Positions 1 through 64,000 of a stretch of DNA of 64,000 bases are shown here, piece by piece; within the stretch, counting starts at the first letter, position 1; each line of letters opens with the position of its first letter. The stretch is from the NCBI RefSeq assembly GCF_030814475.1, contig NZ_JAUSVF010000003.1, positions 558,001-622,000 of the forward strand. The letters run 5' to 3'. The position numbers and the translations under genes were made by a program. This DNA is from Pararhizobium capsulatum DSM 1112 (GTDB lineage Bacteria; Pseudomonadota; Alphaproteobacteria; Rhizobiales; Rhizobiaceae). The notes under the pieces are model-generated. The model was not told the DNA's origin. It saw only the letters and a list, made by a program, of their open reading frames with translations, and made no database searches.

Positions 1-2
1 AC

Positions 3-581
3 GCTCTCAATGGCGGAAGCGGTACAGACCGCGCGTCATATTCCACGGCGACTACCGGCGTCGTTGCCAACCTGACATCTCCGTCGAACAATACTGGCGA
101 CGCGAAAGGCGACACCTACGTGTCGATTGAGAACCTTTCCGGTTCAAACTTCAATGACACCCTCTACGGCAGCGCTGGTGCCAACGCGATCAGCGGAGGC
201 AATGGCAACGACATCCTCAGAGGCTATGGCGGCAACGATACGCTGACTGGCGGCGCCGGCGGGGACCGGTTTGACTTCAGATCGGCGCTGAGCGCGACCA
301 CGAATGTCGACAAGATCAGTGATTTCAATGTCGCCGCTGACACCATTCGCCTTGAGAACGCCATCTTCACGGCACTGGCCGCGGTGGGGACGCTTACATC
401 CGGTGCGTTCGCGTCGAATTCGACCGGTCTTGCCGGCGACAGCAGCGACCGCATCATCTACGAAAAGGACACTGGCGAACTCTACTATGATGCCAATGGC
501 AGCGTCGCTGGTGGGGGCATCCACTTCGCCACATTGAGCGCCAATCTGACACTCACCAACGCGGATTTCTTCGTGATCTAG
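3..581 (+). CDS. RTX calcium-binding protein, C-terminal part (5' end outside window)
   Basis: The reading frame is open from the left edge and ends at a TAG at 579-581, so only the last ~192 residues are present. It carries glycine/aspartate nonapeptide repeats (GGNGND, GGNDTLTGGAGGD) and then the serralysin-like tail (ISDFNVAADTIRLENAIF) that ends in a short hydrophobic segment, FFVI. This is the usual C-terminus of type I secreted RTX proteins, whose repeats bind Ca2+ outside the cell. It is a close paralogue of the C-terminal half of the 450-aa protein at 1447-2799 (same order GTDRA..Y, GD.Y.SIEN, DNVAADTIRLENAIF), so the two form a tandem family. No secretion genes are in the window. The family is clear; the substrate or adhesin role is inferred. 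Confidence 0.85.
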   Translation, partial: ALNGGSGTDRASYSTATTGVVANLTSPSNNTGDAKGDTYVSIENLSGSNFNDTLYGSAGANAISGGNGNDILRGYGGNDTLTGGAGGDRFDFRSALSATTNVDKISDFNVAADTIRLENAIFTALAAVGTLTSGAFASNSTGLAGDSSDRIIYEKDTGELYYDANGSVAGGGIHFATLSANLTLTNADFFVI

Positions 582-838
582 TGATGGTTAACTAGATAGC
601 CGAAGGAGACAGTTTCTCCGGTCTCAACGGATTCGTGCAGTCCCGCTCGGGATAGAACTTCGCGTCTGTCGTCTTGTCTCACGGGACCAGGAAGCGGTGC
701 GTCTTGGCCAGGATCAAACGGGTGCAGAGGATTGTTGAAGCGTTGCAGCCCCAGCACTGGTCGTGATCGTACTAGCAACCTTCAAACAGCTAACTAAAAC
801 AAAAGGCCAAACCGCCTTGCTCGGGCGCTGCCGGTTGC

Positions 839-1132
839 CTACGGCGTACGATCTCCTTTTTGGGAATTGTTCGCGTGAGGGATGACACCTTGGATATTCT
901 CCATTCCTGCTTCAAAACAGGCCGCAACAAAAGCTTCGCGAGCAACCGCGCTTGACGCGCTCAGGCATAGAGCCCTGCGACAGGCGGTAACAGCGCGCTC
1001 GTAGCGCTCGCCGTGCTTGAGTGGCCACTCGTGTTCGAGAAAATCGAGCGCTTCGTAGACGCCGCTAAACGTTCGCACCAAACCGCTTGGCAGGGTTACT
1101 CTGAGGGGAAGGTTCCACTCGATATCGCGCAT
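839..1132 (-). CDS. DUF982 family small protein
   Basis: A 97-aa protein starting MRDIEW. A longer frame exists upstream, but the ATG at 1132 is preceded by an ideal AGGAGG ribosome site (AGGAGGAAAACGGCT then ATG). The pattern W-x-P-L-x-V, GLVRTFSGVYEALDFLEHEWP, YERAVTACRRAL and AREAFVAACFEAGM is that of DUF982, a family of ~80-100 aa proteins of unknown function abundant in Rhizobiales. A paralogue with the same leader lies at 22542-22802 and a more distant one at 35583-35834. The function is unknown. Confidence 0.8.
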   Translation of the reverse strand: MRDIEWNLPLRVTLPSGLVRTFSGVYEALDFLEHEWPLKHGERYERAVTACRRALCLSASSAVAREAFVAACFEAGMENIQGVIPHANNSQKGDRTP

Positions 1133-1446
1133 AGCCGTTTTCCTCCTGACTGACGACATTTTGCGAGATGCGGAACAATTTGGAGAGTCGTTCGCCAAAT
1201 TCAAGATCAGCGGCGGTGATCCGTTTAGCGCGAGTTCCACAAGAAAAGCCGGTAAAGCCAGCCGATGCTCCAAAGACTGGCTCGCTCTTGACGGCAGAAC
1301 TAGCGCGCTCCTCGCCCATCACGACGGGGGGTGCCTTGCGCCAGGTGCGCGCGAACTTCTCATGCCGGGCGTTGTTCAGCGAGCATCAAGACAGTAATTA
1401 TCTTCGAGCGTACTGTATTTCCCTTGTCTAATGGGAGATCACAAAA
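1133..1446. other. Intergenic region upstream of DUF982 gene and RTX gene
   Basis: This is a divergent intergenic region. The first ~70 bp (to about 1200) are shared with the region upstream of the DUF982 paralogue at 22802 (both contain TTGCGAGATGCGG and TTTGGAGAGT), so that segment is probably the DUF982 promoter. The remainder holds no convincing gene. The RTX start at 1447 has GGGAG about 10 bases upstream. Confidence 0.5.
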
Positions 1447-2799
1447 ATGGCCTTGCAGATATTTGGATCGAACAGCATTGGCTCCGGCCTTCGTGCCGAC
1501 CTGACAACGGCGGACAGTGTGTTCGTCGCCGCAGGCGTCACTGTCGGATCGACTAATGGTACGGCAATTACGGGGACCGGGAGTTCTCATATCGTTAATA
1601 TACAAGGCACGGTGCTTGGAAACTTTGACACCATCGTACTCGGTGACGACCGCGCAGCCGATAGTGGTCATCACCTGATCGTTGGAAGCAATGGCTATAT
1701 CGGACAATTCAGCGAGGTCGGTTATGGGGCCGAGCTCAGTGGATACAACACCACTGTCGAAAATAACGGCACGATCTGGAGCGGTTCTATTGGGGTAGTT
1801 ATATCAGGCACGAACGCGGCTACTCATTCGACCGTGACAAATACCGGCGTCATTGATGGCGGAAGCTATGGGATATTGCGTACAGGCGGAGAAACTCTGA
1901 TTGTTCAAAACAGTGGAACAATCAAATCGGCCGGTTATGCCTATGTCGGCTCAGACGCCATCGACCAGATCACAAACACCGGCAAGATCGTTGGCACGGT
2001 TAATCTTGGCGGGGGCAATGACATTTTCGACACTCGGCTTGGGACGTTATCAGGCACGCTTTATGCGGAGGCGGGCTCCGACAAGCTCTACGGTAGCGCA
2101 CTTGCGGACACGTTCCGCGGCGGCGACGATGGGGATACCATTTACGGCTATGCCGGCAACGACAAGCTGTATGGCGAAAATGGGAATGACGCCTTGGTGG
2201 GCGGTGCGGGTGCCGACGCACTCAGCGGCGGGGCTGGAACGGATCGCGCGTACTATTCAGGGGCGACAACCGGGGTTGTCGTCAGCCTGCAGAGCCCGTC
2301 TCTCAATACGGGTGAGGCCAAAGGCGACACCTTCAGTTCGATCGAAAACCTGACCGGCTCCAATTACAACGATAGCCTCTTCGGGAACGCGGGGGCAAAC
2401 TCATTCAGCGGCGGCGCGGGAAACGATATCATCAAAGGCTATGCCGGCAAGGATGCACTCGCAGGCGGTTCGGGCAACGACACATTTGTGTTCGACACCG
2501 CGCTCAGCGCCGCCACCAATGTCGATACCATCAGCGACTACAATGTCGCTGCCGATACGATCAGGCTGGAAAACGCCATATTCACCAAACTGACGGCGAC
2601 CGGCGTTCTCGACGCAACTGCCTTTGTCAAGAACACGACGGGTGTGGCTGCCGACGCATCCGACCGGATCGTCTATGAAACCGATACCGGCAAACTGCTT
2701 TACGATCGGGATGGAAACGGTGCATCCTATGCCGGCGTCCAGTTCGCGAAGCTGGCGGCGGGACTGGCAATTACCAGCACCGATTTCTTTATCATTTGA
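1447..2799 (+). CDS. RTX calcium-binding secreted protein (450 aa)
   Basis: Complete ORF with a GGGAG ribosome site. Residues ~1-190 contain repeated short beta-strand units of the type NNGTI / NTGVI / NSGTI / NTGKIVG, as in right-handed beta-helix passenger domains. Residues ~195-275 are RTX nonapeptides (GGDDGDTIYGYAGNDKLYG). The C-terminus has the peptidase-M10/serralysin-like module (FDTALSAATNVDTISDYN) and ends hydrophobically in FFII. There is no Sec signal peptide, consistent with type I secretion. It is probably a surface or matrix protein rather than an enzyme, since no protease zinc motif is present. The gene is a paralogue of the partial gene at 3-581. Confidence 0.85.
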   Translation: MALQIFGSNSIGSGLRADLTTADSVFVAAGVTVGSTNGTAITGTGSSHIVNIQGTVLGNFDTIVLGDDRAADSGHHLIVGSNGYIGQFSEVGYGAELSGYNTTVENNGTIWSGSIGVVISGTNAATHSTVTNTGVIDGGSYGILRTGGETLIVQNSGTIKSAGYAYVGSDAIDQITNTGKIVGTVNLGGGNDIFDTRLGTLSGTLYAEAGSDKLYGSALADTFRGGDDGDTIYGYAGNDKLYGENGNDALVGGAGADALSGGAGTDRAYYSGATTGVVVSLQSPSLNTGEAKGDTFSSIENLTGSNYNDSLFGNAGANSFSGGAGNDIIKGYAGKDALAGGSGNDTFVFDTALSAATNVDTISDYNVAADTIRLENAIFTKLTATGVLDATAFVKNTTGVAADASDRIVYETDTGKLLYDRDGNGASYAGVQFAKLAAGLAITSTDFFII

Positions 2800-2868
2800 G
2801 GCGAATGCTGCACCGTCGTGGACGTCGAGACATGCTCGGCGTTCACTCGCCGGAAGGGAACGGCGCAT

Positions 2869-3041
2869 TGACAGCCACCACCTACCTCATCGCTGAACTG
2901 ATCAGGGCCGCGAACAAGCTTGAGAAAGTTGAGCCCGCCATCCCAATGATGTTCTTGATATGTTCTTTATGTGGGTTTATCCTCACCTTATGGACGAGAG
3001 ACTTCTTCAACAGTCTGCTAAGAGAAAGGTCTTCTTTCTAA
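2869..3041 (+). pseudogene. Small ORF with AELIRAAN motif, probably a decayed copy
   Basis: A TTG-initiated frame encodes TATTYLIAELIRAANKLEKVEP, then switches to an unrelated hydrophobic tail (MMFLICSLCGFILTLW). The same IAELIRA.N motif opens the small ORF at 46618. In better preserved relatives known from rhizobia the motif is followed by a conserved helical stretch that is missing here. I regard it as a truncated or recombined relic; it overlaps the 3' end of the convergent methyltransferase gene. Confidence 0.35.
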
Positions 3042-3861
3042 GCACAACGGCATCCTGATGCTCGTTCATCGCTCGCTCTTTGTAGGCTACGATTTCAAAA
3101 TGCTCGCTCCAGCGTGCGCGGATATATTTCTCCGTGTGATAGGCAGTCTGGTAAAAATCTGGCAGCCCGTCGAGCTTTAGTCTGCCCGTTTGGCCTACCC
3201 GGTAGAGGAAACCTTTAGCCGTAAGCTCTCGCAAGTCAGCGGGAGGCAATTGCTGATGCGTGTAGGGGCCGTGAGCAGTCGCAATAAGCAAGCCATTCTT
3301 CCTCAGAACACGCGCCAATTCGCCCAGCCAGCGGAACTGATCGTCCTCGTCCAGGTGCGTAAAGAGCGAAACGGAGTAGACGACATCAAAACTGTCGGGG
3401 TCGAACGACATCGGAGGTCGAAAGTCGTTCTCGGTAAAGCCGGCGACAGCGCCAAGCTTTTCCTTGCACCACCGGATTGCTTCACCGTCAATGTCGGATC
3501 CGTACCAGCGGGCCTCGGGCGCGTGGTCCTGGAAGTGTCGGATAACCCGTCCGCAGCCGCACGCGAAATCGAGAACCGCAGGGCAGCAGGCGAGATCCTT
3601 GCCCCCTAGCCGGGCTAGGACCTCCAGTTCACGTGCGCCGCGGCGCCCAACCTCCAAGAACTGATCGACATCGAATGAACCGCTGACACGGAACCGCAAC
3701 ATGGGCGGCGGGATCGGCAAGGCTCCCAGCGCAACCGCCGCCCTCTTGTCTCTCCAATCGCTCAAGAGGAGTTTGGCTCGAAATAGTGCGTACTTCGCGA
3801 TACCGTACGTCTTGTAAACTGCGGGATTGGACCGCAGAAACAGCCTTATGCTACTGGGCAT
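3007..3861 (-). CDS. Class I SAM-dependent methyltransferase
   Basis: About 284 aa. The start MPSSIRLF at 3861 has GGGAG just upstream; an ATG 12 bases earlier is possible. Motif I is VLDFACGCGRVIRHF, followed by an acidic residue on strand 2 (WYGSDIDGEAIRWC), and FDVVYSVSLFTHLDEDDQ (motif IV/post-IV) and ELARVLRKNGLLIAT (motif VI), typical of Methyltransf_11/25. The substrate cannot be told. About 80 residues precede the fold and contain no membrane segment. The gene is oriented against the RTX gene upstream and has no obvious pathway partners. Confidence 0.85.
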   Translation of the reverse strand: MPSSIRLFLRSNPAVYKTYGIAKYALFRAKLLLSDWRDKRAAVALGALPIPPPMLRFRVSGSFDVDQFLEVGRRGARELEVLARLGGKDLACCPAVLDFACGCGRVIRHFQDHAPEARWYGSDIDGEAIRWCKEKLGAVAGFTENDFRPPMSFDPDSFDVVYSVSLFTHLDEDDQFRWLGELARVLRKNGLLIATAHGPYTHQQLPPADLRELTAKGFLYRVGQTGRLKLDGLPDFYQTAYHTEKYIRARWSEHFEIVAYKERAMNEHQDAVVLRKKTFLLADC

Positions 3862-3878
3862 CCCTTCTCCCATTCAGA

Positions 3879-4145
3879 CTATCGAGCGCCGCTCCCCTTG
3901 ATCCGCATCTTGAATTCTTCTTCTGCCGCGCCCTCAAGCCATGCGCGGACGTTTCCTTCGGCCGCTTTTTGCGCATCGGTGAAACTATACGAGCGCTGGA
4001 AGCCGCCGAGCTTTGTAAGGTTCTCCGACCACAGCCATTGGCCTTGTGGCTCCTGCAACTGGATGATCGTTGCGACCGGATGCCGACCAAGCATTCCCAC
4101 CCATCGGCGATTATTTTCGGCTATCCAGCTCAGCGTCGCACTCAT
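3879..4145 (-). CDS. Small conserved hypothetical protein
   Basis: 88 aa starting MSATLSWIAEN at 4145, with GGAGG four bases upstream of the ATG; a longer in-frame start exists but has no ribosome site. It is rich in Trp and has an acidic C-terminal helix (VRAWLEGAAEEEFKMR). No recognised domain. It lies 17 bp upstream of, and on the same strand as, the methyltransferase, so the two may be cotranscribed. Confidence 0.55.
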   Translation of the reverse strand: MSATLSWIAENNRRWVGMLGRHPVATIIQLQEPQGQWLWSENLTKLGGFQRSYSFTDAQKAAEGNVRAWLEGAAEEEFKMRIKGSGAR

Positions 4146-4205
4146 AAGGCCTCCGCAACTATAACTGAAGCAGAAAGAATATTGCACAACTGAAAAAATG
4201 CTAGC

Positions 4206-4505
4206 AAAAATTGAATTCACATACTGTGTGCAGCTGGGAACCGAACTTAGCTACCTCCCTCGGCTCGTCGCGCGAACCAACCAGCAACGGAGTTTGATGG
4301 CTCTCCGCCCCGAAGGCCCGGTTGCCAAAGAAATCAAAAGGTGCGGATATGGCCTGGTCCCGGCTGCTACAGTTGACTCGGTGAAGGGACCAACAATCCG
4401 TTCGACCCGATTGCCGTGTTGTTTGATGGATGAACAGCCATCTCTGTAAGCGCCATAGCGGCGATGTTGTCGGCGAAGGAGCGGAATTGTGGCGGATATC
4501 GATGA
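4206..4505. repeat. ~300-bp dispersed repeat, copy 1 (partner 11791-12098)
   Basis: The segment from the CACATACTGTGTGCAGCT block through GGTGCGGATATGGCCTGG and TTGTCGGCGAAGGAGC to GTGGCGGATATCGA is shared, with indels and substitutions, with 11791-12098. In the other copy its right end enters a small ORF starting GTGGCGGATATCGA; here the equivalent frame stops after 13 codons. The function is unknown. Confidence 0.7.
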
Positions 4506-4672
4506 CTGTGGAAGTTTTGCGCCGTATAGTAATCGAGCCCTCTTAAATGCTGCTGTTCCTCGCGCGCGTGAATCGCTTCGATCTCGCGTTGGAATATATC
4601 GTTCCGAACCCTAAATTCTCCACTCTTTTCACCGAAGAAATCAGGTTGCGGGCGCAAAGCAATCTCGCTCAA
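4367..4672 (-). CDS. Doubtful hypothetical ORF inside the repeat
   Basis: A 101-aa frame with a TTG start and no ribosome site. It reads PPQFRSFADNIAAMAL through the repeat. The same frame is partly kept in the partner repeat (PQFSSFADNIAATAF) and several differences are synonymous, which is the only argument for coding. The opposite strand has a competing GTG start with a good ribosome site. Low confidence. Confidence 0.25.
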   Translation of the reverse strand: MSEIALRPQPDFFGEKSGEFRVRNDIFQREIEAIHAREEQQHLRGLDYYTAQNFHSHRYPPQFRSFADNIAAMALTEMAVHPSNNTAIGSNGLLVPSPSQL

Positions 4673-4788
4673 TTCGGCAGATAACTATGTAAGCTCTGAA
4701 GATAGTCCCGCAGCTCATCCTGCTGGTCCGTCATTTCTTGGGTGACCGGGAGAAGAAACGGGTAACTTAGACAACTGAGTTAGAGCCC

Positions 4789-6075
4789 ATGAACACGAAA
4801 CGAATGATGAGTTCTGGCAACGCGGCACGGGGACCTTGGGAGACAAGACTCCAGAGCCCGAGTCCAGCCGCCCTAGAAGAAGTCCATCGCTTGCTCGCCG
4901 GGCGAACCCGCGATATCCGGCTTAGTCCTGAATTAACCCAGCTCTTCCGTGAGCGTTCCTGGCCTCACACTGCCAAAATCATCCGCGCCTGGATGTTTTG
5001 GGTTATCGTGCTTGACGTTTTGATGTTGGGACTAAACGCGATCTTGCTTACGCCCAAGACCGTGCTCTCCATGCTTCTGCCAGCATCCTGCATGATACCA
5101 GCGGCTCTGGTCACCGCTACCACCTTTGCGCGGCCTCAGACGTTCTGGGTTCGGGGAGTGGTTATCCTCTCGGGTGTTTTTCTCATTCTTCTGTGCCTGG
5201 CATTTGTCGGCATCCGCGCAAGCAATGAGTTTTATGAACGGCATCTGACGATCATGCTGTTCGTGGCGGTGACCGCCATCATCATATTTCCCATTCCGGT
5301 GGGATGGACTACGGCGATTAGCGTTTTTGCCCTCGGCCTCTTCCTCCTATTCCAGTTGCGAAATCCAAATATCGAAGTCGGAAGTGCCCTTGCGGGAACC
5401 CTGTTTTTTGCATGCGGCGTCTTTGCGACCGTCGTTGCGCGACGTACCATCGTTATCCTGGCTCACAAGACCTTCTTGCTCGAGTTGCGAGATCGCGGCC
5501 GGCTCGCAGCTCTCACCGATGCCAACACACGCTTGGAGCTTCTTGCGAGAACGGATCCGCTGACGGGGGTCGCAAACCGGCGGTCAATGGCCGAAATGCT
5601 CGATCGCCTGTGGAGTGAGGACATTCAACGAACGCGGGGCGTGGCAATGCTGATGTGCGATGTCGATGAGTTCAAGAAGCTCAATGATAGTCTCGGTCAC
5701 GCAGAAGGCGACCGTTGCCTGGTAAAAGTGGCCGGCATCATCCGGAACTCCATACGAGACGAGATCGATCAGGTCGCCCGTTATGGCGGAGAGGAGTTTC
5801 TGGTCCTTCTACCCGGCGCTGACGAAGGGACTGCCAGAACCATCGCCGAGAGAATTCGCAGTCGCGTAGAAGCAGCGCGGCTTCCAAACCCGGCATCTCG
5901 TGTTACTCCCTATCTCACGGTCAGCATCGGAATAGCGGTGGCAACACGAGATAGTAAAAGTATCTTGGTGGGACAACTCCAACGCCGCGCAGATGCCGCG
6001 CTCTATGCGGCGAAGAACACCGGGCGCAACTGCGTGCTGGTCTATGCGGACGAGGCCAGCCGAGGCCAAATTTGA
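4789..6075 (+). CDS. Membrane-bound diguanylate cyclase (GGDEF)
   Basis: 428 aa. A cytoplasmic N-terminus is followed by six predicted hydrophobic segments (about residues 66-85, 94-112, 121-141, 152-170, 172-190, 198-216) and a C-terminal GGDEF domain from ~residue 250 (RTDPLTGVANRRS, MCDVDEFKKLND, LGHAEGD). The active-site signature is RYGGEEF (residues 333-337), so it should convert two GTP to cyclic di-GMP. The product-inhibition site RxxD that normally sits five residues before the signature is not canonical: DEID stands at that place. The input domain is an unassigned multi-pass membrane sensor. The gene appears monocistronic. Confidence 0.9.
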   Translation: MNTKRMMSSGNAARGPWETRLQSPSPAALEEVHRLLAGRTRDIRLSPELTQLFRERSWPHTAKIIRAWMFWVIVLDVLMLGLNAILLTPKTVLSMLLPASCMIPAALVTATTFARPQTFWVRGVVILSGVFLILLCLAFVGIRASNEFYERHLTIMLFVAVTAIIIFPIPVGWTTAISVFALGLFLLFQLRNPNIEVGSALAGTLFFACGVFATVVARRTIVILAHKTFLLELRDRGRLAALTDANTRLELLARTDPLTGVANRRSMAEMLDRLWSEDIQRTRGVAMLMCDVDEFKKLNDSLGHAEGDRCLVKVAGIIRNSIRDEIDQVARYGGEEFLVLLPGADEGTARTIAERIRSRVEAARLPNPASRVTPYLTVSIGIAVATRDSKSILVGQLQRRADAALYAAKNTGRNCVLVYADEASRGQI

Positions 6076-6107
6076 GGAGTTCCCCGATTATCGTCTCCTC
6101 CCGACCA

Positions 6108-6257
6108 GGCGCTCTGCGAATTCACGCCCCATTTCGAATTGATGGTCTTCATTTGGGTCCTGACCGTTTCATAGCTGACGCCGCCGGCAACAGATACCTC
6201 CTGGAACGAGAACCCGGAAACAATGCTGGATACGACGTCAACTTCTCTTGGGGTTAG
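6108..6257 (-). pseudogene. LuxR-type (GerE) helix-turn-helix fragment
   Basis: Minus-strand translation gives LTPREVDVVSSIVSG, then FSFQEVSVAGGVSYETV and RTQMKTINSKWGVNSQSA. This matches a whole LuxR/GerE DNA-binding domain: the LTPRE opening, recognition helix, K..NI.KLGV-like end. A TGA lies a few codons upstream with no start codon between, and nothing resembling a receiver or sensor domain precedes it. It is a remnant of a response regulator or quorum regulator, tail to tail with the diguanylate cyclase gene. Confidence 0.6.
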
Positions 6258-6876
6258 ATTGTAGGTGGCCCTGAGTCACCTACCTCTTCATCATCCGAGC
6301 GCGCGAGCTTGGCAAAACTTCAGCGTGTGCTGATCTTCATAATGCGTATGCGCAGAAGGCCTCCGTGATTTGGCTTGGATGCCTTACTCATCGGGGGCTT
6401 TTACGCTCAAGGCTCACCGAGGTTGGTCCAAGTCAGCAAACAGCGCCAATCCGCTTTTCTGTCTCGGCATATGCTGCATGTGCTGGGACTGTCGTTCGAC
6501 AACTTCGCTTCCCTGATGCAGTTCCTGCCGTGGACCGTGCGTTGAACAGAGTTGGGCTATTGCCAGACCGCTCTCGTAACGCGTTGGTCGCGTCCAATGC
6601 GGAGCATCAGACGGTCCAAACCTCCTCGCAGCAAAGGCCGTCGTGTGATGGAATCACACGACGGTCACTGGTTAGCAGGTTGTTCAGGCGCTTCAATTCC
6701 AGAGGCGATATTAGTCGAGACATGGCCATGCGCAATCGGCGATGCTTGAAAAGTTGCAAGACGCACGCAGGACGGCGACACGGCGCTTATCTTTGTGGTT
6801 CTATCCTACGCGGGGGGTCGTGCCGAGACACGACCCTCTTGGACGCACGGACGTGTAAGTCGAGGTCTTACCCGAA
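6258..6876. other. Non-coding stretch with strong inverted repeats
   Basis: No frame here looks like a real gene. It contains a perfect 12-bp inverted repeat at 6638-6664 and an 8-bp GGGTCGTG/CACGACCC repeat near 6816-6840. The stretch separates the LuxR fragment from the 24-codon minus-strand ORF. Confidence 0.5.
6638..6664. repeat. Perfect 12-bp inverted repeat with 3-base spacer
   Basis: CCGTCGTGTGAT (6638-6649), spacer GGA, ATCACACGACGG (6653-6664). No T-run follows on either strand, so it is not a typical terminator. It could be an operator or an IS-derived end. Confidence 0.7.
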
Positions 6877-6951
6877 TTAGCGCAAGCCAAAAAATGACAG
6901 CACGGCAATGACGATGACAACCAGTCCGACAATATAGATGATTCGCTTCAT
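6877..6951 (-). CDS. 24-aa single-pass membrane peptide
   Basis: The ATG at 6951 has AAAGGAA six bases upstream. The peptide begins MKRIIYIVGLVVIVIAVL and ends FFGLR, one hydrophobic helix with basic ends. A similar 24-aa ORF (MNSLIWLVGAVVIIGAI...) lies at 52017-52091. Length, start context and composition agree between the two, so I take them as real miniproteins of unknown role. Confidence 0.55.
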   Translation of the reverse strand: MKRIIYIVGLVVIVIAVLSFFGLR

Positions 6952-7019
6952 GACGGGTTCCTTTCAATTTTACGTGTAAAAGCGCACATCGAAACGATTG
7001 GTTCCTCCAATGAGCGAGT

Positions 7020-7162
7020 GGCCTTGGTGACAATTCCGCGCTCCAGCAGCATTTCCTCGACAAGGCTAAGTTCAGCGGAAACCTGAAATAAAGCCAGACC
7101 GCGTTCGAGATGATCTGTTGCGGGAAACGGTGACGCTTGTAGCTGACGGCAGAACTCTTCAT
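7020..7162 (-). pseudogene. IS6-family transposase N-terminal fragment
   Basis: From the ATG at 7162 the frame reads SYKRHRFPQQIISNAVWLYF, the hallmark N-terminus of IS6/IS26-type transposases. After RFPLNLA a one-base deletion shifts the frame; the next frame continues LVEEMLLERGIVTKA as in the family, then similarity ends. The DDE core is missing. It is a truncated, frameshifted relic. Confidence 0.7.
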
Positions 7163-7321
7163 TCCACTGTCTCTAAGCCAAACTCACTGATGCCGCGTTT
7201 ATGTGACAACACCAACTATACTTCTATATTGCGCGTATCCCTGCCCCAGCCCAAAAATGGCGCCGGCCAGCGCCGGTTTTTCCTTGGCAGGCGCGATGCA
7301 TCCGTTACAAGTCATCCTTGC

Positions 7322-8194
7322 ATGATATCCGATTCACACACATCCTTCATTCCGCTTGCGGCACCCGACGATCTGCTCGCGCAGGAAGCGGCCGCCTTTC
7401 GTGCCTCGCAACGGTTTCCCCAGGTGGTGCGCGCCTATACGGAAGGGCTCGCGCGTTTCCGGGAAGCGCCGTGGATCGTCAACAAGCTGGCTGCCTATGA
7501 CCTGCGCATGCGCGTCGTCGCCTTCCTGCTCTATCTAGATGCGGACAGCCAAGCCCCCCCCGGCCAGGAAAGCGGCGCCACCTATGGCCGGCTTCTGGAA
7601 CTGTGCATGCGCCGCAACGAGGTGAGCCCCCGCGTTCTGAAAACAACCCTGACGCTGCTCAAGCTGGCCGGCCTTGTCCAAGTGAAAAACGATCCAGACG
7701 ACCGTCGCCGGAAGTTCTACCATCCGACGGAACGACTGGCGGATTTCATCGGCCTGTGGCTCGGTTATGCGATTGGCGCGCTTGAGGTGCTGGAACCCGA
7801 CAATCCCCGCGCGCAGTGGTATCGCGAAGATCCAGATTTCGTCAGCCGCTTCTTTCTTGCAGCCGGGCACGATTACATGAGCGACATGCCGCTGACCGAC
7901 CGGCTACCGGATTTCGTTTCTTTCTTTGGCGGGCGCGAGGGCGCAAGCGCCGTGATCGTCTCGGTCATGCTGGCACATTTCGACGGCACCGAAATTCCGA
8001 GCCGGGCGAAAATCGGCAGACGCTTCGGGATTTCGAAGACGCAGATCGGCAAGGTCATCCGCGAGGGTGAGGAGCGCGGCTACTGGACCCTCGATGCCAC
8101 GACCGCTCCTGTTGCCACGTCGCATCTGCACGCCCAGTACGGCCACTGGATTTCGCTGGAGTTGGCCTTTTACGCCCGGCACATGCGTCCGTGA
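7322..8194 (+). CDS. Winged-helix (MarR-like) transcription regulator, 290 aa
   Basis: The likely start is MISDSHTSF at 7322; the open frame continues upstream across the IS6 relic but that part is not protein-like. Residues ~60-130 look like a MarR-type winged helix (ELCMRRNEVSPRVLKTTL, LKLAGLVQV, DPDDRRRKFYHPTERL). A second helix-turn-helix is near the C-terminus (IPSRAKIGRRFGISKTQIGKVI, then REGEERGYW). It lies 158 bp upstream of, and in the same direction as, the large RTX gene, so it may control that gene. No ribosome site is evident. The ligand is unknown. Confidence 0.65.
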   Translation: MISDSHTSFIPLAAPDDLLAQEAAAFRASQRFPQVVRAYTEGLARFREAPWIVNKLAAYDLRMRVVAFLLYLDADSQAPPGQESGATYGRLLELCMRRNEVSPRVLKTTLTLLKLAGLVQVKNDPDDRRRKFYHPTERLADFIGLWLGYAIGALEVLEPDNPRAQWYREDPDFVSRFFLAAGHDYMSDMPLTDRLPDFVSFFGGREGASAVIVSVMLAHFDGTEIPSRAKIGRRFGISKTQIGKVIREGEERGYWTLDATTAPVATSHLHAQYGHWISLELAFYARHMRP

Positions 8195-8352
8195 CCCTTC
8201 CGTCTTAACCCTTTCTTTTCCCTAGATTCATTCTTGCCCCTTCCGGAGGCCCGCAGGCCTGCAACGGCTCGATCAGGTGCGTTTGTGACCGATACAGCCA
8301 CAACACCTGAGGCTACAAGGCCGCATGACTGGAAAACAGGACCGGAAGTGAC

Positions 8353-11300
8353 ATGGCGACGAAGACCCTGACCGACAGCGACGATTTTCTTGAAGACGGC
8401 AGCACCGGCAATACGATTAAAGGCCTCGCTGGCAACGACACGATCTATGGCCAAGGTGGCACTGACACGATCTATGGTGACGACGGTGACGACATGCTCG
8501 ACGGCGGCGACGGCAACGACACGATCTATGGCGGTGACGACGCCGACGCGATCAGCGGCGGCAAGGGCAACGACACCATCGAGGGTGGCTCCGGAGGCGG
8601 GTTCGACCTCGAACTAGGCGATCTTGGAACGGACAATCTCGACGGCGGCGAAGGGATCGACACCCTGTCCTATGCGAATTCGTCCGAGGGCGTTTTCGTC
8701 ACGTTCGAAGAAGGAGGCTCGGCGTCCGGCGGCGATGCCAACAACGATTCCATCTACAATTTCGAGAACATCACCGGTTCGGCCTTCGACGACTCTCTGA
8801 CCGGCGACTCCGGCGCCAACGATCTTCGCGGCCTAGCCGGCGCCGACGTCATCGCGGGCGGGGCCGGCGCGGATATCATCGATGGCGGCGACGGGGTGGA
8901 CGATCTCGACGGCGGCACCGGCGACGATACGCTGACCTACACGGATTCCACCGCCGGCGTGACGATCACCATGGCCGCCGACGCCACCTCCGGCACAGCC
9001 AGCGACGGCGACGCGTTCCGCAACTTCGAGTTCATCGTCGGTTCCTCCTTCGCCGACACGTTCAATGGCGGCGCGGGCAAGGATTTCCTGCTGGGCGGAG
9101 CCGGTAACGACATCATCAATGGCGGCGCCAACAACGATACGCTCTTTGGCGACGCCGGCAACGATACACTGAACGGCGGCACCGGCGACGACCTATTGTA
9201 CAGCGGCGATGGCAACGACACGCTGAACGGCGATGACGGCAACGACGTGCTCTACGCCACCGGCACGACGGGCACCGGCTTGGCAACGCTCAACGGCGGC
9301 GCCGGCGACGATTCCTTTATCACCGGCGCGGGGAAAACGGGCAAGGTCGATGGCGGCACCGGGACGGATACCGTTCACGCCAGCACGTTCCTTGACGGCG
9401 TGACCTTCAGCAATGTCGAGGTCCTGGATGCGATGGACGGGTTCGCCTATGGCACCGTGGCCCAGCTCAATGCCTTCTCGACCATCACCATCTCGGGTTC
9501 TGACCGTCAGGATATCAATATCATCCTCGAGGGCACGGGCGGCACGCTTGACCTGTCGTCCAAGATCACCGGCAACCGCTACGCCGTGGTCACTGCGGGC
9601 AATGGCGACGGCATACTGACTGGAGCTGTCAATATCACCGGCACCGGCAACAACGACAGCCTGAGCGGCGGCGATTACAACGATACGCTGAACGGCGGCG
9701 CAGGCAAGGACACGCTGGCCGGCGGCAAGGGCAATGACACCTATGTGGTGGACAATGCCGGCGACGTCGTGACCGAGGCGGTCAGCGCGGGCACCGATAC
9801 GGTGAAAACCTCGCTTGCCAGCTACACGCTTGGTAGCAATGTCGAGAACCTGACCTACACCGGCACTTCGGCCTTCACCGGAATCGGCAACAGCCTTGCC
9901 AACACCATCACCGGCAGCACCGCGGCAGACACGCTCTCCGGCGGGGACGGAAACGATACGCTGGCCGGCGGCAAGGGCAACGATACGCTGAACGGCGGCG
10001 CGGGCACGGATGTCCTGGTTCTTACCGGAGCCCGTTCGAACTATAGCTGGGTGAAGAACAACGACGGCTCCTATACGGTGACCGACAGTCGGAGCGCGAG
10101 CGACGGCGTGGACAAGATTTCAAACATCGAAAATGTAAAGTTCTCCGACCAGACGATCGCCGTGGCGCTGGCAGCAAACAAGGCACCCGTAATCACCTCG
10201 GATTTGGGTGGAACCACGGCTGCGATCACCAGCGCAGAAAACCGGATAGCCGTCCGGACAGTGACCGCAACAGACCCGAACGAGGACAAGCTGACCTATT
10301 CGATTTCCGGAGGTGCGGACAAGGCCCTGTTCACGATCGATGCTTCGTCCGGAGCGTTGGCCTTCAAGTCGGCTCCCAACTTCGAGGCGCCGACCGACAG
10401 CGGCAAGAACAACGTCTACGATGTGATCGTGACGGCAAAGGATGCCGGCGGGTTGAGCGATACGCAATCGATCGCAGTCAAGGTCACCAATACCAACGAA
10501 GCGCCGGTCGTGACCACGGCAGCCACAATCAACGTCGCCGAAAACACCAAGACGGTCGCGACCGTTGCCACAACCGACGTGGACGCCAAGGACAAGCTGA
10601 CCTATTCGATCTCGGGCGGTGCGGATAAGGCCGTGTTCACGATCGACGCTTCGTCCGGAGCGTTGGCCTTCAAGTCGGCTCCCAACTTCGAGGCACCGAC
10701 CGACAGCGGCAAGAACAACATCTATGACGTGACGGTAACGGCCAAGGATGCGGGCGGCCTGTCTGACAGCCAGGCAATCGCAGTCAAGGTCACCGATACC
10801 AACGAAGCGCCGGTCGTGACCACGGCAGCCACAATCAGTGTCTCCGAAAACACGAAGTCCGTCGTCAAGGTCGAGGCGACGGACCAGGACAATGATACCC
10901 TGACCTATTCGATCTCGGGTGGCGCCGACAAGGCGCTCTTCTCCATCAACGCTTCGACCGGCGCCCTGACCTTCAAGTCGGCCTCCGACTACGAAGCGCC
11001 GACCGACAGCGGTAAGAACAATGTCTACGATGTAACGGTGAAGGTGACCGATGCCGGCGGTTTGGTCGATACCCAGGCGATTGCCGTGAAGATCGACAAT
11101 ATTGCGACGACGAGTCGTTCCACGTCCTACACGCTTACCGCCAGCGAAGACGACCTGACGTTAACGGGCAACGGCGCTCTTCATGGCATCGGCAATGACT
11201 TTGACAACATCATCAAAGGAAACAATGGCAACAATGTCCTTTCGGGCGACAATGGCAACGACACGATACACGGCGGCATAGGCTCAGACAGTATTATAGG

Positions 11301-11655
11301 CGGCGGCGGTGTCGACGACCTCTATGGTGACGCGGGTTTGGACGTTTTCGCATTCAAGAACGTCTCGGACCTTGGCACATCCAAGACGGCAACCGATACG
11401 ATCTTCGATTTCGACGGCAAGGGCGGCGAGGACATAGACCTCAGAGAGATAGACGCCAACACCAACACGAAAGCGGAAAACGCCTTCAGCTTCATCGGCA
11501 CCAAGAACTTTTCGAAGATCGCCGGTGAACTGCGCTACGAAAAGGATGGCTCTGGCACCTACGTCTATGGTGATGTGAACGGTGACGCCAAGGCGGATTT
11601 CGTCATTCACCTCGACGACGCTTTGACGCTCTCCACGGGTTATTTCATGCTCTGA
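8353..11655 (+). CDS. Large RTX protein with cadherin-like repeats (1100 aa)
   Basis: Start [12 protein letters not shown] with GGAAG upstream. RTX nonapeptides (GGxGxDxUx) fill residues ~15-320 and ~425-560. Residues ~615-920 hold three consecutive cadherin-like domains, each with [23 protein letters not shown] and DAGGL(S/V)D, linked by NEAPVV. A further RTX block ([15 protein letters not shown]) and a serralysin-like tail ([17 protein letters not shown]) follow, ending YFML. There is no Sec signal, so it is probably a type I secreted Ca2+-dependent adhesin. Cadherin repeats 1 and 2 are almost identical in DNA (around 10283-10500 and 10595-10812), pointing to recent duplication or gene conversion. 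Confidence 0.9.
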
Positions 11656-11673
11656 CTCCGAAGCACGGTCTGT

Positions 11674-11700
11674 GGGGCCGCAATCCGCGCGGCCCCCTTT
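11674..11700 (+). terminator. Probable rho-independent terminator of the RTX gene
   Basis: GGGGCCGC (11674-11681) pairs with GCGGCCCC (11689-11696) over a 7-base loop, followed by CTTT. It starts 18 bp after the RTX stop codon. Confidence 0.7.
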
Positions 11701-11790
11701 CCTCCGTCGGACTGAAGAATTCGAATTGGATACGCTCTGGCGAGACGCCGGGCTTTGGCAGTCCGTTTACGAACGCCACCAGAGATCGCT

Positions 11791-12098
11791 TTGAACTCAC
11801 ATCCTGTGTGCAGCTCAGAACCGAACTCAGCTAACCCCCCCGGTTCAGTCGCGCGACCCGACCAGACAGGGAGTCTGATGGGCCTATGAATGCGGATAAC
11901 TTTGATAGATACATACCCGGTAGCTGCCGTTGGCAAAGAACGCAAATGGTGCGGATATGGCCTGGTCGGCGGCTGCGGTTGACTGGCTGCAGGAAGCGGC
12001 AATGCAGCCGTTGCCGTGTTGACGGATGAACGTCCATATCTATAAACGCAGTAGCGGCGATATTGTCGGCGAAGGAGCTGAATTGTGGCGGATATCGA
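11791..12098. repeat. ~300-bp dispersed repeat, copy 2 (partner 4206-4505)
   Basis: Shares with copy 1 the blocks CATCCTGTGTGCAGCT, GGTGCGGATATGGCCTGGTC, TTGCCGTGTTG and TTGTCGGCGAAGGAGC, and ends in the GTGGCGGATATCGA start of a small ORF. It carries an insertion of about 40 bp relative to copy 1 (around 11880-11925). Confidence 0.7.
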
Positions 12099-12314
12099 AG
12101 ATGAACTCAGGACGCTTCGCAGTGCCCCGCGAGTTCTCGAGGAAAAGAACCGCAAGACCGGTGGTGGTGGCTATCTCTCCAGATCGCCCAGGTACGGGAC
12201 ATGATCGCCGAAAGGGAACGGTTTCGCCTGGATCAAGGTCAATTCGGAAACCCACTGTCCCCTCAACCAATCACCAAAGAACGGGCCTCACGAGACAAAC
12301 ACGACGTTTCGTGA
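12085..12314 (+). pseudogene. Frameshifted small helical protein gene
   Basis: GTG start at 12085 with GAAGGAG upstream. It reads ADIEDELRTLRSAPRVLEEKN and RKTGGGGYLS, then hits a stop in that frame. One base deletion around 12175 would continue into QIAQVRDMIAERERFRLDQG and end at 12314. The two halves make a plausible ~75-aa coiled protein. Treated as a frameshift pseudogene; a sequencing error is possible. Confidence 0.5.
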
Positions 12315-12384
12315 TTGCTGGAACTGCCGGGCATGGCGCCCCCGGGATTTGTCCCGCTGGGGATGGAGTGCTGCGTACGACAGG

Positions 12385-12497
12385 CTACACGCACAACAAC
12401 AGTGGTGAGGCGAGTGGTTGCTTAGCTGGACGAAAATCGGAGGATCCAAACGTAAAAGCCCCCGACGAACCCATCCAAGCCCACTCACTGAGGGCCC
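12385..12497 (+). pseudogene. Relic of WTKV-family gene 3' end plus hairpin
   Basis: The DNA reads GYTHNNSGE and then, out of frame, a SW(T/C)LAW(T)K-like end, resembling the C-terminus of the proteins at 33932 and 50204 (RYTHDCGGDDEWSVSWTRV). It is followed by AAAGCCCCCGACG...CATCCAAGCC...CTGAGGGC (about 12457-12497), a weak member of the hairpin family at 22966, 46858 and 48283. Confidence 0.4.
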
Positions 12498-12611
12498 AAA
12501 GCTCTCTGCGTGATCCACATAACGACTATGTTGCCGTAGGGCGAAAGTGCGCTATGATCATCAACAGATGATGTGCCGACCACGGATGTACTGGCTGCGG
12601 GCCGACAGGAA

Positions 12612-12640
12612 AGGCCGGGTTCTACCCGGCCTTTTTGTTT
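12612..12640 (+). terminator. Strong rho-independent terminator
   Basis: AGGCCGGGT (12612-12620), loop TCT, ACCCGGCCT (12624-12632), then a T-rich run TTTTGTTT. Nothing protein-coding is intact directly upstream, so it may end an RNA or the decayed unit before it. Confidence 0.8.
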
Positions 12641-12750
12641 GCCGATGGCTGCCGCAAGCAACCTATTGGCAAGCATTCGGTCTGTTTCTTCCAGGACACG
12701 GACTCGCCGGCCGCGGCTATTCGCCACTACGCTGAACAATAGGACGCCTG

Positions 12751-13053
12751 ATGTCTGAGAACAAAGTTGCCGTAAAGTCCGGGAGAAAACTGGCCGTCGA
12801 AAACGACTTGTGGGAAATAAGAGACAATGGGATGCCTGTTACCTATGTCGACATGCTCACTGAACTCCGCCATCACAACAACGTTATCTATTTGAGCCTC
12901 GGACAGTCGATCATCGACGGGAAGAATGAGCCTATCGTCAACATCACGGCGCGGCATCGCATCGACCTTGGAACCGCGAAAAACCTGCATCGTATTCTCG
13001 GCGAGGTGATCGCGGATATCATCAAACCAGGCGATAAATCTCAGGCGAATTGA
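12751..13053 (+). CDS. Conserved hypothetical, DUF3467-like
   Basis: 100 aa, start MSENKVAV at 12751. The layout is a central strand pair (TELRHHNNVIYLSLGQSIID), then NITARHRIDLGTAKNLHRIL and a final helix. It resembles DUF3467 (Y-x-N-x-hydrophobic strand, mid-protein R-hydrophobic-L, C-terminal AK-L helix), but this is by eye only. It follows a strong terminator at 12612, so it should have its own promoter. Confidence 0.55.
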   Translation: MSENKVAVKSGRKLAVENDLWEIRDNGMPVTYVDMLTELRHHNNVIYLSLGQSIIDGKNEPIVNITARHRIDLGTAKNLHRILGEVIADIIKPGDKSQAN

Positions 13054-13164
13054 TGGGGTGAAGGCGCCCATGCTGCGCACTCCGCAGACGCGAAGGAAAA
13101 GAAACGTTAGATCGTCTCAGCATTCGCGGTGTGGCGGCCCTTACTCAACGCCAATCGCAGCGGC

Positions 13165-13350
13165 CCAGGAAATGGAACCACCCTGCGTGAGTGCTTGCAG
13201 GGTGGCTCAAATCCGGTCGGGGAACCGGGCGCTCGGTGAAGTGGTTCTCACAGGGAGGAACTGAGGACCAATTTGGGGCCTAAAAGCGCTCTTTAACCGT
13301 CGCTGAAAAAATCGAATGACGTAACCCTGAAATTTCAGGGGCAGAAGGCA
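13165..13350. repeat. ~180-bp repeat with CCACCCTGC hairpin, copy A (partner 45948-46135)
   Basis: A hairpin CCACCCTGC (13178-13186)/GCAGGGTGG (13197-13205) is followed by GGGGAACCGGGCGCTCGG and, near the right end, CGTAACCCTGAAATTTCAGGGGCA, itself a small inverted repeat. The same ordered blocks occur at 45948-46135. A shorter relative of the first hairpin lies at 33811-33845. It does not look protein-coding; an RNA gene or repeat element is possible. Confidence 0.7.
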
Positions 13351-13453
13351 AAAATCCTTGCTCCCAATGGCCCGAAGTACCGGATCGGGAACAGCCTTGC
13401 TTGACACTCGCGTGCATTATGGCAGGTTGCGCGTATAAGGCGTGGGGCGATAG

Positions 13454-13783
13454 ATGATTGCGACTGACTGGCATGCCAAACTGACGGAACAACACGAGAT
13501 TGTCAGGATCAAAGCCGAAGAGGCGACGATCCTGCTATCGAAGCCCGACCTTCCCCTTCAAACCGCGTCTCAACTTTATCGTGATGTCGAGAGGCTGGCG
13601 CAGAGGTTCGATGAGATCGTCAATCTTCTCGCAGAGGAAATCGATGCCGACACCCGGCTTTCCGAAGCCGCAGAAGCCCTGGACGATTTATGGGCTTGCC
13701 TTTCGGTCGCGACCGTCAATCGCGTTCTTGTCCTGCGAGGGCTTGACCCGTTCGGAATTCGGGGTGTTTGTGGGAACGGCTAA
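13454..13783 (+). CDS. Hypothetical helical protein (109 aa)
   Basis: Starts MIATDWHAKLTEQ. Nearly all-helical, acidic, with a long amphipathic stretch (YRDVERLAQRFDEIVNLLAE). No known domain is recognised. Its stop codon overlaps the start of the next gene (TAATG), so the two are probably translationally coupled. Confidence 0.55.
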   Translation: MIATDWHAKLTEQHEIVRIKAEEATILLSKPDLPLQTASQLYRDVERLAQRFDEIVNLLAEEIDADTRLSEAAEALDDLWACLSVATVNRVLVLRGLDPFGIRGVCGNG

Positions 13784-14106
13784 TGATTGAGGCAGCCAAC
13801 ACCAATCGCCCCTTCCAAGGCAACGCTCTCGCAGCGGTGTTACGCGATCTGGCCCAAATCAACGCGATCGCGCTCAGCATTAAATACGACCTCGCTCCGC
13901 TGTCGGAGAACGACAAGGCATTGGGCATGCAACCGCTTGCCCCAACGCAAATCTCCAGTGAACTTGAACACATAGCTGCAATTGTTACCCGGATTGTCCT
14001 GGAACATTTGAAGGCTGAGTCCAACGTAGCGACCGGAAACTCGCCTCCCTGGCCGGCGACCCCGGTGCTGATGACTACAGACAACAAAACCATGGGCTGT
14101 ACATGA
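13783..14106 (+). CDS. Hypothetical protein (107 aa), coupled to upstream gene
   Basis: ATG at 13783 overlaps the upstream TAA. Sequence MIEAANTNRPFQGNALAAVL, then a mixed helical region (ISSELEHIAAIVTRIVLEHL) and a tail NSPPWPATPVLMTTDNKTMG. A decayed copy of this tail (NSPPSPTILALLTKENKTIG) is found at 20173-20241. The function is unknown. Confidence 0.55.
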   Translation: MIEAANTNRPFQGNALAAVLRDLAQINAIALSIKYDLAPLSENDKALGMQPLAPTQISSELEHIAAIVTRIVLEHLKAESNVATGNSPPWPATPVLMTTDNKTMGCT

Positions 14107-14243
14107 GGATTAGTGACGCCAAGCGGTAGTAGGACAAGTTGCTCGGCGGGCATTAAAAGAAGCACTTGATCCGAAGGCTGCGTCAGACAATACTGCCCTC
14201 AAGCGGCATGCCGTTTGGGGAATATCGATCTAGACGAGGTCAC

Positions 14244-15596
14244 GTGCGGCGTTTCTCCTTTTCCCGGTTACTAGGCGGAAGACCATTGAGGAAGCTTGCC
14301 ACTCGCTCGTTGGCGTTGGTTTTTCTTGCGTCGCTCACTTCGATCGCAGAGGCCCAGAATGGTTGCGAGATCGAGGAGGCGCAACGCCTGTTCGGCCAAC
14401 ACCCTCGCCCGACGGCAAAAGTCGAGGGCCTACTTGCGGTCTGTCGAGTCAGCGGCTCGACAGACTATCGCGTTTACATGTTCCTTGGCGTCATCGCCCG
14501 AGATGCCGGCGACGCCGAGCTAGCAGCTACGCACTTGCGCAAAGCCCATGAGATGGAACCACAGGAGCCAAATCCGGCGCTCGAGCTTGGCTTCACCCTC
14601 GAAGCGAGGCGCCCGAAAGAGGCTCGAATGGTCTATGAGCAAGTCCTGGCGCGCGTGCCGGCTTCGCGGCCGGCCATGCTCGGATTGGCGCGGGTCGCAC
14701 GCAGCCAGAACAGGCTCGACGAGGCTGGCCGGTTGTACGAACGGCTTCTGTCGGTCGACCCTCAGGATCCCGAGGCGCTGAACGGGATGGCTTGGCTGGA
14801 CCTGGCCGAACGCAACCCAAATCAAGCGCGCACCAGGTTCGAGCACGTGCTCGAGATCGAACCGACCAACGAGGAAGCGAAAACCGGCCTCTCGAGTTCT
14901 CGGGACGTCTACCGCTATCTGCTCGAAACCAGCCCCTTGGTGGTTTCGACCGATGAAGGCACATCGTTGGGCTTCCAAGTACGCGGGACGGCTGGAATCA
15001 CGGCATTCGACACGCTGGAGTTAGGCTGGCGCCACTATAGCGATGAATTGTCGACCGTATCGGAAATCGGCCTTTCGACTCTGCCGTCGCAAAACATCAC
15101 TTTAGGTTACCATCGGCTGGTGCCACTCAGTTACGCCTTTTCCCTAGTATACGACTATCGTGACTACTCGGAGCAGCCAACCGAGCACTGGTTCGAAGGC
15201 AGCACCACCATATACGTGACCGACAATCTACAGTGGTTCGGCGGTTACCGTTGGTCCTTCGGCGCCGAACAGTACAACGGCTATTTGATTCGAACTGGCG
15301 TCACCGCCACCGTCGCGCCGTCCTGGCTGGTGACGGCCACGGTCTACGATTCGCACCAGGCTGCGTTCGACGATTCGCGCAACCTGTGGAGCGGAGCGAT
15401 AGATGTTACCTACCTTGGGGCGCACAACATGCTTGTCGTCGCTGGTGTCGGCGCTAGCCCCTCCATTGACAACCTCGACCTGCACGCGCGCGCGACCCTG
15501 CCCATCAACGACACGGTTGCCTTACAAGTCAACGTATCCCACGATACGATCAACTCAGCAACGAGAGTATCAGGTGGCCTTCTATTCAACTGGTGA
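14244..15596 (+). CDS. TPR / YaiO-type outer-membrane beta-barrel protein
   Basis: The frame is open from 14166; the GTG at 14244 (GAGG upstream) gives a 450-aa precursor with a basic leader and signal peptide (SLALVFLASLTSIAEA, cleavage before QNG). TPR-like helices follow for ~200 residues (AATHLRKAHEMEPQEPNPAL, ARTRFEHVLEIEPTNEEA), then a beta-rich region with alternating aromatic strands ending in LLFNW, a typical outer-membrane barrel C-terminus. The barrel resembles YaiO. The order TPR-then-barrel also recalls the PNAG exporter PgaA. It heads a row of same-strand genes (to 18303), which suggests a role in polysaccharide or lipid export; that role is inferred. Confidence 0.75.
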   Translation: MRRFSFSRLLGGRPLRKLATRSLALVFLASLTSIAEAQNGCEIEEAQRLFGQHPRPTAKVEGLLAVCRVSGSTDYRVYMFLGVIARDAGDAELAATHLRKAHEMEPQEPNPALELGFTLEARRPKEARMVYEQVLARVPASRPAMLGLARVARSQNRLDEAGRLYERLLSVDPQDPEALNGMAWLDLAERNPNQARTRFEHVLEIEPTNEEAKTGLSSSRDVYRYLLETSPLVVSTDEGTSLGFQVRGTAGITAFDTLELGWRHYSDELSTVSEIGLSTLPSQNITLGYHRLVPLSYAFSLVYDYRDYSEQPTEHWFEGSTTIYVTDNLQWFGGYRWSFGAEQYNGYLIRTGVTATVAPSWLVTATVYDSHQAAFDDSRNLWSGAIDVTYLGAHNMLVVAGVGASPSIDNLDLHARATLPINDTVALQVNVSHDTINSATRVSGGLLFNW

Positions 15597-15614
15597 AAGG
15601 ATCAAGCCACGCCA

Positions 15615-16739
15615 ATGCATTATGTACGGGGAAATCGCCGGCTGAACGTCGTGCAACAAATTCCCGGCGAGCGATTGCGCTTGCTGGTCGTCAATGCGGA
15701 CACCGCCGCGACGAGTATGCTGCGGAGCGCATTTGCCTCCGTGGCCGACGCTGCGCTGGAGGTGACTGCGTCCGCGAAGACCGCAATCCGGCTGTTGTCG
15801 GCCGAGCCCTACGACCTCGTGGCAGTGGATCCGGCGATAACTACGGGCGGCTTCGCGCTAATTAAATACATCAAGGACAACTACCGCTGGACGGAAACTC
15901 TGATCGCCACTCACAATCAGGAGCCGCTGTATCTGCGCGAGGCGATCAGCTGCGGTGTCGACGGTTTGTTGTTCAGGCCAGCGGGTTCCGCCGAGTTCGT
16001 CGAGCAGGCCCTGCTTCTCGCAAGAGAGGCCAGCGCGCGACGCCGTCGACAGCAGAAACGCGTTCTGGCGATCGGTGCCCATCCCGATGACGTCGAGATC
16101 GGCTGCGGCGGCGCGCTGGCCGCGCACTACGACGAATACGATTTGCTGCATATACTGACGCTGTCGCGCGGAGCAGCGGGCGGCGATACCGACATCCGCG
16201 CGACCGAGGCGCACAACGCCGCTGCAATGGTTGGCGCACAACTCAAGTTGGAAGACCTCCGCGACACTGACATCGACGCAGGTGCGGAGACGATCTCGAT
16301 TATCGAAGCCGCGATCCACGAATTGCAAGCCACGCATGTATACACCCATTCGAACGAGGACACGCACCAGGACCATCGCGCGGTTCACGCTGCCAGCCTG
16401 GTGGCAGCGCGCGGCGTGCCCAACGTATATTGCTATCAGTCTCCCTCCTCGACGATGGACTTTAAGCCTCACCGTTTCGTCGACATCACGCACTACATCG
16501 ACAGGAAGATCGACCTGATCGGAGCCCACAAAAGTCAGGTAGAATCCATGGAGTCGATTCAGCCCGATATGATACTTTCGACGGCTCGTTACTGGGGCCG
16601 GTATGCCGGCCATGTACTGGCCGAGCCGCTGCAGATCGTTCGCGAGCGCGACAGCAATTCGGGCTCGAGCCGGCCAAGGATCAGGCCCGCGGCAATCTTA
16701 TTCACCGCCGAAGGCGACAGTGAGGGGGGCGAAACATGA
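15615..16739 (+). CDS. Receiver-like domain fused to PIG-L deacetylase
   Basis: 374 aa, 18 bp after the barrel gene. Residues ~20-135 have the fold pattern of a response-regulator receiver (LRLLVVNADTAATSMLRSAF, YDLVAVDPAITTGG, AISCGVDGLLFRPAG). Asp72 is at the phosphorylation position, but the N-terminal acidic pair is reduced to NAD and the conserved Lys is Arg121. Residues ~148-365 are a PIG-L/LmbE deacetylase with both metal motifs: AHPDD (155-159) and HQDH (251-254). Such zinc enzymes remove acetyl from N-acetyl sugars. There is no signal peptide, so it acts in the cytoplasm. It overlaps the next gene by ATGA. Confidence 0.85.
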   Translation: MHYVRGNRRLNVVQQIPGERLRLLVVNADTAATSMLRSAFASVADAALEVTASAKTAIRLLSAEPYDLVAVDPAITTGGFALIKYIKDNYRWTETLIATHNQEPLYLREAISCGVDGLLFRPAGSAEFVEQALLLAREASARRRRQQKRVLAIGAHPDDVEIGCGGALAAHYDEYDLLHILTLSRGAAGGDTDIRATEAHNAAAMVGAQLKLEDLRDTDIDAGAETISIIEAAIHELQATHVYTHSNEDTHQDHRAVHAASLVAARGVPNVYCYQSPSSTMDFKPHRFVDITHYIDRKIDLIGAHKSQVESMESIQPDMILSTARYWGRYAGHVLAEPLQIVRERDSNSGSSRPRIRPAAILFTAEGDSEGGET

Positions 16740-17707
16740 GGATGCTGGTCACGGGCGCAGGCGGCGCATCTGCTATCAGCATCTGGAAGAGCCTTTCGGC
16801 GGACCATGAACTTCACATGGCCGACATCGACCCGTTGGCCACTGGCCTCTATCTCGTACCGCCGGACCGCCGGATCATTATTCCGCGCGGCGACGCGCCC
16901 GAACTCGTTCCAGTTCTCCATCGCGCCTGCAAGGAACGGCACATCGAGGCTCTGGTGCCGACGGTCGACTTCGAGTTGGCACCACTGGCCGCGGCGCGCG
17001 ACAGCTTCGCATCAATTGGTGTCGAGCTGCCGATCTCACCCGTAGAATGCCTGCGCACCTGCCGCGACAAGCAGCTCCTAATGGACGCAGTGCGGGGCAA
17101 GGTACCCATCCCCGACAGCGAGCCACTCACCGAGGTGGTGGCCGCTAGGGTCGATTCTTTTCCACGCTTCGTCAAACCACGCGAGGGCGCGGGCTCGCGT
17201 GGCATCGCCAGGATCGACAGCCGCGCCGATCTCGACATACAGCCCAAGGACGGCTCGCTGATGTTGCAGGAATATCTGCCAGGCGAGGAATATTCGGTCG
17301 ATATCTACGTGAGCCGAGACGGCCGTGTCATCGCCGTCGTTCCGCGCGTTCGCATGAAAATCGATTCCGGTATCGCCGTCGCTTCACGCACGATCAAGGC
17401 ACCTGAAGTGTCCGAAGCAGCCGTGCGCACGGCTGAGATCATAGGCATTCGCGGGACCGCCAACATTCAGTTCAAGCGCTCGGCAGAAGGTGTGTTCAAG
17501 CTCCTCGAAGTTAACCCACGTTTTCCCGGAACCCTCCCGCTGACCGGCGCGTCGGGCGTCGATATGCCAAGGCTGATGGCCGACGAACTCGCAGGCCATA
17601 GGTTGCCGGCTGGGCTGCTTCCTTTTAAGGAGCTAATGGTCGTTCGCTACTGGAACGAGCACTACCTTGATGCCCGCGAATGGGAGGCATTGTGCCTCCA
17701 GCATTGA
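16736..17707 (+). CDS. ATP-grasp enzyme (carbamoyl-phosphate-synthase-like)
   Basis: 323 aa, ATGA overlap with the deacetylase gene. N-terminal pre-ATP-grasp Rossmann part (MLVTGAGGASAISIWKSL), central grasp domain with KPREGAGSRGI (glycine-rich loop) and LMLQEYLPGEEYSVD, and the Mg/ATP-binding end LLEVNPRFPGTLPLTGASGVD as in CarB-type ATP-grasp proteins. It should ligate a carboxylate to an amine or thiol through an acyl phosphate. The substrate is unknown, but next to a sugar deacetylase an aminoacyl or acyl modification of a freed amine is plausible (inference). Confidence 0.85.
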   Translation: MRMLVTGAGGASAISIWKSLSADHELHMADIDPLATGLYLVPPDRRIIIPRGDAPELVPVLHRACKERHIEALVPTVDFELAPLAAARDSFASIGVELPISPVECLRTCRDKQLLMDAVRGKVPIPDSEPLTEVVAARVDSFPRFVKPREGAGSRGIARIDSRADLDIQPKDGSLMLQEYLPGEEYSVDIYVSRDGRVIAVVPRVRMKIDSGIAVASRTIKAPEVSEAAVRTAEIIGIRGTANIQFKRSAEGVFKLLEVNPRFPGTLPLTGASGVDMPRLMADELAGHRLPAGLLPFKELMVVRYWNEHYLDAREWEALCLQH

Positions 17708-18303
17708 CCTGGCTCGTCCGCCATGGCCAAAGCACCTCAAATGCTGGCTTGCCGGTGACCAGTTTCGGCGATGTTCCGCTGACTGCGCTGGGTCACCAGC
17801 AAGCGCGCGAAGTCGCGAACAGGGTCCAGCACCAGCCTGACATGCTGATCGTGTCACCGTTCCTGCGTGCCCGTGCCACCGCCGAGCCAATTTGTGCCCG
17901 CTGGCCGCTCGCGCGATGTGAAACATGGCCGATCCACGAACTAACCTATCTCAGCCCGGCGCGGTGTCACGGGTCGACGGTCGAGACGCGTCGCCCCGTG
18001 GTCGAGGCGTATTGGCTTCTTTGCGATCCTGACTACACGGATGGGCCGGATGCCGAATCGTTCCGGTCATTCATGACGAGATTGCTTGAGTTCCATAATC
18101 GACTAAACTCGGCCGACGGTGACTTCGTTGTGGTTGTCGGCCATGGGCAGTTCTTCCGCGCCTACTTGTTGGGCCTGAGAGAGGGTTTCACGGTCTCTTC
18201 CCACTGGATGGAGCGCTATCGGAAGGAAGAAACCGCTCGTCCGATGGCTAATGGCGAAATCGTCGAACTCACAGGAGAGGCACTGAAACGATGCCAAGAC
18301 TGA
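17692..18303 (+). CDS. Histidine phosphatase superfamily protein
   Basis: About 203 aa. The catalytic LVRHGQSTSN motif is at the very N-terminus; the partner arginine region is IVSPFLRARATAEPI and the second histidine lies in VVVGHGQFFRAYL. The GTG at 17692 has GGGAGG four bases upstream; an ATG at 17680 is the alternative. Either overlaps the ATP-grasp gene, so translation is coupled. The substrate, perhaps a sugar phosphate or a phosphoprotein, is not known. Confidence 0.85.
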   Translation: MPPALTWLVRHGQSTSNAGLPVTSFGDVPLTALGHQQAREVANRVQHQPDMLIVSPFLRARATAEPICARWPLARCETWPIHELTYLSPARCHGSTVETRRPVVEAYWLLCDPDYTDGPDAESFRSFMTRLLEFHNRLNSADGDFVVVVGHGQFFRAYLLGLREGFTVSSHWMERYRKEETARPMANGEIVELTGEALKRCQD

Positions 18304-18480
18304 TCAAAGAGCAACGAGATAGGCTGTCACCAGTAAGGTCGTGATGAGGATTATCGCCAGTTCGTACCAGAAGATGCGTCGTTCATTGCGGACGTCCTGA
18401 GACTTTAGTGTATCGAATATGTTGGCGGCCGCTCTTTCGTCGGAATCCTCGCCCTTCCGGTCTTGATCGTTTTGTCCCAT
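18304..18480 (-). CDS. 58-aa membrane protein overlapping the GT2 3' end
   Basis: ATG at 18480 in a different frame from the synthase gene, which ends at 18405, so 76 bp overlap. The first ~35 residues are charged (MGQNDQDRKGEDSDERAA). A single hydrophobic helix then runs to the C-terminus (YELAIILITTLLVTAYLVAL). The charge/hydrophobic layout and the position after a GT2 synthase suggest a small membrane partner, as PgaD is for PgaC. No clear ribosome site is seen, but coupling through the overlap is possible. It ends a base after the stop of the convergent phosphatase gene. Confidence 0.55.
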   Translation of the reverse strand: MGQNDQDRKGEDSDERAAANIFDTLKSQDVRNERRIFWYELAIILITTLLVTAYLVAL

Positions 18481-19901
18481 TTGAGATCTGACTTTCTGAT
18501 TTCCGCCACGATAGCGGCGACCCCGATCGCGCACAACATTGGGCCGTAGCCGACGAGCACCAGCAGGGCATTGCGCAGCCAGTTTGGCGCACCTGCCTTG
18601 TCCATTCGATAGACGCACCACGCCGCTGCGATCGAGATTGCCGACCATCCGAGGATGGCATGCACCGCGAGACTGCCCCACGACCAAGCGTCGGGCTTCT
18701 CCAGTTTGAGGCCAATGAACGGCGTCAAAAGGGCAATCGCCATCACTCCGATTGAGAGCAGTCCGGGAAACGCAATACCCTCGAACCACGAGCGTCTCGC
18801 GGCAGTCGGATCGATGCCAAAAGAGAACATTGTCTGGAAAAGATAGGCGACCAACGTAACGCCCGAAGCAACGTAGAAGGCTCCCAACGCCCAGGGTGTC
18901 CAGAGATGATAGAGACCGATGGCACCGATCGAACCGGCCAACATGAAAAGCGGCATCAGAGTGATGCTGAACCAAAGGATGCCGAACGCCCAATTGCCAA
19001 GTAGAGCGCTGCGGCCGGGCTTGAACCAGATATCGCTGAAGGCCCGCATGATCTGCAGGTTGCCGCGCCCCCAACGGAGACGCTGTCTCCAAAAGGCCGC
19101 GAGGCTGTCGGGTTCCTCAGCCCAAACAATCGCATTGGGGTCTATCAGCACGCGATGGCCTACGAGTTGCGTCTGGAATGTTGTGTAGGTGTCTTCAGCC
19201 AGCGTACTGGTATCTATCGCACCACCGATTGCGATTAAATTGGCGCGACTGTGGAGTTGCGCTCCACCAGCCATACAGGCTAGCCCGCCCATAACGTTCT
19301 GCGTACGTCGCGCGGCCGCCTGGGCCGCGATGTATTCAAATCCGATGAACCGCGACAGCAGCCGACCGGGATGACTGCCCTCCTTGACATAGGCCGTGAC
19401 ACCGCCGACTTCCGGGTCGGCCAGATGGCGGACCATGCGCCGCAAGGTCATTGCCTCGAAGAGGACATCGGCGTCCATGATCATGACGGCCTCGGCCCAA
19501 TCCTCGGCAAGGATCACCTGAAGCCCGTGATTCAGTGTGTGTGCCTTTCCCTCGCCACCTCTTTCGCGTCGCAGATAAAAGACAGAACCGGGATACTGCG
19601 CCACCTTGGCATTCATGACTTCGGGCGTATAGTCGGTGCTGGCATCGTCCACAATGTAAAGGCGCCAGGAGCCGGGCGGATAGTCGATGCTCATCAAAGC
19701 ATCAATGCTGGGGCCAAGCACATCCGCTTCATTCCATGCCGGCAGCACGAATGCCACGCGCGGCGTGTCTGGCCCAATCCGGGAATAGTGATTCCACATG
19801 CCGTGGAGGCCGACGATCAAAAACTGGGCGAATGATGCGCATGTCGGCACCATTCCCATCAACACCAAGAGCAAAAAAATGACCGCCAGCGTATTCGTCA
19901 T
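18405..19901 (-). CDS. Processive family 2 glycosyltransferase (BcsA/PgaC/hyaluronan-synthase type)
   Basis: 498 aa. One or two N-terminal membrane helices are followed by the GT-A domain with VDDAS (84-88), MDAD (142-145), TLAED (233-237) and QRLRWGRG (QxxRW at 273-277). The C-terminal half holds about five further membrane helices. The motif set is that of processive beta-glycan synthases that polymerise and push the chain across the inner membrane. It is convergent with the barrel-deacetylase-ATP-grasp-phosphatase row, and its proximity suggests one polysaccharide system. The donor sugar cannot be told; a hexosamine is suggested by the deacetylase. No PilZ domain is present. Confidence 0.85.
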   Translation of the reverse strand: MTNTLAVIFLLLVLMGMVPTCASFAQFLIVGLHGMWNHYSRIGPDTPRVAFVLPAWNEADVLGPSIDALMSIDYPPGSWRLYIVDDASTDYTPEVMNAKVAQYPGSVFYLRRERGGEGKAHTLNHGLQVILAEDWAEAVMIMDADVLFEAMTLRRMVRHLADPEVGGVTAYVKEGSHPGRLLSRFIGFEYIAAQAAARRTQNVMGGLACMAGGAQLHSRANLIAIGGAIDTSTLAEDTYTTFQTQLVGHRVLIDPNAIVWAEEPDSLAAFWRQRLRWGRGNLQIMRAFSDIWFKPGRSALLGNWAFGILWFSITLMPLFMLAGSIGAIGLYHLWTPWALGAFYVASGVTLVAYLFQTMFSFGIDPTAARRSWFEGIAFPGLLSIGVMAIALLTPFIGLKLEKPDAWSWGSLAVHAILGWSAISIAAAWCVYRMDKAGAPNWLRNALLVLVGYGPMLCAIGVAAIVAEIRKSDLKWDKTIKTGRARIPTKERPPTYSIH

Positions 19902-19914
19902 ACGGCGCCCACTA

Positions 19915-20163
19915 TCAGACCGAATAGGCTGTTCGGCAAGTCTTCATTTCGAGATCGACCTGCGGCACACAAAGCTGGGGAAATGCTAAACTCGCGATGG
20001 CGTATAAGGTCTGACGAACACTCGTGATACCCTTGCCCAGTCTTTTGACATAACCACTTCGCCGTTCAGCAATGGCCTCTCCCACCATATGTATTTTAAA
20101 TTGCGACCGGCTTGTCGTTCTCAGCCATCGCCGCACAAACTCGTAAGCAACGAATCCATCCAT
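19915..20163 (-). CDS. Doubtful hypothetical protein (82 aa)
   Basis: ATG at 20163 with GGAGGTGAG about 12 bases upstream. The composition is basic (RRWLRTTSRSQFKIHMVGEA) and no domain is recognised. It lies upstream of the GT2 gene on the same strand, 13 bp away. It may instead be the GT2 leader region. Confidence 0.3.
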   Translation of the reverse strand: MDGFVAYEFVRRWLRTTSRSQFKIHMVGEAIAERRSGYVKRLGKGITSVRQTLYAIASLAFPQLCVPQVDLEMKTCRTAYSV

Positions 20164-20172
20164 AATGGCTAA

Positions 20173-20241
20173 AACTCACCTCCATCGCCGACGATCTTGG
20201 CGCTGTTGACTAAGGAAAACAAGACGATAGGCTGGACATGA
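20173..20241 (+). pseudogene. 3' remnant of the 13783-14106 gene family
   Basis: In frame: NSPPSPTILALLTKENKTIGWT then TGA, matching the C-terminus NSPPWPATPVLMTTDNKTMGCT of the protein at 13783. A stop codon precedes it directly. The similarity continues a few bases past the stop codon. Confidence 0.5.
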
Positions 20242-20247
20242 TGATTC

Positions 20248-20523
20248 GTGACCCTGGATAAGATGGTGCCGTTGAAGCGTGTATTGGAAAAAGTCGGCGA
20301 CGACTGGATAGCGATTGTGGACCTCGCTGCCATCGTCGCAGGAGTCCCCGGAGAAAAGGTGACCAAGTCAGTCGCGAACGGGACCCGCCTACGCTGCCGA
20401 CAGCTCGTTGAAGCAGGCTTGGTCGAGTTTGGATACCAGGAGCTAACGTCGGGCGTGGTCTGGAAGCACCGCGGTGAACAACGGGTTCGCCTGGTCGTTA
20501 GACGCATCTGTTCGCACGGCTAG
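20248..20523 (+). CDS. Hypothetical protein, possible winged helix (91 aa)
   Basis: GTG start. The order KRVLEKVGDDWIAIVDLAAI, VPGEKVTKSV, RCRQLVEAGLVEFGYQ and RVRLVVRR fits a winged helix (three helices, then a two-strand wing), but no key motif makes this sure. It lies directly after the 20173 remnant. No good ribosome site. Confidence 0.45.
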   Translation: MTLDKMVPLKRVLEKVGDDWIAIVDLAAIVAGVPGEKVTKSVANGTRLRCRQLVEAGLVEFGYQELTSGVVWKHRGEQRVRLVVRRICSHG

Positions 20524-21198
20524 CTTCTCACCACCATCGACGAACGGTCCAGGAAAAACTTCCGGTCAGTGGTGATCCATAACATTCAGACGTGCTCGAA
20601 TTTTGCAGCAGCTACGCTGTAATATAGGCGATGAAGCTATTTTCGGTGGCCGGTTTCGCCTTTCGCTATCCGGAGGCGCGGGCCTCCGCCCTACTTTACA
20701 CCGACCCTGCTCGGATATGACGGTTTTAACTATTCTCTAAAATGAACCGAAACGTTCCCCTGCTATCGACGCGGGAAAAGGGGAAGGTGACGGGCGGTCG
20801 CATACAGTTCCATTTGCTCAATGACACAACGTGCTAGCGGCTGGTTTCCCGGTTGTCATCGGGGATGGCCCAAACGGTGAGGAAAAAAAGCTCCCAATCA
20901 TCCGCTGTTTACGCATGTTCGTGCGGAAAGTGCCGGGGGAGATTATGGCCGCGAAAGAGAACGAAGTCTTGGCAGGTAGCCTCGCTGTCAACATCGGAAT
21001 TGCTAAGGCATGTACGCTTCGAAGCGGCCCTCACGATATTTTCTTCGTTCTTGGGCTGATTGGATGCGTCGTATACCGTCGCCTCCCGGCCGTGACAAAA
21101 ACGACACGTGCACGCGAAAAATGATTCTGGCGTATGGAAGCATTGCGGCCGCTGTGTTTAATCTCGGATATTAGAGTGTTTTAATAAAAGGCCCGGGC
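20524..21198. other. Gap with a GC hairpin and one weak ORF
   Basis: Mostly without convincing coding. A hairpin CGGAGGC/GCCTCCG sits near 20669-20690. A short plus-strand frame from the ATG at 20945 to 21124 (MAAKENEVLAGSLAV, then a hydrophobic IFFVLGLIGCVVY) has GGGGAG three bases upstream of its ATG. It could be a 59-aa membrane peptide, but support is weak. Confidence 0.35.
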
Positions 21199-21540
21199 AT
21201 GCACGATTATCGCCTTGACCAAAAAATTACGTTTCTGACAGCAGAAATTCTTCTGTCTCAGAACATAGACTTCAAGCACCCAAGTTTCTTCTCCCGTTTT
21301 TTCGACCTCGAAGCCGAGATGAACAAACTCTCCGAGCCAGAGATCAGCAGGCGGTTTGCTATGGTGCAATCGCAATTAGAAGATGCCGACATTGATCGGC
21401 TGCTCCGAAATTTCGCGACCAACTTGGAACACCACCAGATCGCCAAGAGGCTGTCGTCGTTGAAAGCTGCATTGGCGGCGCTTCAACCACCCTCCCCTGA
21501 ACGAACGTTCCTTCGTCGTATTTTCGGTTTTAGGGCATAG
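21199..21540 (+). CDS. Hypothetical protein (113 aa)
   Basis: Starts MHDYRLDQKITFLTAEILLS. Helical, with a basic C-terminus (RTFLRRIFGFRA). No domain is recognised and there is no signal or membrane helix. It stands alone between two gaps. Confidence 0.45.
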   Translation: MHDYRLDQKITFLTAEILLSQNIDFKHPSFFSRFFDLEAEMNKLSEPEISRRFAMVQSQLEDADIDRLLRNFATNLEHHQIAKRLSSLKAALAALQPPSPERTFLRRIFGFRA

Positions 21541-22084
21541 ACGGGTTTCGCACTGACGCAGAGCCGGGCGCATGCCGTCTTGTCTCAGTACAAAAACTGT
21601 CGACGCAGGTGACCCGACACCCATACCCTGAATCAATCGCAGTGATCCTGTGGCTACCAAAACGCCGCTGTCAGCGGTCGCGGCACGCCCCATTCGGAGC
21701 CTTGAGGACGCGAGGAAGCAGACCACGGTATAGGGGGGCGCGTCACCCAGCGGATATGCAAGGGGCAACCAGTGGTCGACAAGAGCGACGAGAAAAAATA
21801 GGGCCCTCGCCTTAGCGAAGGCCTTGCGATTATATTCTCTCGAAAATTGATGCACCCCAATAAGGGAAGCATATTAGGACTAGCCCAGGTTGGCTAGTAC
21901 TCCCATTGACGACGGGATGCTGCCGGGATCCCTTCGATGGTGGGTGAGGGCCTGTTCAAAGCTCGTTCACGGACGAGAAAATCTCGTGTTCATGCGCCAT
22001 TCGTGCACCCTTACAGCGAAAAGGAAGTGAAAGTACGCGACATTTACTTTAGAGTTGCATAATAATGCAACGAAGGGGGTTGCA
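21541..22084. other. Gap containing a repeated terminator-like segment
   Basis: No gene is seen. The part 21795-21960 is the repeat described separately. The last ~50 bp lead into the 22085 gene with AAGGGGG near its start. Confidence 0.5.
21795..21960 (+). repeat. ~150-bp repeat with terminator hairpin, copy 1 (partner 46975-47135)
   Basis: Hairpin GGCCCTCGC (21802-21810) with GCGAAGGCC (21815-21823), then TTGCGATTATAT..TCTCTCGAAAA, CCCCAAT.AGG and GGACTAG.CCA..TTGGCTAGT. The same series is at 46975-47135 with another stem sequence. The changed but still pairing stems suggest that the structure is conserved. Confidence 0.65.
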
Positions 22085-22252
22085 ATGGGTCGGGTACGGG
22101 TCGTCGTCGCGAAGTTCCAAGACGTATGGGTAGCGTCGTTTTTTTACGATGGCTGCTCCGAACACCGGGGATTCCTGACGCAAGGAGAGGCTGAGGAATA
22201 CGCGAGAAAACGCGTACGACGGTCGAAGGCAGTTTCAGGAGGCACCGTTTGA
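22085..22252 (+). CDS. Small hypothetical protein (55 aa)
   Basis: ATG at 22085 with GAAGGGGG five bases upstream. MGRVRVVVAKFQDVWVASFF, then a helical, basic end (GEAEEYARKRVRRSK). A longer upstream frame lacks a ribosome site. Unknown function; the fold looks like three strands and a helix. Confidence 0.6.
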   Translation: MGRVRVVVAKFQDVWVASFFYDGCSEHRGFLTQGEAEEYARKRVRRSKAVSGGTV

Positions 22253-22328
22253 TAAGATGGGTGCCCGTTTACGCCATAGCCTCCACCTACGTGTGGCCTT
22301 GATCCCACTTGAACTGAGAGCCTGCGCT

Positions 22329-22523
22329 TCACGATGGTCTTTGTCGGGCATCTATCGCTGCTGCAAACGTCACGCAGAAGTCATGTGCCGCCGCCGCCGC
22401 CTCGTTCTCGTCTTTAAACGGACCCAGAACAGTGACGAAGCCTGCAACATCAACAGAAATCGTTTTGGAGTCTGGATCGAAGCTAAAGGCCCCACTCAAC
22501 GGACCTGTCACGCTCGTTGTCAT
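22329..22523 (-). CDS. Small hypothetical protein, GPFKDE family
   Basis: 64 aa; ATG at 22523 with GGAGG six bases upstream. Contains FVTVLGPFKDENEAAAAAHD and FC, nearly the same as the protein at 49509-49763 (FVTVLGPFKDEEAAAAAAHE). This pair defines a small family: two or three strands, then an Ala-rich helix. It sits next to a DUF982 gene on the same strand (22542-22802). Unknown function. Confidence 0.65.
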   Translation of the reverse strand: MTTSVTGPLSGAFSFDPDSKTISVDVAGFVTVLGPFKDENEAAAAAHDFCVTFAAAIDARQRPS

Positions 22524-22541
22524 CGAAAACCTCCGGTTCGA

Positions 22542-22802
22542 TTAGATGGATGGGCGGTGATCGCGCCAACCGAAACAACCAATCCCGCGCTCTTCAGCGG
22601 CAAGCGGGATCATCATCTTCACGCTGAGGTGCGATCTGAGAGTGTTGCGGCAGGCAGCAACAGCGCGCTCGTAGCGCTCGTCCCGCTTTAGCGGCCACTC
22701 GTATTCTGGAAAATCGAGTGCTTGGTAGACGCCGCTAAACGTCCGCACCAAACCATTTGGTAGCTTTCCTCTGAAAGGAACACTCCATTCGATATCGCGC
22801 AT
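22542..22802 (-). CDS. DUF982 family small protein with divergent C-terminus
   Basis: 86 aa. The first ~55 residues match the DUF982 protein at 839-1132 (MRDIEWSVPF, GLVRTFSGVYQALDF, EWPLK, YERAVAACR), with the same AGGAGG-like leader (GGGAGGAAAACGGCT). The C-terminal helix is much changed (LSVKMMIPLAAEERGIG) and lacks the usual AR-AF signature, so it may be decaying. It is 18 bp upstream of the 22329 gene on the same strand. Confidence 0.6.
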   Translation of the reverse strand: MRDIEWSVPFRGKLPNGLVRTFSGVYQALDFPEYEWPLKRDERYERAVAACRNTLRSHLSVKMMIPLAAEERGIGCFGWRDHRPSI

Positions 22803-23203
22803 AGCCGTTTTCCTCCCGACTGACTGCGTTTCTTGCGAGATGCGGGATACTTTGGAGAGTTGCTAGAAATTTCAAGAGAGGTGGTGGCGCGAAGCAGTTT
22901 TCAGCCGGGGATTGTGCAAATTGTGCGGGTCTCCGTCCTAGGCCGGGACGGCAGGGTGAATCAACAAGCCCTCGGTGCCTCCGCCATCCAAGCCTAAACA
23001 TCGAGGGCTTGCCCGTTTGTAGCTACCAGAAAAGGATAACGCAGGTTGTACGAATTTACCAGTACCCCTCATTTGCACCGGTGGTTAGACGATACGTCTA
23101 TTGGATGAGTTAACCACCCGATCGCACTGACAGACTTTCCACTATCACCTTGATGGCGATCGATCACAGTCGCGACTGTCAAAGCCAATAGGAATAGATC
23201 ACG
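22803..23203. other. Gap with DUF982 promoter repeat and hairpin
   Basis: The left ~70 bp repeat the upstream region of the DUF982 gene at 1132. The hairpin at 22966-23010 is listed separately. No coding is seen between them and the membrane-protein pseudogene at 23204. Confidence 0.5.
22966..23010. repeat. Hairpin-family member (CATCCAAGCC loop)
   Basis: AAGCCCTCGGTG (22966-22977) pairs with CATCGAGGGCTT (22999-23010) at 11 of 12 positions. The loop contains GCCATCCAAGCC, as in the hairpins at 46858 and 48283 and the weak one at 12457. Confidence 0.7.
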
Positions 23204-23450
23204 ATGCTCATTGCGCTGGTCGTGTATTTCGTCATGGCGTTCATCTTCGTGGTGTTCTCCTCTTTGGAGGGGGTTGAACCGCAGCCCTCTTGGAGGCCGA
23301 CCAGGGTTCTGGGATTATTCATCGCGATCGTTTGGCCCGGAATTCTTTTACCCTTCTGATAACGCACTTTGCAATGACGCCCGAACACCCGCAGAACGCG
23401 GCCCTGAACTCTGCAAAGGCAATGACTGCACGCAACGAATTGCATAGAAC
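23204..23450 (+). pseudogene. Frameshifted two-helix membrane protein
   Basis: MLIALVVYFVMAFIFVVF, then PSWRPTRVLGLFIAIVWPGI and LLPF-stop after 51 aa. The intact paralogues at 34282 and 48536 have VWPGILLVLLTTHFVMK here. One missing base explains the early stop, and the next frame continues ITHFAMTPEHPQNAALN. A clear single-base frameshift pseudogene. Confidence 0.7.
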
Positions 23451-23594
23451 CGACCCTGTCGTCGCGAGCGCCAGCCTGCGTCAGAAATCGCCCGGTCGCT
23501 TGGGACTTCCGGAACGTTCTCAATATAGGTCGATCCGCGGGGAAGGCAGGTCACGCCTACCCCAGCTCCGTTTTTTTGCGATAGCGTCGGAGCC

Positions 23595-24554
23595 CTAAGC
23601 CTTGAATCGATCGAACGCCGAGAGGCTTTGCATGGGCGGGTTTGCGTCATACCTGTAGATGTCAGTTTGCAGCCAAGCGAGCTCGTCATCGGCAAGATGC
23701 TCATCCACCTCGATCCACCAGGATTTCGGGCGACCATCGCTGCCATCCGACCAGCGGTATCCCCTGCCCTTCAGATGTTCCTTGAGATCGAAGGGACTGT
23801 GCTCGGCATAGATGCGAACGCGGGATTTCTGGCTTGCACGATAGAGTTCGCTGAACGGCGTGATGGACGAACCTTCAACCTTCTGGTCGAGCACCTCCAG
23901 AAGCGCGTGACAATCATCGACGGCACGATGCCCTTCATGAAAATATCCCGCCTGGCCGATGAGATAGCCAAGTTTCGTGCCCTCGAAGCCGCGACCGGCC
24001 CAATCGACCTCGGAAACCGAACAGGCCCAGGCTTTGTCGGCAAAGATCGGCGAAAAGGCTTCGCAGAACGGCCTGTCAAACCCGGCATTGTGGGCAATGA
24101 TCAGGTCCGCAGGTCCGACGAGTGCCTTCACCTGAGCCATATTGATCATCTGGCCCGCGACGTCAGCATCGGTAATTCCGGTCAACCGTGTAATCTCGGC
24201 TGGTATCGGACCTGACGGCTCCTGTAGCCCGCCATAAACGGCGTGAACCTCGCCGACCTGGCCAACCGCGTTGAAGCTGAATGCCACAAGCCCGATCTCG
24301 ATGATTTCGTCCTTTCGGGCATTGAGACCTGTCGTCTCGGTATCGAGAACAATTCCACGCAGCGGAAACGCATCATCGACGTCGGTGACGATACGGCGAG
24401 ACTCAAGCTTGCTGAGAATGCGATAGCGACCGGTTGCCTGGAGATAGCGAACCATATCGTCTTCCGACATGCCGACCGGCCGGCGCGGTCCGGGACGATT
24501 TCCTGTCGGCGCCGGGCGCTGCTCGATCTCAAACATGTCGTACTGGGTGCTCAT
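23595..24554 (-). CDS. DEDDh 3'-5' exonuclease (DnaQ/epsilon-like)
   Basis: 319 aa. Exo I motif VLDTETTGLN near residue 70, Exo II IIAHNAGFDRPF, Exo III HRAVDDCHALLEVL, i.e. all catalytic D-E-D-D and His residues are present. After the nuclease domain (~residue 230) a C-terminal part (FSELYRASQKSRVRIYAE, then WSDGSDGRPKSWWIEV) matches plasmid and phage exonuclease-like proteins of rhizobia. It lies 46 bp downstream of repC on the same strand and may be read through from the rep operon; a role in plasmid replication or repair is inferred. Confidence 0.9.
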   Translation of the reverse strand: MSTQYDMFEIEQRPAPTGNRPGPRRPVGMSEDDMVRYLQATGRYRILSKLESRRIVTDVDDAFPLRGIVLDTETTGLNARKDEIIEIGLVAFSFNAVGQVGEVHAVYGGLQEPSGPIPAEITRLTGITDADVAGQMINMAQVKALVGPADLIIAHNAGFDRPFCEAFSPIFADKAWACSVSEVDWAGRGFEGTKLGYLIGQAGYFHEGHRAVDDCHALLEVLDQKVEGSSITPFSELYRASQKSRVRIYAEHSPFDLKEHLKGRGYRWSDGSDGRPKSWWIEVDEHLADDELAWLQTDIYRYDANPPMQSLSAFDRFKA

Positions 24555-24600
24555 GCCATTCGTCCCAAACCAGTAGTGTTGAACTCTGCGTCCGCCGTCC

Positions 24601-25815
24601 TTAGCCGGTTTTCTGCTGCACCGATCCGTTGAGCCGCAGCAACGCCATCAGCATCGGTCCAATGGAAAACTCCCCTCGCCGCGCGCGCGCCGTGAGATCC
24701 CGCAGATAGCCGCCGGCCGAGTTGATGTGCCCGGCCCGCTCGAGAATGCAAGCAATCGCGACCGCGGCATTCTCGGCCCCGAGCGCTTCGCAGGCCTCCT
24801 CGTAGGCCGACGGGCTGACGCCGAGCATCGATCGAACCACCACGGCAGCGGTGCGCATGTCGCGCCAGTTCTCGATCTTGCCCCCCTGCCCGTAAGCGGA
24901 CATCTCCGGGCAGGCTCGCAACACCAGTCCCAACGGAAACACCTGCGGCGTCTCCCGCTTCGGCTCGTTGTGTGGCACGGCCGGTTCGCCCTGCTCGTTT
25001 TCAGAGCGAGGTTCAAGTTCATAGCTGGATTTGGTTTTTGAATTCTGTATGTGCTGACGGTGTTCGCCATCAATGGTGACGGTTTTTTCTGAAATCAGCT
25101 GAAGTTCCAGCAGGTTGATCACTTCTTCATGCAGAAGGTCGAGTTCCTCGGCGCATCCGGACAGTTCCTCACCGGATTTTACCTTCGAAAGACGTCCGGC
25201 AGCGGCGATGTAGTGACCTTCAACCATGCCCCAGTCACCGGAAGCCCCCTCCTCCATGGCGGCAGAGATCAGCTTGCGGATATCTCTACGGCGCAATGAA
25301 ATCCGTTCTTTCAGGATTTTGAGGCGCCGTCGCTCTTCGGCGACATCCTGCGCCATCAGCGCAAGCTCTTCGGCGCGGGCAAGAAGCGGTGCCAGGCTGA
25401 AGCCATAGGCGGTTTCGATCGCCCCGTCCCTGCCCTTGCGGGCATAACGCTTGCCGTTCGGGCTGTCGTTTCTATGGATCAGGCCGGCATCGACCAGCAG
25501 TGCCAGGTTCTCGCGAAGTGTCGTGCCGGCAATACCGTTGGCGCGTGCTGTCAGCTGCGCATTCGACGGGAACACCACGAGGTTTTCGTCGTCGCTCAGT
25601 TCGGTCTCCGGATAAAACGTCAGCAAGGCGTTGAGAACCGCCAGGGCACGGTCCCGCAGGCCCAGAATGGTGCGGGCATCGCAGGCGTCACGGTAGATCT
25701 TCCATTTGTCGACCGACCTGCCCTGCTTGGCGCCCGCTGTCTCCAGCTGCCCCCTGATCAAGGCAAGCGTCATCGGCCGCCGCCCGAAGGGCGTCGTCAC
25801 ACTTCCACTCTGCAT
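24601..25815 (-). CDS. repC: Plasmid replication initiator RepC
   Basis: About 404 aa. The ATG at 25815 (MQSGSVTTPFGRRPM) has GAGAGG eight bases upstream; a GTG three codons earlier is the alternative. The N-terminal helix-turn-helix region (NAQLTARANGIAGTTLRENLA, then DAGLIHRNDSPNGKRYARKG) is typical of RepC. In repABC plasmids the origin lies inside repC; here an AT-rich dip is visible at about 25015-25090. Expression should be limited by the antisense RNA at 25909 in the repB-repC spacer. Confidence 0.92.
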   Translation of the reverse strand: MQSGSVTTPFGRRPMTLALIRGQLETAGAKQGRSVDKWKIYRDACDARTILGLRDRALAVLNALLTFYPETELSDDENLVVFPSNAQLTARANGIAGTTLRENLALLVDAGLIHRNDSPNGKRYARKGRDGAIETAYGFSLAPLLARAEELALMAQDVAEERRRLKILKERISLRRRDIRKLISAAMEEGASGDWGMVEGHYIAAAGRLSKVKSGEELSGCAEELDLLHEEVINLLELQLISEKTVTIDGEHRQHIQNSKTKSSYELEPRSENEQGEPAVPHNEPKRETPQVFPLGLVLRACPEMSAYGQGGKIENWRDMRTAAVVVRSMLGVSPSAYEEACEALGAENAAVAIACILERAGHINSAGGYLRDLTARARRGEFSIGPMLMALLRLNGSVQQKTG

Positions 25816-25873
25816 TTCCTTCACCTCTCAAAAGGCAAAAGAAATCCGCTCACCAAAACGATGCCAAAGACTC

Positions 25874-25902
25874 TTGACTGTGATTCGGGGAAATGCGATT
25901 CT
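25874..25902 (+). promoter_or_regulatory. Putative promoter of the antisense RNA
   Basis: TTGACT (25874-25879), 17-bp spacer, GATTCT (25897-25902), on the strand opposite to repABC and within the repB-repC spacer, the expected place for the ctRNA promoter. Confidence 0.6.
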
Positions 25903-25908
25903 CTAGTT

Positions 25909-25960
25909 GCTAGACACGAGAAGGGCTTCCACGACGGTAACGTTTGGGGGCCTTTTTCTT
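25909..25960 (+). ncRNA. Counter-transcribed incompatibility RNA (ctRNA / incA-like)
   Basis: In repABC plasmids a ~50-60 nt antisense RNA from the repB-repC spacer represses repC. Here a promoter on the opposite strand is followed by AAGGGCTTCC..GGGGGCCTT (stem with one mismatch) and a T-rich run CCTTTTTCTTTT at about 25951-25963, a rho-independent terminator. The ends are estimated. Confidence 0.7.
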
Positions 25961-25967
25961 TTGCGGT

Positions 25968-26978
25968 TTAGTCTCCTGTTTTCTCTTGAACGCCGAGGCC
26001 GGCGATATATTCGTCGTGCAAAGCTTCGATTCTAGAAGCCATGAAGTCGACGAATCCGGCAGTGACTGCCTTTTCAAATCTCAGCGTTGAGCCGCTCTTT
26101 GCATGGCTCAATACCGCCAAGGTAATGCCTTTTGAAACAACGTTTGTTGCGCCCAGTGCCGATCGGGACGATCCTGCGTTATGATCCAGCGCCGCAAGAA
26201 CCTTTGCAAATCTATGCTCGCTCGGGGCAGCATTCAGGCTGGGAACCAGAGTTGCCTGCGCGCGCCGCACAGCATCGGGGTTTGCCGACCACTTCTCGGC
26301 GAACTCGACCCATCGGCGGCGGCCTATGTCCTTTGCCGGCCCGATCCTGACAAGAATATCACCGGGAACCGTGCCCGCGACGCGCAGCATTTCCGAGATA
26401 TGAGACTTGCCCGTCGATAGGGACGCGGAGATAACGTCCCTGCTGAAGCCAGCATTCTCCTGCGCCAACGCGAACGCGCATTTCTCGATGAACGATAGAT
26501 CATTGCGGTTTGTATTTTCTTCGCCCTGAAAGACGACCGCCTGCTCGTCAGAGAGATCCCTGATCGTGGCTTTGAACTTTATGGCAAGCGTCCGCGCAGC
26601 CGCCAGACGCCTGCGGCCGTAGACGATCTGAAAACACCCGGGACGTTCAGGATGCGGACGAACCAAGCCGGGCACGATCTGTCCGCGCACGCGGATCGAT
26701 TCGACGATTTCCGCGACGGACGTGGAATGCGCCATGTCTTCAAAACGGTCACTGATCGCGGAGTTGAGGATTAGATCGGGATCCAGTTCAACAACATGCT
26801 CGCCGTCCTTCAGAAGCTTGTCGGCAAGTTGTCCGCGTTCCTGAATTTCCCGTATCCCTGCAGCTACCTTTTGCAAATGGGGCGATGCGGTCTTGACTTC
26901 GAGACGAGCAGGATCCGGCATCTCGGTCCGGTTTCCCAGCACATTTGCAAACAGACCTTTCGAATCCTTCAAGCTCAT
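25968..26978 (-). CDS. repB: Plasmid partition protein RepB (ParB family)
   Basis: 336 aa. Start MSLKDSKGLFANVLGN at 26978 overlaps the repA stop (ATGA). ParB/Srx core: AEIVESIRVRGQIVPGLV, then YGRRRLAAARTL, followed by the KorB-like helix-turn-helix region (LSTGKSHISEMLRVAGTV). It should bind the two parS palindromes at 28307 and 28335 and work with RepA in segregation. Confidence 0.92.
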   Translation of the reverse strand: MSLKDSKGLFANVLGNRTEMPDPARLEVKTASPHLQKVAAGIREIQERGQLADKLLKDGEHVVELDPDLILNSAISDRFEDMAHSTSVAEIVESIRVRGQIVPGLVRPHPERPGCFQIVYGRRRLAAARTLAIKFKATIRDLSDEQAVVFQGEENTNRNDLSFIEKCAFALAQENAGFSRDVISASLSTGKSHISEMLRVAGTVPGDILVRIGPAKDIGRRRWVEFAEKWSANPDAVRRAQATLVPSLNAAPSEHRFAKVLAALDHNAGSSRSALGATNVVSKGITLAVLSHAKSGSTLRFEKAVTAGFVDFMASRIEALHDEYIAGLGVQEKTGD

Positions 26979-28156
26979 TCCCGCCCCCACGATCTCCAGA
27001 GCAAATTCTCAATTTCCGAATTTGCCGCATTGATGGATTCCATCGCCCGATCATAGGTTTTCGGCGCGGAAAATCTGGCACGCTGAACCTCGTATAGGCT
27101 TTGTTTCCACGTCAGCGCGTCGGCCACTGCGGCAGATTTTATGACCATGTTCAAGAGCAGGTCCTCGCCAAAAACTTGCCGCATGAGGGCCGTCATATTG
27201 GCTTGAGGATGATCGTTGGGTTCGAATTTTGTCACAAGAAACTTTGCAAAGTCCCATTGCGCGGATGTCCCCATGTCGCTCAGGATCTGCATGTAGGACG
27301 CAGCGAGTTCCAGAAACTTGCCGGTTGAATCCACATCGAGCATGTGTGCCGGAACCGGAATAAGCACACCTGTCGCAGCCGTAAGAGAGGAAAGCGTGAG
27401 AAAGTTCAGCGAGGGCGCTGAATCCATCAGGATCACATCGTAGTCGTCTGCCACCTGTTCCAGCGCCTGCGAAACGCGCAGGAGGAAACTGGTGCCGCCG
27501 CTCTTTCTCATCTCGAGTGCCACCGATGTTTCGAACTCGGTGAGATCCAAGCCAGCGCAGATCACATCTAGGCCGACAAGGTGGGTTTTGTGAATCAACT
27601 GCTTTGTGGGGACTGGATCGTCAAAACGAATGGCCGAGAACAGCGTATCGCCCTCGCGGGCATCGAAGCCCGGCAGGGATCCGTGCAAGCTCGTCAGTGA
27701 CGCCTGCGGATCGAGATCCAAGGCCAGAACACGGTAGCCTTTCAACGCCAGGAAATGCGCCAGATGGATCGTCGTCGAGGTTTTGCTCGAACCGCCCTTA
27801 AAATTCGTCACGGCAATAATCTGGCACTCCTCGCCCTCAATCCGGCGAGGATTTATCCACTTCTTTCTGCCATGTTCAGACAGGTACGTTCTCAGTTCGA
27901 GCACTTGCTCAAGCGTATACAAGCGCCGACCATTAGCCGTTACCTCCGGCGTCGGCCCTTTTTCCTTGAGAGAAATCTGCCTGATATAGGCTTCGGTAAC
28001 GTCAAGAAGTTCGGCAACTTCAGACGATGCAAACTTCCGCATCGTTCGACTGGCATCAGGCGGGAATTGAGCCATACTCAAATTTTTCAGCGCCAATTCC
28101 AGCTTTCCGGAAAAGGTCTGCATAAAATCCAGGCTACTCAGTTGGCGACGCATCAA
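26975..28156 (-). CDS. repA: Plasmid partition ATPase RepA (ParA family)
   Basis: 393 aa from the first possible ATG (28156); internal starts such as MQTF are possible. The N-terminus has a MerR-like helix-turn-helix (VAELLDVTEAYIRQISLKEKG), then the deviant Walker A motif NFKGGSSKTSTTIHL, DLDPQASL and the ParA switch region (VILMDSAPSLNFLTL). It represses its own operon in studied homologues. It is the first gene of repABC and the parS pair lies ~150-190 bp upstream. Confidence 0.93.
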   Translation of the reverse strand: MMRRQLSSLDFMQTFSGKLELALKNLSMAQFPPDASRTMRKFASSEVAELLDVTEAYIRQISLKEKGPTPEVTANGRRLYTLEQVLELRTYLSEHGRKKWINPRRIEGEECQIIAVTNFKGGSSKTSTTIHLAHFLALKGYRVLALDLDPQASLTSLHGSLPGFDAREGDTLFSAIRFDDPVPTKQLIHKTHLVGLDVICAGLDLTEFETSVALEMRKSGGTSFLLRVSQALEQVADDYDVILMDSAPSLNFLTLSSLTAATGVLIPVPAHMLDVDSTGKFLELAASYMQILSDMGTSAQWDFAKFLVTKFEPNDHPQANMTALMRQVFGEDLLLNMVIKSAAVADALTWKQSLYEVQRARFSAPKTYDRAMESINAANSEIENLLWRSWGRE

Positions 28157-28306
28157 AAAACCTCATTCATCGATCGTTCCGAGTTAGCATGCAGTTTGGT
28201 TAACAAACAATCAGCGCTGCCAAGTCTACGGTAAAAATCGATAATTCGGCAAAATGCCGTAGCTTCACAGTAGCTCGATTCGCGTGACGAGTCCAAGGTG
28301 CAAGTA

Positions 28307-28322
28307 GTTCCCCGCGGGGAAT
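28307..28322. promoter_or_regulatory. parS-like palindrome 1
   Basis: GTTCCCCGCGGGGAAT, 15 of 16 bases palindromic, fits the repABC parS form GTT-N10-AAC. It lies upstream of repA, 28 bp (start to start) from the second copy. Confidence 0.8.
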
Positions 28323-28334
28323 GCGGAGGAAACA

Positions 28335-28350
28335 GTTCCCCGCGGGGAAC
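28335..28350. promoter_or_regulatory. parS-like palindrome 2
   Basis: GTTCCCCGCGGGGAAC, a perfect 16-bp palindrome, the expected RepB binding site. The sequence in between is AT/GC mixed with no gene. Confidence 0.85.
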
Positions 28351-28410
28351 GGGTTGCTGGTTGCGTGGTTTTGCAAGGCAATAGGGCGGCCCCCTCGGCC
28401 GCCATTCCCG

Positions 28411-29916
28411 TCACCCTGGAGCAGAATAGAATGCGCGAGCATCTTCCGAAAATGCCTTTCGCGCTGCCGTCGACGTATAGAACATATGTCCGCCTCGATA
28501 GAGTTTAATCTCCACCCGCCCCGCAACAAGCGCTGGCGGCAGATGATCGAGCACATATTTGCTAAAGCCATAAGGCGTGAGCGCATCACTATATCCGTGC
28601 GCCACCATCACTCGAAACTGGGGAATGACCGATAGAAGATCGCGGATGTCCGTCGCCGCGCTGGCGGTAACGCGACTTTCGTCACCCCGCCCACCGCTCC
28701 ATTTCCATTCATGGTTTACATCCTCATTGAGCAGGATGTAGGTCATATCAGTTCTAAAGCCGAGCTCGTCGCGGGCGTAGGAAGCAAAGGCGGCGCCGTA
28801 ACCCCGGGTGAAGCCATCAAGGATCGGATCATCATTCTGACTAGTGGCCGTTTCAGGATAGGCATCGACAGCCGAATGCCCCGCATCATAGGGACTAACT
28901 ACCCTGCCCGCGCCTGCAGACTGCTTTTGATAAATGTCTCCAACAAAGCCGCGTGCTCCCGACACGTACTGTTGCGGAATACCCGTCAGCGCAGAAACAC
29001 GGGCATAAAGTTCGTCCGACGACGTCCCCTTCAAGGGTGGACCTGCGAGCGAGACGAGATAGTCGGTCATCGCAAAACGCTCGGCGTCATTGACCAGTTT
29101 CGGATCAAACGCATTCCTGCGTTCGAGGTAAGCTGCCGCAAGCGACGGAAGCTGCAGCGCTGCAGCTAGAGGATCGTCGTCGGCGCCCCACAAAAACCGG
29201 CCCTCGATCATCGGTGAAATCATCACGACACCCGAGACGAGAATCCCCTGCGTATCTTTCAAAGCGGACGCGACTTTGGCCGCTCGAAATCCACCATAGC
29301 TCTCACCCGCGAGATATTTCGGAGACGATACGCGCCCGTTCTTCTGCGTATACAAGGCAATGACCTTGGCAAGGCTTTCGGCGTCCTGACGGACCCCATA
29401 GAAGGTTTTGCCATCTTCATTGCTGGCCGCGCGGCTCCAGCCGGTTCCGACGGGATCGATGAGGACCAGGTCGGTGAACGCAAGCCAGCTATCCGGATTG
29501 TCGCTGAGGAATGGCCGGGTACCATCATCCTGATGCCGTCCAAATTCGAGGATGCGTGGACCAAACAGACCAAGGTGAAGATAGGCTGAAGCCGCACCCG
29601 GCCCACCGTTGAACACGAAGGTAAGTGGACGGTTGATCGCGGCGGACCTGGCAACATGGGCGGTATAGAAGACTTTGGCAGCGCGCGCGCCGGACTGACC
29701 AAACAGCTCAAGTGTGCCGGCCGTGGTCGTGTAGGGCAGGGCCTCATGATCCGTCTTCAGACTGTGCTCGGTGACCGAATCTGGTGGGATCAGGCTGAAG
29801 ATTCCACCGGACACGGTTGGTTTCGGCTGCCGGTCACCTGCCTCCTGCGCCCAGAGGGGCGCGACGAGAAGCGCGAAGAACACCGCAGCGATGTTGTTAA
29901 TATGGGTCGCTCGCAC
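28411..29916 (-). CDS. Secreted S10 serine carboxypeptidase-like protein
   Basis: About 501 aa from the GTG at 29916 (AGGGG seven bases upstream), with signal peptide INNIAAVFFALLVAPLWAQEA; the frame extends 31 codons further up. Oxyanion region FVFNGGPGAASAYLHLG; nucleophile in LAGESYGGFRAAK; acid in HGYSDALTPYG; catalytic His in LYRGGHMFYT. All triad parts of the S10 family are visible. It probably trims C-termini of peptides in the periplasm. It stands alone between the parS region and the 30103 gene. Confidence 0.88.
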   Translation of the reverse strand: MRATHINNIAAVFFALLVAPLWAQEAGDRQPKPTVSGGIFSLIPPDSVTEHSLKTDHEALPYTTTAGTLELFGQSGARAAKVFYTAHVARSAAINRPLTFVFNGGPGAASAYLHLGLFGPRILEFGRHQDDGTRPFLSDNPDSWLAFTDLVLIDPVGTGWSRAASNEDGKTFYGVRQDAESLAKVIALYTQKNGRVSSPKYLAGESYGGFRAAKVASALKDTQGILVSGVVMISPMIEGRFLWGADDDPLAAALQLPSLAAAYLERRNAFDPKLVNDAERFAMTDYLVSLAGPPLKGTSSDELYARVSALTGIPQQYVSGARGFVGDIYQKQSAGAGRVVSPYDAGHSAVDAYPETATSQNDDPILDGFTRGYGAAFASYARDELGFRTDMTYILLNEDVNHEWKWSGGRGDESRVTASAATDIRDLLSVIPQFRVMVAHGYSDALTPYGFSKYVLDHLPPALVAGRVEIKLYRGGHMFYTSTAARKAFSEDARAFYSAPG

Positions 29917-30102
29917 GTTATCACCCCTCTTGGCAAGCTTCGCTCCAAGGAGTGTAATGCAGTCGACCTCGCTTAGCGAACTCAACTCAACTTGATCGCG
30001 CCATGGCAAATGAGGGTCGGGATTGACAGTGAACGCTGTCTCCTTCCTTTTGCTCCGACCATAAAGCAGCGCTTGCCGCCAAGTAGACCGGACAAAAATT
30101 CC

Positions 30103-30618
30103 ATGAATGTTGCACGCTACGCCGACACCATCGCAGACCTGAGGGTACTGTTAGCCGAACTGGACCGGACGCCGGAACAGTTCCAGACATTCGATGTACG
30201 CCTGGAGCTGGCCGCAGCCGGAAGCCTCGTTGTCTACGAAACAAAGCGGCGAAAAGGCCAGACGGACAGTCTCTATTATGGCCGTTCCGCCACCGGCCAG
30301 AACCAGCAGATTTCACAGGCAACGGCGTTCTCCGCCATCGACCGGTTTTTCGCGCTCGGGCAATTTGCTGCTTTGACTGGCCAGATGACAACCGGCAGTG
30401 CCTCAAAGCCGCAATCGGTGGACGCGCAATATCCGCACTGCGCCGTCAACTTTTCCTATCGCAAGAAAGGCCAACCCGTTGCGCGCTCCATGCTGATGGT
30501 TTTCGTCGGATTCAATGATGAAGCCGATGCGTTGCAATTTGTCACAACGTTGGATGACTTATCAATGTTCGTAACGCAGCGACCGCACAATACCGCGAAG
30601 GCCCATGAGTGGAAATGA
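30103..30618 (+). CDS. Hypothetical protein (171 aa)
   Basis: Likely start MNVARYADTIADLRVLLAEL; the open frame runs 37 codons further upstream without protein-like sequence. Mixed alpha/beta, with repeated strands (RLELAAAGSLVVYETKR, VNFSYRKKGQPVARSMLMVF). No domain is recognised. It converges with the fic region, with 11 bp between the stops. Confidence 0.5.
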   Translation: MNVARYADTIADLRVLLAELDRTPEQFQTFDVRLELAAAGSLVVYETKRRKGQTDSLYYGRSATGQNQQISQATAFSAIDRFFALGQFAALTGQMTTGSASKPQSVDAQYPHCAVNFSYRKKGQPVARSMLMVFVGFNDEADALQFVTTLDDLSMFVTQRPHNTAKAHEWK

Positions 30619-31383
30619 GCGAGGAGACGCTAAAGGTTCAGAGCGTACCGTGTATGCCGGCGTTCTCCCTGTCGCAAAAGCGCACCCCTCGCCACTAGGT
30701 CCACAAGATCGCGCGTCGCCGTTGCCCGTGAGGTCCTTGTGATCGCGATGTAATTTTCAGCGCTCAGTCCAACTATGAACCCGGATGGTCCTTCCCGGAA
30801 CATGCGGGCGATGGCTTTCTCCTGACGGACATTGAACTGGCCGCGGAACCGGTCATAGAAACGTGCCTTGGAAATATGGAATGCGACGCGCTTGAGGGTA
30901 GTTTGCTGTGCCTTTAGCACCGTCTCCGCGAAGTACACGAGCCATTCTGTGACATCGAGGATACGTTGATTTTGCTCTAGCTGGTCGTAGTAGGCCCTTC
31001 GACTATTCTCGATGGTGTGCGCAAGTGCAATGAGGCTTGGCCGCTCAATATTCTGAGCCAGCGACTTCTCCGCCAGCGCCCGGCCAATTCGGCCGTTGCC
31101 ATCTTCAAACGGGTGGATGCTCTCAAAATAGAGATGGCCGAGACCAGCGCGTGTCACAGCGGGCAGGGGAGTGGCACAATTCGGCCCCGATCTGTTGAAC
31201 CATTCGACATAAGCCGTCATTTCACGAGGCACCTGCCTGGATGGTGGAGCTTCGTAGTGAATGATCGGCTTGTCGTGCCGACCGGAAACGAGATGCATGG
31301 CATCGTCATGAACCCGGTACCCGCCGATGGTGCCGATGTGGCGGTTTCCACTCATCAACATGTTGTGCCAACGAAACATGGTC

Positions 31384-31819
31384 GTACGCCTCCGAGGAGG
31401 GCCGCCTTGCTAAGAAGTGAGGCGAACTGGATGCTCTGTCTATATGGACGTCAATATAGACAGTGTGAGAACCGTGGATTTAACGATAGAGAAGCGGCCG
31501 CAAGTTAGCCGCATGGAGATTGTCGATAGCATTGCGGCCGCCGCGTAAACAGCTCCCGGAACAACGCTTCCGAACGCTCCAAGCCTTCAACGGTCAGGAT
31601 CAATGACTTCGACTTGTTGACTGGGTCGCCGATCAAGCCCTTCTTGTGAAGCCGATCCGTCGTTGCCCAGTCGAAGCCCTTCCAGGCACAACGCTCGTTA
31701 TGCAGCGTCAGCCATAACAGCGCCAAAACGGCATCGTCGATCTTGTCCTCATCGATCTCCATCAACCGACGTTAGCACGCGCGGCGCCCAAAATCCTGCG
31801 GCCCTGCTCGGATGGATAC
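31384..31819. mobile_element. 436-bp non-autonomous IS66-like element carrying a DUF6429 gene
   Basis: The ends are imperfect inverted repeats: GTACGCCTCCGAGGAGGGCC (31384-31403) and, reading inward from the right end at 31819, GTATCCATCCGAGCAGGGCC, 16 of 20 matching. It is flanked by an exact 8-bp direct repeat ACATGGTC (31376-31383 and 31820-31827). GTA-starting ends with 8-bp target duplication are typical of the IS66 family. There is no transposase; the only gene is the DUF6429 ORF. Confidence 0.85.
31505..31762 (-). CDS. DUF6429 family protein, passenger of the element
   Basis: 85 aa from MEIDEDKIDDAVLALLWLTL, then AWKGFDWATTDRLHKKGLIG and LILTVEGLERSEALFRELF. This fits the DUF6429 family, small proteins often found next to IS elements in Rhizobiales. 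It lies wholly inside the 436-bp insertion, on the same strand as fic. The function is unknown. Confidence 0.75.
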   Translation of the reverse strand: MEIDEDKIDDAVLALLWLTLHNERCAWKGFDWATTDRLHKKGLIGDPVNKSKSLILTVEGLERSEALFRELFTRRPQCYRQSPCG

Positions 31820-32174
31820 ACATGGTCTCGTGGTCGAGCGGAAGGCTCCAGGAACTATATACATCGATCATTATCTCAGCGATGCCGCGCTCCTGCGGCC
31901 TGACAGGGCGAGCGTCGACATCGAGACCGAACTGGCGACGCAGGGAGGACTGCACGCTCAGACGATCGAGCATTTCACCCTCGATCTCCGACGTTTTCAC
32001 CGCCTCGTCGCTGAGGAGTTCAATGCGCAGAAGGTCACGTTCTTCAGCGCTGAGATGACGGATCGCGCCGATTATCTCGCTGGAGGAAGAAAGGAACCGA
32101 TTCTCGAACGGTGTGATCTGCACAGGGTCATAGGCGAAGTGCGGCCAGCCTTTTTGTGTCCAATTCCAACTCAT

Positions 32175-33561
32175 GAGTTATAGGAAACCCCCTCTATACC
32201 TCACAATACCGCATATAAGTGATTTACAGACATCCAATCTATCCATCAGTCCGTTTCATAAGGCAAGCCCACGGCAGACATTGTAGCGGCCGGAAGCACG
32301 GCATCCCATGAAGCGCGCTAATCGCAGATATGGAAAAATAGTGCACGCTGCCGCTGTCCGTAGCGGCAAGGGGTGGGCTGTCCCTAACGGCAGCGTACCC
32401 TCGTAGTTTACCGCCGCGATGCGGCGGCGAAATTTGGGCAATTACGCCCGAGACGTTCTTCAACTGGCCAATATCAAAGCTTCTAGCCGGCCCGACCTTG
32501 GCGAGACGCCGTACCTTTCCAATTCCTCGCCATTCCCTCAATTGCGAGCTTGGCGTCGGTTGGGAAACTGGCCGATCGAGTTATTTTCTTAACGCGGCTA
32601 GCGACGGCAGAGGCGACGGCTCTGGGGAGCACAGTTTGTCGTCCAAGGATTACAAAATCCCCGATTTCTGACTCAAGTTCAATCACCTCCGATAGGCGGT
32701 ACTTATCGATAGTCATGCGCAGGTTCGGTGCCACACGCCCAAGGCTGCCCGGCCTTAACATCCTAGTATCACATCATATGGGCGTTCAGCGAATTTGCGA
32801 CGGTTACAAGCCATCCAATGTCATGTGGCAGAAACCAAGGCAATCGCAGCAGGGGAGGGCGAGGCCTGTCTTTGCGTCCCATTTACTGCTATACCTTACG
32901 AGCCATTCGAGAACTGGGCATTTAACCGGCATTATCAGTCGTTACGAGGTCAAGACGGGCGGTGCGGTTTCAAGCAGGTATACCAACTTAACCGCTCTCA
33001 ATCAGGCACCTCTGGCCGCTAGTCCATCGAAGGCGATGGGGATGTCCCTCGAAATCCGACTGGCGAGTTGGCCAAGTTTGGCGATGTGCCCCTTCCGCTC
33101 CGGCTGCACAAACATGCGGGCGCACGTTTCTCGCAGGTTAGCGCGCTTGCTCGCTTTTTGCCGTACTCTTCGGCTTCTTCCTGGAAAGCCTGTGCTCATC
33201 TGCCGCCGTTGAAAATCGACGCAACCCAGACGCCCCGGAGATTTTTTCACACTCAGCTTATTTCAGTCAGATGATTTATTCCTAAATTTGACATCGATAA
33301 TGCAACCATAGGGCATGCCGGTAACGCCGACATCCTCCTTTTGGAGTAGAATCCAAAACCTTTCACGAACAGGTGATCATTCGACGGGGAACGCGTCGAG
33401 AGCCGCGGGGATCGTGTAGGCGTTTTGAACTCGGACTGCTCTTCATACAGAACGCCCCAGCTGCCGCCTTCACGGCGGGGCTTTTTGCTGTTGAAAATCG
33501 GCATGGCTCCGCCCATATCGAAAGTTGCCCAACCAGGCACGAAAGGAGGTTCGCGCGCAAA
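32175..33561. other. ~1.4 kb with little or no coding
   Basis: No frame is convincing. A minus-strand ORF 32483-32716 (MTIDKYRLSEVIELESEIG...) has helical character but no ribosome site. Hairpins GCCGCT/AGCGGC near 32354 and CCGCCGC/GCGGCGG near 32411-32427 are visible. The rest seems to be decayed sequence. Confidence 0.4.
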
Positions 33562-33777
33562 ATGGATGCAGAATTTTTCGCTGGGCACGACCAACCTTTG
33601 AGCCCGGCCGATCTGGAAATCTGTCAGTCGGCATTTGATGCTTTGTGCGAGGCGCAAGGGATCGAGAAAACGTCAGCAATGGCGCACGATGCTGCCGCTG
33701 CTTCGATTATTCGGCTCTATCGCGGAGGGGTTCGAAACGTAGCGGCCCTGCAAACTCTCGCGACCGGACAGTCATAG
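33562..33777 (+). CDS. Small conserved hypothetical protein (71 aa)
   Basis: ATG at 33562 with AAAGGAGG upstream (spacing ~11). MDAEFFAGHDQPLSPADLEI, FDALCEAQGIEK, AAAASIIRLYRGG. All-helical. Comparable small proteins are common in rhizobia; the function is unknown. The longer frame to 33373 is not supported. Confidence 0.6.
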   Translation: MDAEFFAGHDQPLSPADLEICQSAFDALCEAQGIEKTSAMAHDAAAASIIRLYRGGVRNVAALQTLATGQS

Positions 33778-33810
33778 CGCTCGTTGCGCCCCCATGGGTT
33801 CGCAGTGAGA

Positions 33811-33846
33811 ACCACCCCGCGTCAAGGACGGCAGGGTGGTCGAGGT
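33811..33846. repeat. Third relative of the CCACCC hairpin
   Basis: ACCACCC (33814-33820) and GGGTGGT (33837-33843) with GCAGGGTGG as in the 13165 and 45948 repeats. The rest of that repeat is not recognisable here. Confidence 0.45.
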
Positions 33847-33931
33847 CCGCTGCATCAACGGCCAACTCAATACTATATGGAACTGAGTTCCGCTTTCTCC
33901 ATTTCTTCGGTTTTTGGACGGAGAACCCTAA

Positions 33932-34165
33932 ATGATACCCTATGCATGGACGATCGAAGCTAATGGCCGGCAGCCCCTTCAGAGGGTCACGACGATAGAA
34001 GAAATGCATGACGTCTTGCGCGTCCTCGACCTCCCCGGCGTCGTACCGCCTGATTGTGTCACATGGGACGCATGGAATGGCGCCCGCGGGCGCTATACGC
34101 ACGATTGTGGTGGTGATGACGAGTGGTCTGTTAGTTGGACCAGGGTCGGGGGACCAGGGACGTGA
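33932..34165 (+). CDS. Small WTKV-family hypothetical protein (77 aa)
   Basis: MIPYAWTIEANGRQPLQRVT, then a helix MHDVLRVLDLPG, and strands RYTHDCGGDDEWSVSWTRVG. It matches the protein at 50204-50455 along its length (HHAWTIGSGDR, LHDVLHMLKLPG, GGSNEWSVVWTKV). GGACGGAG lies upstream of the ATG. Decayed relatives are at 12385 and 46740. The function is unknown. Confidence 0.7.
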   Translation: MIPYAWTIEANGRQPLQRVTTIEEMHDVLRVLDLPGVVPPDCVTWDAWNGARGRYTHDCGGDDEWSVSWTRVGGPGT

Positions 34166-34281
34166 AAGACCCTCGTTCGTGAGGCTATTCGCAGTTGGCT
34201 CGAGTTAGCACATTGGATGAATTGACCGATAGGGCAGACCGGCACACCTTTTCGTGGGGGAAGACGAGGAGGGATTTCGCT

Positions 34282-34524
34282 ATGCTGATTGCCGTGGCTG
34301 CGTATTTCGTCATGGCATTAATCTTTGTGGCATTTCTCTACATGGACCGGCAGGCCCTGCCCCGACCCGGTTGGACGCCGAGCAGAGTACTGGCAATGCT
34401 GCTCGCAGTCGTATGGCCCGGAATCCTGTTGGTCCTACTCACCACGCACTTTGTGATGAAGGCCAACAAGGTCCAAGACAATGCGACGATCCCCGAATGG
34501 GCAAAAGGAGTGCAAGGCGACTAG
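34282..34524 (+). CDS. Small two-helix membrane protein (80 aa)
   Basis: ATG at 34282 with GAGGAGGG eight bases upstream; the frame extends to 34195 without protein-like sequence. Two hydrophobic helices: MLIAVAAYFVMALIFVAFLY and VLAMLLAVVWPGILLVLLTT, linked by a polar loop (RPGWTPSR), with a polar tail. Paralogues: 48536 (intact), 23204 (frameshifted), 47235 (divergent). Confidence 0.7.
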   Translation: MLIAVAAYFVMALIFVAFLYMDRQALPRPGWTPSRVLAMLLAVVWPGILLVLLTTHFVMKANKVQDNATIPEWAKGVQGD

Positions 34525-34586
34525 CCCAGGTATGCCCCAACGACCCCGGTAATCACCCTGTTTTTAACGGGGCTCCGCAGTTGAAT

Positions 34587-35265
34587 TCACGCGGCCATTT
34601 TCAGTTTCTGTGCGGGTGTTATGTCGCCTATGCCTATATTGGGCCGTTCGTGTTGTCGGTCCCCACGTGGACGGCTCCCACTTGCAAGCATTTTTAAAGA
34701 TATTTTGATCGGATCGCTTGCCTGGGTACCCAATCCGGGCAACTCCGCCAGGTTTTTGCAATTGATCACGGCAAGCCGCTTGAGCCTCGCACCACCCAGG
34801 TCCAACTGCTCTAGTTGTGTCTGGTCTTCAACGCGCAGCGCTGATAGCGCGGGCAACCGAGACAGATCACCACCGTTGTTAGGCCCTGCATGCGGATAAT
34901 TTGCAAAATTTCAAGAGACTTGCTCGACAGGTCGGCACGGGCTCCCAAGATCAACTTTAGCTACTTCAGCGTCGATATGCCGTTCACAAAATTCAGCGCA
35001 TATTTCTTGGCATAACCGCTTAACCTTAGCGTCCGCAAGCGACGCACGCCTTCCAACCCGTCGATACCCTTTGAGTGGCCGTGGATAAAAAGTCTGTCCA
35101 GCAACTCGCAGTCAGCCAAAGGTTAAAGATCAAAGTTCCGCTTGCGGTTTTCAGCGAGCGAAAGCTGCGCCAAGTGGCGAAGTTCTATCGTTCTCAAAAA
35201 GTCGGGGCGGTCCAGCTCGAAGATCCCGAAGTCGAGTAACGTAAGATTTGGAGCCGCCAGATCTC
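34587..35265 (-). pseudogene. Decayed leucine-rich-repeat protein gene
   Basis: In minus-strand frames interrupted by at least two stops and a frameshift one reads LRR-like units: APNLTLLDFGIFELDRPDFL, TIELRHLAQLSLAEN, LEGVRRLRTLRLSGYAKK, then after a shift LSRLPALSALRVEDQTQLEQ and LDLGGARLKRLAVINCKNLA. Spacing of Leu fits ~20-24 residue repeats. No start codon or intact frame is left. Confidence 0.6.
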
Positions 35266-35582
35266 CTCCTCATTGTCGATTGCTGGCCGCGCTCAACCGC
35301 GACGTCGTTTGCGTCAAGCAACGCTTTTGCTCTCCTCGATTGTCTGGGGGCCCCGCGCCAATCGAGACGACATCGCCCTCGATGCGAATAAGATAGTAGC
35401 GCGTGCTTTTGGTGCTCATCCGGCTTATCCATCAGGGCTAGTATCCGATGCGCCTCAACGCGCCGATTGCCCGCATGTTCCGGGACTCCGTTCATGATCA
35501 AATTTCATCGAGGTCTCGGAACTTTCATTTAATGCGAGTTATGTCGCCGCGCACAAAACGTGTTGTTATCGAGCGTACGATC

Positions 35583-35834
35583 ATGCCCCAAATTCATTGG
35601 CAGAAGCCCGTCAAGGTCGCCTCCCACGAAGGTGAGGAACACATCATACCGGGACCAGCCGAAGCTTTGAGAAGCCTGGATCGCTGGATACGCCGCGAGG
35701 GCTGCTTCTACGAACGGGCCAAAGACCGGTGTCATGCCGCTCTTGAACTAGGGCAACCACCCGAAGACGCCCGACGTGCCTTCATCGTAGCAGCTTTGGA
35801 TATGGATGTTCCATGCGCTCGAAGACGATTGTAA
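35583..35834 (+). CDS. DUF982 family small protein (83 aa)
   Basis: MPQIHWQKPVKVASHEGEEH, then AEALRSLDRWIRREGCFYER, RCHAALELGQPPEDARRAFI and VAALDMDV. This is the full DUF982 pattern, including the C-terminal AR-AF signature. The start is not supported by a good ribosome site; the frame is open to 35448. It is distant from the two copies at 839 and 22542. Confidence 0.7.
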   Translation: MPQIHWQKPVKVASHEGEEHIIPGPAEALRSLDRWIRREGCFYERAKDRCHAALELGQPPEDARRAFIVAALDMDVPCARRRL

Positions 35835-35944
35835 GCCAGGGACAGTCCCCGGCCCGGCCGTGCACACTCGCACCGAAGCAGGCCGTGTCGCAGAAGAATA
35901 GAGGCGACGAAGCCCTACATTCCTGTGGCATCCCGTCGCCTTTT

Positions 35945-36185
35945 TCATTTCGTAAGCGGAGTGGCGGGAACGTGCCCGCTATGATGAACAGGGTTGTCAT
36001 CTCCTTCGGCTTCGACAGGCTTTTCTTCGTCTGCCGATTGTCCTGTACGAGCCGGAGGAACGCCAGCGTATTCGCTGGCTATGTCAGCCTGCTCCGGCAG
36101 AGGCTGAGGTTCAACATCCCCGCTTGACGGCTGAGGTTTTAAACCGGGCCTTGTCAGAAAGGTCTTCATTCGGCGGCTTGTTCAT
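35945..36185 (-). pseudogene. Small hydrophilic protein, probably frameshifted
   Basis: The ATG at 36185 (AGGAAGAAAAGGG upstream) gives MNKPPNEDLSDKARFK, then goes out of frame at a TTTAAAA run. The next frame continues PQPSSGDVEPQPLPEQADIA and on to 35945. A start at 36169 in the second frame is the alternative. It is the last of three small minus-strand genes. Confidence 0.45.
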
Positions 36186-36231
36186 ATCCCTTTTCTTCCT
36201 ACGATACATGGCGGCGGTGCGTGTCCGACCG

Positions 36232-36471
36232 CTATCCGCGAAATTCCTCATCCCTGATGTCGCGGTCATCATGGTTCAGATCCCAGTCCTTTTCCGGAGG
36301 CTTTTGACCCGGAGGCGCTCTGTTCAAAGTGGCATCGTCCGATCCCGTGATGACGCATGGCTCGGCGCTGGCAACGCCGTTGTTGGCGCTATGCTTCAGA
36401 CCACGCGCGTATTGACCCTTCCCGTCTCCCTCGACGGTTTCGGGCGGTGTGTCCCTTTTGCTTTTGCTCAT
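36232..36471 (-). CDS. Small hydrophilic hypothetical protein (79 aa)
   Basis: MSKSKRDTPPETVEGDGKGQ, ending DDRDIRDEEFRG. Highly charged and likely disordered. Its ATG overlaps the stop of the upstream gene (TGATG), so translation is coupled. Similar short charged proteins occur in stress regions of rhizobia; that comparison is an inference. Confidence 0.55.
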   Translation of the reverse strand: MSKSKRDTPPETVEGDGKGQYARGLKHSANNGVASAEPCVITGSDDATLNRAPPGQKPPEKDWDLNHDDRDIRDEEFRG

Positions 36472-36674
36472 CACCTATCTCCCTTGGTTTTTCCGAAGTC
36501 GGTTGCCTTGTTACGATTAGGGTAGTTGAGGTTTTCTCCTAGGGCGTCGCGATCGGTCTCCGGATTATCGATAGCTGGAAGATATCCGCGTGGGCGCGTC
36601 TGCTCGGGCCCTTCCCACCTCGGGGACTGGTCGGTCGTACCTGCGGGGCCGGGTTTGGGTGTTTCCTGTTCCAT
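36471..36674 (-). CDS. Small hydrophilic hypothetical protein (67 aa)
   Basis: MEQETPKPGPAGTTDQSPRW, ending NKATDFGKTKGDR. AAAGGAGATGTCCC leads into the ATG. Pro/Gly rich, likely disordered. The EcfG-type promoter at 36701-36725 lies 27 bp upstream, so this and the next two genes may be general-stress genes. Confidence 0.6.
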   Translation of the reverse strand: MEQETPKPGPAGTTDQSPRWEGPEQTRPRGYLPAIDNPETDRDALGENLNYPNRNKATDFGKTKGDR

Positions 36675-36700
36675 GGGACATCTCCTTTATGATGGCGGAA

Positions 36701-36725
36701 AACTATCGGCCGCTGCGGAAGTTCC
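36701..36725 (-). promoter_or_regulatory. EcfG-type stress promoter
   Basis: Minus strand: GGAAC-N16-AGTT (consensus GGAAC-N16/17-CGTT, one base off). It precedes the 36674 gene by 27 bp. Confidence 0.55.
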
Positions 36726-36816
36726 GCACCGTCGATGATCTCGTATGTCCTCAGTGACAACATTGAACAATCGTGTTGCCGCCGCGTTCATCGTCACCGA
36801 GCGGCGAGGAGCGTGC

Positions 36817-37729
36817 ATGTCAGAACAACTCGACCCAAAAACCGATCTTCACGGCGACGATCCGTCCGCGGCATCCCGGCAAGGATTTGCCGACCGCAAG
36901 GAGCTCGCCTCTTTCGCCTTCGAGCGCACCCGTATGCCCATGGTCGTGGCAGACGCCAGAGCGCCTGATCAGCCGATCGTGCTGGCAAATTCCTCGTTCC
37001 TGGAACTGACGGGCTACACCGCGGACGAGGTCATCGGCCGGAACCGCTTTCTGGAACCAGTTGCACACCAGCCCTCTCCGCGCCGATGACGGGACGGTCG
37101 ACTACATTTTTGCATCCCAGGTTGATGTCACAGAACGTCGACGGATCGAGGCACTCGAGGCTACAGAACGCCGCCTCCTCAAAGAAGTCGATCATCGCGC
37201 CAAAAACGTGATGGCAATCGTCGAAAGCATCGTCCGGCTGAGCAATGCGCAAGATCCGGAGCGATATGCCGCCGCGATACAGATGCGCGTCCAAGCGTTG
37301 GCGCGGGTGCACACGATGCTCGCTGAAAGTGGATGGACTGCAGTGAATATTGAGGACGTCGTGCGACAGCAGGTCATACCGTTCGCGGAAGAACGGCTGT
37401 CGCTGGAAGGTCCGTCCATCATGCTGCCGCCGCCGCTGGTCCAGCCGCTCGCCTTGGTGCTGCACGAGCTCGTCGTCAACGCCACGCGTCATGGTAGCCT
37501 GCTTTTTTCGGAGGGTCAGATAGCAGTGAAATGGATGGCGTTACCGGAAAACCACGGCTTTGAGCTCAGATGGGACGAGGCAGGTCCTCGTCGAGAGTTG
37601 GGTGAATGGAAGCCAGGATTCGGCTCGATGCTTATCGCTGCGATGGTGGAAACACAGCTCAAAGGGACGGTTCATAAGACGTGGGCGGAGAGCGGCCTGA
37701 AATTGCGGATAGCGGTCCCACTTCACTGA
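36817..37729 (+). pseudogene. HWE histidine kinase with deletion/frameshift in its PAS (LOV-like) domain
   Basis: ATG at 36817 (GAGGAG upstream). A PAS start is seen (FAFERTRMPMVVADARAPDQ, LANSSFLELTGYTADEVIGRN), then the frame is lost: after GRN-RF the next frame resumes at FWNQLHTSPLRADDGTVDYI, then ASQVDVTERRR. The ~35 residues in between, which in LOV domains hold the photoactive NCRFLQ cysteine, are deleted. The HWE kinase part is intact (LLKEVDHRAKNVMAIVESIV, HELVVNATRHGSL, LRWDEAG). Translation of the kinase part alone from an internal start (37061 on) is possible. Confidence 0.75.
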
Positions 37730-37863
37730 CGATCATTGCCGTACCCTCAGCTATTCAGACGGAAAGGTCTGAGCGTCAGGTCCTGTAGAGCAAAGGCCGG
37801 CGATGCATCCTTTGCCTCGCCCGCGCGTTATGGCGATCATCATCGAAGATGTTCGAGGTTGCG

Positions 37864-40515
37864 ATGTCCGACGACAAGCTGTCCAAATACAAGGCGAAAC
37901 GCGACTTCAAGCTGACGAAGGAGCCCAGCGGTGCAGGTAAGCTCAATGCCTCCAATCGCATGCGGTTCGTCATTCAGAAACACGACGCCACACGACTCCA
38001 TTACGATCTCCGACTTGAGCTCGATGGAGTCTTCAAATCCTGGGCGGTGACGAAAGGACCGTCGCTCGATCCCCACGACAAGCGCTTGGCCGTGGAAGTC
38101 GAAGATCATCCCCTCGACTATGGTGACTTCGAGGGCACAATTCCTAAGGGCCAATACGGCGGAGGCACCGTCATGCTCTGGGATCGCGGCCATTGGGAGC
38201 CGGAAGGAAAGAAGACCCCGCAACAGGCGCTTGAGGACGGTGATTTCAAATTCACCCTGGAGGGTCAGCGTCTGCATGGCAGCTTCGTCCTTGTTCGGAT
38301 GAAGCACGACCGCAATGGCGAAAAGCGCACCAACTGGCTGCTGATCAAGCACCAGGATGGTGATGCCGTCGACAGCCATGGTGATGCGATCCTGGAGGAT
38401 GCCACCTCTGTCGCCTCCGGACGGACCATGGATATCATCGCCTCTGGCAAGGGCCGCAAACCCAGGCCCTTCATGGTTGCCGGCGACGCCGTTGCGGCAG
38501 ACGCGGTTTGGGACAGCAATCATGGACTCGCCGCTGAAGAACGGAAAGCGAAGGCACCGAAGCGCATTTCGAAAACGTCAGTGAAAGAGCCGACCTCGAC
38601 AATGCCCGACTTCGTCCATCCGCAGCTCTGCGAAAGTCTCAAACGCCCTCCATCCGCAAACAACTGGATCCATGAGATCAAGTTTGACGGTTACAGGATA
38701 CAGGCGCGGGTTGTTGATGGCGAGGTCACGCTGAAGACACGCAAGGGACTGGACTGGACGGCTAAGTATCCTGCGATCGCAAAGTCCTTCGCGGCGTTGC
38801 CGGACACTGTAATTGACGGCGAGATCTGTGCACTCGACGAACATGGCGCTCCTGATTTTGCAGCACTCCAGGCGGCGCTGTCGGAAGAAAAAACAGACGA
38901 TCTGGTTTATTTTGCATTCGACCTGCTATTCGAGGGGGACAAGGACTGGCGCGACAGTAAGCTGGTCGACCGAAAGGCGCGTCTACAGTCGATCCTGAGC
39001 GATAGTGGCGGCGACGATCCGCGCCTACGGTATGTCGATCATTTCGAAACCGGTGGCGACGCTGTCCTCAAATCAGCCTGCAAGCTGTCGCTCGAGGGCA
39101 TCATCTCCAAGCAGGCCGACGTGCCGTACCGATCCGGTCGAACGAAGACCTGGGTCAAGTCCAAATGTCGCGCGGGCCATGAGGTCGTCATTGGAGGCTG
39201 GTCAACAACAGGCGGCAACTTCCGTTCTTTGCTCGTAGGGGTCAACCGTGGCGACAGCTTCATCTACGTCGGGCGGGTGGGAACGGGCTACAGCGCCGCA
39301 AAGGTCGCGACCTTGTTGCCGAAGCTGAAAGAGATTGAGTCAAAGACCTCTCCATTTACCGGAGTTGGCGCGCCGAAGCGCGAGCCCGGCGTTGTCTGGG
39401 TCAAGCCGGAGCTTGTCGCTGAGATCGAGTTCGAAGGCTGGACTGCCGATGGCAAGGTGAGACAGGCGGCGTTCAAGGGATTGCGGGAGGACAAACCTGC
39501 CTCCGAGGTGGAAGCGGAAAAACCTGCCGAGCCGGAAACGACGGAGCTCCCCGAACCTCAAAAAGACCGCAAGACTTCCAGCCGCCGCTCGTCTGCGAAA
39601 ATAAATGTCATGGGCGTTATGATCTCAAACCCTGACAAGCCGCTCTGGCCGGATGCAAACGATGGAAAGCCTGCCACCAAGCGGGACCTCGCCGAATATC
39701 TGGAAGCTGTCGGTCTCTGGATAATAGATCACATCAAGGGTCGACCATGCTCGATCATCCGTGCACCGGATGGAATCGGCGGCGAGCAGTTCTTTCAACG
39801 GCATGCGATGATGGGGACGTCGAACCTCCTTGAGCTTGTCACGGTCTTTGGCGATCGAAAGCCTTACCTTCAGATCGACCGCATCGAAGGGCTTGCCGCG
39901 GTCGCTCAGGTCGCTGCCGTCGAGCTTCATCCGTGGAACTGCGAACCCGGCCAACCGGAAGTGGCTGGGAGGCTTGTATTCGACCTCGACCCCGGACCTG
40001 ATGTTCCGTTTTCCACCGTCGTTGAAGCCGCCAAAGAAATGCGCGACCGCCTTGATGCCCTCGGTCTCGTCAGTTTCTGCAAGACCACAGGCGGGAAGGG
40101 TTTGCATGTCGTCACGCCGCTTGAGGTGGCAAAGCGAAGCAAGCTGACGTGGCCGGAAGCCAAGGCCTTCGCGCACGATGTCTGCCTGCAGATGGCCCGT
40201 GACGCGCCCGATCGGTATCTCGTGAAGATGGCCAAGAAGCTTCGCAACGGCCGCATCTTCCTCGACTACCTGCGCAATGACCGAATGGCCACGGCGGTTG
40301 CGCCCTTATCACCGCGCGCCCGCCCAGGTGCGACTGTGTCGATGCCTCTGACATGGTCTCAGGTCAAATTGGATCTTGATCCGATGCGTTTCACCATCCG
40401 CACTGTTCCAGCGCTCCTGAAAAAGACGAAGGCCTGGGAAGATTATTGCGAGGGGCAGCGGTCACTGGAACGGGCGATAAAGCTCCTGGCGAAGTCCAAT
40501 AAGGCTGCCGCATGA
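37864..40515 (+). CDS. ligD: DNA ligase D (phosphoesterase-ligase-polymerase)
   Basis: 883 aa from the ATG at 37864 (GAGG upstream). Order: 3'-phosphoesterase domain (residues ~20-190: [36 protein letters not shown]), ATP-dependent ligase (KFDG in [14 protein letters not shown], near residue 270; [26 protein letters not shown]), then archaeo-eukaryotic-primase-like polymerase ([33 protein letters not shown]). This is the central enzyme of bacterial non-homologous end joining. Ku is not in the window. The next ligase gene overlaps its stop. Confidence 0.95.
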
Positions 40516-41572
40516 TGACGAAAGGATCCGAGCAGAAGAAGATCGGTTACGTCACGTTCGGTATTTCACTCGACACGAGGCCGATGGAAGCCAAGTCAGC
40601 AACAGCGCTTCCCTCAGACGAGGGTTGGCAGTACGAGCCCAAATGGGATGGGTTCAGATGTCTTGCTTTTAAAGAAGGGGACAGCGTCGACCTGCGGGCC
40701 AAATCCGGCAAGCCGCTAGGACGATACTTCCCAGAGCTGGTTGCTTACCTCGCTGCACTTCCCATCGAGCGGTTCGTGGTCGACGGCGAACTGGTTATCG
40801 AGATCGTAGGAAAGCTATCGTTTGAGGCGCTGCAAATGCGCTTGCATCCGGCAGATAGCCGCATTCGAAAGCTATCAGCAGCAACGCCAGCGAAGTTCAT
40901 ACTTTTCGACCTGCTAATGAACCCGCAAGGCGATGACGTTCGAACTGAACCGCTCCTTCAACGACGCGCCGAGCTCGAAGCGCTGGTGGGAAACAAGGTC
41001 GACAAGAGTCGGCTCGCGCTATCGCCTTATTCCCACGAGATCGCGCAGGCCAAGCTTTGGCTTTCGGATGCGGGAAGCGGTTCAACGGACGGCGTCGTAT
41101 GCAAAGGGCTCGACGGACCGTACCTCGCCGGGGAGCGTGCGATGCTGAAGGTGAAGCGTTGCGGACGGCGGACTGTGTCGTCGGAGGGTTTCGGTATGAA
41201 ACTGACAGCAAACAAGTCGGATCGCTTCTGCTTGGATTGTACAACGATGATGGAAAGCTCGACCACGTGGGGTTCACGTCCGCTATCAGCGATGACCAGC
41301 GGGCAGACCTCACGAAAAAACTGGAAGAATTGCGAGAGCCGCCGGGGTTCACGGGGAAGGCTCCGGGAGGCCCAAGTCGGTGGAGCACCGAACGAAGCGC
41401 GGAATGGGTGCCGCTGAAGTCGGCGCTCGTGGTTGAAGTCAGGTTTGATCATGTCACAGGCGGCCGTTTTCGGCACGGCACAAAGCTCATGAGATGGAGG
41501 CCTGACAAAGCTCCCTCGCAGTGCACCTTCGAACAGATAGATTCGGCTCAGCCCGACGATCTCACATTGTGA
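40512..41572 (+). pseudogene. ATP-dependent DNA ligase (LigC-like), frameshifted
   Basis: ATG overlaps the ligD stop (ATGA). The adenylation core is intact: YEPKWDGFRCLAF (Lys nucleophile in KWDG), FVVDGELVIE, GSTDGVVCKGLDGPY, MLKVKR. At about 41158 one base, probably a T in what should read CGT TTG CGG, is missing. The next frame then continues RTADCVVGGFRYETDSKQVG, and SLLLGLYNDDGKLDHVGF to 41572. Repaired it would be ~353 aa, the family's normal size. Either a pseudogene or a sequencing error. Confidence 0.8.
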
Positions 41573-41718
41573 CCATCGGCTTCGTCTCGCTAGTTTTTAA
41601 CGCTGTTATTTAGTGGAACAGGATTGCCCTGGACTGGTTGAGCTTGCCGAGAAAACAGGTGGACAGCTGATGGGTGCACGGACCTCCAGTGCACATAGGC
41701 AGGGATGGATCAAGTGGT

Positions 41719-42621
41719 ATGGTTGACCGCTCGCCTGAAGCAGTAGCCGAGCGGCGGGCACGTCGCGCCGAACGGAGACGGAAGCAGCGGGACGCGAATG
41801 TCGGGCGCGCCGAGAAAATGCATGAAGCTAGGATTGCCGCTCGCGACGGCGAAAAGGATGCCAGCCTCCTGCCATCGTTATCCGGCCGAACTCTTATAGG
41901 CTGTTCGGGCTGGTACTATTGGCACTGGAAGGGACATTTCTATCCGGCTGATACCCCGTCAAATGAAATTTTCAATATATACCAGTCGACCTTCGAGACG
42001 GTCGAACTTAATGCGCCGTTCTATTCCTGGCCGACCATTGCTGCGGTCAAGACATGGCTTCGGCAGGCCAAGCCGAGCTTTGTCTACACCGTCAAGGTTT
42101 GTGAACTCATCACGCACGTCAAGCGCTTCGAAGATACGAAAACCTTGGTCGAAGACTTCGCCTATATTGCCGACCTGCTTTGTCAACAAATGGGGTGCTT
42201 CCTGTTTCAGCTGCCACCGAGCGTCCAATACAGTGACGAGACGTTGCACTTAATCCTGTCGCAATTGGATCGCTCACGTCGAAACGTCGTCGAATTCCGG
42301 CACCAGAGTTGGTGGAATGAGAATGTCTTCAATGCATTCACCGAGGCGGGAGTAATTTTCTGCTCCTGCAGCGGCCCTCGGTTGCCGGACGAGTTGGTAC
42401 GGACTGCCGACGATATCTACGTCCGTTTCCATGGAACCAAAGCTTGGTATCGTCATGACTACAGCGACGAGGAACTACTGATTTGGGCAGATCGGATCCG
42501 TGCGAGCGGAGCTGAGACGACGTGGGTCTATTTCAACAACGATCGCAACGGCTACTCCATAAAAAATGCAAAGCGACTGGCGGAACTCCTGAGGACGCGT
42601 GACCCGTCGACTATTCCATAA
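41719..42621 (+). CDS. DUF72 family protein
   Basis: About 300 aa from MVDRSPEAVAERRARR. A basic, disordered N-terminal extension (~60 residues) precedes the TIM-barrel-like DUF72 domain: LIGCSGWYYWHWKGHFYP, STFETVELNAPFYSWP, FLFQLPPSVQ, VEFRHQSWW, YVRFHG and a final YFNNDRNGYSIKNA. The function of the family is not settled. It is downstream of the ligases on the same strand. Confidence 0.85.
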   Translation: MVDRSPEAVAERRARRAERRRKQRDANVGRAEKMHEARIAARDGEKDASLLPSLSGRTLIGCSGWYYWHWKGHFYPADTPSNEIFNIYQSTFETVELNAPFYSWPTIAAVKTWLRQAKPSFVYTVKVCELITHVKRFEDTKTLVEDFAYIADLLCQQMGCFLFQLPPSVQYSDETLHLILSQLDRSRRNVVEFRHQSWWNENVFNAFTEAGVIFCSCSGPRLPDELVRTADDIYVRFHGTKAWYRHDYSDEELLIWADRIRASGAETTWVYFNNDRNGYSIKNAKRLAELLRTRDPSTIP

Positions 42622-42747
42622 AGCGGGCCATCGTGGCCGTCGATGTCTTGCGAAAGCATCTTGATCACTGCAGCCTTTATCGGTCATCAGAGGGGGAACA
42701 TCTGCTGGCTCATTCAGTTGTGCGACATAATCAACGGAGGTTTCGAT

Positions 42748-43917
42748 ATGCGCGCACTTTGCTGGCACGGAAAAGGTGACGTTCGCGTCGATACTGTTCC
42801 CGATCCCAAAATCCAACATTCTCGAGATGCCATCATCAAGATAACCTGCTGCGCTATCTGCGGTTCTGACCTGCATCTTCTGGACGGCTATCAGCCAACG
42901 ATGGAAAGCGGAGACATCCTTGGCCATGAAAACATGGGCGAAGTTATTGAACTGGGTTCAGACGTCACCAACCTGAAAATCGGCGACCGCGTTGTTGTCC
43001 CATTTACAATAAGCTGCGGCAATTGCTGGTTTTGCAAACAGGGAATGTATTCCTGCTGTGACACGACAAACCCCAATGCCCAGATCGCACGCAAGGCGAT
43101 GGGCCATTCACCAGCAGGGCTGTTTGGGTTCAGCCATATGCTCGGTGGATACAGTGGGGGGCAGGCGGAATATTTGCGCGTGCCTATGGCGGATGTCGGC
43201 CCGATCAAGGTGCCAGACAGTGTCTCAGACGAGCAGGCACTTTTCCTATCCGACATTTTTCCCACAGGTTACATGGCTGCCGAAAATGCGCAGATTAAAA
43301 CCGGAGATACGGTAGCAATTTGGGGATGTGGCCCCGTGGGACAGTTTGCAATCCGCTCGGCTCTCATGATGGGTGCAGGACGGGTGATTGCAATCGATGA
43401 AGTATCTGAACGCCTGGCGATGGCGGAAGCGGGCGGGGCGGAAACGATTAACTTCTCCGAAACTGATGTCTATGGCGAACTCATGTCGCGTACCGCAGAC
43501 CGGGGGCCTGATAGTTGCATTGACGCAGTTGGATGTGAGGCATCAGGTCACGGCTCCGCCGATGCTCTTCTGGATAAGGCTAAGGCAGCGCTGTATCTCG
43601 CCACCGATCGGGTTCATGTGATCCGCGAGGCGATAATGAGTTGTCGGAAAGGCGGGACGATATCCATTCCGGGCGTCTATGTTGGAATGGGCGATAAAAT
43701 TCCGATCGGCGCGGCGATGAACAAAGGGCTTACCCTGAAGATGGGACAAACCCATGTGCAAAAATATACAAAACCGCTTCTCGAGAAAATCGAAGCGGGC
43801 GAGATCGATCCCAGCTTCGTAGTCACGCACCCAGCGGCGCTGGAAGATGCTCCCCAAATGTACAAGAAATTTCGCGACAAGGAGGATGGTGTGATCAAGG
43901 TCGTACTCAGGCCATAG
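42748..43917 (+). CDS. Zinc-dependent alcohol dehydrogenase (MDR family)
   Basis: 389 aa; ATG at 42748 with GGAGG seven bases upstream; the frame extends to 42643 without need. Catalytic zinc site CAICGSDLH and [10 protein letters not shown]; structural zinc Cys cluster [15 protein letters not shown]; Rossmann motif [17 protein letters not shown]. It resembles glutathione-independent formaldehyde/alcohol dehydrogenases of the FDH-like branch (long insertion after [11 protein letters not shown]). It oxidises an alcohol or aldehyde with NAD(P). Confidence 0.9.
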
Positions 43918-44017
43918 CCGGCATACTGGACGTCGCCAGTAATGATCGTCGCGTCGTCCTAACCCTGGCATAAGGGACTTCATTGACTTCGCCGCGGCAG
44001 CGTCACGGGTGTCGAGC

Positions 44018-44648
44018 TTATTTGCCGCCCTGCAGGATCCCTTCGTCCGCCCGGACGATGATTTCAAGTTCTGCGGTGAACACGGTTCCATCGCGAACTT
44101 CCTGAATATATTCGCCATGCAACTGGCTGACCACGCCGCCGATGAATCTTGTACCCATCCCGGCATGGCCTGCGACTTGTCGAAGCCGTCTCCGTCATCG
44201 GCGATGACCAGGCAGGCGCGGGACTGCGAAAGCGCCCTGAGCGAGATGGTGATGTTGCCCTTGCGATCGTGCGGGAATGCATATTTCAGGCTGTTGGTCA
44301 CCACCTCGTTCACAAGCAATGCCAGCGGCGTTGCGTTGTCAGCGGAGACGCTGATATCCTCGATCTTATAATCCACAGTGACGCGGTCTCCGTTCGCACT
44401 CCCAACGTGTCGACGATGGCCGGGATGAGATAACGGGTCGACACTCCGGCGAACTGGTAGCGGCTGTAAATCTGTTCATGCACGGCGATCATCGCGGCAA
44501 TTCTGTCGAACAGCGACTTCTGCGTCTCAGCGGGAAGCTGTTGCATCCGGATGACCGACTGAACCGACTGGAAATTGTTTTTCACCCGGTGGTGGATTTC
44601 TCGCAGCAGGAGCTAATTCTGTTCGAGGGCGGCCGAAAGTCGAGACAT
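44018..44648 (-). pseudogene. Decayed HisKA_2 histidine kinase
   Basis: ATG TCT CGA at 44648: SRLSAALEQN-stop-LLLREIHHRVKNNFQ. The TAG replaces a Glu codon. It reads on as SVQSVIRMQQLPAETQKSLF, then a frameshift before DYKIEDISVSADNATPLALL and VNEVVTNSLKYAFP, then a second frameshift before GMGTRFIGGVVSQLHGEY. One nonsense and two frameshifts in ~630 bp. The H-box and N-box show that it once was a sensor kinase of the type used in alphaproteobacterial stress signalling. Confidence 0.8.
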
Positions 44649-44671
44649 GAATGGTTGATTTGAAGGGGTTC

Positions 44672-44857
44672 ATGATGACGAATGTCACGATGAGCGCGGC
44701 ATTGGCAGCAGGAGCGGATGCGAAATTGCTGCTTCAGCATCTCCCGCAACACGAGGACAATTTCACCAAGACCGGGCAGAAGAAGGCGGCCCACCTGTTT
44801 CCGGCCGCGGCCTTTTTGATGGAGAACTCTTCCAGCATCATGCCTCAAACGCCGTAA
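44672..44857 (+). CDS. Doubtful hypothetical protein (61 aa)
   Basis: MMTNVTMSAALAAGADAKLL, then LLQHLPQHEDNFTKTGQKKA. The frame starts after AAGGGG but spacing is poor. It could be a small helical protein; no domain. Confidence 0.3.
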   Translation: MMTNVTMSAALAAGADAKLLLQHLPQHEDNFTKTGQKKAAHLFPAAAFLMENSSSIMPQTP

Positions 44858-45010
44858 GCAACCGATACCGCCCCTGATGGACGACGCACCTGAATATGCT
44901 CATTCGTTGATGCCCGATGATGTCCGGATCGGAAAACTTTCCAATTCTGGTTGTTGACTCTCCGCGGCTCAAATGAGAACATTATGAGAACAAATGACGA
45001 GGTAGTTTTC

Positions 45011-45247
45011 ATGGCGACGGCGCAAAAATTCATCATCCTTCAGTTCAAGAAGGTGCGTGGTGGTATCGCGCCGGGCGAGATGAGGCAGGCATCGAGTGCA
45101 GCCAGTGCGGAGAAGATTGCGACAGCTATGGCACCACGTCATTCCGGCGTTGCCGCCTATTCCGTCATGGTTGATGAGGAGAGCGGAGATATGACTGACC
45201 CGAAGATCCTTTGCCAGTTTGGCGAAATCGCGGACCTCGCCGCGTAA
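45011..45247 (+). CDS. Small conserved hypothetical protein (78 aa)
   Basis: MATAQKFIILQFKKVRGGIA, then a helix (SAASAEKIATAMAPRH) and AAYSVMVDEESGDMTDPKIL. Strand-helix-strand pattern. GAGG eight bases before the ATG. No known function; sequences like this are frequent in rhizobial plasmids. Confidence 0.6.
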   Translation: MATAQKFIILQFKKVRGGIAPGEMRQASSAASAEKIATAMAPRHSGVAAYSVMVDEESGDMTDPKILCQFGEIADLAA

Positions 45248-45314
45248 GGGCATCACGCCCACACAGATGACAATTCAAAACCTGCAACTGCTGTGAGAAC
45301 AGGAGATCGAAGAC

Positions 45315-45620
45315 GTGTGCCCGCAAGTCATGAGCGCCGAAACCCACGAGACCATTTTTGCAGGTCCGGTCGATGAAATCGCGTCCGTGCTGGCCTGGCA
45401 CGATGGGGATGTGCGCGCCTCGATCCGAACGCTGCTCGGCGATCTGAAACAAGCCCGTGAGCAACTGGCATTCGCCGAACTGATAATGGGAACCGGGTTC
45501 AGCCGCGGCTGGAAGCCCAGCACAGGAACCGCAAAGGAGATCGATGATGCGAATTCAGTTCAATCACATGCTGAAAGAGAAACCGATCGAGGTTTACTGG
45601 ACGCCCATCGAACGGTGTAA
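45315..45620 (+). CDS. Small hypothetical protein (101 aa)
   Basis: GTG start with AGGAG nine bases upstream. The core is IASVLAWHDGDVRASIRTLL, then GDLKQAREQLAFAELIMGTG and FSRGWKPS. Helical. The last ~25 codons overlap the next gene in another frame. Confidence 0.5.
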   Translation: MCPQVMSAETHETIFAGPVDEIASVLAWHDGDVRASIRTLLGDLKQAREQLAFAELIMGTGFSRGWKPSTGTAKEIDDANSVQSHAERETDRGLLDAHRTV

Positions 45621-45903
45621 CCTGATCGAGACGCCGCCTTCACTTCTCCAATCGGCGGGCGGCATCTTCCAGGCCAAGAACCTTGAGGCATATGCCACGA
45701 GCATCTTTGAGTTGATCAGTTGCGCGCCCTTTGGGCTCTTTTACCTGCTGCGTGACACCCGCCGGCGCGAATACCTCGGCGTGTACTGCGTAAATGGGGA
45801 GGCTTCGCGGCCCGTCTTGATCAAGGAAGATATCGTTGAACGGGCAATGGAGCGACTGGAAGAACATTGCCGGGTCGGAAACTGGCGCGTCGAACTGATT
45901 TAG
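45544..45903 (+). CDS. Hypothetical protein (119 aa)
   Basis: ATGATG start with AAAGGAG close upstream. Reads MMRIQFNHMLKEKPIEVYWT, LFYLLRDTRRREYLGVYCVN, ERAMERLEEHC. Mixed alpha/beta, no known domain. It probably forms an operon with 45315 (77-bp overlap). Confidence 0.55.
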   Translation: MMRIQFNHMLKEKPIEVYWTPIERCNLIETPPSLLQSAGGIFQAKNLEAYATSIFELISCAPFGLFYLLRDTRRREYLGVYCVNGEASRPVLIKEDIVERAMERLEEHCRVGNWRVELI

Positions 45904-45947
45904 CCTGCAAAGCAGAATTCGGGTCTGCGCTTACTAGCCCCGGCGAC

Positions 45948-46135
45948 TACGCAAAATGGAGCCACCCTGCGTGAGTGCTTGCAGGATGGCTCGAGTCCGG
46001 TTTGGGGAACCGGGCGCTCGGCGATGTGGTCCACGCATGCAATGATCGAGGACTACTTGGGGGCACCAATAAGCGCCTCACAAGGTCCCTGACATTTTCA
46101 AATTGCGTAACCCTACAATTACAGGGGCACGACAC
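45948..46135. repeat. ~180-bp repeat with CCACCCTGC hairpin, copy B (partner 13165-13350)
   Basis: GCCACCCTGC...GCAGGATGGC, GGGGAACCGGGCGCTCGGCGA and GCGTAACCCTACAATTACAGG in the same order as copy A. The two arms keep pairing except for one G-T pair. No coding. Confidence 0.7.
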
Positions 46136-46313
46136 AAACGGTTCCACGGCGTTCTTAAGGTAGTGAACGCTGCGGCCACCAACCCGTGCGAGTGCATGTC
46201 AATTCTGTCTTTGGGCCAAGTTCTCGGGTTTTTCTTTCGATCCGGCGAGACAATTGAGCCAACTTGACACCTGTGTGCATCCTGTCAGTTTTCCCTAAAG
46301 GACGGGGGGAACT

Positions 46314-46580
46314 ATGGATAGGTTTCTGGAATTCACAGGGATTGGCATTGTCATCGTGACGTTTGGTGCCGCAGTGGCGGTGTTTATGAGCGCAGGACAT
46401 GCGCCCGGTCCGGGTCTACTGGGAGTGCCTACCTGGGCGCTCCCAACTATTGTGGGAGGCGTGGTCCTTGCAGCCTTCGGCCGGATGCTAGGAGAACTTA
46501 AAGCGTTACGTCACGAGGCCGCAAAGCAGACTGGGACGCTGGACAAGATTTCGTCTTATCTTTCGCGCCGCCGCCCCTGA
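46314..46580 (+). CDS. Small two-helix membrane protein (88 aa)
   Basis: ATG preceded by GGGGGG. Helix 1 FTGIGIVIVTFGAAVAVFMS, helix 2 LPTIVGGVVLAAFGRML, then a basic amphipathic tail (ELKALRHEAAKQTGTLDKIS). Not close to the other two-helix family in this window. Unknown function. Confidence 0.55.
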   Translation: MDRFLEFTGIGIVIVTFGAAVAVFMSAGHAPGPGLLGVPTWALPTIVGGVVLAAFGRMLGELKALRHEAAKQTGTLDKISSYLSRRRP

Positions 46581-46617
46581 ACAGCCTCCCCGAACCAGCT
46601 ATCGAGGTTCTCAAACC

Positions 46618-46860
46618 ATGACTCACACAACCGAGTTCATCGCGGAACTGATTAGGGCCGTGAATGAAGTTGATCTGCTGGCCACGTTCGAAGTGAGCCG
46701 GCGATCCGAGGCATGCGCGAGCAAATCGGCGTAGAGAAAATAGGACTGTGTCACGATGGAAGCAGGGAATTCAGACCACGGCAGCTACACCCACAACGAA
46801 GGCGGCGCAGACGAGTAGTCTGTTAGGTGGACGAAGGTTGATGGGGCTAAGGCGTAACCC
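46618..46860 (+). pseudogene. Decayed AELIRAAN gene followed by WTKV-family relic
   Basis: MTHTTEFIAELIRAVNEVDL, LATFEVSRR, then a shift: the next frame reads IRGMREQIGVEKI, the usual continuation of this family. About 60 bp on, GSYTHNEGGADE-stop-SVRWTKVDG is the C-terminus of the WTKV family (33932, 50204) with a nonsense codon in place of Trp. Both genes are dead here. Confidence 0.6.
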
Positions 46861-46898
46861 CTCGGCGAGTAAGCCATCCAAGCCATATCACCGAGGGG
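46858..46898. repeat. Hairpin-family member (CCCCTCGG stem)
   Basis: CCCCTCGG (46858-46865) pairs perfectly with CCGAGGGG (46891-46898). The loop has AGCCATCCAAGCC. It follows directly on the WTKV relic, as at 12457. Confidence 0.75.
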
Positions 46899-46974
46899 CC
46901 CCTACTCTGCAGCTGCCGGGTTAGATTAGCAGATGCTGAATGTTTGCCAAGCAACCTCTCAGACGAGCATAGGG

Positions 46975-47135
46975 AACAAAAAAGGCCCCCGCTGCGCAGC
47001 GAGGGCCTTGCGATTATATACTCTCGAAAACTGCGCCACCCGAAAATTGCTGCTCCCCAATGAGGAAGACTATATTAGAACTAGGCCATATTAGCTAGTG
47101 CCGAATCCGAAGATGAAGGGTGGTGGGGGCTAGGC
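46975..47135 (+). repeat. ~150-bp repeat with terminator hairpin, copy 2 (partner 21795-21960)
   Basis: AAGGCCC (46982-46988)...GCTGCGCAGC...GGGCCTT (47003-47009), then TTGCGATTATATACTCTCGAA and TATTAGAACTAGGCCATATTAGCTAGTG. The first part works as a terminator-like hairpin, but the following bases are not a pure T-run. No coding. Confidence 0.65.
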
Positions 47136-47234
47136 CCATTGGCTGAGTTGACCAGAGCTGCCTTCAGGAAGACCATCACGCGACAAAAATGACGGCGAAC
47201 CCACCGCCGCCGCAAACCTGGGGAGGATTGCGAG

Positions 47235-47456
47235 ATGATTGTTGCACCATTCCTATATGGTTTCGGCACGCTACTGTTTGTGGCTATGCCGTACCTTGAA
47301 AATGAGTGGAAGCATGCGTCTTGGACGCTCCCCCGGCTAGCCGTGCTTGCGCTCTGTATTCTCTGGCCCGCGCTAATTTTCGCATTCGTCGTCGCAATCG
47401 CGGTAGAGAAGGAAAACAGTAATCCAGGAACGATCCCACGCCGGATGAATTCATGA
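47235..47456 (+). CDS. Small two-helix membrane protein (73 aa), coupled to LysR-type HTH
   Basis: MIVAPFLYGFGTLLFVAMPY and LPRLAVLALCILWPALIFAF, with a WTLPR-type loop as in the 34282/48536 family (W.P.R, ..WP...). GGGGAGG lies upstream. Its stop overlaps the ATG of the next gene (ATGA). Confidence 0.6.
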   Translation: MIVAPFLYGFGTLLFVAMPYLENEWKHASWTLPRLAVLALCILWPALIFAFVVAIAVEKENSNPGTIPRRMNS

Positions 47457-47719
47457 TCACTCTATCGCAGATCGACACTTTTTGTACCGTTGTCGAACGT
47501 GGTTCATTCACCCAGGCAGCAAAGCTCCGCGGGGTTACTCCGGGGGCGATTTCAAATCATATCCATGGCCTTGAAACGCGTCTTCAACCCCCCTTATTCA
47601 AAAGAGATGGCGGGGCCGTGAAGATAACGCCTGCAGGGAAGACGTTTGCGAAGCACGCCACAGAAATAATGCGACATATTGCCCAAATTGAAATGCGCAT
47701 TGATGCTCTTAAGCAGTAG
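47453..47719 (+). CDS. Stand-alone LysR-type DNA-binding domain (88 aa)
   Basis: MITLSQIDTFCTVVERGSFT, AAKLRGVTPGAISNHIHGLE and LQPPLFKRDGGAVKITPAGK are the winged helix-turn-helix and start of the linker helix of LysR regulators. The effector-binding domain (~200 aa) is absent and the ORF stops cleanly. It is coupled by ATGA to a small membrane protein, which might anchor or sense for it. Truncated relic or functional mini-regulator cannot be decided. Confidence 0.75.
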   Translation: MITLSQIDTFCTVVERGSFTQAAKLRGVTPGAISNHIHGLETRLQPPLFKRDGGAVKITPAGKTFAKHATEIMRHIAQIEMRIDALKQ

Positions 47720-47745
47720 GGGAGCAAGTTTCCACGACGAGGATG

Positions 47746-47913
47746 CTACCGATCCGCCTTATCAGTGCGAATGCCGAGTCGTTCTTTGATATGGAGGTTG
47801 GGCATCACGCCTAACTCCTGTGCGCCTCGGTAAACGTGGCGAGTCGCGAAAAATGACCCGCACCATCCCGCGACACCAATGAGGACGGCGATGATAAGTA
47901 TCTGAATACGCAC
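47746..47913 (-). CDS. 55-aa single-pass membrane protein
   Basis: GTG at 47913 with GGGGAG five bases upstream. RIQILIIAVLIGVAGWCGSF, then FATRHVYRGAQELG, ending GIRTDKADR. One helix and a basic tail. The start context CCAGGTG matches that of the 32-aa ORF at 48978. Short, but composition is convincing. Confidence 0.55.
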   Translation of the reverse strand: MRIQILIIAVLIGVAGWCGSFFATRHVYRGAQELGVMPNLHIKERLGIRTDKADR

Positions 47914-48078
47914 CTGGCTCCCCTAAGAACAAAGGGGATTGTGACATATTTTAGCTACAGCGCAACAAATGGTGCGGGGCGGACTTGACCCTAGGGTTGC
48001 TGATAAATATGTGCGGGGGCGCCTACCGCACCGCAACAAAATTGGGACCTTTGTCAAATGCTAGCCAAAGGATTGGAC

Positions 48079-48159
48079 ATGAAGCGCTTTTATCTTGCCA
48101 TATTGCTTGTCGCAGGGACGTTATTTTGGGGCAATTTGGTGTGGCTGACGATTAGCTAG
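48079..48159 (+). CDS. 26-aa membrane peptide
   Basis: ATG with AAAGGA six bases upstream: MKRFYLAILLVAGTLFWGNL, then VWLTIS. One hydrophobic helix with a KR start. Plausible miniprotein, not provable by sequence alone. Confidence 0.4.
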   Translation: MKRFYLAILLVAGTLFWGNLVWLTIS

Positions 48160-48535
48160 AATAAGGGGTAGCGGTAGCGAACGCGGGAATTCAGTTCTCA
48201 CCCTTTAGGCCGCCTCGATCCGCTGCGCAGTTTCCCGGACCAAAGCTGACGCGAACCAGGATCGACGATCCTCGGAAGTAGACCCCCCGGTGCACAAAGT
48301 CATCCAAACCTCACACCGAGGGGCCCCAGCCTTGCACGTGCACAATCACTATATGAAGGTTGTGTTTTTTTTCAATTAACCCCTAAAATTTTACGAGCGA
48401 GCCCTAAAGAACATTTTCCATAGACCGGTGTCTGAATGCTGCATCCGAGCATGCACTAACTGCGGGCGCTTTTGGTCATTCTAAGCGCCCGCCTTTTGCC
48501 TGGGGAGTGCATTTAGCAGCGCTGTGAGGTTCGCA
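48160..48535. other. Gap with one repeat-family hairpin
   Basis: Contains the hairpin at 48283-48323 and an AT-rich part near 48360-48400. No coding is seen before the ATG at 48536. Confidence 0.5.
48283..48323. repeat. Hairpin-family member (CCGGTG stem)
   Basis: CCCCCCGGTG (48283-48292) pairs with CACCGAGGGG (48314-48323) at 9 of 10. Loop with GTCATCCAAACC. It lies ~210 bp before the two-helix gene at 48536, as the 22966 hairpin lies before 23204. Confidence 0.7.
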
Positions 48536-48784
48536 ATGCTGATTGCCGTCAGTGCCTATTTCGCCCTCACAATTCTGTTTAGGGGTTGTCTGTATCTGGA
48601 AGGGACAACAACTCCAAGGCACGGCTGGTCGTCTGCTAGAATTCTGGCAATACTACTTGCCATCGTTTGGCCGGGGCTACTTTTGGTCACGCTTGTTGCC
48701 CACTTTTCAGTGTGGTCCGACCCGACGCAAAACATGACAGCTACACCGCAAAAGCCAGTCGCAGTGCAATCCGCCCACCGGTGA
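48536..48784 (+). CDS. Small two-helix membrane protein (82 aa)
   Basis: ATG at 48536 with GAGG six bases upstream. MLIAVSAYFALTILFRGCLY and ILAILLAIVWPGLLLVTLVA. Intact paralogue of 34282; the shared start MLIA, WP-G and R-IL motifs are clear. Polar tail of ~25 residues. Unknown function. Confidence 0.7.
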   Translation: MLIAVSAYFALTILFRGCLYLEGTTTPRHGWSSARILAILLAIVWPGLLLVTLVAHFSVWSDPTQNMTATPQKPVAVQSAHR

Positions 48785-48977
48785 GAATGATTTATTCCCC
48801 CGTTATTGGGGCTGTGAAAACGAGAGATGAAACCGCATCTCCATTTGCTGGCCGCGACGCTCATTTGCTGCGCCTGTTTTTGGGCTGCTATTATTTGGCT
48901 GTGTCGGGGTTAAGCAGCCACCACGGCGATGGTGCCAACAGATCAGTAGGCCTGCAAGCAACCAAAGGAAGCGCAGC

Positions 48978-49076
48978 CTATTTTGCATAGATGAGCAGGA
49001 GTACTGTGCCAACATAGGAACCAACCCAGCTCAACGCTCCGAATAACATCGCCATGAACAGAAAATGCATCCTCAC
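48978..49076 (-). CDS. 32-aa membrane peptide
   Basis: GTG start in the context TCAGGTGAGG, like that of the 47913 ORF. MRMHFLFMAMLFGALSWVGS, then YVGTVLLLIYAK. Two short hydrophobic runs. Possibly a shortened relative of 47746-47913. Confidence 0.4.
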   Translation of the reverse strand: MRMHFLFMAMLFGALSWVGSYVGTVLLLIYAK

Positions 49077-49183
49077 CTGACTCTCGCCCAAGAGCTTTAA
49101 CGTTAATGGTAAATTAAGCAACAACTTGCGCCGTTGTCTAGATTTGGAATTATCCATTTCAAATTTACCACCGAGGGGAAAAA

Positions 49184-49384
49184 ATGACCGCAAGACATCC
49201 ACATCCGATGATTTCCTTTCACCGGCTTAAAACCGCTCGCTTCAAGGTGGAAACCGAAATGGCGGGACTGATTTCGCGGCTTGAACTTCAGGGCTTGGCA
49301 AAGCCCGAAATCGGTCTTCACTTAGCCGCCGTGGCCGACGACTGCGCGGCAGAATTGGTGAAGGCCCGCCGGGTCGAGGAATGA
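49184..49384 (+). CDS. Small hypothetical protein (66 aa)
   Basis: GAGGGG five bases before the ATG. MTARHPHPMISFHRLKTARF, then an amphipathic helix (METEMAGLISRL-like) and ALKP..IGLHLAAVADDCAA. Helical, no domain. It is followed by the GPFKDE-family gene. Confidence 0.55.
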   Translation: MTARHPHPMISFHRLKTARFKVETEMAGLISRLELQGLAKPEIGLHLAAVADDCAAELVKARRVEE

Positions 49385-49508
49385 TAGCGGCGCTTTGCAT
49401 GACCTGACGAATCTAAGTGCTGACGGGTGGATGCGTTTTCCCGATTGGGCGCTGGATAGACCAGACGTTTTGTTAAATTTCCCCCATTTTATGAATTTCG
49501 AGGCAGCA

Positions 49509-49763
49509 GTGACGACAAGTGACGGCAGGCGGGAGAGCGCCATATTTTTGTACAATCCTGAGCATCGGACAATAACTATTGCGTTGGACAATTTCGTCAC
49601 GGTGCTAGGTCCATTTAAGGATGAAGAAGCGGCAGCAGCCGCAGCCCACGAGTTCTGTCTGGCATATGACGTCGCCCCTCAGGCCTATTCTAGTCACAAG
49701 AACTCCCGTGAACTTCTAAGTGCGGCGGATATCGGGTATAACGTTGAGGCTGCTGGGGATTGA
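49509..49763 (+). CDS. Small hypothetical protein, GPFKDE family (84 aa)
   Basis: The frame is open from 49395; the GTG at 49509 has GAGG five bases upstream and gives MTTSDGRRESAIFLYN, matching the start MTTS of the paralogue at 22329-22523. Shared core FVTVLGPFKDEEAAAAAAHE and FC. Unknown function. Confidence 0.6.
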   Translation: MTTSDGRRESAIFLYNPEHRTITIALDNFVTVLGPFKDEEAAAAAAHEFCLAYDVAPQAYSSHKNSRELLSAADIGYNVEAAGD

Positions 49764-50203
49764 AAATCGGAGCGGACAAATCGATCGACTAACACCTCGC
49801 GTCGGCCGCTCCATGTACGAGCCAGTCCTTCCTACACCAGTATATCGCCGATCGATCCCCCATTCCGCATCACCACCCGAAGTTTCCGACCATACTCACC
49901 CTCATCCCGTTCGGGCCACGCTGCAGGTGACCAGAATGCGCGTGTTGGCCCCTGCGTTTGCTATTCTGGCGTCTTCCTAGGAGATATCTTTCTCATGATC
50001 CCGCTCGTCTTGAGGCAGGGCTGCGTTGGGAGACAAAGAGAGCGATTGCTGCGGAAAGTGCGAGTTTCACACCGACCTCCGAGCGCGCAAAAAGTCGCGC
50101 CATGCGATAGCAGGTTCTACGATGGGCTTCGGAAATCCTCCTCACACGAACACGAAGCGTTTGAAAGGCTTGCCGACATTGTGAAAACTTCGCCGAGAAC
50201 ATT
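49764..50203. other. Gap, no clear gene
   Basis: A minus-strand frame of about 68 codons from the ATG near 50196 (MFSAKFSQCRQAFQTLRVRV, ending in a hydrophobic LALSAAIALFVSQ) is the only candidate, without support. The rest shows nothing. Confidence 0.35.
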
Positions 50204-50455
50204 TCAGCTTTCGTCGCCAGGCCCGTAGGTGACCTTCGTCCAGACCACCGACCACTCATTCGAGCCGCCCTCGTTGAAGACATATCGGCCATCAGCAGGC
50301 GGTTTGTCCCGCCAAGGATCCATCGTCAACCAGGCCGGGAGCGCCAGTCCAGGGAGCTTCAGCATGTGGAGCACGTCATGAAGCTCCGGCAATGTCGTGA
50401 CCTTCTGGACATCGTCCCGGTCGCCCGATCCTATTGTCCAGGCGTGATGCGTCAC
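50204..50455 (-). CDS. Small WTKV-family hypothetical protein (83 aa)
   Basis: GTG start overlapping the stop of the upstream gene (GTGA). THHAWTIGSGDRDDVQKVTT, LHDVLHMLKLPGLALP, RYVFNEGGSNEWSVVWTKV. Intact paralogue of 33932. Its operon with 50452 is the only intact gene neighbourhood seen for this family. Confidence 0.7.
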   Translation of the reverse strand: MTHHAWTIGSGDRDDVQKVTTLPELHDVLHMLKLPGLALPAWLTMDPWRDKPPADGRYVFNEGGSNEWSVVWTKVTYGPGDES

Positions 50456-50745
50456 GGTGCCACTTCCTCCAGATCGACAACCGCCCCGATCGGCTCCATG
50501 GCCTCAACAAACCTCTCTACCACACTGCCGTGTTCGTTCAGGATGTCGAGTATGGCTTCGACGGGGAGGGGGCGCAACTGAACCCGGTAGATTCCAGTTC
50601 GCTCGGGAAGGTGTCGGTTCGGATCCTCGCGCAGGAATTTTCGATGACTGCGAGCCTCATCATATGCACGAGCTTCATCCGCCACATAGGACAGAGAACT
50701 TCCGTTTCCCAATGTGTAGGCGTAGATCGTGAATCCGTAGGTCAT
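50452..50745 (-). CDS. Hypothetical protein (97 aa)
   Basis: MTYGFTIYAYTLGNGSSLSY, then RKFLREDPNRHLPERTGIYR, VQLRPLPVEAILDILNEHGS and VVERFVEAMEPIGAVV. Mixed alpha/beta. Coupled to the WTKV gene downstream. No domain is recognised. Confidence 0.6.
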   Translation of the reverse strand: MTYGFTIYAYTLGNGSSLSYVADEARAYDEARSHRKFLREDPNRHLPERTGIYRVQLRPLPVEAILDILNEHGSVVERFVEAMEPIGAVVDLEEVAP

Positions 50746-51121
50746 GTGAATTGTCTCACTATGGTGCGCCTGAGTGTCGTCGCGCCATACGATGTCGATC
50801 AGGCTGCCGGCGATGATAGCGTATTTAATTTCGGCACGGCATCCGACTTCAGTCCTCTATGGAACCCAGACCTTCGGCGTCTGAATGGGAAAGATGCATT
50901 CCAACGGCGTGGACTTTCAACCATCAGGTCACGGGACCTTGGTCTACGAGAACTCAAGGAAAGGTCTCGTGCGCGCCCTAAAGTGACGGCCGCGCGTTGA
51001 CGATCCAGTCGAGCGTATCCAGAGTATAGGCTTAGCAGAGGCGCTCGTGGGTCTCCGCTCTGACGTCGTTCGGCCGCTTTGCTAGTGATGACCGGACAGC
51101 TTTGCTTTCAGGGAGTAAGTC
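50746..51121. other. Gap, no gene seen
   Basis: Plus-strand frames here are unlike protein. The right end carries GGGAG for the gene at 51122. No stress-type promoter is seen. Confidence 0.4.
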
Positions 51122-51553
51122 ATGGCAACGCGCCGGAAAACCGTCCATCTCCAGCTCTCGATTGTCCTGGGTGCGTTGATCGCAACGGCCCCCTGCTCGG
51201 CGAACATCACGGATTTCTCCTTCGGCTTCGCTCTGCAAACCGCGCTTGCGGGAAACGGCAACCACGGAAATGGCGGTGGCAATGGGAACGGCGGTGGCAA
51301 CGGGAATGGCGGAGAAAACGGCAACAAGAGCGGCAAGAGCGAGACACCGGGAAACTCAGATACTCGCGGGGCCAAGGACAAGAGTGTGACTACCAAAGGC
51401 AGCGCTGCATCGCTCTCGGTTCGCCATGACGATGGGATCAGCGAAGTCGTGCGGAACGGCAGATACATCATGAAGGACTCAAAAGGCCGCACCATCGTGA
51501 ACCGTCGTGCCACCTTAGGAGACGAGATTCGGCTTCGGTTCTTTCTTCACTGA
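51122..51553 (+). CDS. Secreted Gly/Asn-rich protein (143 aa)
   Basis: GGGAG six bases before the ATG. A signal-peptide-like start (VHLQLSIVLGALIATAPCSA), then a low-complexity run of GNGG units (residues ~45-70) and a basic, structured C-terminus (YIMKDSKGRTIVNRRATLGD). A periplasmic or surface protein of unknown role. The repeat of (GN)n is fragile DNA and may vary in length. Confidence 0.65.
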   Translation: MATRRKTVHLQLSIVLGALIATAPCSANITDFSFGFALQTALAGNGNHGNGGGNGNGGGNGNGGENGNKSGKSETPGNSDTRGAKDKSVTTKGSAASLSVRHDDGISEVVRNGRYIMKDSKGRTIVNRRATLGDEIRLRFFLH

Positions 51554-51563
51554 ACGGTGCGGC

Positions 51564-51755
51564 TCAAGTTGATGTTCGCGCGGTCAATTGTTCGAGCTTC
51601 GACTGGATGAACGCCAGCGGCTCCTTAATCATGATCGGACCGCCGGGTGTCAGGACCTTTGTGAGCTTGTCGTCGTTCACAGGATAGATGGCCACAAACT
51701 GGTCGACATTCACGTACAATTTCTCATCGGTCTCGGATGTCAGCTCCAGCCACAT
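51564..51755 (-). CDS. FlbD-like small protein (63 aa)
   Basis: MWLELTSETDEKLYVNVDQF, IYPVNDDKLTKVLTPGG, IMIKEPLAFIQSKL. Pattern of the FlbD family (strand, YVN, strand, G, strand, helix), but the protein lies far from flagellar genes. AAGGAA seven bases before the ATG. Confidence 0.55.
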   Translation of the reverse strand: MWLELTSETDEKLYVNVDQFVAIYPVNDDKLTKVLTPGGPIMIKEPLAFIQSKLEQLTARTST

Positions 51756-51784
51756 GAGGTGTTCCTTCCGCGGTTCAACGTGGG

Positions 51785-51952
51785 TCAGCGAGCTTTGTCG
51801 ACGGAGGGCAGAACCACTGCAACACGCCGATCCGTAGGGCCAGCAAGGCCAGTCGAAAAAACCGCCGCCGTCGCTGTCGCCACGATCACGAACAAGAGGA
51901 TGATCGGCCCGCCAACAGACGCGGCTGGTTCACGAGAATTATTGTAGGACAT
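51785..51952 (-). CDS. 55-aa single-pass membrane protein
   Basis: ATG at 51952 with GAGGGG five bases upstream. SYNNSREPAASVGGPIILLF, VIVATATAAVFSTG, ending PSVDKAR. One helix in the middle. Unknown function. Confidence 0.55.
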   Translation of the reverse strand: MSYNNSREPAASVGGPIILLFVIVATATAAVFSTGLAGPTDRRVAVVLPSVDKAR

Positions 51953-52016
51953 GTCGGCCCCTCAAGGATTGAAATAGGCCCGAGGCAACGACTGCAACGT
52001 CGCCTCGGGCAGTAAT

Positions 52017-52091
52017 TCAGGCGAATCCGACGAATGACAGGATTGCGCCGATGATCACGACGGCTCCGACGAGCCAGATCAAGCTGTTCAT
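52017..52091 (-). CDS. 24-aa single-pass membrane peptide
   Basis: MNSLIWLVGAVVIIGAILSF, then VGFA. AGGAGA about nine bases before the ATG. Same length and character as the peptide at 6877-6951. It lies between the 51952 and 52538 genes on the same strand. Confidence 0.6.
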   Translation of the reverse strand: MNSLIWLVGAVVIIGAILSFVGFA

Positions 52092-52136
52092 AGTCTGTCT
52101 CCTGCGCGCGGTCGGGTTACCCGGCGCTGGCTGGCG

Positions 52137-52538
52137 TTACTGGATGACCTGCACGACAGTGCGGGTCTGCGGGTCGACGATGACGCGCTGGTCGTTGACG
52201 ACGGTGTACGAATAGCGCGGATCTTCAGCGATCGGCATCAGGACGACCTCCTGCGGGACAGGCTTGCCGACGACGATCGGCTGCTTGACCACGACGGAAT
52301 TCTGGACAGGCTGCTGCTGGACATAGGTGACGATGCGTTCCGGCGGCGGGTCGATGGCGGCACCTGCGACGAGGCCGACAGCACCACCGATGGCAGCACC
52401 TACCGGACCGCCGACGATCGCACCCGTGACAGCACCGCCTGCCGCACCCGTGACCGCACTGTTGGCGTCATCGGCGAGGGCCGAGCCGCCAAGGGCGAGC
52501 GTGACAAAGGCCGATGCGAGAATCAGTTTCGTGTTCAT
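52137..52538 (-). CDS. DUF1236 / glycine-zipper envelope protein (133 aa)
   Basis: MNTKLILASAFVTLALGGSA LAD is a clean signal peptide; GGAGA ten bases upstream supports this start over the longer frame. A glycine-zipper stretch follows (VTGAIVGGPVGAAIGGAVGL) and a DUF1236-type end (PQEVVLMPI, YSYTVVNDQRVIVDPQTRTV). An EcfG-type promoter is at 52571-52595 and a palindrome at 52623, so it should be stress-regulated. Confidence 0.8.
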   Translation of the reverse strand: MNTKLILASAFVTLALGGSALADDANSAVTGAAGGAVTGAIVGGPVGAAIGGAVGLVAGAAIDPPPERIVTYVQQQPVQNSVVVKQPIVVGKPVPQEVVLMPIAEDPRYSYTVVNDQRVIVDPQTRTVVQVIQ

Positions 52539-52570
52539 GACAGTCTCCAAATGTTTTTTCACAGGAGCTG

Positions 52571-52595
52571 AACGTCACGAAATCAAACCTGTTCC
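52571..52595 (-). promoter_or_regulatory. EcfG-type stress promoter of the DUF1236 gene
   Basis: Minus strand GGAAC-N16-CGTT, exact match to the consensus of the alphaproteobacterial general stress sigma factor. 33 bp upstream of the ATG. Confidence 0.75.
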
Positions 52596-52622
52596 CGGCC
52601 ACGACCTATGCCGTAACCAGGC

Positions 52623-52636
52623 AGGACTTAAGTCCT
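52623..52636. promoter_or_regulatory. GACTTAAGTC palindrome, copy 1
   Basis: AGGACTTAAGTCCT, perfect 14-bp palindrome, 28 bp upstream of the stress promoter at 52571-52595 and overlapping the last codons of the response-regulator gene. Confidence 0.7.
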
Positions 52637-53278
52637 CCAAGCCTTCGCGTTGAGCAGCGTCATGGCCGCTTCAGTTCTGTTGCTGATCCCCAGCTTTGCG
52701 AAGATGTGGGTCATGTGCTGCTTGATCGTCTTCTCGTGCACGCCAAGCCGGAGTGCTATCCGCTTGTTACTGAGGCCCTCGGCCACGAGGTTCAAGACTT
52801 CCTGCTCGCGATTCGTCAGATTGTCGATCGGATTTCCGTGCTTTGCCGTGGCTGCGTGTGATGACATGTCTGACAGCAACCGCGCCGACAACGAAGGCGA
52901 GACGTAAGTGTCGCCCGCGTCCACCGATCTGACGATGTCGGCTAGAATCCGTGACCCGACGCCTTTCAGCACATAGCCTTTTGCGCCTTTCGCCAGAGCA
53001 CTCATCACATCATCGCTCATCTCCGAGACCGTCAGCATGATAATCTTCTGGCCGGGGTTCTCCTGCAGGATGGGCACGATCGCATTCAGCCCGCCGCCGG
53101 GCATCGAGATATCCATGAGCAAGATGCCGGGCTTGAGAGTGGCGCTCAGTGCAAGCGCCTCATCAGACGTGGATCCTTCGCCGACGATTCGGAAGCCTGG
53201 GATTTCCGAGAGGATACGCATGACACCCTCACGGAAGAGCGGATGATCGTCGACAACGGCTATGGTGATCTCTTTCAT
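52628..53278 (-). CDS. NarL/FixJ-type response regulator
   Basis: 216 aa. Receiver with VVDDHPLF (acidic pair), LLMDISMPGGG (phospho-Asp), MLTVSEMSDD (Thr) and YVLKG (Lys). LuxR-type HTH: LTNREQEVLNLVAEGLSNKR, GVHEKTIKQHMTHIFAKLGI. Its start overlaps the kinase stop (ATGA), so the pair is a two-component operon. The GACTTAAGTC palindromes at 52623-56507 are candidate binding sites. Confidence 0.92.
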   Translation of the reverse strand: MKEITIAVVDDHPLFREGVMRILSEIPGFRIVGEGSTSDEALALSATLKPGILLMDISMPGGGLNAIVPILQENPGQKIIMLTVSEMSDDVMSALAKGAKGYVLKGVGSRILADIVRSVDAGDTYVSPSLSARLLSDMSSHAATAKHGNPIDNLTNREQEVLNLVAEGLSNKRIALRLGVHEKTIKQHMTHIFAKLGISNRTEAAMTLLNAKAWRT

Positions 53279-54705
53279 CAGGCTGGTTCCATTTCATTCA
53301 GGTTCAGGGACATGCGCAGCACGGTTCCCTGGTTCGATGTCTTCAGGTCAAAATGTCCGCCTAAGCTCTCAACCCGTTCGTGCAGGCCCGATAGCCCAAG
53401 GCTGGACGGTTTGATATCCGCCGGGTCGAAGCCCGGACCGCTGTCGCCGACGGTTATGGACACGTTCTGCCCGTCGAAGGTCTGGACGACATATTGTCCA
53501 ACTCCGCCGCCGTGGCGGAACCCGTTGTTGAGCGCCTCCTGCACGAAGCGGAAGACGCAGATCTTTGCCGATAACGACAGCGGCGGCGATGTTGGAGACA
53601 GCGAGAGCCTCACCGTTGTGCCCGTGCGCTGCAAATGCGCTTTTAGGGCTCGTTCGATGATCTCCCCCAGGTCGGCTCCTTCGATCTGCGGAAGGACGAG
53701 GCCACTGCAGATCGCCCGAATTTCCTGCATGGCGTCATCCAGGCTGGATCGGATGGATGTGAGTTCTCCATCCCGTACCTTCCGCGACGTGCGAGGATTG
53801 CTGATCACGTCGCTGTCGACTTTGAGAGCCGCAAGCGCAACAAGCTGTGCCGGCCCATCGTGCAGTTCCGCTCCCAGGCGTCGCAGGTATCGCTCGTTCA
53901 AGGCCGTCGTGCGTTGGCTCGCACGCTGGAGTTTCGAACTGAGTTCGCCATTCTGCGTGAGAAGGTTGGACAAGTCCTGAATGCGCTTCTTCAACGCCTC
54001 ACGCTGACTGTCGATCATCCTGCTCCCTTTAAACACGAGAGCCGAAAGAATGGCGAAGAATGTCATGGTGAACGCCACCACGGCGATCCAGCTTTGCAGC
54101 CGGGCATGGTTCAAGCTGTGCTGAAAGTCGGTGGCGATCTCGTAGAACTCAAGAACAGCGACGACATCGCCGGACCAAGGCTGAAGAACTGGATTGTAGA
54201 CTTCAAGCAGCGGTATGCCACTTTCGCGTTCGCTTTCGCTCCCAACATCGTCGACGTCGTCATACTCGGCGACCATTTTTCCGGTGAGCGCTGTCTGCAG
54301 ACCGTCGCTGATAGGCAGCTTCTGCCCGATCTGTTGCCTGTTGTTTGAGTACAGGATCGTGCCGTCGGCCCGCCAAAGCTTGAAGGACATCAATCGCTTG
54401 CCGAGCGCTCCCTGGCCCAACGTCTCGTCCAAAGCCTGTTTGACGGAGTCGCTCAGGGCCGTGCTGTTCTGCATGTCCGGCAGCAGAGGTGCGATGACGC
54501 TGTCGACGTAAAGCGCGGTCGCGGCTCCAGAGTTCCTGGTGACGGCATCTTCGATGAGGCTCGTCAAAAATGCTCCGACGATGATGGTCGCGACCAGTGA
54601 GACGAGGCCTCCAACGAGAAGAAACTGCTGAGCCAGCGAGAGCGCTTTCCAGTGATTGCCTTTGAAGACCGCGTGCATGCTTGTCAGAAACTCCCAACGC
54701 CGCAT
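53278..54705 (-). CDS. Sensor histidine kinase (HisKA_3, NarX-like)
   Basis: 475 aa (start MHAVFKGNH at 54678 also possible). TM1 ~residues 30-51, a periplasmic domain of ~150 residues (GTILYSNNRQQIGQKLP, then EVYNPVLQPWSGDVVAVLEF) like a double-Cache fold, TM2 ~205-225, coiled linker, then HisKA_3 (RRLGAELHDGPAQLVALAAL with the His) and HATPase (FRFVQEALNNGFRHGG, GDSGPGFDP, GLSGLHERVESLGG). It should phosphorylate the regulator at 52628. The ligand is unknown. Confidence 0.9.
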   Translation of the reverse strand: MRRWEFLTSMHAVFKGNHWKALSLAQQFLLVGGLVSLVATIIVGAFLTSLIEDAVTRNSGAATALYVDSVIAPLLPDMQNSTALSDSVKQALDETLGQGALGKRLMSFKLWRADGTILYSNNRQQIGQKLPISDGLQTALTGKMVAEYDDVDDVGSESERESGIPLLEVYNPVLQPWSGDVVAVLEFYEIATDFQHSLNHARLQSWIAVVAFTMTFFAILSALVFKGSRMIDSQREALKKRIQDLSNLLTQNGELSSKLQRASQRTTALNERYLRRLGAELHDGPAQLVALAALKVDSDVISNPRTSRKVRDGELTSIRSSLDDAMQEIRAICSGLVLPQIEGADLGEIIERALKAHLQRTGTTVRLSLSPTSPPLSLSAKICVFRFVQEALNNGFRHGGGVGQYVVQTFDGQNVSITVGDSGPGFDPADIKPSSLGLSGLHERVESLGGHFDLKTSNQGTVLRMSLNLNEMEPA

Positions 54706-54800
54706 TGTTTGCCAGCGAACTGTTTGTCACAACTAAGGCAGGAGGGCGTTTCGTCAACGATTGGGAGTGCGATCACTTACGAATCCAGGACCTCGTTTTT

Positions 54801-55442
54801 TCAAATGTATGGAGACACGCAGGAGCGAATTTCGCCGCTGAATGCCCGATATGTATTGTTGTCCGGGTTATAGGAGCGATAGCGCGCGAAGCACCACTGT
54901 ACATGGTTCTCTCCGGAATATTCGATCTCACCTCTGTTGGAAGCTTCCTGCACCACGTCCGCGGTCACAGTGTTCTGAACGGTAGCTGCGAACGGCGGCT
55001 CACATTGACGGCGTGCGCCGCTGTATGGCTGAAATGTGTTGTCCGAAGCGCGATAGGACCTATATCGGTCGGCGCACCACTTGGCCACGGCCGTGTTGGG
55101 CTGGAAATTTGAGGTCGGGCCGACGCTCTCCGTTTCACCTTCGATCACATCGGGGCGGGCGAACTGCCTCGAAGGTTGGATCACGCTTGCGACGATGTTG
55201 TCCACGCCGGAGTTCAGCTCCGCCGATTTCGGCGGTTCAACGACGAGAGCGGGAAGTCGGTCAAAATTCTGCTTGCTGGGATCGACCGACACGGGATGGG
55301 ATGTCCAGAGCGATGTGATGTCTGTGCTGCCCAGCTTTTTGACTTCACGCTCGGGAAGGTAATTGGGGATTGCCATGACACTCCCGGCGATCGCAGTGAG
55401 CGAGAGTGTGATGCCCACCACGGGCAGGATAGGATAGGTCAT
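54801..55442 (-). CDS. Secreted protein with two BA14K-like domains (213 aa)
   Basis: ATG at 55442 with CAGGAG seven bases upstream. Signal peptide or anchor LPVVGITLSLTAIAGSVMAI. Two BA14K-type repeats with two Cys each: WCADRYRSYRASDNTFQPYS, RRQC and WCFARYRSYNPDNNTYRAFS, RSC. BA14K is a lectin-like surface antigen family of Brucella and rhizobia, normally with one copy. An EcfG promoter (55565) and a palindrome (55639) are upstream. Confidence 0.8.
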   Translation of the reverse strand: MTYPILPVVGITLSLTAIAGSVMAIPNYLPEREVKKLGSTDITSLWTSHPVSVDPSKQNFDRLPALVVEPPKSAELNSGVDNIVASVIQPSRQFARPDVIEGETESVGPTSNFQPNTAVAKWCADRYRSYRASDNTFQPYSGARRQCEPPFAATVQNTVTADVVQEASNRGEIEYSGENHVQWCFARYRSYNPDNNTYRAFSGEIRSCVSPYI

Positions 55443-55564
55443 CGATTGGCTCCTGCGTCCGGATCGTTCCCAAGCCAATCGAGGCAAGGGAGAACGGCCA
55501 TCCTGGGAAGGCTTCAGCGTGAACTCGCCTGCCTCATTCCGATAGCGTTGTCATTGAGCCACCA

Positions 55565-55589
55565 AACGCCACTGGGGTACCGGAGTTCC
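55565..55589 (-). promoter_or_regulatory. EcfG-type stress promoter of the BA14K gene
   Basis: Minus strand GGAAC-N16-CGTT, exact consensus; 123 bp upstream of the ATG at 55442. Confidence 0.7.
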
Positions 55590-55638
55590 GGCTCACAACG
55601 TCGATACTGAGCCCGTTAGTCCTTTGCTGTTGGAAAGC

Positions 55639-55652
55639 AGGACTTAAGTCCT
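55639..55652. promoter_or_regulatory. GACTTAAGTC palindrome, copy 2
   Basis: AGGACTTAAGTCCT, perfect 14-bp palindrome, 50 bp upstream of the promoter at 55565-55589. Confidence 0.7.
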
Positions 55653-55660
55653 GAATGGCA

Positions 55661-55939
55661 TCATGTCTGAGAGCGCGCAATCATTGCTTTAGTCTTCGCG
55701 ATCGAGGTCGCCCGCCACTTGGCGACCTGCGCGCCCGGTGGTCCAGCACGTCCTGCACGAGGTCGGCTGGGCCTTGCCGCAAGCGATGCGGTGTCGCCCT
55801 CGGTGCTTGGAATGCGTTGGCTAGGTCCCTGCCTTCTTTTTCTTGGTGCCACCAGAAGTCTTGTCAAAGTAAAGATTGAAAGGTTGCTCGGAGCGTATTT
55901 CAAAATATGGACCAAGCGCCCGATCTCACTGTCAGACAT
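55661..55939 (-). CDS. Basic hypothetical protein (92 aa)
   Basis: MSDSEIGRLVHILKYAPSNL, SIFTLTRLLVAPRKRRQGPS, then Arg/Ala/Pro-rich. ATG overlaps the end of 55932. No domain; a shadow of a real gene cannot be ruled out, but the first 40 residues look protein-like. Confidence 0.4.
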   Translation of the reverse strand: MSDSEIGRLVHILKYAPSNLSIFTLTRLLVAPRKRRQGPSQRIPSTEGDTASLAARPSRPRAGRAGPPGAQVAKWRATSIAKTKAMIARSQT

Positions 55940-56207
55940 CCGTCCGATCGAAAAAATACGCACTCTCGTCGGAAACAACCTCGAAGGTTGCTGGCGACTG
56001 CGAGCTCGTTGAAGAAAGCTTCTTTTTGCCCAGGCGGGTATTGCGAATGATTTGATAGCGCCTACGCATTTCGGGCACGTCGATTTCGCCGTCGATCCAA
56101 AGCGCGGCAAGCATCATAAAATCTGCGTCTCTGGCAATCGCACGACCTGCGGCAGCTTCTCGTTCAATTAAGCGACCGACAAGTGCACGGCGATTTTCGA
56201 CAGTCAT
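55932..56207 (-). CDS. Hypothetical protein (91 aa)
   Basis: ATG at 56207 with AGGAAA upstream. MTVENRRALVGRLIEREAAA, LAALWIDGEIDVPEMRRRYQ, then Ser/Thr-rich. All-helical first half. A palindrome (56341) lies 134 bp upstream but no stress promoter is seen. Confidence 0.55.
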   Translation of the reverse strand: MTVENRRALVGRLIEREAAAGRAIARDADFMMLAALWIDGEIDVPEMRRRYQIIRNTRLGKKKLSSTSSQSPATFEVVSDESAYFFDRTDV

Positions 56208-56340
56208 TATATTTTCCTAGGAATGGGGTTTGGGAAAAAAGACAGTGGCAGTTTCGGATTCGGCCGTTGGCTCGAGCGAGCCACTCCATCGCTGCACGCC
56301 TGACAGTTGCAACCCCAACTAGACCAATGCTGTTTCAAAC

Positions 56341-56354
56341 AGGACTTAAGTCAC
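56341..56354. promoter_or_regulatory. GACTTAAGTC palindrome, copy 3
   Basis: AGGACTTAAGTCAC; the inner 10 bp GACTTAAGTC are a perfect palindrome. Confidence 0.6.
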
Positions 56355-56493
56355 ATCCCGCATATCTCAGCGCATGCTAGCGGCTGCCGAAAAGCGTTTC
56401 TGAAATGCTCAAGCGGATATACGATGTGAAGAGAGCGTGGGGTTCGGCGTCTCATGTTGAAACTGCATTCGATTAGGCCAATCGCACTAAAGT

Positions 56494-56507
56494 AGGACTT
56501 AAGTCTG
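56494..56507. promoter_or_regulatory. GACTTAAGTC palindrome, copy 4
   Basis: AGGACTTAAGTCTG; 49 bp upstream of the promoter at 56557. Same inner palindrome. Confidence 0.65.
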
Positions 56508-56556
56508 CGACAGATCAGGCATAGGTCTAGTGCGCTACTGGCGTGCGCAGCCTGTC

Positions 56557-56581
56557 GGAACCATTTGATTCCACGTGTGTT
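56557..56581 (+). promoter_or_regulatory. EcfG-type stress promoter of the 56625 gene
   Basis: GGAAC-N16-TGTT, one base from consensus. 43 bp upstream of the ATG. Confidence 0.65.
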
Positions 56582-56619
56582 CCCTTGCCGAGGATCATTC
56601 ACCGATCCCGACATGGAGA

Positions 56620-57397
56620 ACCCAATGAAGAAACTTCTCATCGCCACGGCGGCCATCGCCTTTTCCGCAACCTCGGTATTCGCCCAGGCAACAAAGCCTG
56701 CTGCTAACCCTGACGGCGACACTCCGGCCGTCGCCACACCCTCGGATCAGAACACGTCCGCACCCGTCGAAGGTGCGAACAGCTTCACCGAAGGCCAAGC
56801 CAAGGACCGCATCGTCGAAGCTGGTTATGCAGATGTCACGGAGCTGAAGCTCGATGACAAGGGCGTCTGGCAGGGCAAGGCGACCAAGGACGGTAAGGCC
56901 GTAATGGTATCGTTGGACTACCAGGGAAACATCGTCGCCAAGTAAATGCAGGCAAGAACAACAACGAGGAGAAACCCCATGACGAAAACAGTGACAGGCC
57001 TTTTTGACACGTATTCAGATGCAAGCTCGGCCGTCGAGCAGCTCAAGGCGGCAGGCATTTCAGACAGCGACATCAGCATCGTCTCCAATAATTCGGACGG
57101 ACGCTACAACGACGATGACGATGACGCCGCCGAAGGTGCGGGCACAGGCGCTGGCATCGGTGCTGCCGTGGGCGGCGTCGGCGGTCTGCTGACGGGTCTT
57201 GGCATTATGGCTATCCCAGGTGTCGGCCCGGTTGTTGCCGCAGGCTGGCTGGCGGCCACGGCTGCCGGCGCAGTCGCTGGTGCTGTCGTCGGTGGTGCCG
57301 CGGGAGGTATCGTCGGTGCCCTAACGGATTCGGGCGTCGACGAGCGCGATGCCCATGTTTATGCCGAAGGCGTTCGCCGCGGGGGTACCCTGGTGAC
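56620..57397. repeat. Direct repeat, copy 1 (partner 63223-64000)
   Basis: Two genes and the spacer between them are nearly identical to 63223-64000 (constant offset 6603 bp, only scattered substitutions). The repeat begins at the ribosome site of the first gene; the upstream regions differ. Copy 2 runs off the window, so the real length is at least 778 bp. Confidence 0.9.
56625..56945 (+). CDS. Secreted PepSY-like stress protein (106 aa)
   Basis: Signal peptide MKKLLIATAAIAFSATSVFA with GGAGA upstream. The mature part is acidic, with AKDRIVEAGYADVTELKLDD and GVWQGKATKDGKAVMVSLDY, which looks like a PepSY-type domain (alpha-beta, G-W-A strand). Likely periplasmic, stress-induced. First gene of a pair; nearly identical to 63228-63548. 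Confidence 0.75.
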   Translation: MKKLLIATAAIAFSATSVFAQATKPAANPDGDTPAVATPSDQNTSAPVEGANSFTEGQAKDRIVEAGYADVTELKLDDKGVWQGKATKDGKAVMVSLDYQGNIVAK

Positions 57398-57590
57398 CGC
57401 AAAGGTTGACGATACCCGTGCCCCGGAGGCCGAAGCAATTCTCCAACGCTCGAACTGGGTCGATCTTCCGGCCCGCCGGAGCGTATATGAAGGTCAGGGC
57501 TGGACCTCTTTCGACGACAAGGCCGATCCTTATTCGCAGGCAGAAATCGATGCCGAGCGCGCGCGTTATGCGGGGCGGGCGTCAAGATAG
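56979..57590 (+). CDS. General stress protein 17M-like (glycine-zipper, 203 aa)
   Basis: GAGGAG nine bases upstream. MTKTVTGLFDTYSDASSAVE, LKAAGISDSDISIVS is the YflT/general stress 17M domain. Then an acidic run, a long Gly/Ala membrane-associated segment (GLLTGLGIMAIPGVGPVVAA, AGAVVGGAAGGIVGAL) and a C-terminal part (RRGGTLVTAKVDDTRAPEAE). Same unit as 56625, second copy starts at 63582. Confidence 0.85.
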   Translation: MTKTVTGLFDTYSDASSAVEQLKAAGISDSDISIVSNNSDGRYNDDDDDAAEGAGTGAGIGAAVGGVGGLLTGLGIMAIPGVGPVVAAGWLAATAAGAVAGAVVGGAAGGIVGALTDSGVDERDAHVYAEGVRRGGTLVTAKVDDTRAPEAEAILQRSNWVDLPARRSVYEGQGWTSFDDKADPYSQAEIDAERARYAGRASR

Positions 57591-57935
57591 GTGTGACGAC
57601 TTGCAATACGGACGGAGCCCCGCGCGGGCTCCGCCGCGATTACATCAGCTGTCTAACGAGCATGACTTGGGTAAAACCGATCACTGCATTGGAAGTTGGC
57701 GTACTCGCCGCAACTCCACCTTTCAGGCGAGCCCGATCAGCGGAACAAGCGCGATCGCCACCCTGCGAGGGTTGACCCTTGATCAAAACGACCCTGCGCG
57801 ATCGCTCTCCACTTCAGTCATAGGGCCAACCGCCTGTCTCATCCGAAGGCTAAATCGGAAGGCTTGCTTGAGGCTTGGGATAACGATCTCGAAGTCTGAA
57901 AAGCGTGAATCGCGTTCGCTGTTCTGTACCACAGG
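57591..57935. other. Gap before the transporter gene
   Basis: Apart from the hairpin no feature. No coding is convincing; no stress promoter was seen. Confidence 0.4.
57613..57633 (+). terminator. Probable terminator hairpin after the stress gene pair
   Basis: CGGAGCCC...GGGCTCCG, 8-bp stem with a 5-base loop, 22 bp after the stop. No T-run follows. Confidence 0.5.
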
Positions 57936-59252
57936 ATGCACTCTATGAATTCGACATCTGAACTATCGCTCTCCCGCAGGGGCACCAACCCGGCACCATC
58001 AGCAGGGAAAGCGGAAAGCGTTCTCAAGCAGCTTGGTCCCGGTCTGATCACTGGGGCCGCGGACGATGATCCAAGTGGCATCGCCACCTATTCGCAGGCA
58101 GGAGCCCAATTCGGCTTCAACATGCTTTGGACGATGCTTCTGACCTATCCGCTGATGTGCGCCATTCAGCTTATCAGCGCTCGTATAGGACGGGTCACCG
58201 GATGTGGGCTCGCAACCAACATGGGCGCGATATGGCCAAGGCCGCTGGTCATTGGGCTCGTGCTTCTTCTGTTCACCGCCAACACCATCAACATCGGTGC
58301 CAACCTCGCAGCCATGGGCGCTTCAGCGGAATTGGCGACGGGCGTTCCCAGCCTGCCTGCAACGATGTTCTTTGCCCTGCTGTCGCTTGGTCTGCAGATG
58401 TTCATTCCCTACGAGCGCTACGCCCAGTATTTAAAGTGGCTGACGCTAGTGTTGCTCAGCTACGTCGCCGTTCTGTTCGTCGTGGAGATCGACTGGCTGG
58501 CGGCTCTCAGGGGATTTGTCTGGCCATCCTTTCCGTTGTCCGGCAACAGCTTCACCGTCGTCGTCGCCATCCTCGGGACAACCATCAGCCCATATCTGTT
58601 CTTCTGGCAGTCTAGTCAGGAGGTCGAGGAGATCGACCGCAAGGATGCCGCCGAGCCACTCAAGGAGGCACCGCAACAGGCTCCCAAGGAACTCAAGCGG
58701 ATACGCCTTGACACCTTCGCTGGGATGGCAGTTTCGAACATCGTCGCCATTGTGATTATGATGAGCACAGCAGCCACGCTTCACGCGCATGGAAAGACCG
58801 AGATCGGGTCCGCCGCCGACGTCGCGGAGGCGTTGAAGCCTGTTGCAGGCGAATTCGCCTTCGTGCTGTTCAGCCTCGGCATCATCGGAACCGGCATGCT
58901 CTCAATTCCAGTCCTTGCAGGATCGGCGGCCTACGCGTTCGGCGAAAGCCAGGATTGGAAATGCGGCCTCGAGCACAAGCCTTGGGAGGCATACGGCTTC
59001 TACGGTGTGATTGCAGCAGCCACACTGCTCGGGCTCGGCATTGAGTTCGCACCGATCGATCCAATTAAGGCATTGTTTTGGAGCGCGGTCATCAACGGCT
59101 TCGTCGCCGTGCCGATCATGATGGCTATGATGATGGTGGTGAGCCGGCGCGACCGGATGAAGGAATTCACGGCGTCGCCGACGACGCTGGTGTTTGGCTG
59201 GGGGGCGACGGGCGTGATGGCCATTGCAGCGATTGCAATGATTATTTTCTGA
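57936..59252 (+). CDS. NRAMP-family-like metal transporter (438 aa)
   Basis: About eleven hydrophobic helices. TM1 has GPGLITGAADDDPSGIATYS, the site where NRAMP proteins carry DPGN. The helix expected to hold the MPH motif instead reads FAGMAVSNIVAIVIMM, so the metal-coordinating Met is not recognisable. This fits the NRAMP-related subgroup (Mn2+/Mg2+-like or unknown). A hydrophilic loop (EEIDRKDAAEPLKEAPQQAP) lies in the middle. A second start is at 57945. Confidence 0.8.
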   Translation: MHSMNSTSELSLSRRGTNPAPSAGKAESVLKQLGPGLITGAADDDPSGIATYSQAGAQFGFNMLWTMLLTYPLMCAIQLISARIGRVTGCGLATNMGAIWPRPLVIGLVLLLFTANTINIGANLAAMGASAELATGVPSLPATMFFALLSLGLQMFIPYERYAQYLKWLTLVLLSYVAVLFVVEIDWLAALRGFVWPSFPLSGNSFTVVVAILGTTISPYLFFWQSSQEVEEIDRKDAAEPLKEAPQQAPKELKRIRLDTFAGMAVSNIVAIVIMMSTAATLHAHGKTEIGSAADVAEALKPVAGEFAFVLFSLGIIGTGMLSIPVLAGSAAYAFGESQDWKCGLEHKPWEAYGFYGVIAAATLLGLGIEFAPIDPIKALFWSAVINGFVAVPIMMAMMMVVSRRDRMKEFTASPTTLVFGWGATGVMAIAAIAMIIF

Positions 59253-59777
59253 ACAGGTGTGGGTGCGTCGGTAGGAAAGGGTGCCCGAGGTGAGATGGAG
59301 GCACATATGCGTGGACATGCAACGGATTTTTGCAGAGGACACGCCGTGGCATGTGTCTTGAATTGAAAGTGCCTTCCCACAAATGGAAGAGTCTCGCGTC
59401 GATGACAGGAGCGCTCGATCTTCATCGATCACCGCAGCGTTCATTCCGTTAGTGACTGCCGCCGCCAAGCGGAGATTGCGGTAGTTCTGTTCTCCGATCC
59501 TCTGCTGAGCCACCTTGATACGGACGACTGACTACTGAACATCGCGTCAGAACCGGACGGCAGAAGGATCTCGATCAGAAGAATGTCGGGCCCACGCATT
59601 CAGTACGGGTCTCCCCGAAATGAAGCTGACGAGCAGCCTAGCCCACTCGGATGAGCGGTTCGCCGTGCAAACTTCGGTAATTGTAGGGGTTTCAGCGAAC
59701 CCTCGCTGGGGCACTTCTGCGTTTAGCGTAGTCATCCTTTAATGCTCTCTTGATAGCATACCTCCAAGAGGTGGGGT
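59253..59777. other. Gap, no gene seen
   Basis: Both strands carry only weak frames. The right end has AGGTGGGG before the ATG at 59778. Confidence 0.45.
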
Positions 59778-61343
59778 ATGAACGAATTTCTTTGCAGCAG
59801 AGCTGGGAGACAGCTCATCCTTGTGTCGGCTGGCGGCCTCGTGGTCTGGCTATGCTGTTTGCTTTTTCGAGGGCCCATTTTGCACGCTGTCGAAGTCGCC
59901 AGCGCGGGCAGAACCCATCTCATAATCATCACGCTGATGGTGGCCGGAACCTCAAGCTTCATCTACTCAGGACTTCGTATTCTCGCCATGCGCAGTGAAA
60001 TGCTTGCCCGTCGAAAGGCTTTTGAGAAAGCAGACTACATCGCGACCCATGACAACCTCACCAAGCTTCCGAACCGTTACAGTTTCGATCGCTATGTTCT
60101 CTCCCCCAAGGTGCTGCCAATTGGTAACTCATTGCCGGATGCCGTGCGCGAAATGGCGACCGTGTTTTCTATCGACCTCGACGGCTTTAAAAAAGTGAAC
60201 GATTTGCTTGGTCACCAAGGTGGCGATGCGCTTTTGAAGGAAGTGGCCCGAAGGATCTGTGCGCTCGCAAACCACGAATGCGTATTCAGGTTCGGCGGCG
60301 ACGAGTTTGTAGTGATCGCCCAAGACATGCCACCAGAGAAGGAGGCATTGTTCGCTAAGCTTTTGATACATTCAATTTCGCGCGCCATACACATCGGGTC
60401 TCATCCAACCGCGGTAGGCGCTAGCGTCGGATACGCTCGGCTGCCTGAACATGGTGCGTCTCTTGAAGAAGTTCGTCATTGCTCCGACATTGCACTTTAT
60501 GAAGCGAAGGGCAGGGCCCACAACCAGCATTCTCTGTTCCAATGGGAAATGCAGGAAAACGTGACAGCCCGCGCCAAACTCGAGGGTGAGTTGCGAAGCG
60601 CTATTGAAGACCGGAGTATCGTGCCCTTTTACCAACCATTGATAGATCTCAAGACCGGCAGCCTCTGCGGTTTCGAGGCTCTTGCCCGCTGGCGCAAGCT
60701 CGATGGCACGTTTGTGCCGCCGGATCGCTTTATCCCCGTCGCGGAGGAGACGGGTTTGATTACTACCCTGTTTTCCCAGTTGCTCCAGACAGCGTGCAGA
60801 GATGCCGCTGCATGGCCAGAACACCTCACGTTGTCATTCAACGTGTCTCCAATCCAGATCGAAGACCGTCTGCTGGTAAACCGAATCCTTCAAATCATGA
60901 AGGACACTGGTTTCGGAGCACCAAGACTGGAAATAGAGATTACAGAAAATGCCTTGATGGGTGATCCCGATTTGGCAGCGGCGACGCTTCAGAAGTTGCA
61001 TGCCGCCGGAATCCAAGTGGCACTTGATGATTTCGGCACCGGATATTCCAGCCTTTCCCAGCTTGCACGTTTCCAGTTCGACAAGATCAAAATCGACAAA
61101 AGCTTCGTGTCCGGATCCGTAGCCAACGAGAAAAATGCAAAGATTATCGGTGCGATCTTGAGCCTCGGTCGCAGCCTCAATCTCAAAACAACCGTCGAAG
61201 GAATCGAAGAGAATTCTCAGCTCGGCTACTATCTCGGACAGGGATGTGACTTCGGACAAGGATATCTGTTCGGAAAAGCGATGCCCCAGGAAGAAGTGCC
61301 AGCGTTCATTCGCAATCGTACTGAGATCCTAAGGGTGGGATAG
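59778..61343 (+). CDS. Membrane GGDEF-EAL protein (521 aa)
   Basis: Two N-terminal helices (residues ~15-36 and ~50-70) are followed by GGDEF (THDNLTKLPNRYSFDRY, DLDGFKKVNDLLGHQGGDAL, FRFGGDEFVVIA) and EAL (FEALARWRKLDGTFVPPDRF, FNVSPIQIEDRLL, IEITENALMG, LDDFGTGYSSLSQL, IKIDKSFV). All motifs of both active sites are visible, so it could make or degrade cyclic di-GMP; usually one activity dominates. No separate sensory domain. Confidence 0.92.
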   Translation: MNEFLCSRAGRQLILVSAGGLVVWLCCLLFRGPILHAVEVASAGRTHLIIITLMVAGTSSFIYSGLRILAMRSEMLARRKAFEKADYIATHDNLTKLPNRYSFDRYVLSPKVLPIGNSLPDAVREMATVFSIDLDGFKKVNDLLGHQGGDALLKEVARRICALANHECVFRFGGDEFVVIAQDMPPEKEALFAKLLIHSISRAIHIGSHPTAVGASVGYARLPEHGASLEEVRHCSDIALYEAKGRAHNQHSLFQWEMQENVTARAKLEGELRSAIEDRSIVPFYQPLIDLKTGSLCGFEALARWRKLDGTFVPPDRFIPVAEETGLITTLFSQLLQTACRDAAAWPEHLTLSFNVSPIQIEDRLLVNRILQIMKDTGFGAPRLEIEITENALMGDPDLAAATLQKLHAAGIQVALDDFGTGYSSLSQLARFQFDKIKIDKSFVSGSVANEKNAKIIGAILSLGRSLNLKTTVEGIEENSQLGYYLGQGCDFGQGYLFGKAMPQEEVPAFIRNRTEILRVG

Positions 61344-61557
61344 TCGCGAGCACCTGACAAAGGCCCATCGGCTTGCCATTGCCTCGCGTATGACGGCGAA
61401 AGCCTCGGCGAGCGACGTCGTACTCATATAGTCGCGAGACGTGGTTCATCGACCAAAAACTCAAGTCTGCGTGAAATCTGTTTGCCGAAAAGGCCGCCAT
61501 CTAAAGACATCGGTTAGCAAGAGAATCCTATCGCGGAGTGGCGTAACCGCCCGATTG

Positions 61558-61785
61558 CTACCGCGGAGATTTTTCTTTGATGAACAATGCATTGGAAGAC
61601 GCCGCGAGCAGCCCCTTCTTCTTGAGCTCGCTACGCCAAGCGTAAATCTGCTGGCGCGTTAAATCGTGTCGATTAGCAACCTCGGTGATCGTGGCTCCAG
61701 CATCCCCAACCGACAGCACAATTGCAATCTTCTCATCGTCGCGCCATCAACGACGACGTTCATGCCCAAGAATTTCAACGCGCAT
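61558..61785 (-). pseudogene. IS66 TnpA (OrfA) fragment with a nonsense codon
   Basis: RVEILGHERRR-stop-WRDDEKIAIVLSVGDAGA, TITEVANRHDLTRQQIYAWR, SELKKKGLLA. The helix-turn-helix of IS66 TnpA (Transposase_8 type) is clear. TGA at what should be a Trp/Arg codon after ERRR. TnpB and TnpC are missing. Confidence 0.75.
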
Positions 61786-61798
61786 CGCAATCCCCGCA

Positions 61799-61838
61799 TA
61801 AGACACGTCGCTAACGACGTCGTTAAATACGTGTCTTA
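61799..61838. repeat. 10-bp perfect inverted repeat inside the element
   Basis: TAAGACACGT (61799-61808) and ACGTGTCTTA (61829-61838), with GACGTCGTTAAA in between. It lies just upstream of the TnpA-like start and may be its promoter/operator. Confidence 0.6.
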
Positions 61839-62069
61839 GGCCATCAGAGCCTTAGGCGGCAGGCGGTGCCAATCGGGCGGTTACGCTGTAGCCGACGTCG
61901 GCGTTTTCTAACCGCGACCAATCCAGTTGACCCATCCCTTGCTCTGTCGGAGAATTTTTTCGACTGTATTATCTTTTTTTATTGAAGGCTCGATGGGCTC
62001 AGATCAGATTGTTAGCCAATGCCGGGGGCGGCAGAGAGGGGCAATTTGTCGTCCTGGGAGAGAGCACAA

Positions 62070-62261
62070 ATGAACCTATACGAAACCAGCATTCCGCCTA
62101 AAGATATCTTCCTTCTGCAGAGCGTCCTCGACGTCTGGTGCAAAGAAAATCACGTCAATCGAAAAGACGCTTCGGAGGAGGCGAAAATCCTCATTAGCGA
62201 ATACAAAAATGGCACTCGGTCTCAGATCAAGTTGATGGATGCATTGTTCAGACGGCACTAG
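62070..62261 (+). CDS. Small hypothetical protein (63 aa)
   Basis: GGGAGAGAG before the ATG. MNLYETSIPPKDIFLLQSVL, WCKENHVNRKDASEEAKILI, SEYKNGTRSQIKLMDALF. Helical; matches the common rhizobial pattern of a ~60-aa protein, with function unknown. The longer frame to 62019 is not needed. Confidence 0.6.
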   Translation: MNLYETSIPPKDIFLLQSVLDVWCKENHVNRKDASEEAKILISEYKNGTRSQIKLMDALFRRH

Positions 62262-62412
62262 CTGGTTTGCGATGAATGGCTACTTGTATAAGGGGGCAGT
62301 GATCGGGATACAGTCGCCAGATACCTCGACCAAACCTAATTGCCCTTGCTCGAGCAGCGCAGCGAACTCCAAGAAGGGAGACTTCTGTCCACTTTGAAAT
62401 TATGTCGGCCTC

Positions 62413-62901
62413 CTAGCGGGTAGCACCGAACACGAAGGCGAGGCCGGCGACGATAGCAATGGCCGAGATCGGTCGATCCCGGATCTTAGTTTCGACATCC
62501 TGTAACAGGCTTCGGACTTCGGACTTCGCGAGCGATGTCGCTCCGGCTGCCATTTCCGATGCCGTCTCGGCGAGATGGTTGGCGTCTCGGCGCAGCGCTC
62601 GCAGGCGATCGCGACCGTTCGTGACCTCTTCGTCGCAACGGTACTCTGCTTCAGTTGAGCGGAGGGCCTGTTCCACCAGTGGAAATTCTTCGTTCCCTTC
62701 AGGCTGCTGGCGCACGCGGTTTGCCTCTTCCGCGTCAATCCTGCCCGTCGACACGGCAGCCTGGGTGGCAGCGACTGGATCCGAAGCGGGAAAAGTATCC
62801 TCGATGCCTATCTCGAGATTACCTTCCGACGCGCGTTCGCGTTGGGCTTCCTGCTCGATCTTCAGCGACTGTACTGCGGGGGATTTGTTCGGGTCTTGCA
62901 T
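62413..62901 (-). CDS. DUF883/ElaB-like membrane-anchored protein (162 aa)
   Basis: ATG at 62901 with AGGAGA upstream; the frame is open to 63129. The first ~110 residues are charged (MQDPNKSPAVQSLKIEQEAQ, IEDTFPASDPVAATQAAV). An Ala-rich helix (ETASEMAAGATSLAKSEVRS) and a C-terminal membrane helix (PISAIAIVAGLAFVFGATR) follow, as in ElaB/YqjD (DUF883). In E. coli such proteins tie ribosomes to the membrane in stationary phase; a stress role here is inferred. Confidence 0.75.
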   Translation of the reverse strand: MQDPNKSPAVQSLKIEQEAQRERASEGNLEIGIEDTFPASDPVAATQAAVSTGRIDAEEANRVRQQPEGNEEFPLVEQALRSTEAEYRCDEEVTNGRDRLRALRRDANHLAETASEMAAGATSLAKSEVRSLLQDVETKIRDRPISAIAIVAGLAFVFGATR

Positions 62902-63161
62902 GTGGTTTCTCCTGTTTGGAATCAGAAGTCCGCGAGCGCTCAAAAGTTCCATTGTCGGGCTGGGTAGCCGCTTGGCGGCTTCCCGTCGGTTGTAAAGGCG
63001 ACCGTGGTTCCATTCCAAAAGCAGATATCGCGGCGCTTCCGCGGACAATGGCCAATTTCTGGTGCGCTGAAAGCCGTGTGATAACGCATTGAGCCATGAC
63101 TCCTCATGCGAGGTTATTTTGACAACCACGTTGAACCGGAATGAGCATAGGCGACAGCCTT

Positions 63162-63186
63162 GGAACTATTTTCCTGTCGGTGTGTT
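63162..63186 (+). promoter_or_regulatory. EcfG-type stress promoter of the 63228 gene
   Basis: GGAAC-N16-TGTT, same form as at 56557 although the surrounding sequence is unrelated. No GACTTAAGTC palindrome upstream. Confidence 0.65.
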
Positions 63187-63227
63187 CTTTCGCCGCGGGA
63201 CGCTCACGATCCCGCAAGGAGAACCCA

Positions 63228-63548
63228 ATGAAAAAACTTCTCATCGCCACGGCGGCCATCGCCTTTTCCGCAACCTCGGTATTCGCCCAGGCAACAAAGC
63301 CCGCTCCTAACCCTGACGGCGACACTCCGGCCGTCGCCACACCCTCGGATCAGAACGCGACCGCACCCGTCGAAGGTGCGAACAGCTTCACCGAAGGCCA
63401 AGCCAAGGACCGCATCGTCGAAGCTGGTTATGCAGATGTCACGGAGCTGAAGCTCGATGACAAGGGCGTCTGGCAGGGCAAGGCGACCAAGGACGGTAAG
63501 GCCGTAATGGTATCGTTGGACTACCAGGGAAACATCGTCGCCAAGTAA
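63228..63548 (+). CDS. Secreted PepSY-like stress protein, second copy
   Basis: 106 aa, identical to the 56625 protein except for a few residues (KPAPNPD for KPAANPD; QNATAP for QNTSAP). Same signal peptide. AGGAGA ahead of the ATG. Own stress promoter at 63162. Confidence 0.8.
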   Translation: MKKLLIATAAIAFSATSVFAQATKPAPNPDGDTPAVATPSDQNATAPVEGANSFTEGQAKDRIVEAGYADVTELKLDDKGVWQGKATKDGKAVMVSLDYQGNIVAK

Positions 63549-63581
63549 ATGCAGGCAAGAACAACAACGAGGAGAAACCCC

Positions 63582-64000
63582 ATGACGAAAACAGTGACAG
63601 GCCTTTTTGACACGTATTCAGATGCAAGCTCGGCCGTCGAGCAGCTCAAGGCGGCAGGCATTTCAGACAGCGACATCAGCATCGTCTCCAATAATTCGGA
63701 CGGGCGCTACAACGACGATGACGATGACGCCGCCGAAGGTGCGGGCACAGGCGCTGGCATCGGTGCTGCCGTGGGCGGCGTCGGCGGTCTGCTGACGGGT
63801 CTTGGCATTATGGCTATCCCAGGTGTCGGCCCGGTTGTTGCCGCAGGCTGGCTGGCGGCCACGGCTGCCGGCGCAGTCGCTGGTGCCGTCGTCGGTGGTG
63901 CCGCGGGAGGTATCGTCGGAGCATTGACGGACTCCGGCGTCGACGAGCGCGATGCCCATGTTTATGCCGAAGGCGTTCGCCGCGGGGGTACCCTGGTGAC
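63582..64000 (+). CDS. General stress protein 17M-like, second copy (3' end outside window)
   Basis: 139 codons are present and agree with 56979-57397 apart from few substitutions (mostly silent). The same GAGGAG ribosome site is present. It is cut off by the right edge, not by a stop. Confidence 0.85.
   Translation, partial: MTKTVTGLFDTYSDASSAVEQLKAAGISDSDISIVSNNSDGRYNDDDDDAAEGAGTGAGIGAAVGGVGGLLTGLGIMAIPGVGPVVAAGWLAATAAGAVAGAVVGGAAGGIVGALTDSGVDERDAHVYAEGVRRGGTLV

Follow-up and report, generated by a model that had tools for sequence, protein, structure and literature searches.

In the 64-kb stretch of DNA analysed here (the window), sequence patterns indicate that phased, tandem boxes of the DosR type are probably the sites from which a NarL-family two-component system switches on EcfG promoters in front of envelope genes. 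In our proposal, the neighbouring NarL-family regulator (52628-53278) would bind the palindrome GGACT-TA-AGTCC and would be phosphorylated by the membrane kinase (53278-54705) once the kinase's extracytoplasmic PDC/Cache-type domain senses a signal. The regulator would occupy boxes arrayed in tandem at a spacing of 22 bp (two helical turns), on a DNA face shared with the promoter; counting the first G of GGAAC as -35, these boxes are centred near -47, -69 and -91. From them it would activate transcription by the RNA polymerase that contains EcfG, the general-stress sigma factor. Two inputs would thus meet at each target: the PhyR-NepR-EcfG switch, which acts cell-wide, and one signal located in the envelope. 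The predicted targets are small secreted proteins (DUF1236, BA14K and PepSY-like), and the kinase-regulator system is itself a probable target, through autoregulation, by way of the BA14K-kinase-regulator gene run.

Descriptions of the alphaproteobacterial general stress response usually have a single partner switch releasing a single sigma factor. For selected envelope genes of rhizobia and their relatives, two simultaneous stress signals may be required. We give an even chance to the stronger proposal that Rhizobiaceae possess two-key general-stress promoters, in which EcfG is joined by an obligatory tandem activator in helical phase, from a dedicated envelope two-component system, acting at a site like the dormancy box of mycobacteria. 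If true, the response could be gated at the DNA of individual genes and not only at PhyR, and a phased site-specific activator would explain how part of the regulon is conditional on an envelope signal. It would also provide an easily tested ECF sigma promoter that requires a response regulator, as well as a predicted binding site and target list for a two-component system, and would set DUF1236 and BA14K, two little-characterised families, in a context.

An earlier note on this DNA had described the palindrome as occurring four times, twice perfectly and twice with its inner 10 bp, and a recount of the window agrees. The 14-mer AGGACTTAAGTCCT is exact at 52623-52636 and 55639-55652, and the inner 10-mer GACTTAAGTC is found also at 56343 and 56496, within 14-mers starting at 56341 and 56494 that have two mismatches each. 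All four copies of GACTTAAGTC lie inside 4 kb, against 0.01 expected in the window by shuffling, and none of 100 shuffles gave four. The whole 6.48-Mb genome holds five copies, four of them in the window, and three of the reversed pattern; the fifth copy falls within a long ORF on C1. Allowing one mismatch, GGACTWWAGTCC has 16 genomic places (four in the window) compared with 60 for the reversed pattern, and therefore the motif is not common genome-wide. Two near-copies on C1, at 1079282 and 1079456, are 174 bp apart, and neither has an EcfG-type promoter within 120 bp. One is located barely inside a 1163-aa ORF, at its start, and the other between this ORF and a divergent one.

The spacing of palindromes and promoters is expressed here as d, the first base of GGAAC minus the last base of the 12-bp palindrome. 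The three copies upstream of GGAAC-N16-(C/T)GTT promoters have d = 29, 51 and 51, that is, 28, 50 and 50 intervening bases, as the earlier note had it (28-50 bp); these promoters were assigned to EcfG by consensus only. Box 1 (GGACTTAAGTCC, 52624..52635) is a strong box that overlaps the stop codon of the regulator gene and lies at d = 29 from promoter 1 (GGAAC-N16-CGTT, 52571..52595, minus strand). It was aligned with seven relatives, and GGAAC and CGTT of the promoter are kept in all eight aligned sequences. An accessory box, 1b (CGGCATAGGTCG, 52602..52613, minus strand), stands 22 bp from box 1 at the d = 7 position and is similar in the close relatives L006-L008. At promoter 2 (GGAAC-N16-CGTT, 55565..55589, minus strand), a consensus match, box 2 (GGACTTAAGTCC, 55640..55651) lies at d = 51 and accessory box 2b (CAGCAAAGGACT, 55618..55629, minus strand), 22 bp from it, at the d = 29 position; this region, too, was aligned with relatives. 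Promoter 3 (GGAAC-N16-TGTT, 56557..56581, plus strand) is preceded at d = 51 by box 3 (GGACTTAAGTCT, 56495..56506) and, 22 bp from that box, by accessory box 3b (AGGCATAGGTCT, 56517..56528, plus strand). In all four aligned sequences, box 3 keeps GAC.T..GTCT, box 3b keeps GGTCTA, and the promoter keeps GGAAC and GTGTTC. Box 4 (GGACTTAAGTCA, 56342..56353) is oriented to the left and has an accessory element at 56320-56331; no EcfG-type promoter lies within 200 bp of it, and it was not seen in either of the two relatives that can be aligned across it. Looser searches of the whole genome for a half-site plus promoter returned the three window sites and one on C1, compared with six for reversed patterns.

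In the alignments, diverged relatives still show all three target promoters in recognisable form, with varying flanks and a retained box and spacing. This persistence, together with the position of three copies upstream of promoters, argues against a mobile repeat or an RNA hairpin or terminator, just as the shuffling expectation argues against chance; although copy 1 is transcribed within the 3' end of the regulator gene, it is very improbable that the palindromes are anything of this kind instead of operators. An RNA hairpin at copy 1 was rejected, being no more stable than shuffles (z -0.61).

Helically phased sites upstream of a promoter are the usual geometry of an activator. DevR, for its part, activates from close-packed boxes that extend to the -35 element (PMC3029386). 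The regulator could instead bind the boxes and repress or merely tune the EcfG promoters, for example by holding envelope genes silent as long as the kinase has not been switched, and the sequence gives no sign of the direction of regulation. Since the window boxes lie upstream at helically phased positions and none overlaps its own core promoter, we consider this unlikely and favour activation.

The three promoters lead into the genes that the earlier note had named. The ORF downstream of promoter 1 encodes a DUF1236/glycine-zipper secreted protein by Pfam (52137..52532, minus strand), and promoter 2 precedes a double BA14K secreted protein, also by Pfam (54801..55442, minus strand), directly upstream of the kinase gene. 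Transcription from promoter 2 may also continue into the kinase-regulator pair, because the BA14K gene is on the same strand and just upstream of the kinase. Gene order at this BA14K-kinase locus is identical in Pararhizobium qamdonense p4. The third predicted target is a small secreted PepSY-like protein (56625..56945, plus strand), named from a sub-threshold PepSY_2 match (22.9 bits against a Pfam cut-off of 24.3), and is followed by a YflT-domain gene from 56979.

Related loci yielded the same half-site. Half-site counts were normalised by order-2 Markov resampling (six resamples), because G+C-rich composition overwhelmed raw palindrome counts near the kinases. The palindrome half-site ranked first of 1024, with 29 observed against 3.2 expected, in 19 related loci whose kinases are 50-89% identical (window left out); in 13 loci with more distant kinases (43-47%), GGACT came only fourth of 1024. 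A set of 89 non-redundant EcfG-type promoters, from 80 loci chosen by kinase homology only, again had GGACT-NN-AGTCC upstream as the first of 1024 half-sites, with nine pairs against a mean of 0.24, at d = 7, 29, 29, 29, 39, 40, 40, 51 and 51. The spacing of box and promoter follows an 11-bp series in several genera, and in other genera 14 of 15 matches fall within 1 bp of 7, 18 or 29. A Rayleigh test on 30 non-redundant pairs gave p of about 1e-6; it was limited to d <=60 and left out six pairs (d 62, 73, 83, 84, 85, 85). When the strong box was masked, a second, weaker box, 22 bp from the strong one and in the same helical register, peaked at d = 7 (z 4.7) and d = 29 (z 3.7). A z of -4.2 at d = 34 marks the normal approximation as rough, and the evidence for the second box is that the two highest peaks fall exactly at 7 and 29, not the p values. 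Of 56 genomes selected for carrying a kinase of at least 49% identity, no more than 20 matched a relaxed pattern; four of its 22 matches had off-phase spacings (d 15, 15, 24 and 26), and nine matches came from the reversed pattern. In Sinorhizobium meliloti 1021 the kinase-regulator pair is kept, with no composite of box and promoter within 8 kb, which speaks against a universal arrangement.

Across the family, the composite at d 1-31 was found in 14 of 297 genomes, all 14 of which encode the kinase, compared with 75 of 297 overall (p 1.6e-9, phylogeny ignored). Counted by genus, the kinase is present in 8 of 8 composite genera versus 37 of 109 (p 1e-4, shared ancestry above the genus ignored). 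The earlier note held that frequent occurrence of the motif at random places in related genomes without the regulator would count against its reading; as run here for the composite at d 1-31, not for the bare motif, none of the 222 family genomes without the kinase had one. At d 32-62 two of these 222 did, both off phase (d 57 and 58), and the four matches of the family scan in this range were not above the five of controls. One composite (d = 25, G581) among 376 genomes of the same order outside the family was taken as background.

A different NarL-family regulator, encoded elsewhere, might bind the palindromes, as such regulators are common and have related half-sites; 8 of 13 site loci lack a relative of the regulator in the 11-16 kb covered, and one site-bearing genome (G106) has a kinase only 38% identical. 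We regard this as improbable, somewhat more so than repression or tuning, given that all 14 site-bearing genomes encode the kinase, that 5 of the 13 site loci (L121-L133) carry a 50-82% identical regulator in the same stretch, and that the motif is enriched around the kinase-regulator pair itself. The link that the earlier note had drawn from the regulator at 52628 through the palindrome to EcfG promoters thus gains support from half-site rank, phasing and kinase co-occurrence, and also from a DosR-type box and recognition helix.

The DosR box consensus is given as TTSGGGACTWWAGTCCCSAA in PMC2275270. The core of the mycobacterial DosR/DevR box, GGACTWWAGTCC, is identical to that of the palindrome here, and GGACTTAAGTCC at boxes 1 and 2 equals the DosR box core, with A/T, not G/C, as the next base outwards. 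DosR/DevR of Mycobacterium (OsdR in Streptomyces) is likewise a NarL-family response regulator with clustered boxes near the -35 element. The regulator here (52628..53278, minus strand; Pfam/NCBIfam), the predicted box binder, has Response_reg and GerE domains both above the Pfam cut-off and the recognition helix HEKTIKQH. DevR (3c3w) is its second match in the PDB (6.3e-32), and its phmmer score is higher with NarL than with DevR. DosR contacts bases through K179, K182 and N183 (PMC5999986), where the regulator has K, K and Q; in the 28 relatives, out of 32, that were retrieved by a pattern requiring T[VI]K, the N183 position is Q, the residue of the window clade, in 7 and H in 21, unlike the N of DosR. 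The DosR regulon is hypoxia-responsive and rich in universal stress proteins, whereas the local targets here are DUF1236, BA14K and PepSY-like envelope genes on ECF-type promoters. The DosR/DevR cognate kinases, DosS and DosT, have cytosolic GAF (heme) sensors. The HisKA_3 kinase here (53278..54705, minus strand) has HisKA_3 and HATPase domains and no GAF among its Pfam matches at E up to 10, and its HDGPAQ motif is invariant in 36 sequences. Its sensor domain was folded alone, because a fold search with the full-length kinase gave mostly kinase-domain matches. In the model, the N-terminal domain is PDC/Cache-like and flanked by two long helices, consistent with a single such fold between two transmembrane helices and unlike the sensor domains of DosS/DosT.

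In P. aeruginosa, the algD promoter of the ECF sigma factor AlgU also needs response regulators, AlgR/AlgB, a requirement like that proposed here. Regulator family and site differ from those at algD, the sigma factor here is a general stress sigma, and the sites are helically phased in several genera. For EcfG, the consensus is given as GGAAC-N16/17-CGTT (PMC3892343) and also as GAAC-N16,17-C/GGTT (PMC4814048); promoters 1 and 2 match the former, and promoter 3 has TGTT. Unlike PhyR-NepR-EcfG alone, our proposal adds a distinct two-component regulator that would bind DNA at the promoter and act downstream of the partner switch; our literature search found no case of such a regulator acting at EcfG promoters, and no paper on the S. 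meliloti kinase-regulator genes under guessed locus tags. The genome encodes two NepR, two PhyR and, beside one NepR/PhyR pair, an ECF sigma factor called EcfG-like from its gene place and Pfam profile. A gene for the kinase is present in 159 plasmid records, S. meliloti pSymB among them.

On the minus strand of the window, a double-BA14K secreted protein, a HisKA_3 kinase (53278..54705), a NarL-family response regulator (52628..53278) and a DUF1236 protein are encoded in that order, and the kinase and regulator genes overlap by one base. An exact search of the 64 kb located the palindrome core GACTTAAGTC at 52625, 55641, 56343 and 56496 and nowhere else, as compared to 0.01 copies expected; four copies were reached in 0 of 100 shuffles. 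The copies that begin at 52623 and 55639 match the 14-mer AGGACTTAAGTCCT exactly, and the remaining two deviate from it at two bases each, in agreement with the perfect and inner-10-bp copies claimed in the earlier note. Its placement of three copies upstream of stress promoters is likewise borne out: they precede GGAAC-N16-(C/T)GTT (EcfG-type) promoters at d = 29, 51 and 51, where d is obtained by subtracting the position of the final base of the 12-bp palindrome from that of the first G of GGAAC. The first promoter, whose box 1 (52624-52635) covers the regulator stop codon, lies between the regulator and DUF1236 genes. The second (box 2, 55640-55651) reads into the BA14K gene on the minus strand, and its transcription could run on through the kinase and regulator genes. 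The third (box 3, 56495-56506) reads rightwards into the gene for a small PepSY-like secreted protein, a sub-threshold match in a Pfam scan that covered the window genes, and then into a YflT-domain gene. Box 4 (56342-56353) faces left with its own accessory element and counts against the proposed scheme, in which the regulator would activate EcfG-type promoters from such boxes: no promoter of this type was found within 200 bp of it. The ORF towards which it points (55932-56207, 91 aa) has relatives in just 2 of 97 loci, and the box is missing from L006 and L060, whose alignments are the two that extend over it.

Across the 6,477,857 bases of the source genome, in which the window corresponds to C3:558001-622000, GACTTAAGTC has five copies and its reversed pattern three, the fifth copy lying inside a long ORF on contig C1. 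Looser half-site plus promoter searches of that genome returned the three window sites and one C1 match (reversed patterns, 6), and the predicted direct regulon is therefore local at that stringency. Two chromosomal near-copies, GGACTTAAGTAC and GGTCTTAAGTCC, lie 174 bp apart at C1:1079282 and 1079456 (L134:7983 and 8157), one just within the start of an ORF for a 1163-aa transporter-like sensor kinase and the other between that ORF and a divergent one; neither has an EcfG-type promoter within 120 bp.

The tie between motif and two-component system was examined in loci fetched by kinase homology alone, the best 80 of 254 relatives, with half-sites around the kinase ranked in 19 closer and 13 remoter loci. 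Allowing one mismatch or none, GGACT-NN-AGTCC ranked 1 of 1024 half-sites in the 19 (kinase 50-89% identical; the window itself was not counted), with 29 observed vs 3.2 by order-2 resampling; in the 13 (kinase 43-47%), it ranked 4 of 1024 (8 vs 0.8). Upstream of 89 non-redundant EcfG-type promoters from all 80 loci it again ranked 1 of 1024, with nine pairs vs a mean of 0.24, at d = 7, 29, 29, 29, 39, 40, 40, 51 and 51.

The spacing between palindrome and promoter is periodic. In 297 family genomes, GGACTNNAGNCC-N{1,31}-GGAAC-N16/17-YGTT gave 15 matches in 14 genomes of 8 genera (reversed pattern, 5), at d 6-8 (eight), 18 (two), 28-29 (four) and 26 (one). The N{32,62} version gave four matches vs five controls; two, at d = 51, are the window site and a site in a congener, and the others (d 57 and 58) are one-mismatch palindromes in genomes without the kinase. 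A relaxed pattern, applied to 56 genomes chosen for a kinase at least 49% identical (one 49% genome, G088, was left out), yielded 22 matches in 20 genomes (controls, 9), of which 18 lie within 1 bp of d 7, 18 or 29, including one at d = 30 with a two-mismatch palindrome, and four lie off this series (d 15, 15, 24 and 26). When the 30 non-redundant pairs no further apart than d = 60 were tested for an 11-bp period, the Rayleigh statistic was R 0.67 (p ~1e-6); for 15 perfect palindromes it was R 0.86 (p ~1.5e-5). Phase was not a selection criterion in any search, but some loci entered through distance-bounded patterns.

The composite of palindrome and promoter co-occurs with the kinase, which is present (E <=1e-80) in 75 of the 297 genomes. 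All 14 genomes with a d 1-31 composite carry it, at an identity of at least 52% in 13 and of 38% in one (G106), as does one of the five control-pattern genomes (G178). The hypergeometric p is 1.6e-9 by genome, uncorrected for ancestry, and 1.0e-4 by genus (8/8 vs 37/109), uncorrected for ancestry above that rank. Beyond the family, the pattern occurred in 1 of 376 genomes, at d = 25. As a point against the scheme, the composite was absent at relaxed-pattern stringency from 36 of the 56 genomes with a kinase at least 49% identical; the sensitivity of the composite search is limited, since the two strict patterns combined find only two of the three window pairs.

Second boxes were also phased. 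When the strong box was masked in 26 non-redundant promoters, a set picked for having that box on the spacing series, motif matches peaked exactly at d = 7 and d = 29 (z 4.7 and 3.7, respectively), which puts a distance of 22 bp between the strong box and the weak one. The window promoters have accessory boxes CGGCATAGGTCG, CAGCAAAGGACT and AGGCATAGGTCT at +22. The two types may exchange positions, judging from related loci such as L128 (strong box at 29, imperfect box at 7) and L009 (boxes at 51 and 7). The DUF1236 promoter retains GGAAC and CGTT in 8 of 8 aligned sequences, and in L009-L011 it has boxes at 51 plus 7 in place of 29. In four aligned PepSY promoters, the box GAC.T..GTCT, the accessory GGTCTA, GGAAC and GTGTTC are kept in diverged surroundings. 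The BA14K promoter aligns in the window, L007, L008 (box with two mismatches) and L180, and a fifth sequence, L060, fails to align at the promoter. Behind phased sites in other genomes, the first ORFs, inspected by eye, mostly encode short proteins with hydrophobic N-termini, many of them DUF1236-like; in L127, two divergent DUF1236-like/short-protein genes have a separate d = 8 box each. No convincing secreted product was found behind L121, L124, L172, L177 or the plus-strand L122 site. The d = 18 boxes at L131:7946 and L133:8005 (G138 and G045) lie upstream of a 60-61-aa one-helix membrane peptide that is similar in both genomes.

The palindrome core is that of the DosR consensus box, TTSGGGACTWWAGTCCCSAA, as given in PMC2275270. 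DosR contacts this core through K179, K182 and N183, according to PMC5999986, and at that position the window regulator reads EKTIKQ. The recognition helix was retrieved in 28 of 32 related loci, with EK before T[IV]K in all, followed by Q (7) or H (21); only EK and Q/H count as findings, because the retrieval pattern demanded T[VI]K. By phmmer the regulator scores 137 bits to NarL and 114 bits to DevR, and we therefore apply the term DosR-like to the site and to how it is read, and do not call the protein a DosR orthologue. The nearest known geometry is that of the DevR boxes, described in PMC3029386 as close-packed, cooperative and overlapping the -35 element, whereas the d = 7 box here ends six bases before GGAAC.

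The HDGPAQ motif of the kinase is invariant in 36 sequences, and its sensor domain, which is modeled with good confidence (pLDDT 86.8), resembles the extracytoplasmic domains of WalK and CitA. The source genome has two NepR and two PhyR genes, with an ECF sigma factor adjoining one pair; R. etli EcfG1 promoters are GGAAC-N16-CGTT according to PMC3892343. In S. meliloti, two response regulator-kinase pairs, SMa0113/114 and exsFG, are reported to be under RpoE2 control (PMC3616915), the opposite direction to the scheme proposed here. Among the literature matches listed, in the parts available, there was no description of a DNA-binding activator placed in helical phase with EcfG promoters, nor of this two-component system. 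Also against the scheme, the kinase-regulator pair is present on S. meliloti 1021 pSymB, where all boxes within 17 kb have one mismatch. Since GGACTTAGGTCC lies immediately upstream of the kinase (L178:7813) and no EcfG-type promoter was found in the 17 kb examined, the comparison suggests that this regulator may act with a different sigma factor in that strain.

Pararhizobium qamdonense plasmid p3 carries annotated relatives of the kinase, regulator and DUF1236 protein, and plasmid p4 those of BA14K, the regulator and DUF1236. On p4 (L180), two tandem regulator-DUF1236 units lie inside 17 kb, both with phased boxes (d = 29 in one; d = 51 and 7 in the other). The kinase is annotated in the second unit; that of the first may be broken, because its match is unannotated and aligned in 5 pieces.

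A glycine-rich secreted protein (window 51122-51553), for which no Pfam family matched, is encoded near the regulator in many relatives (for example L178:10023-10484), often convergently, with the conserved tail RHDDGISEV..RYIMKDSKGRTIVNRRAT and tblastn matches in 28 of 97 loci.
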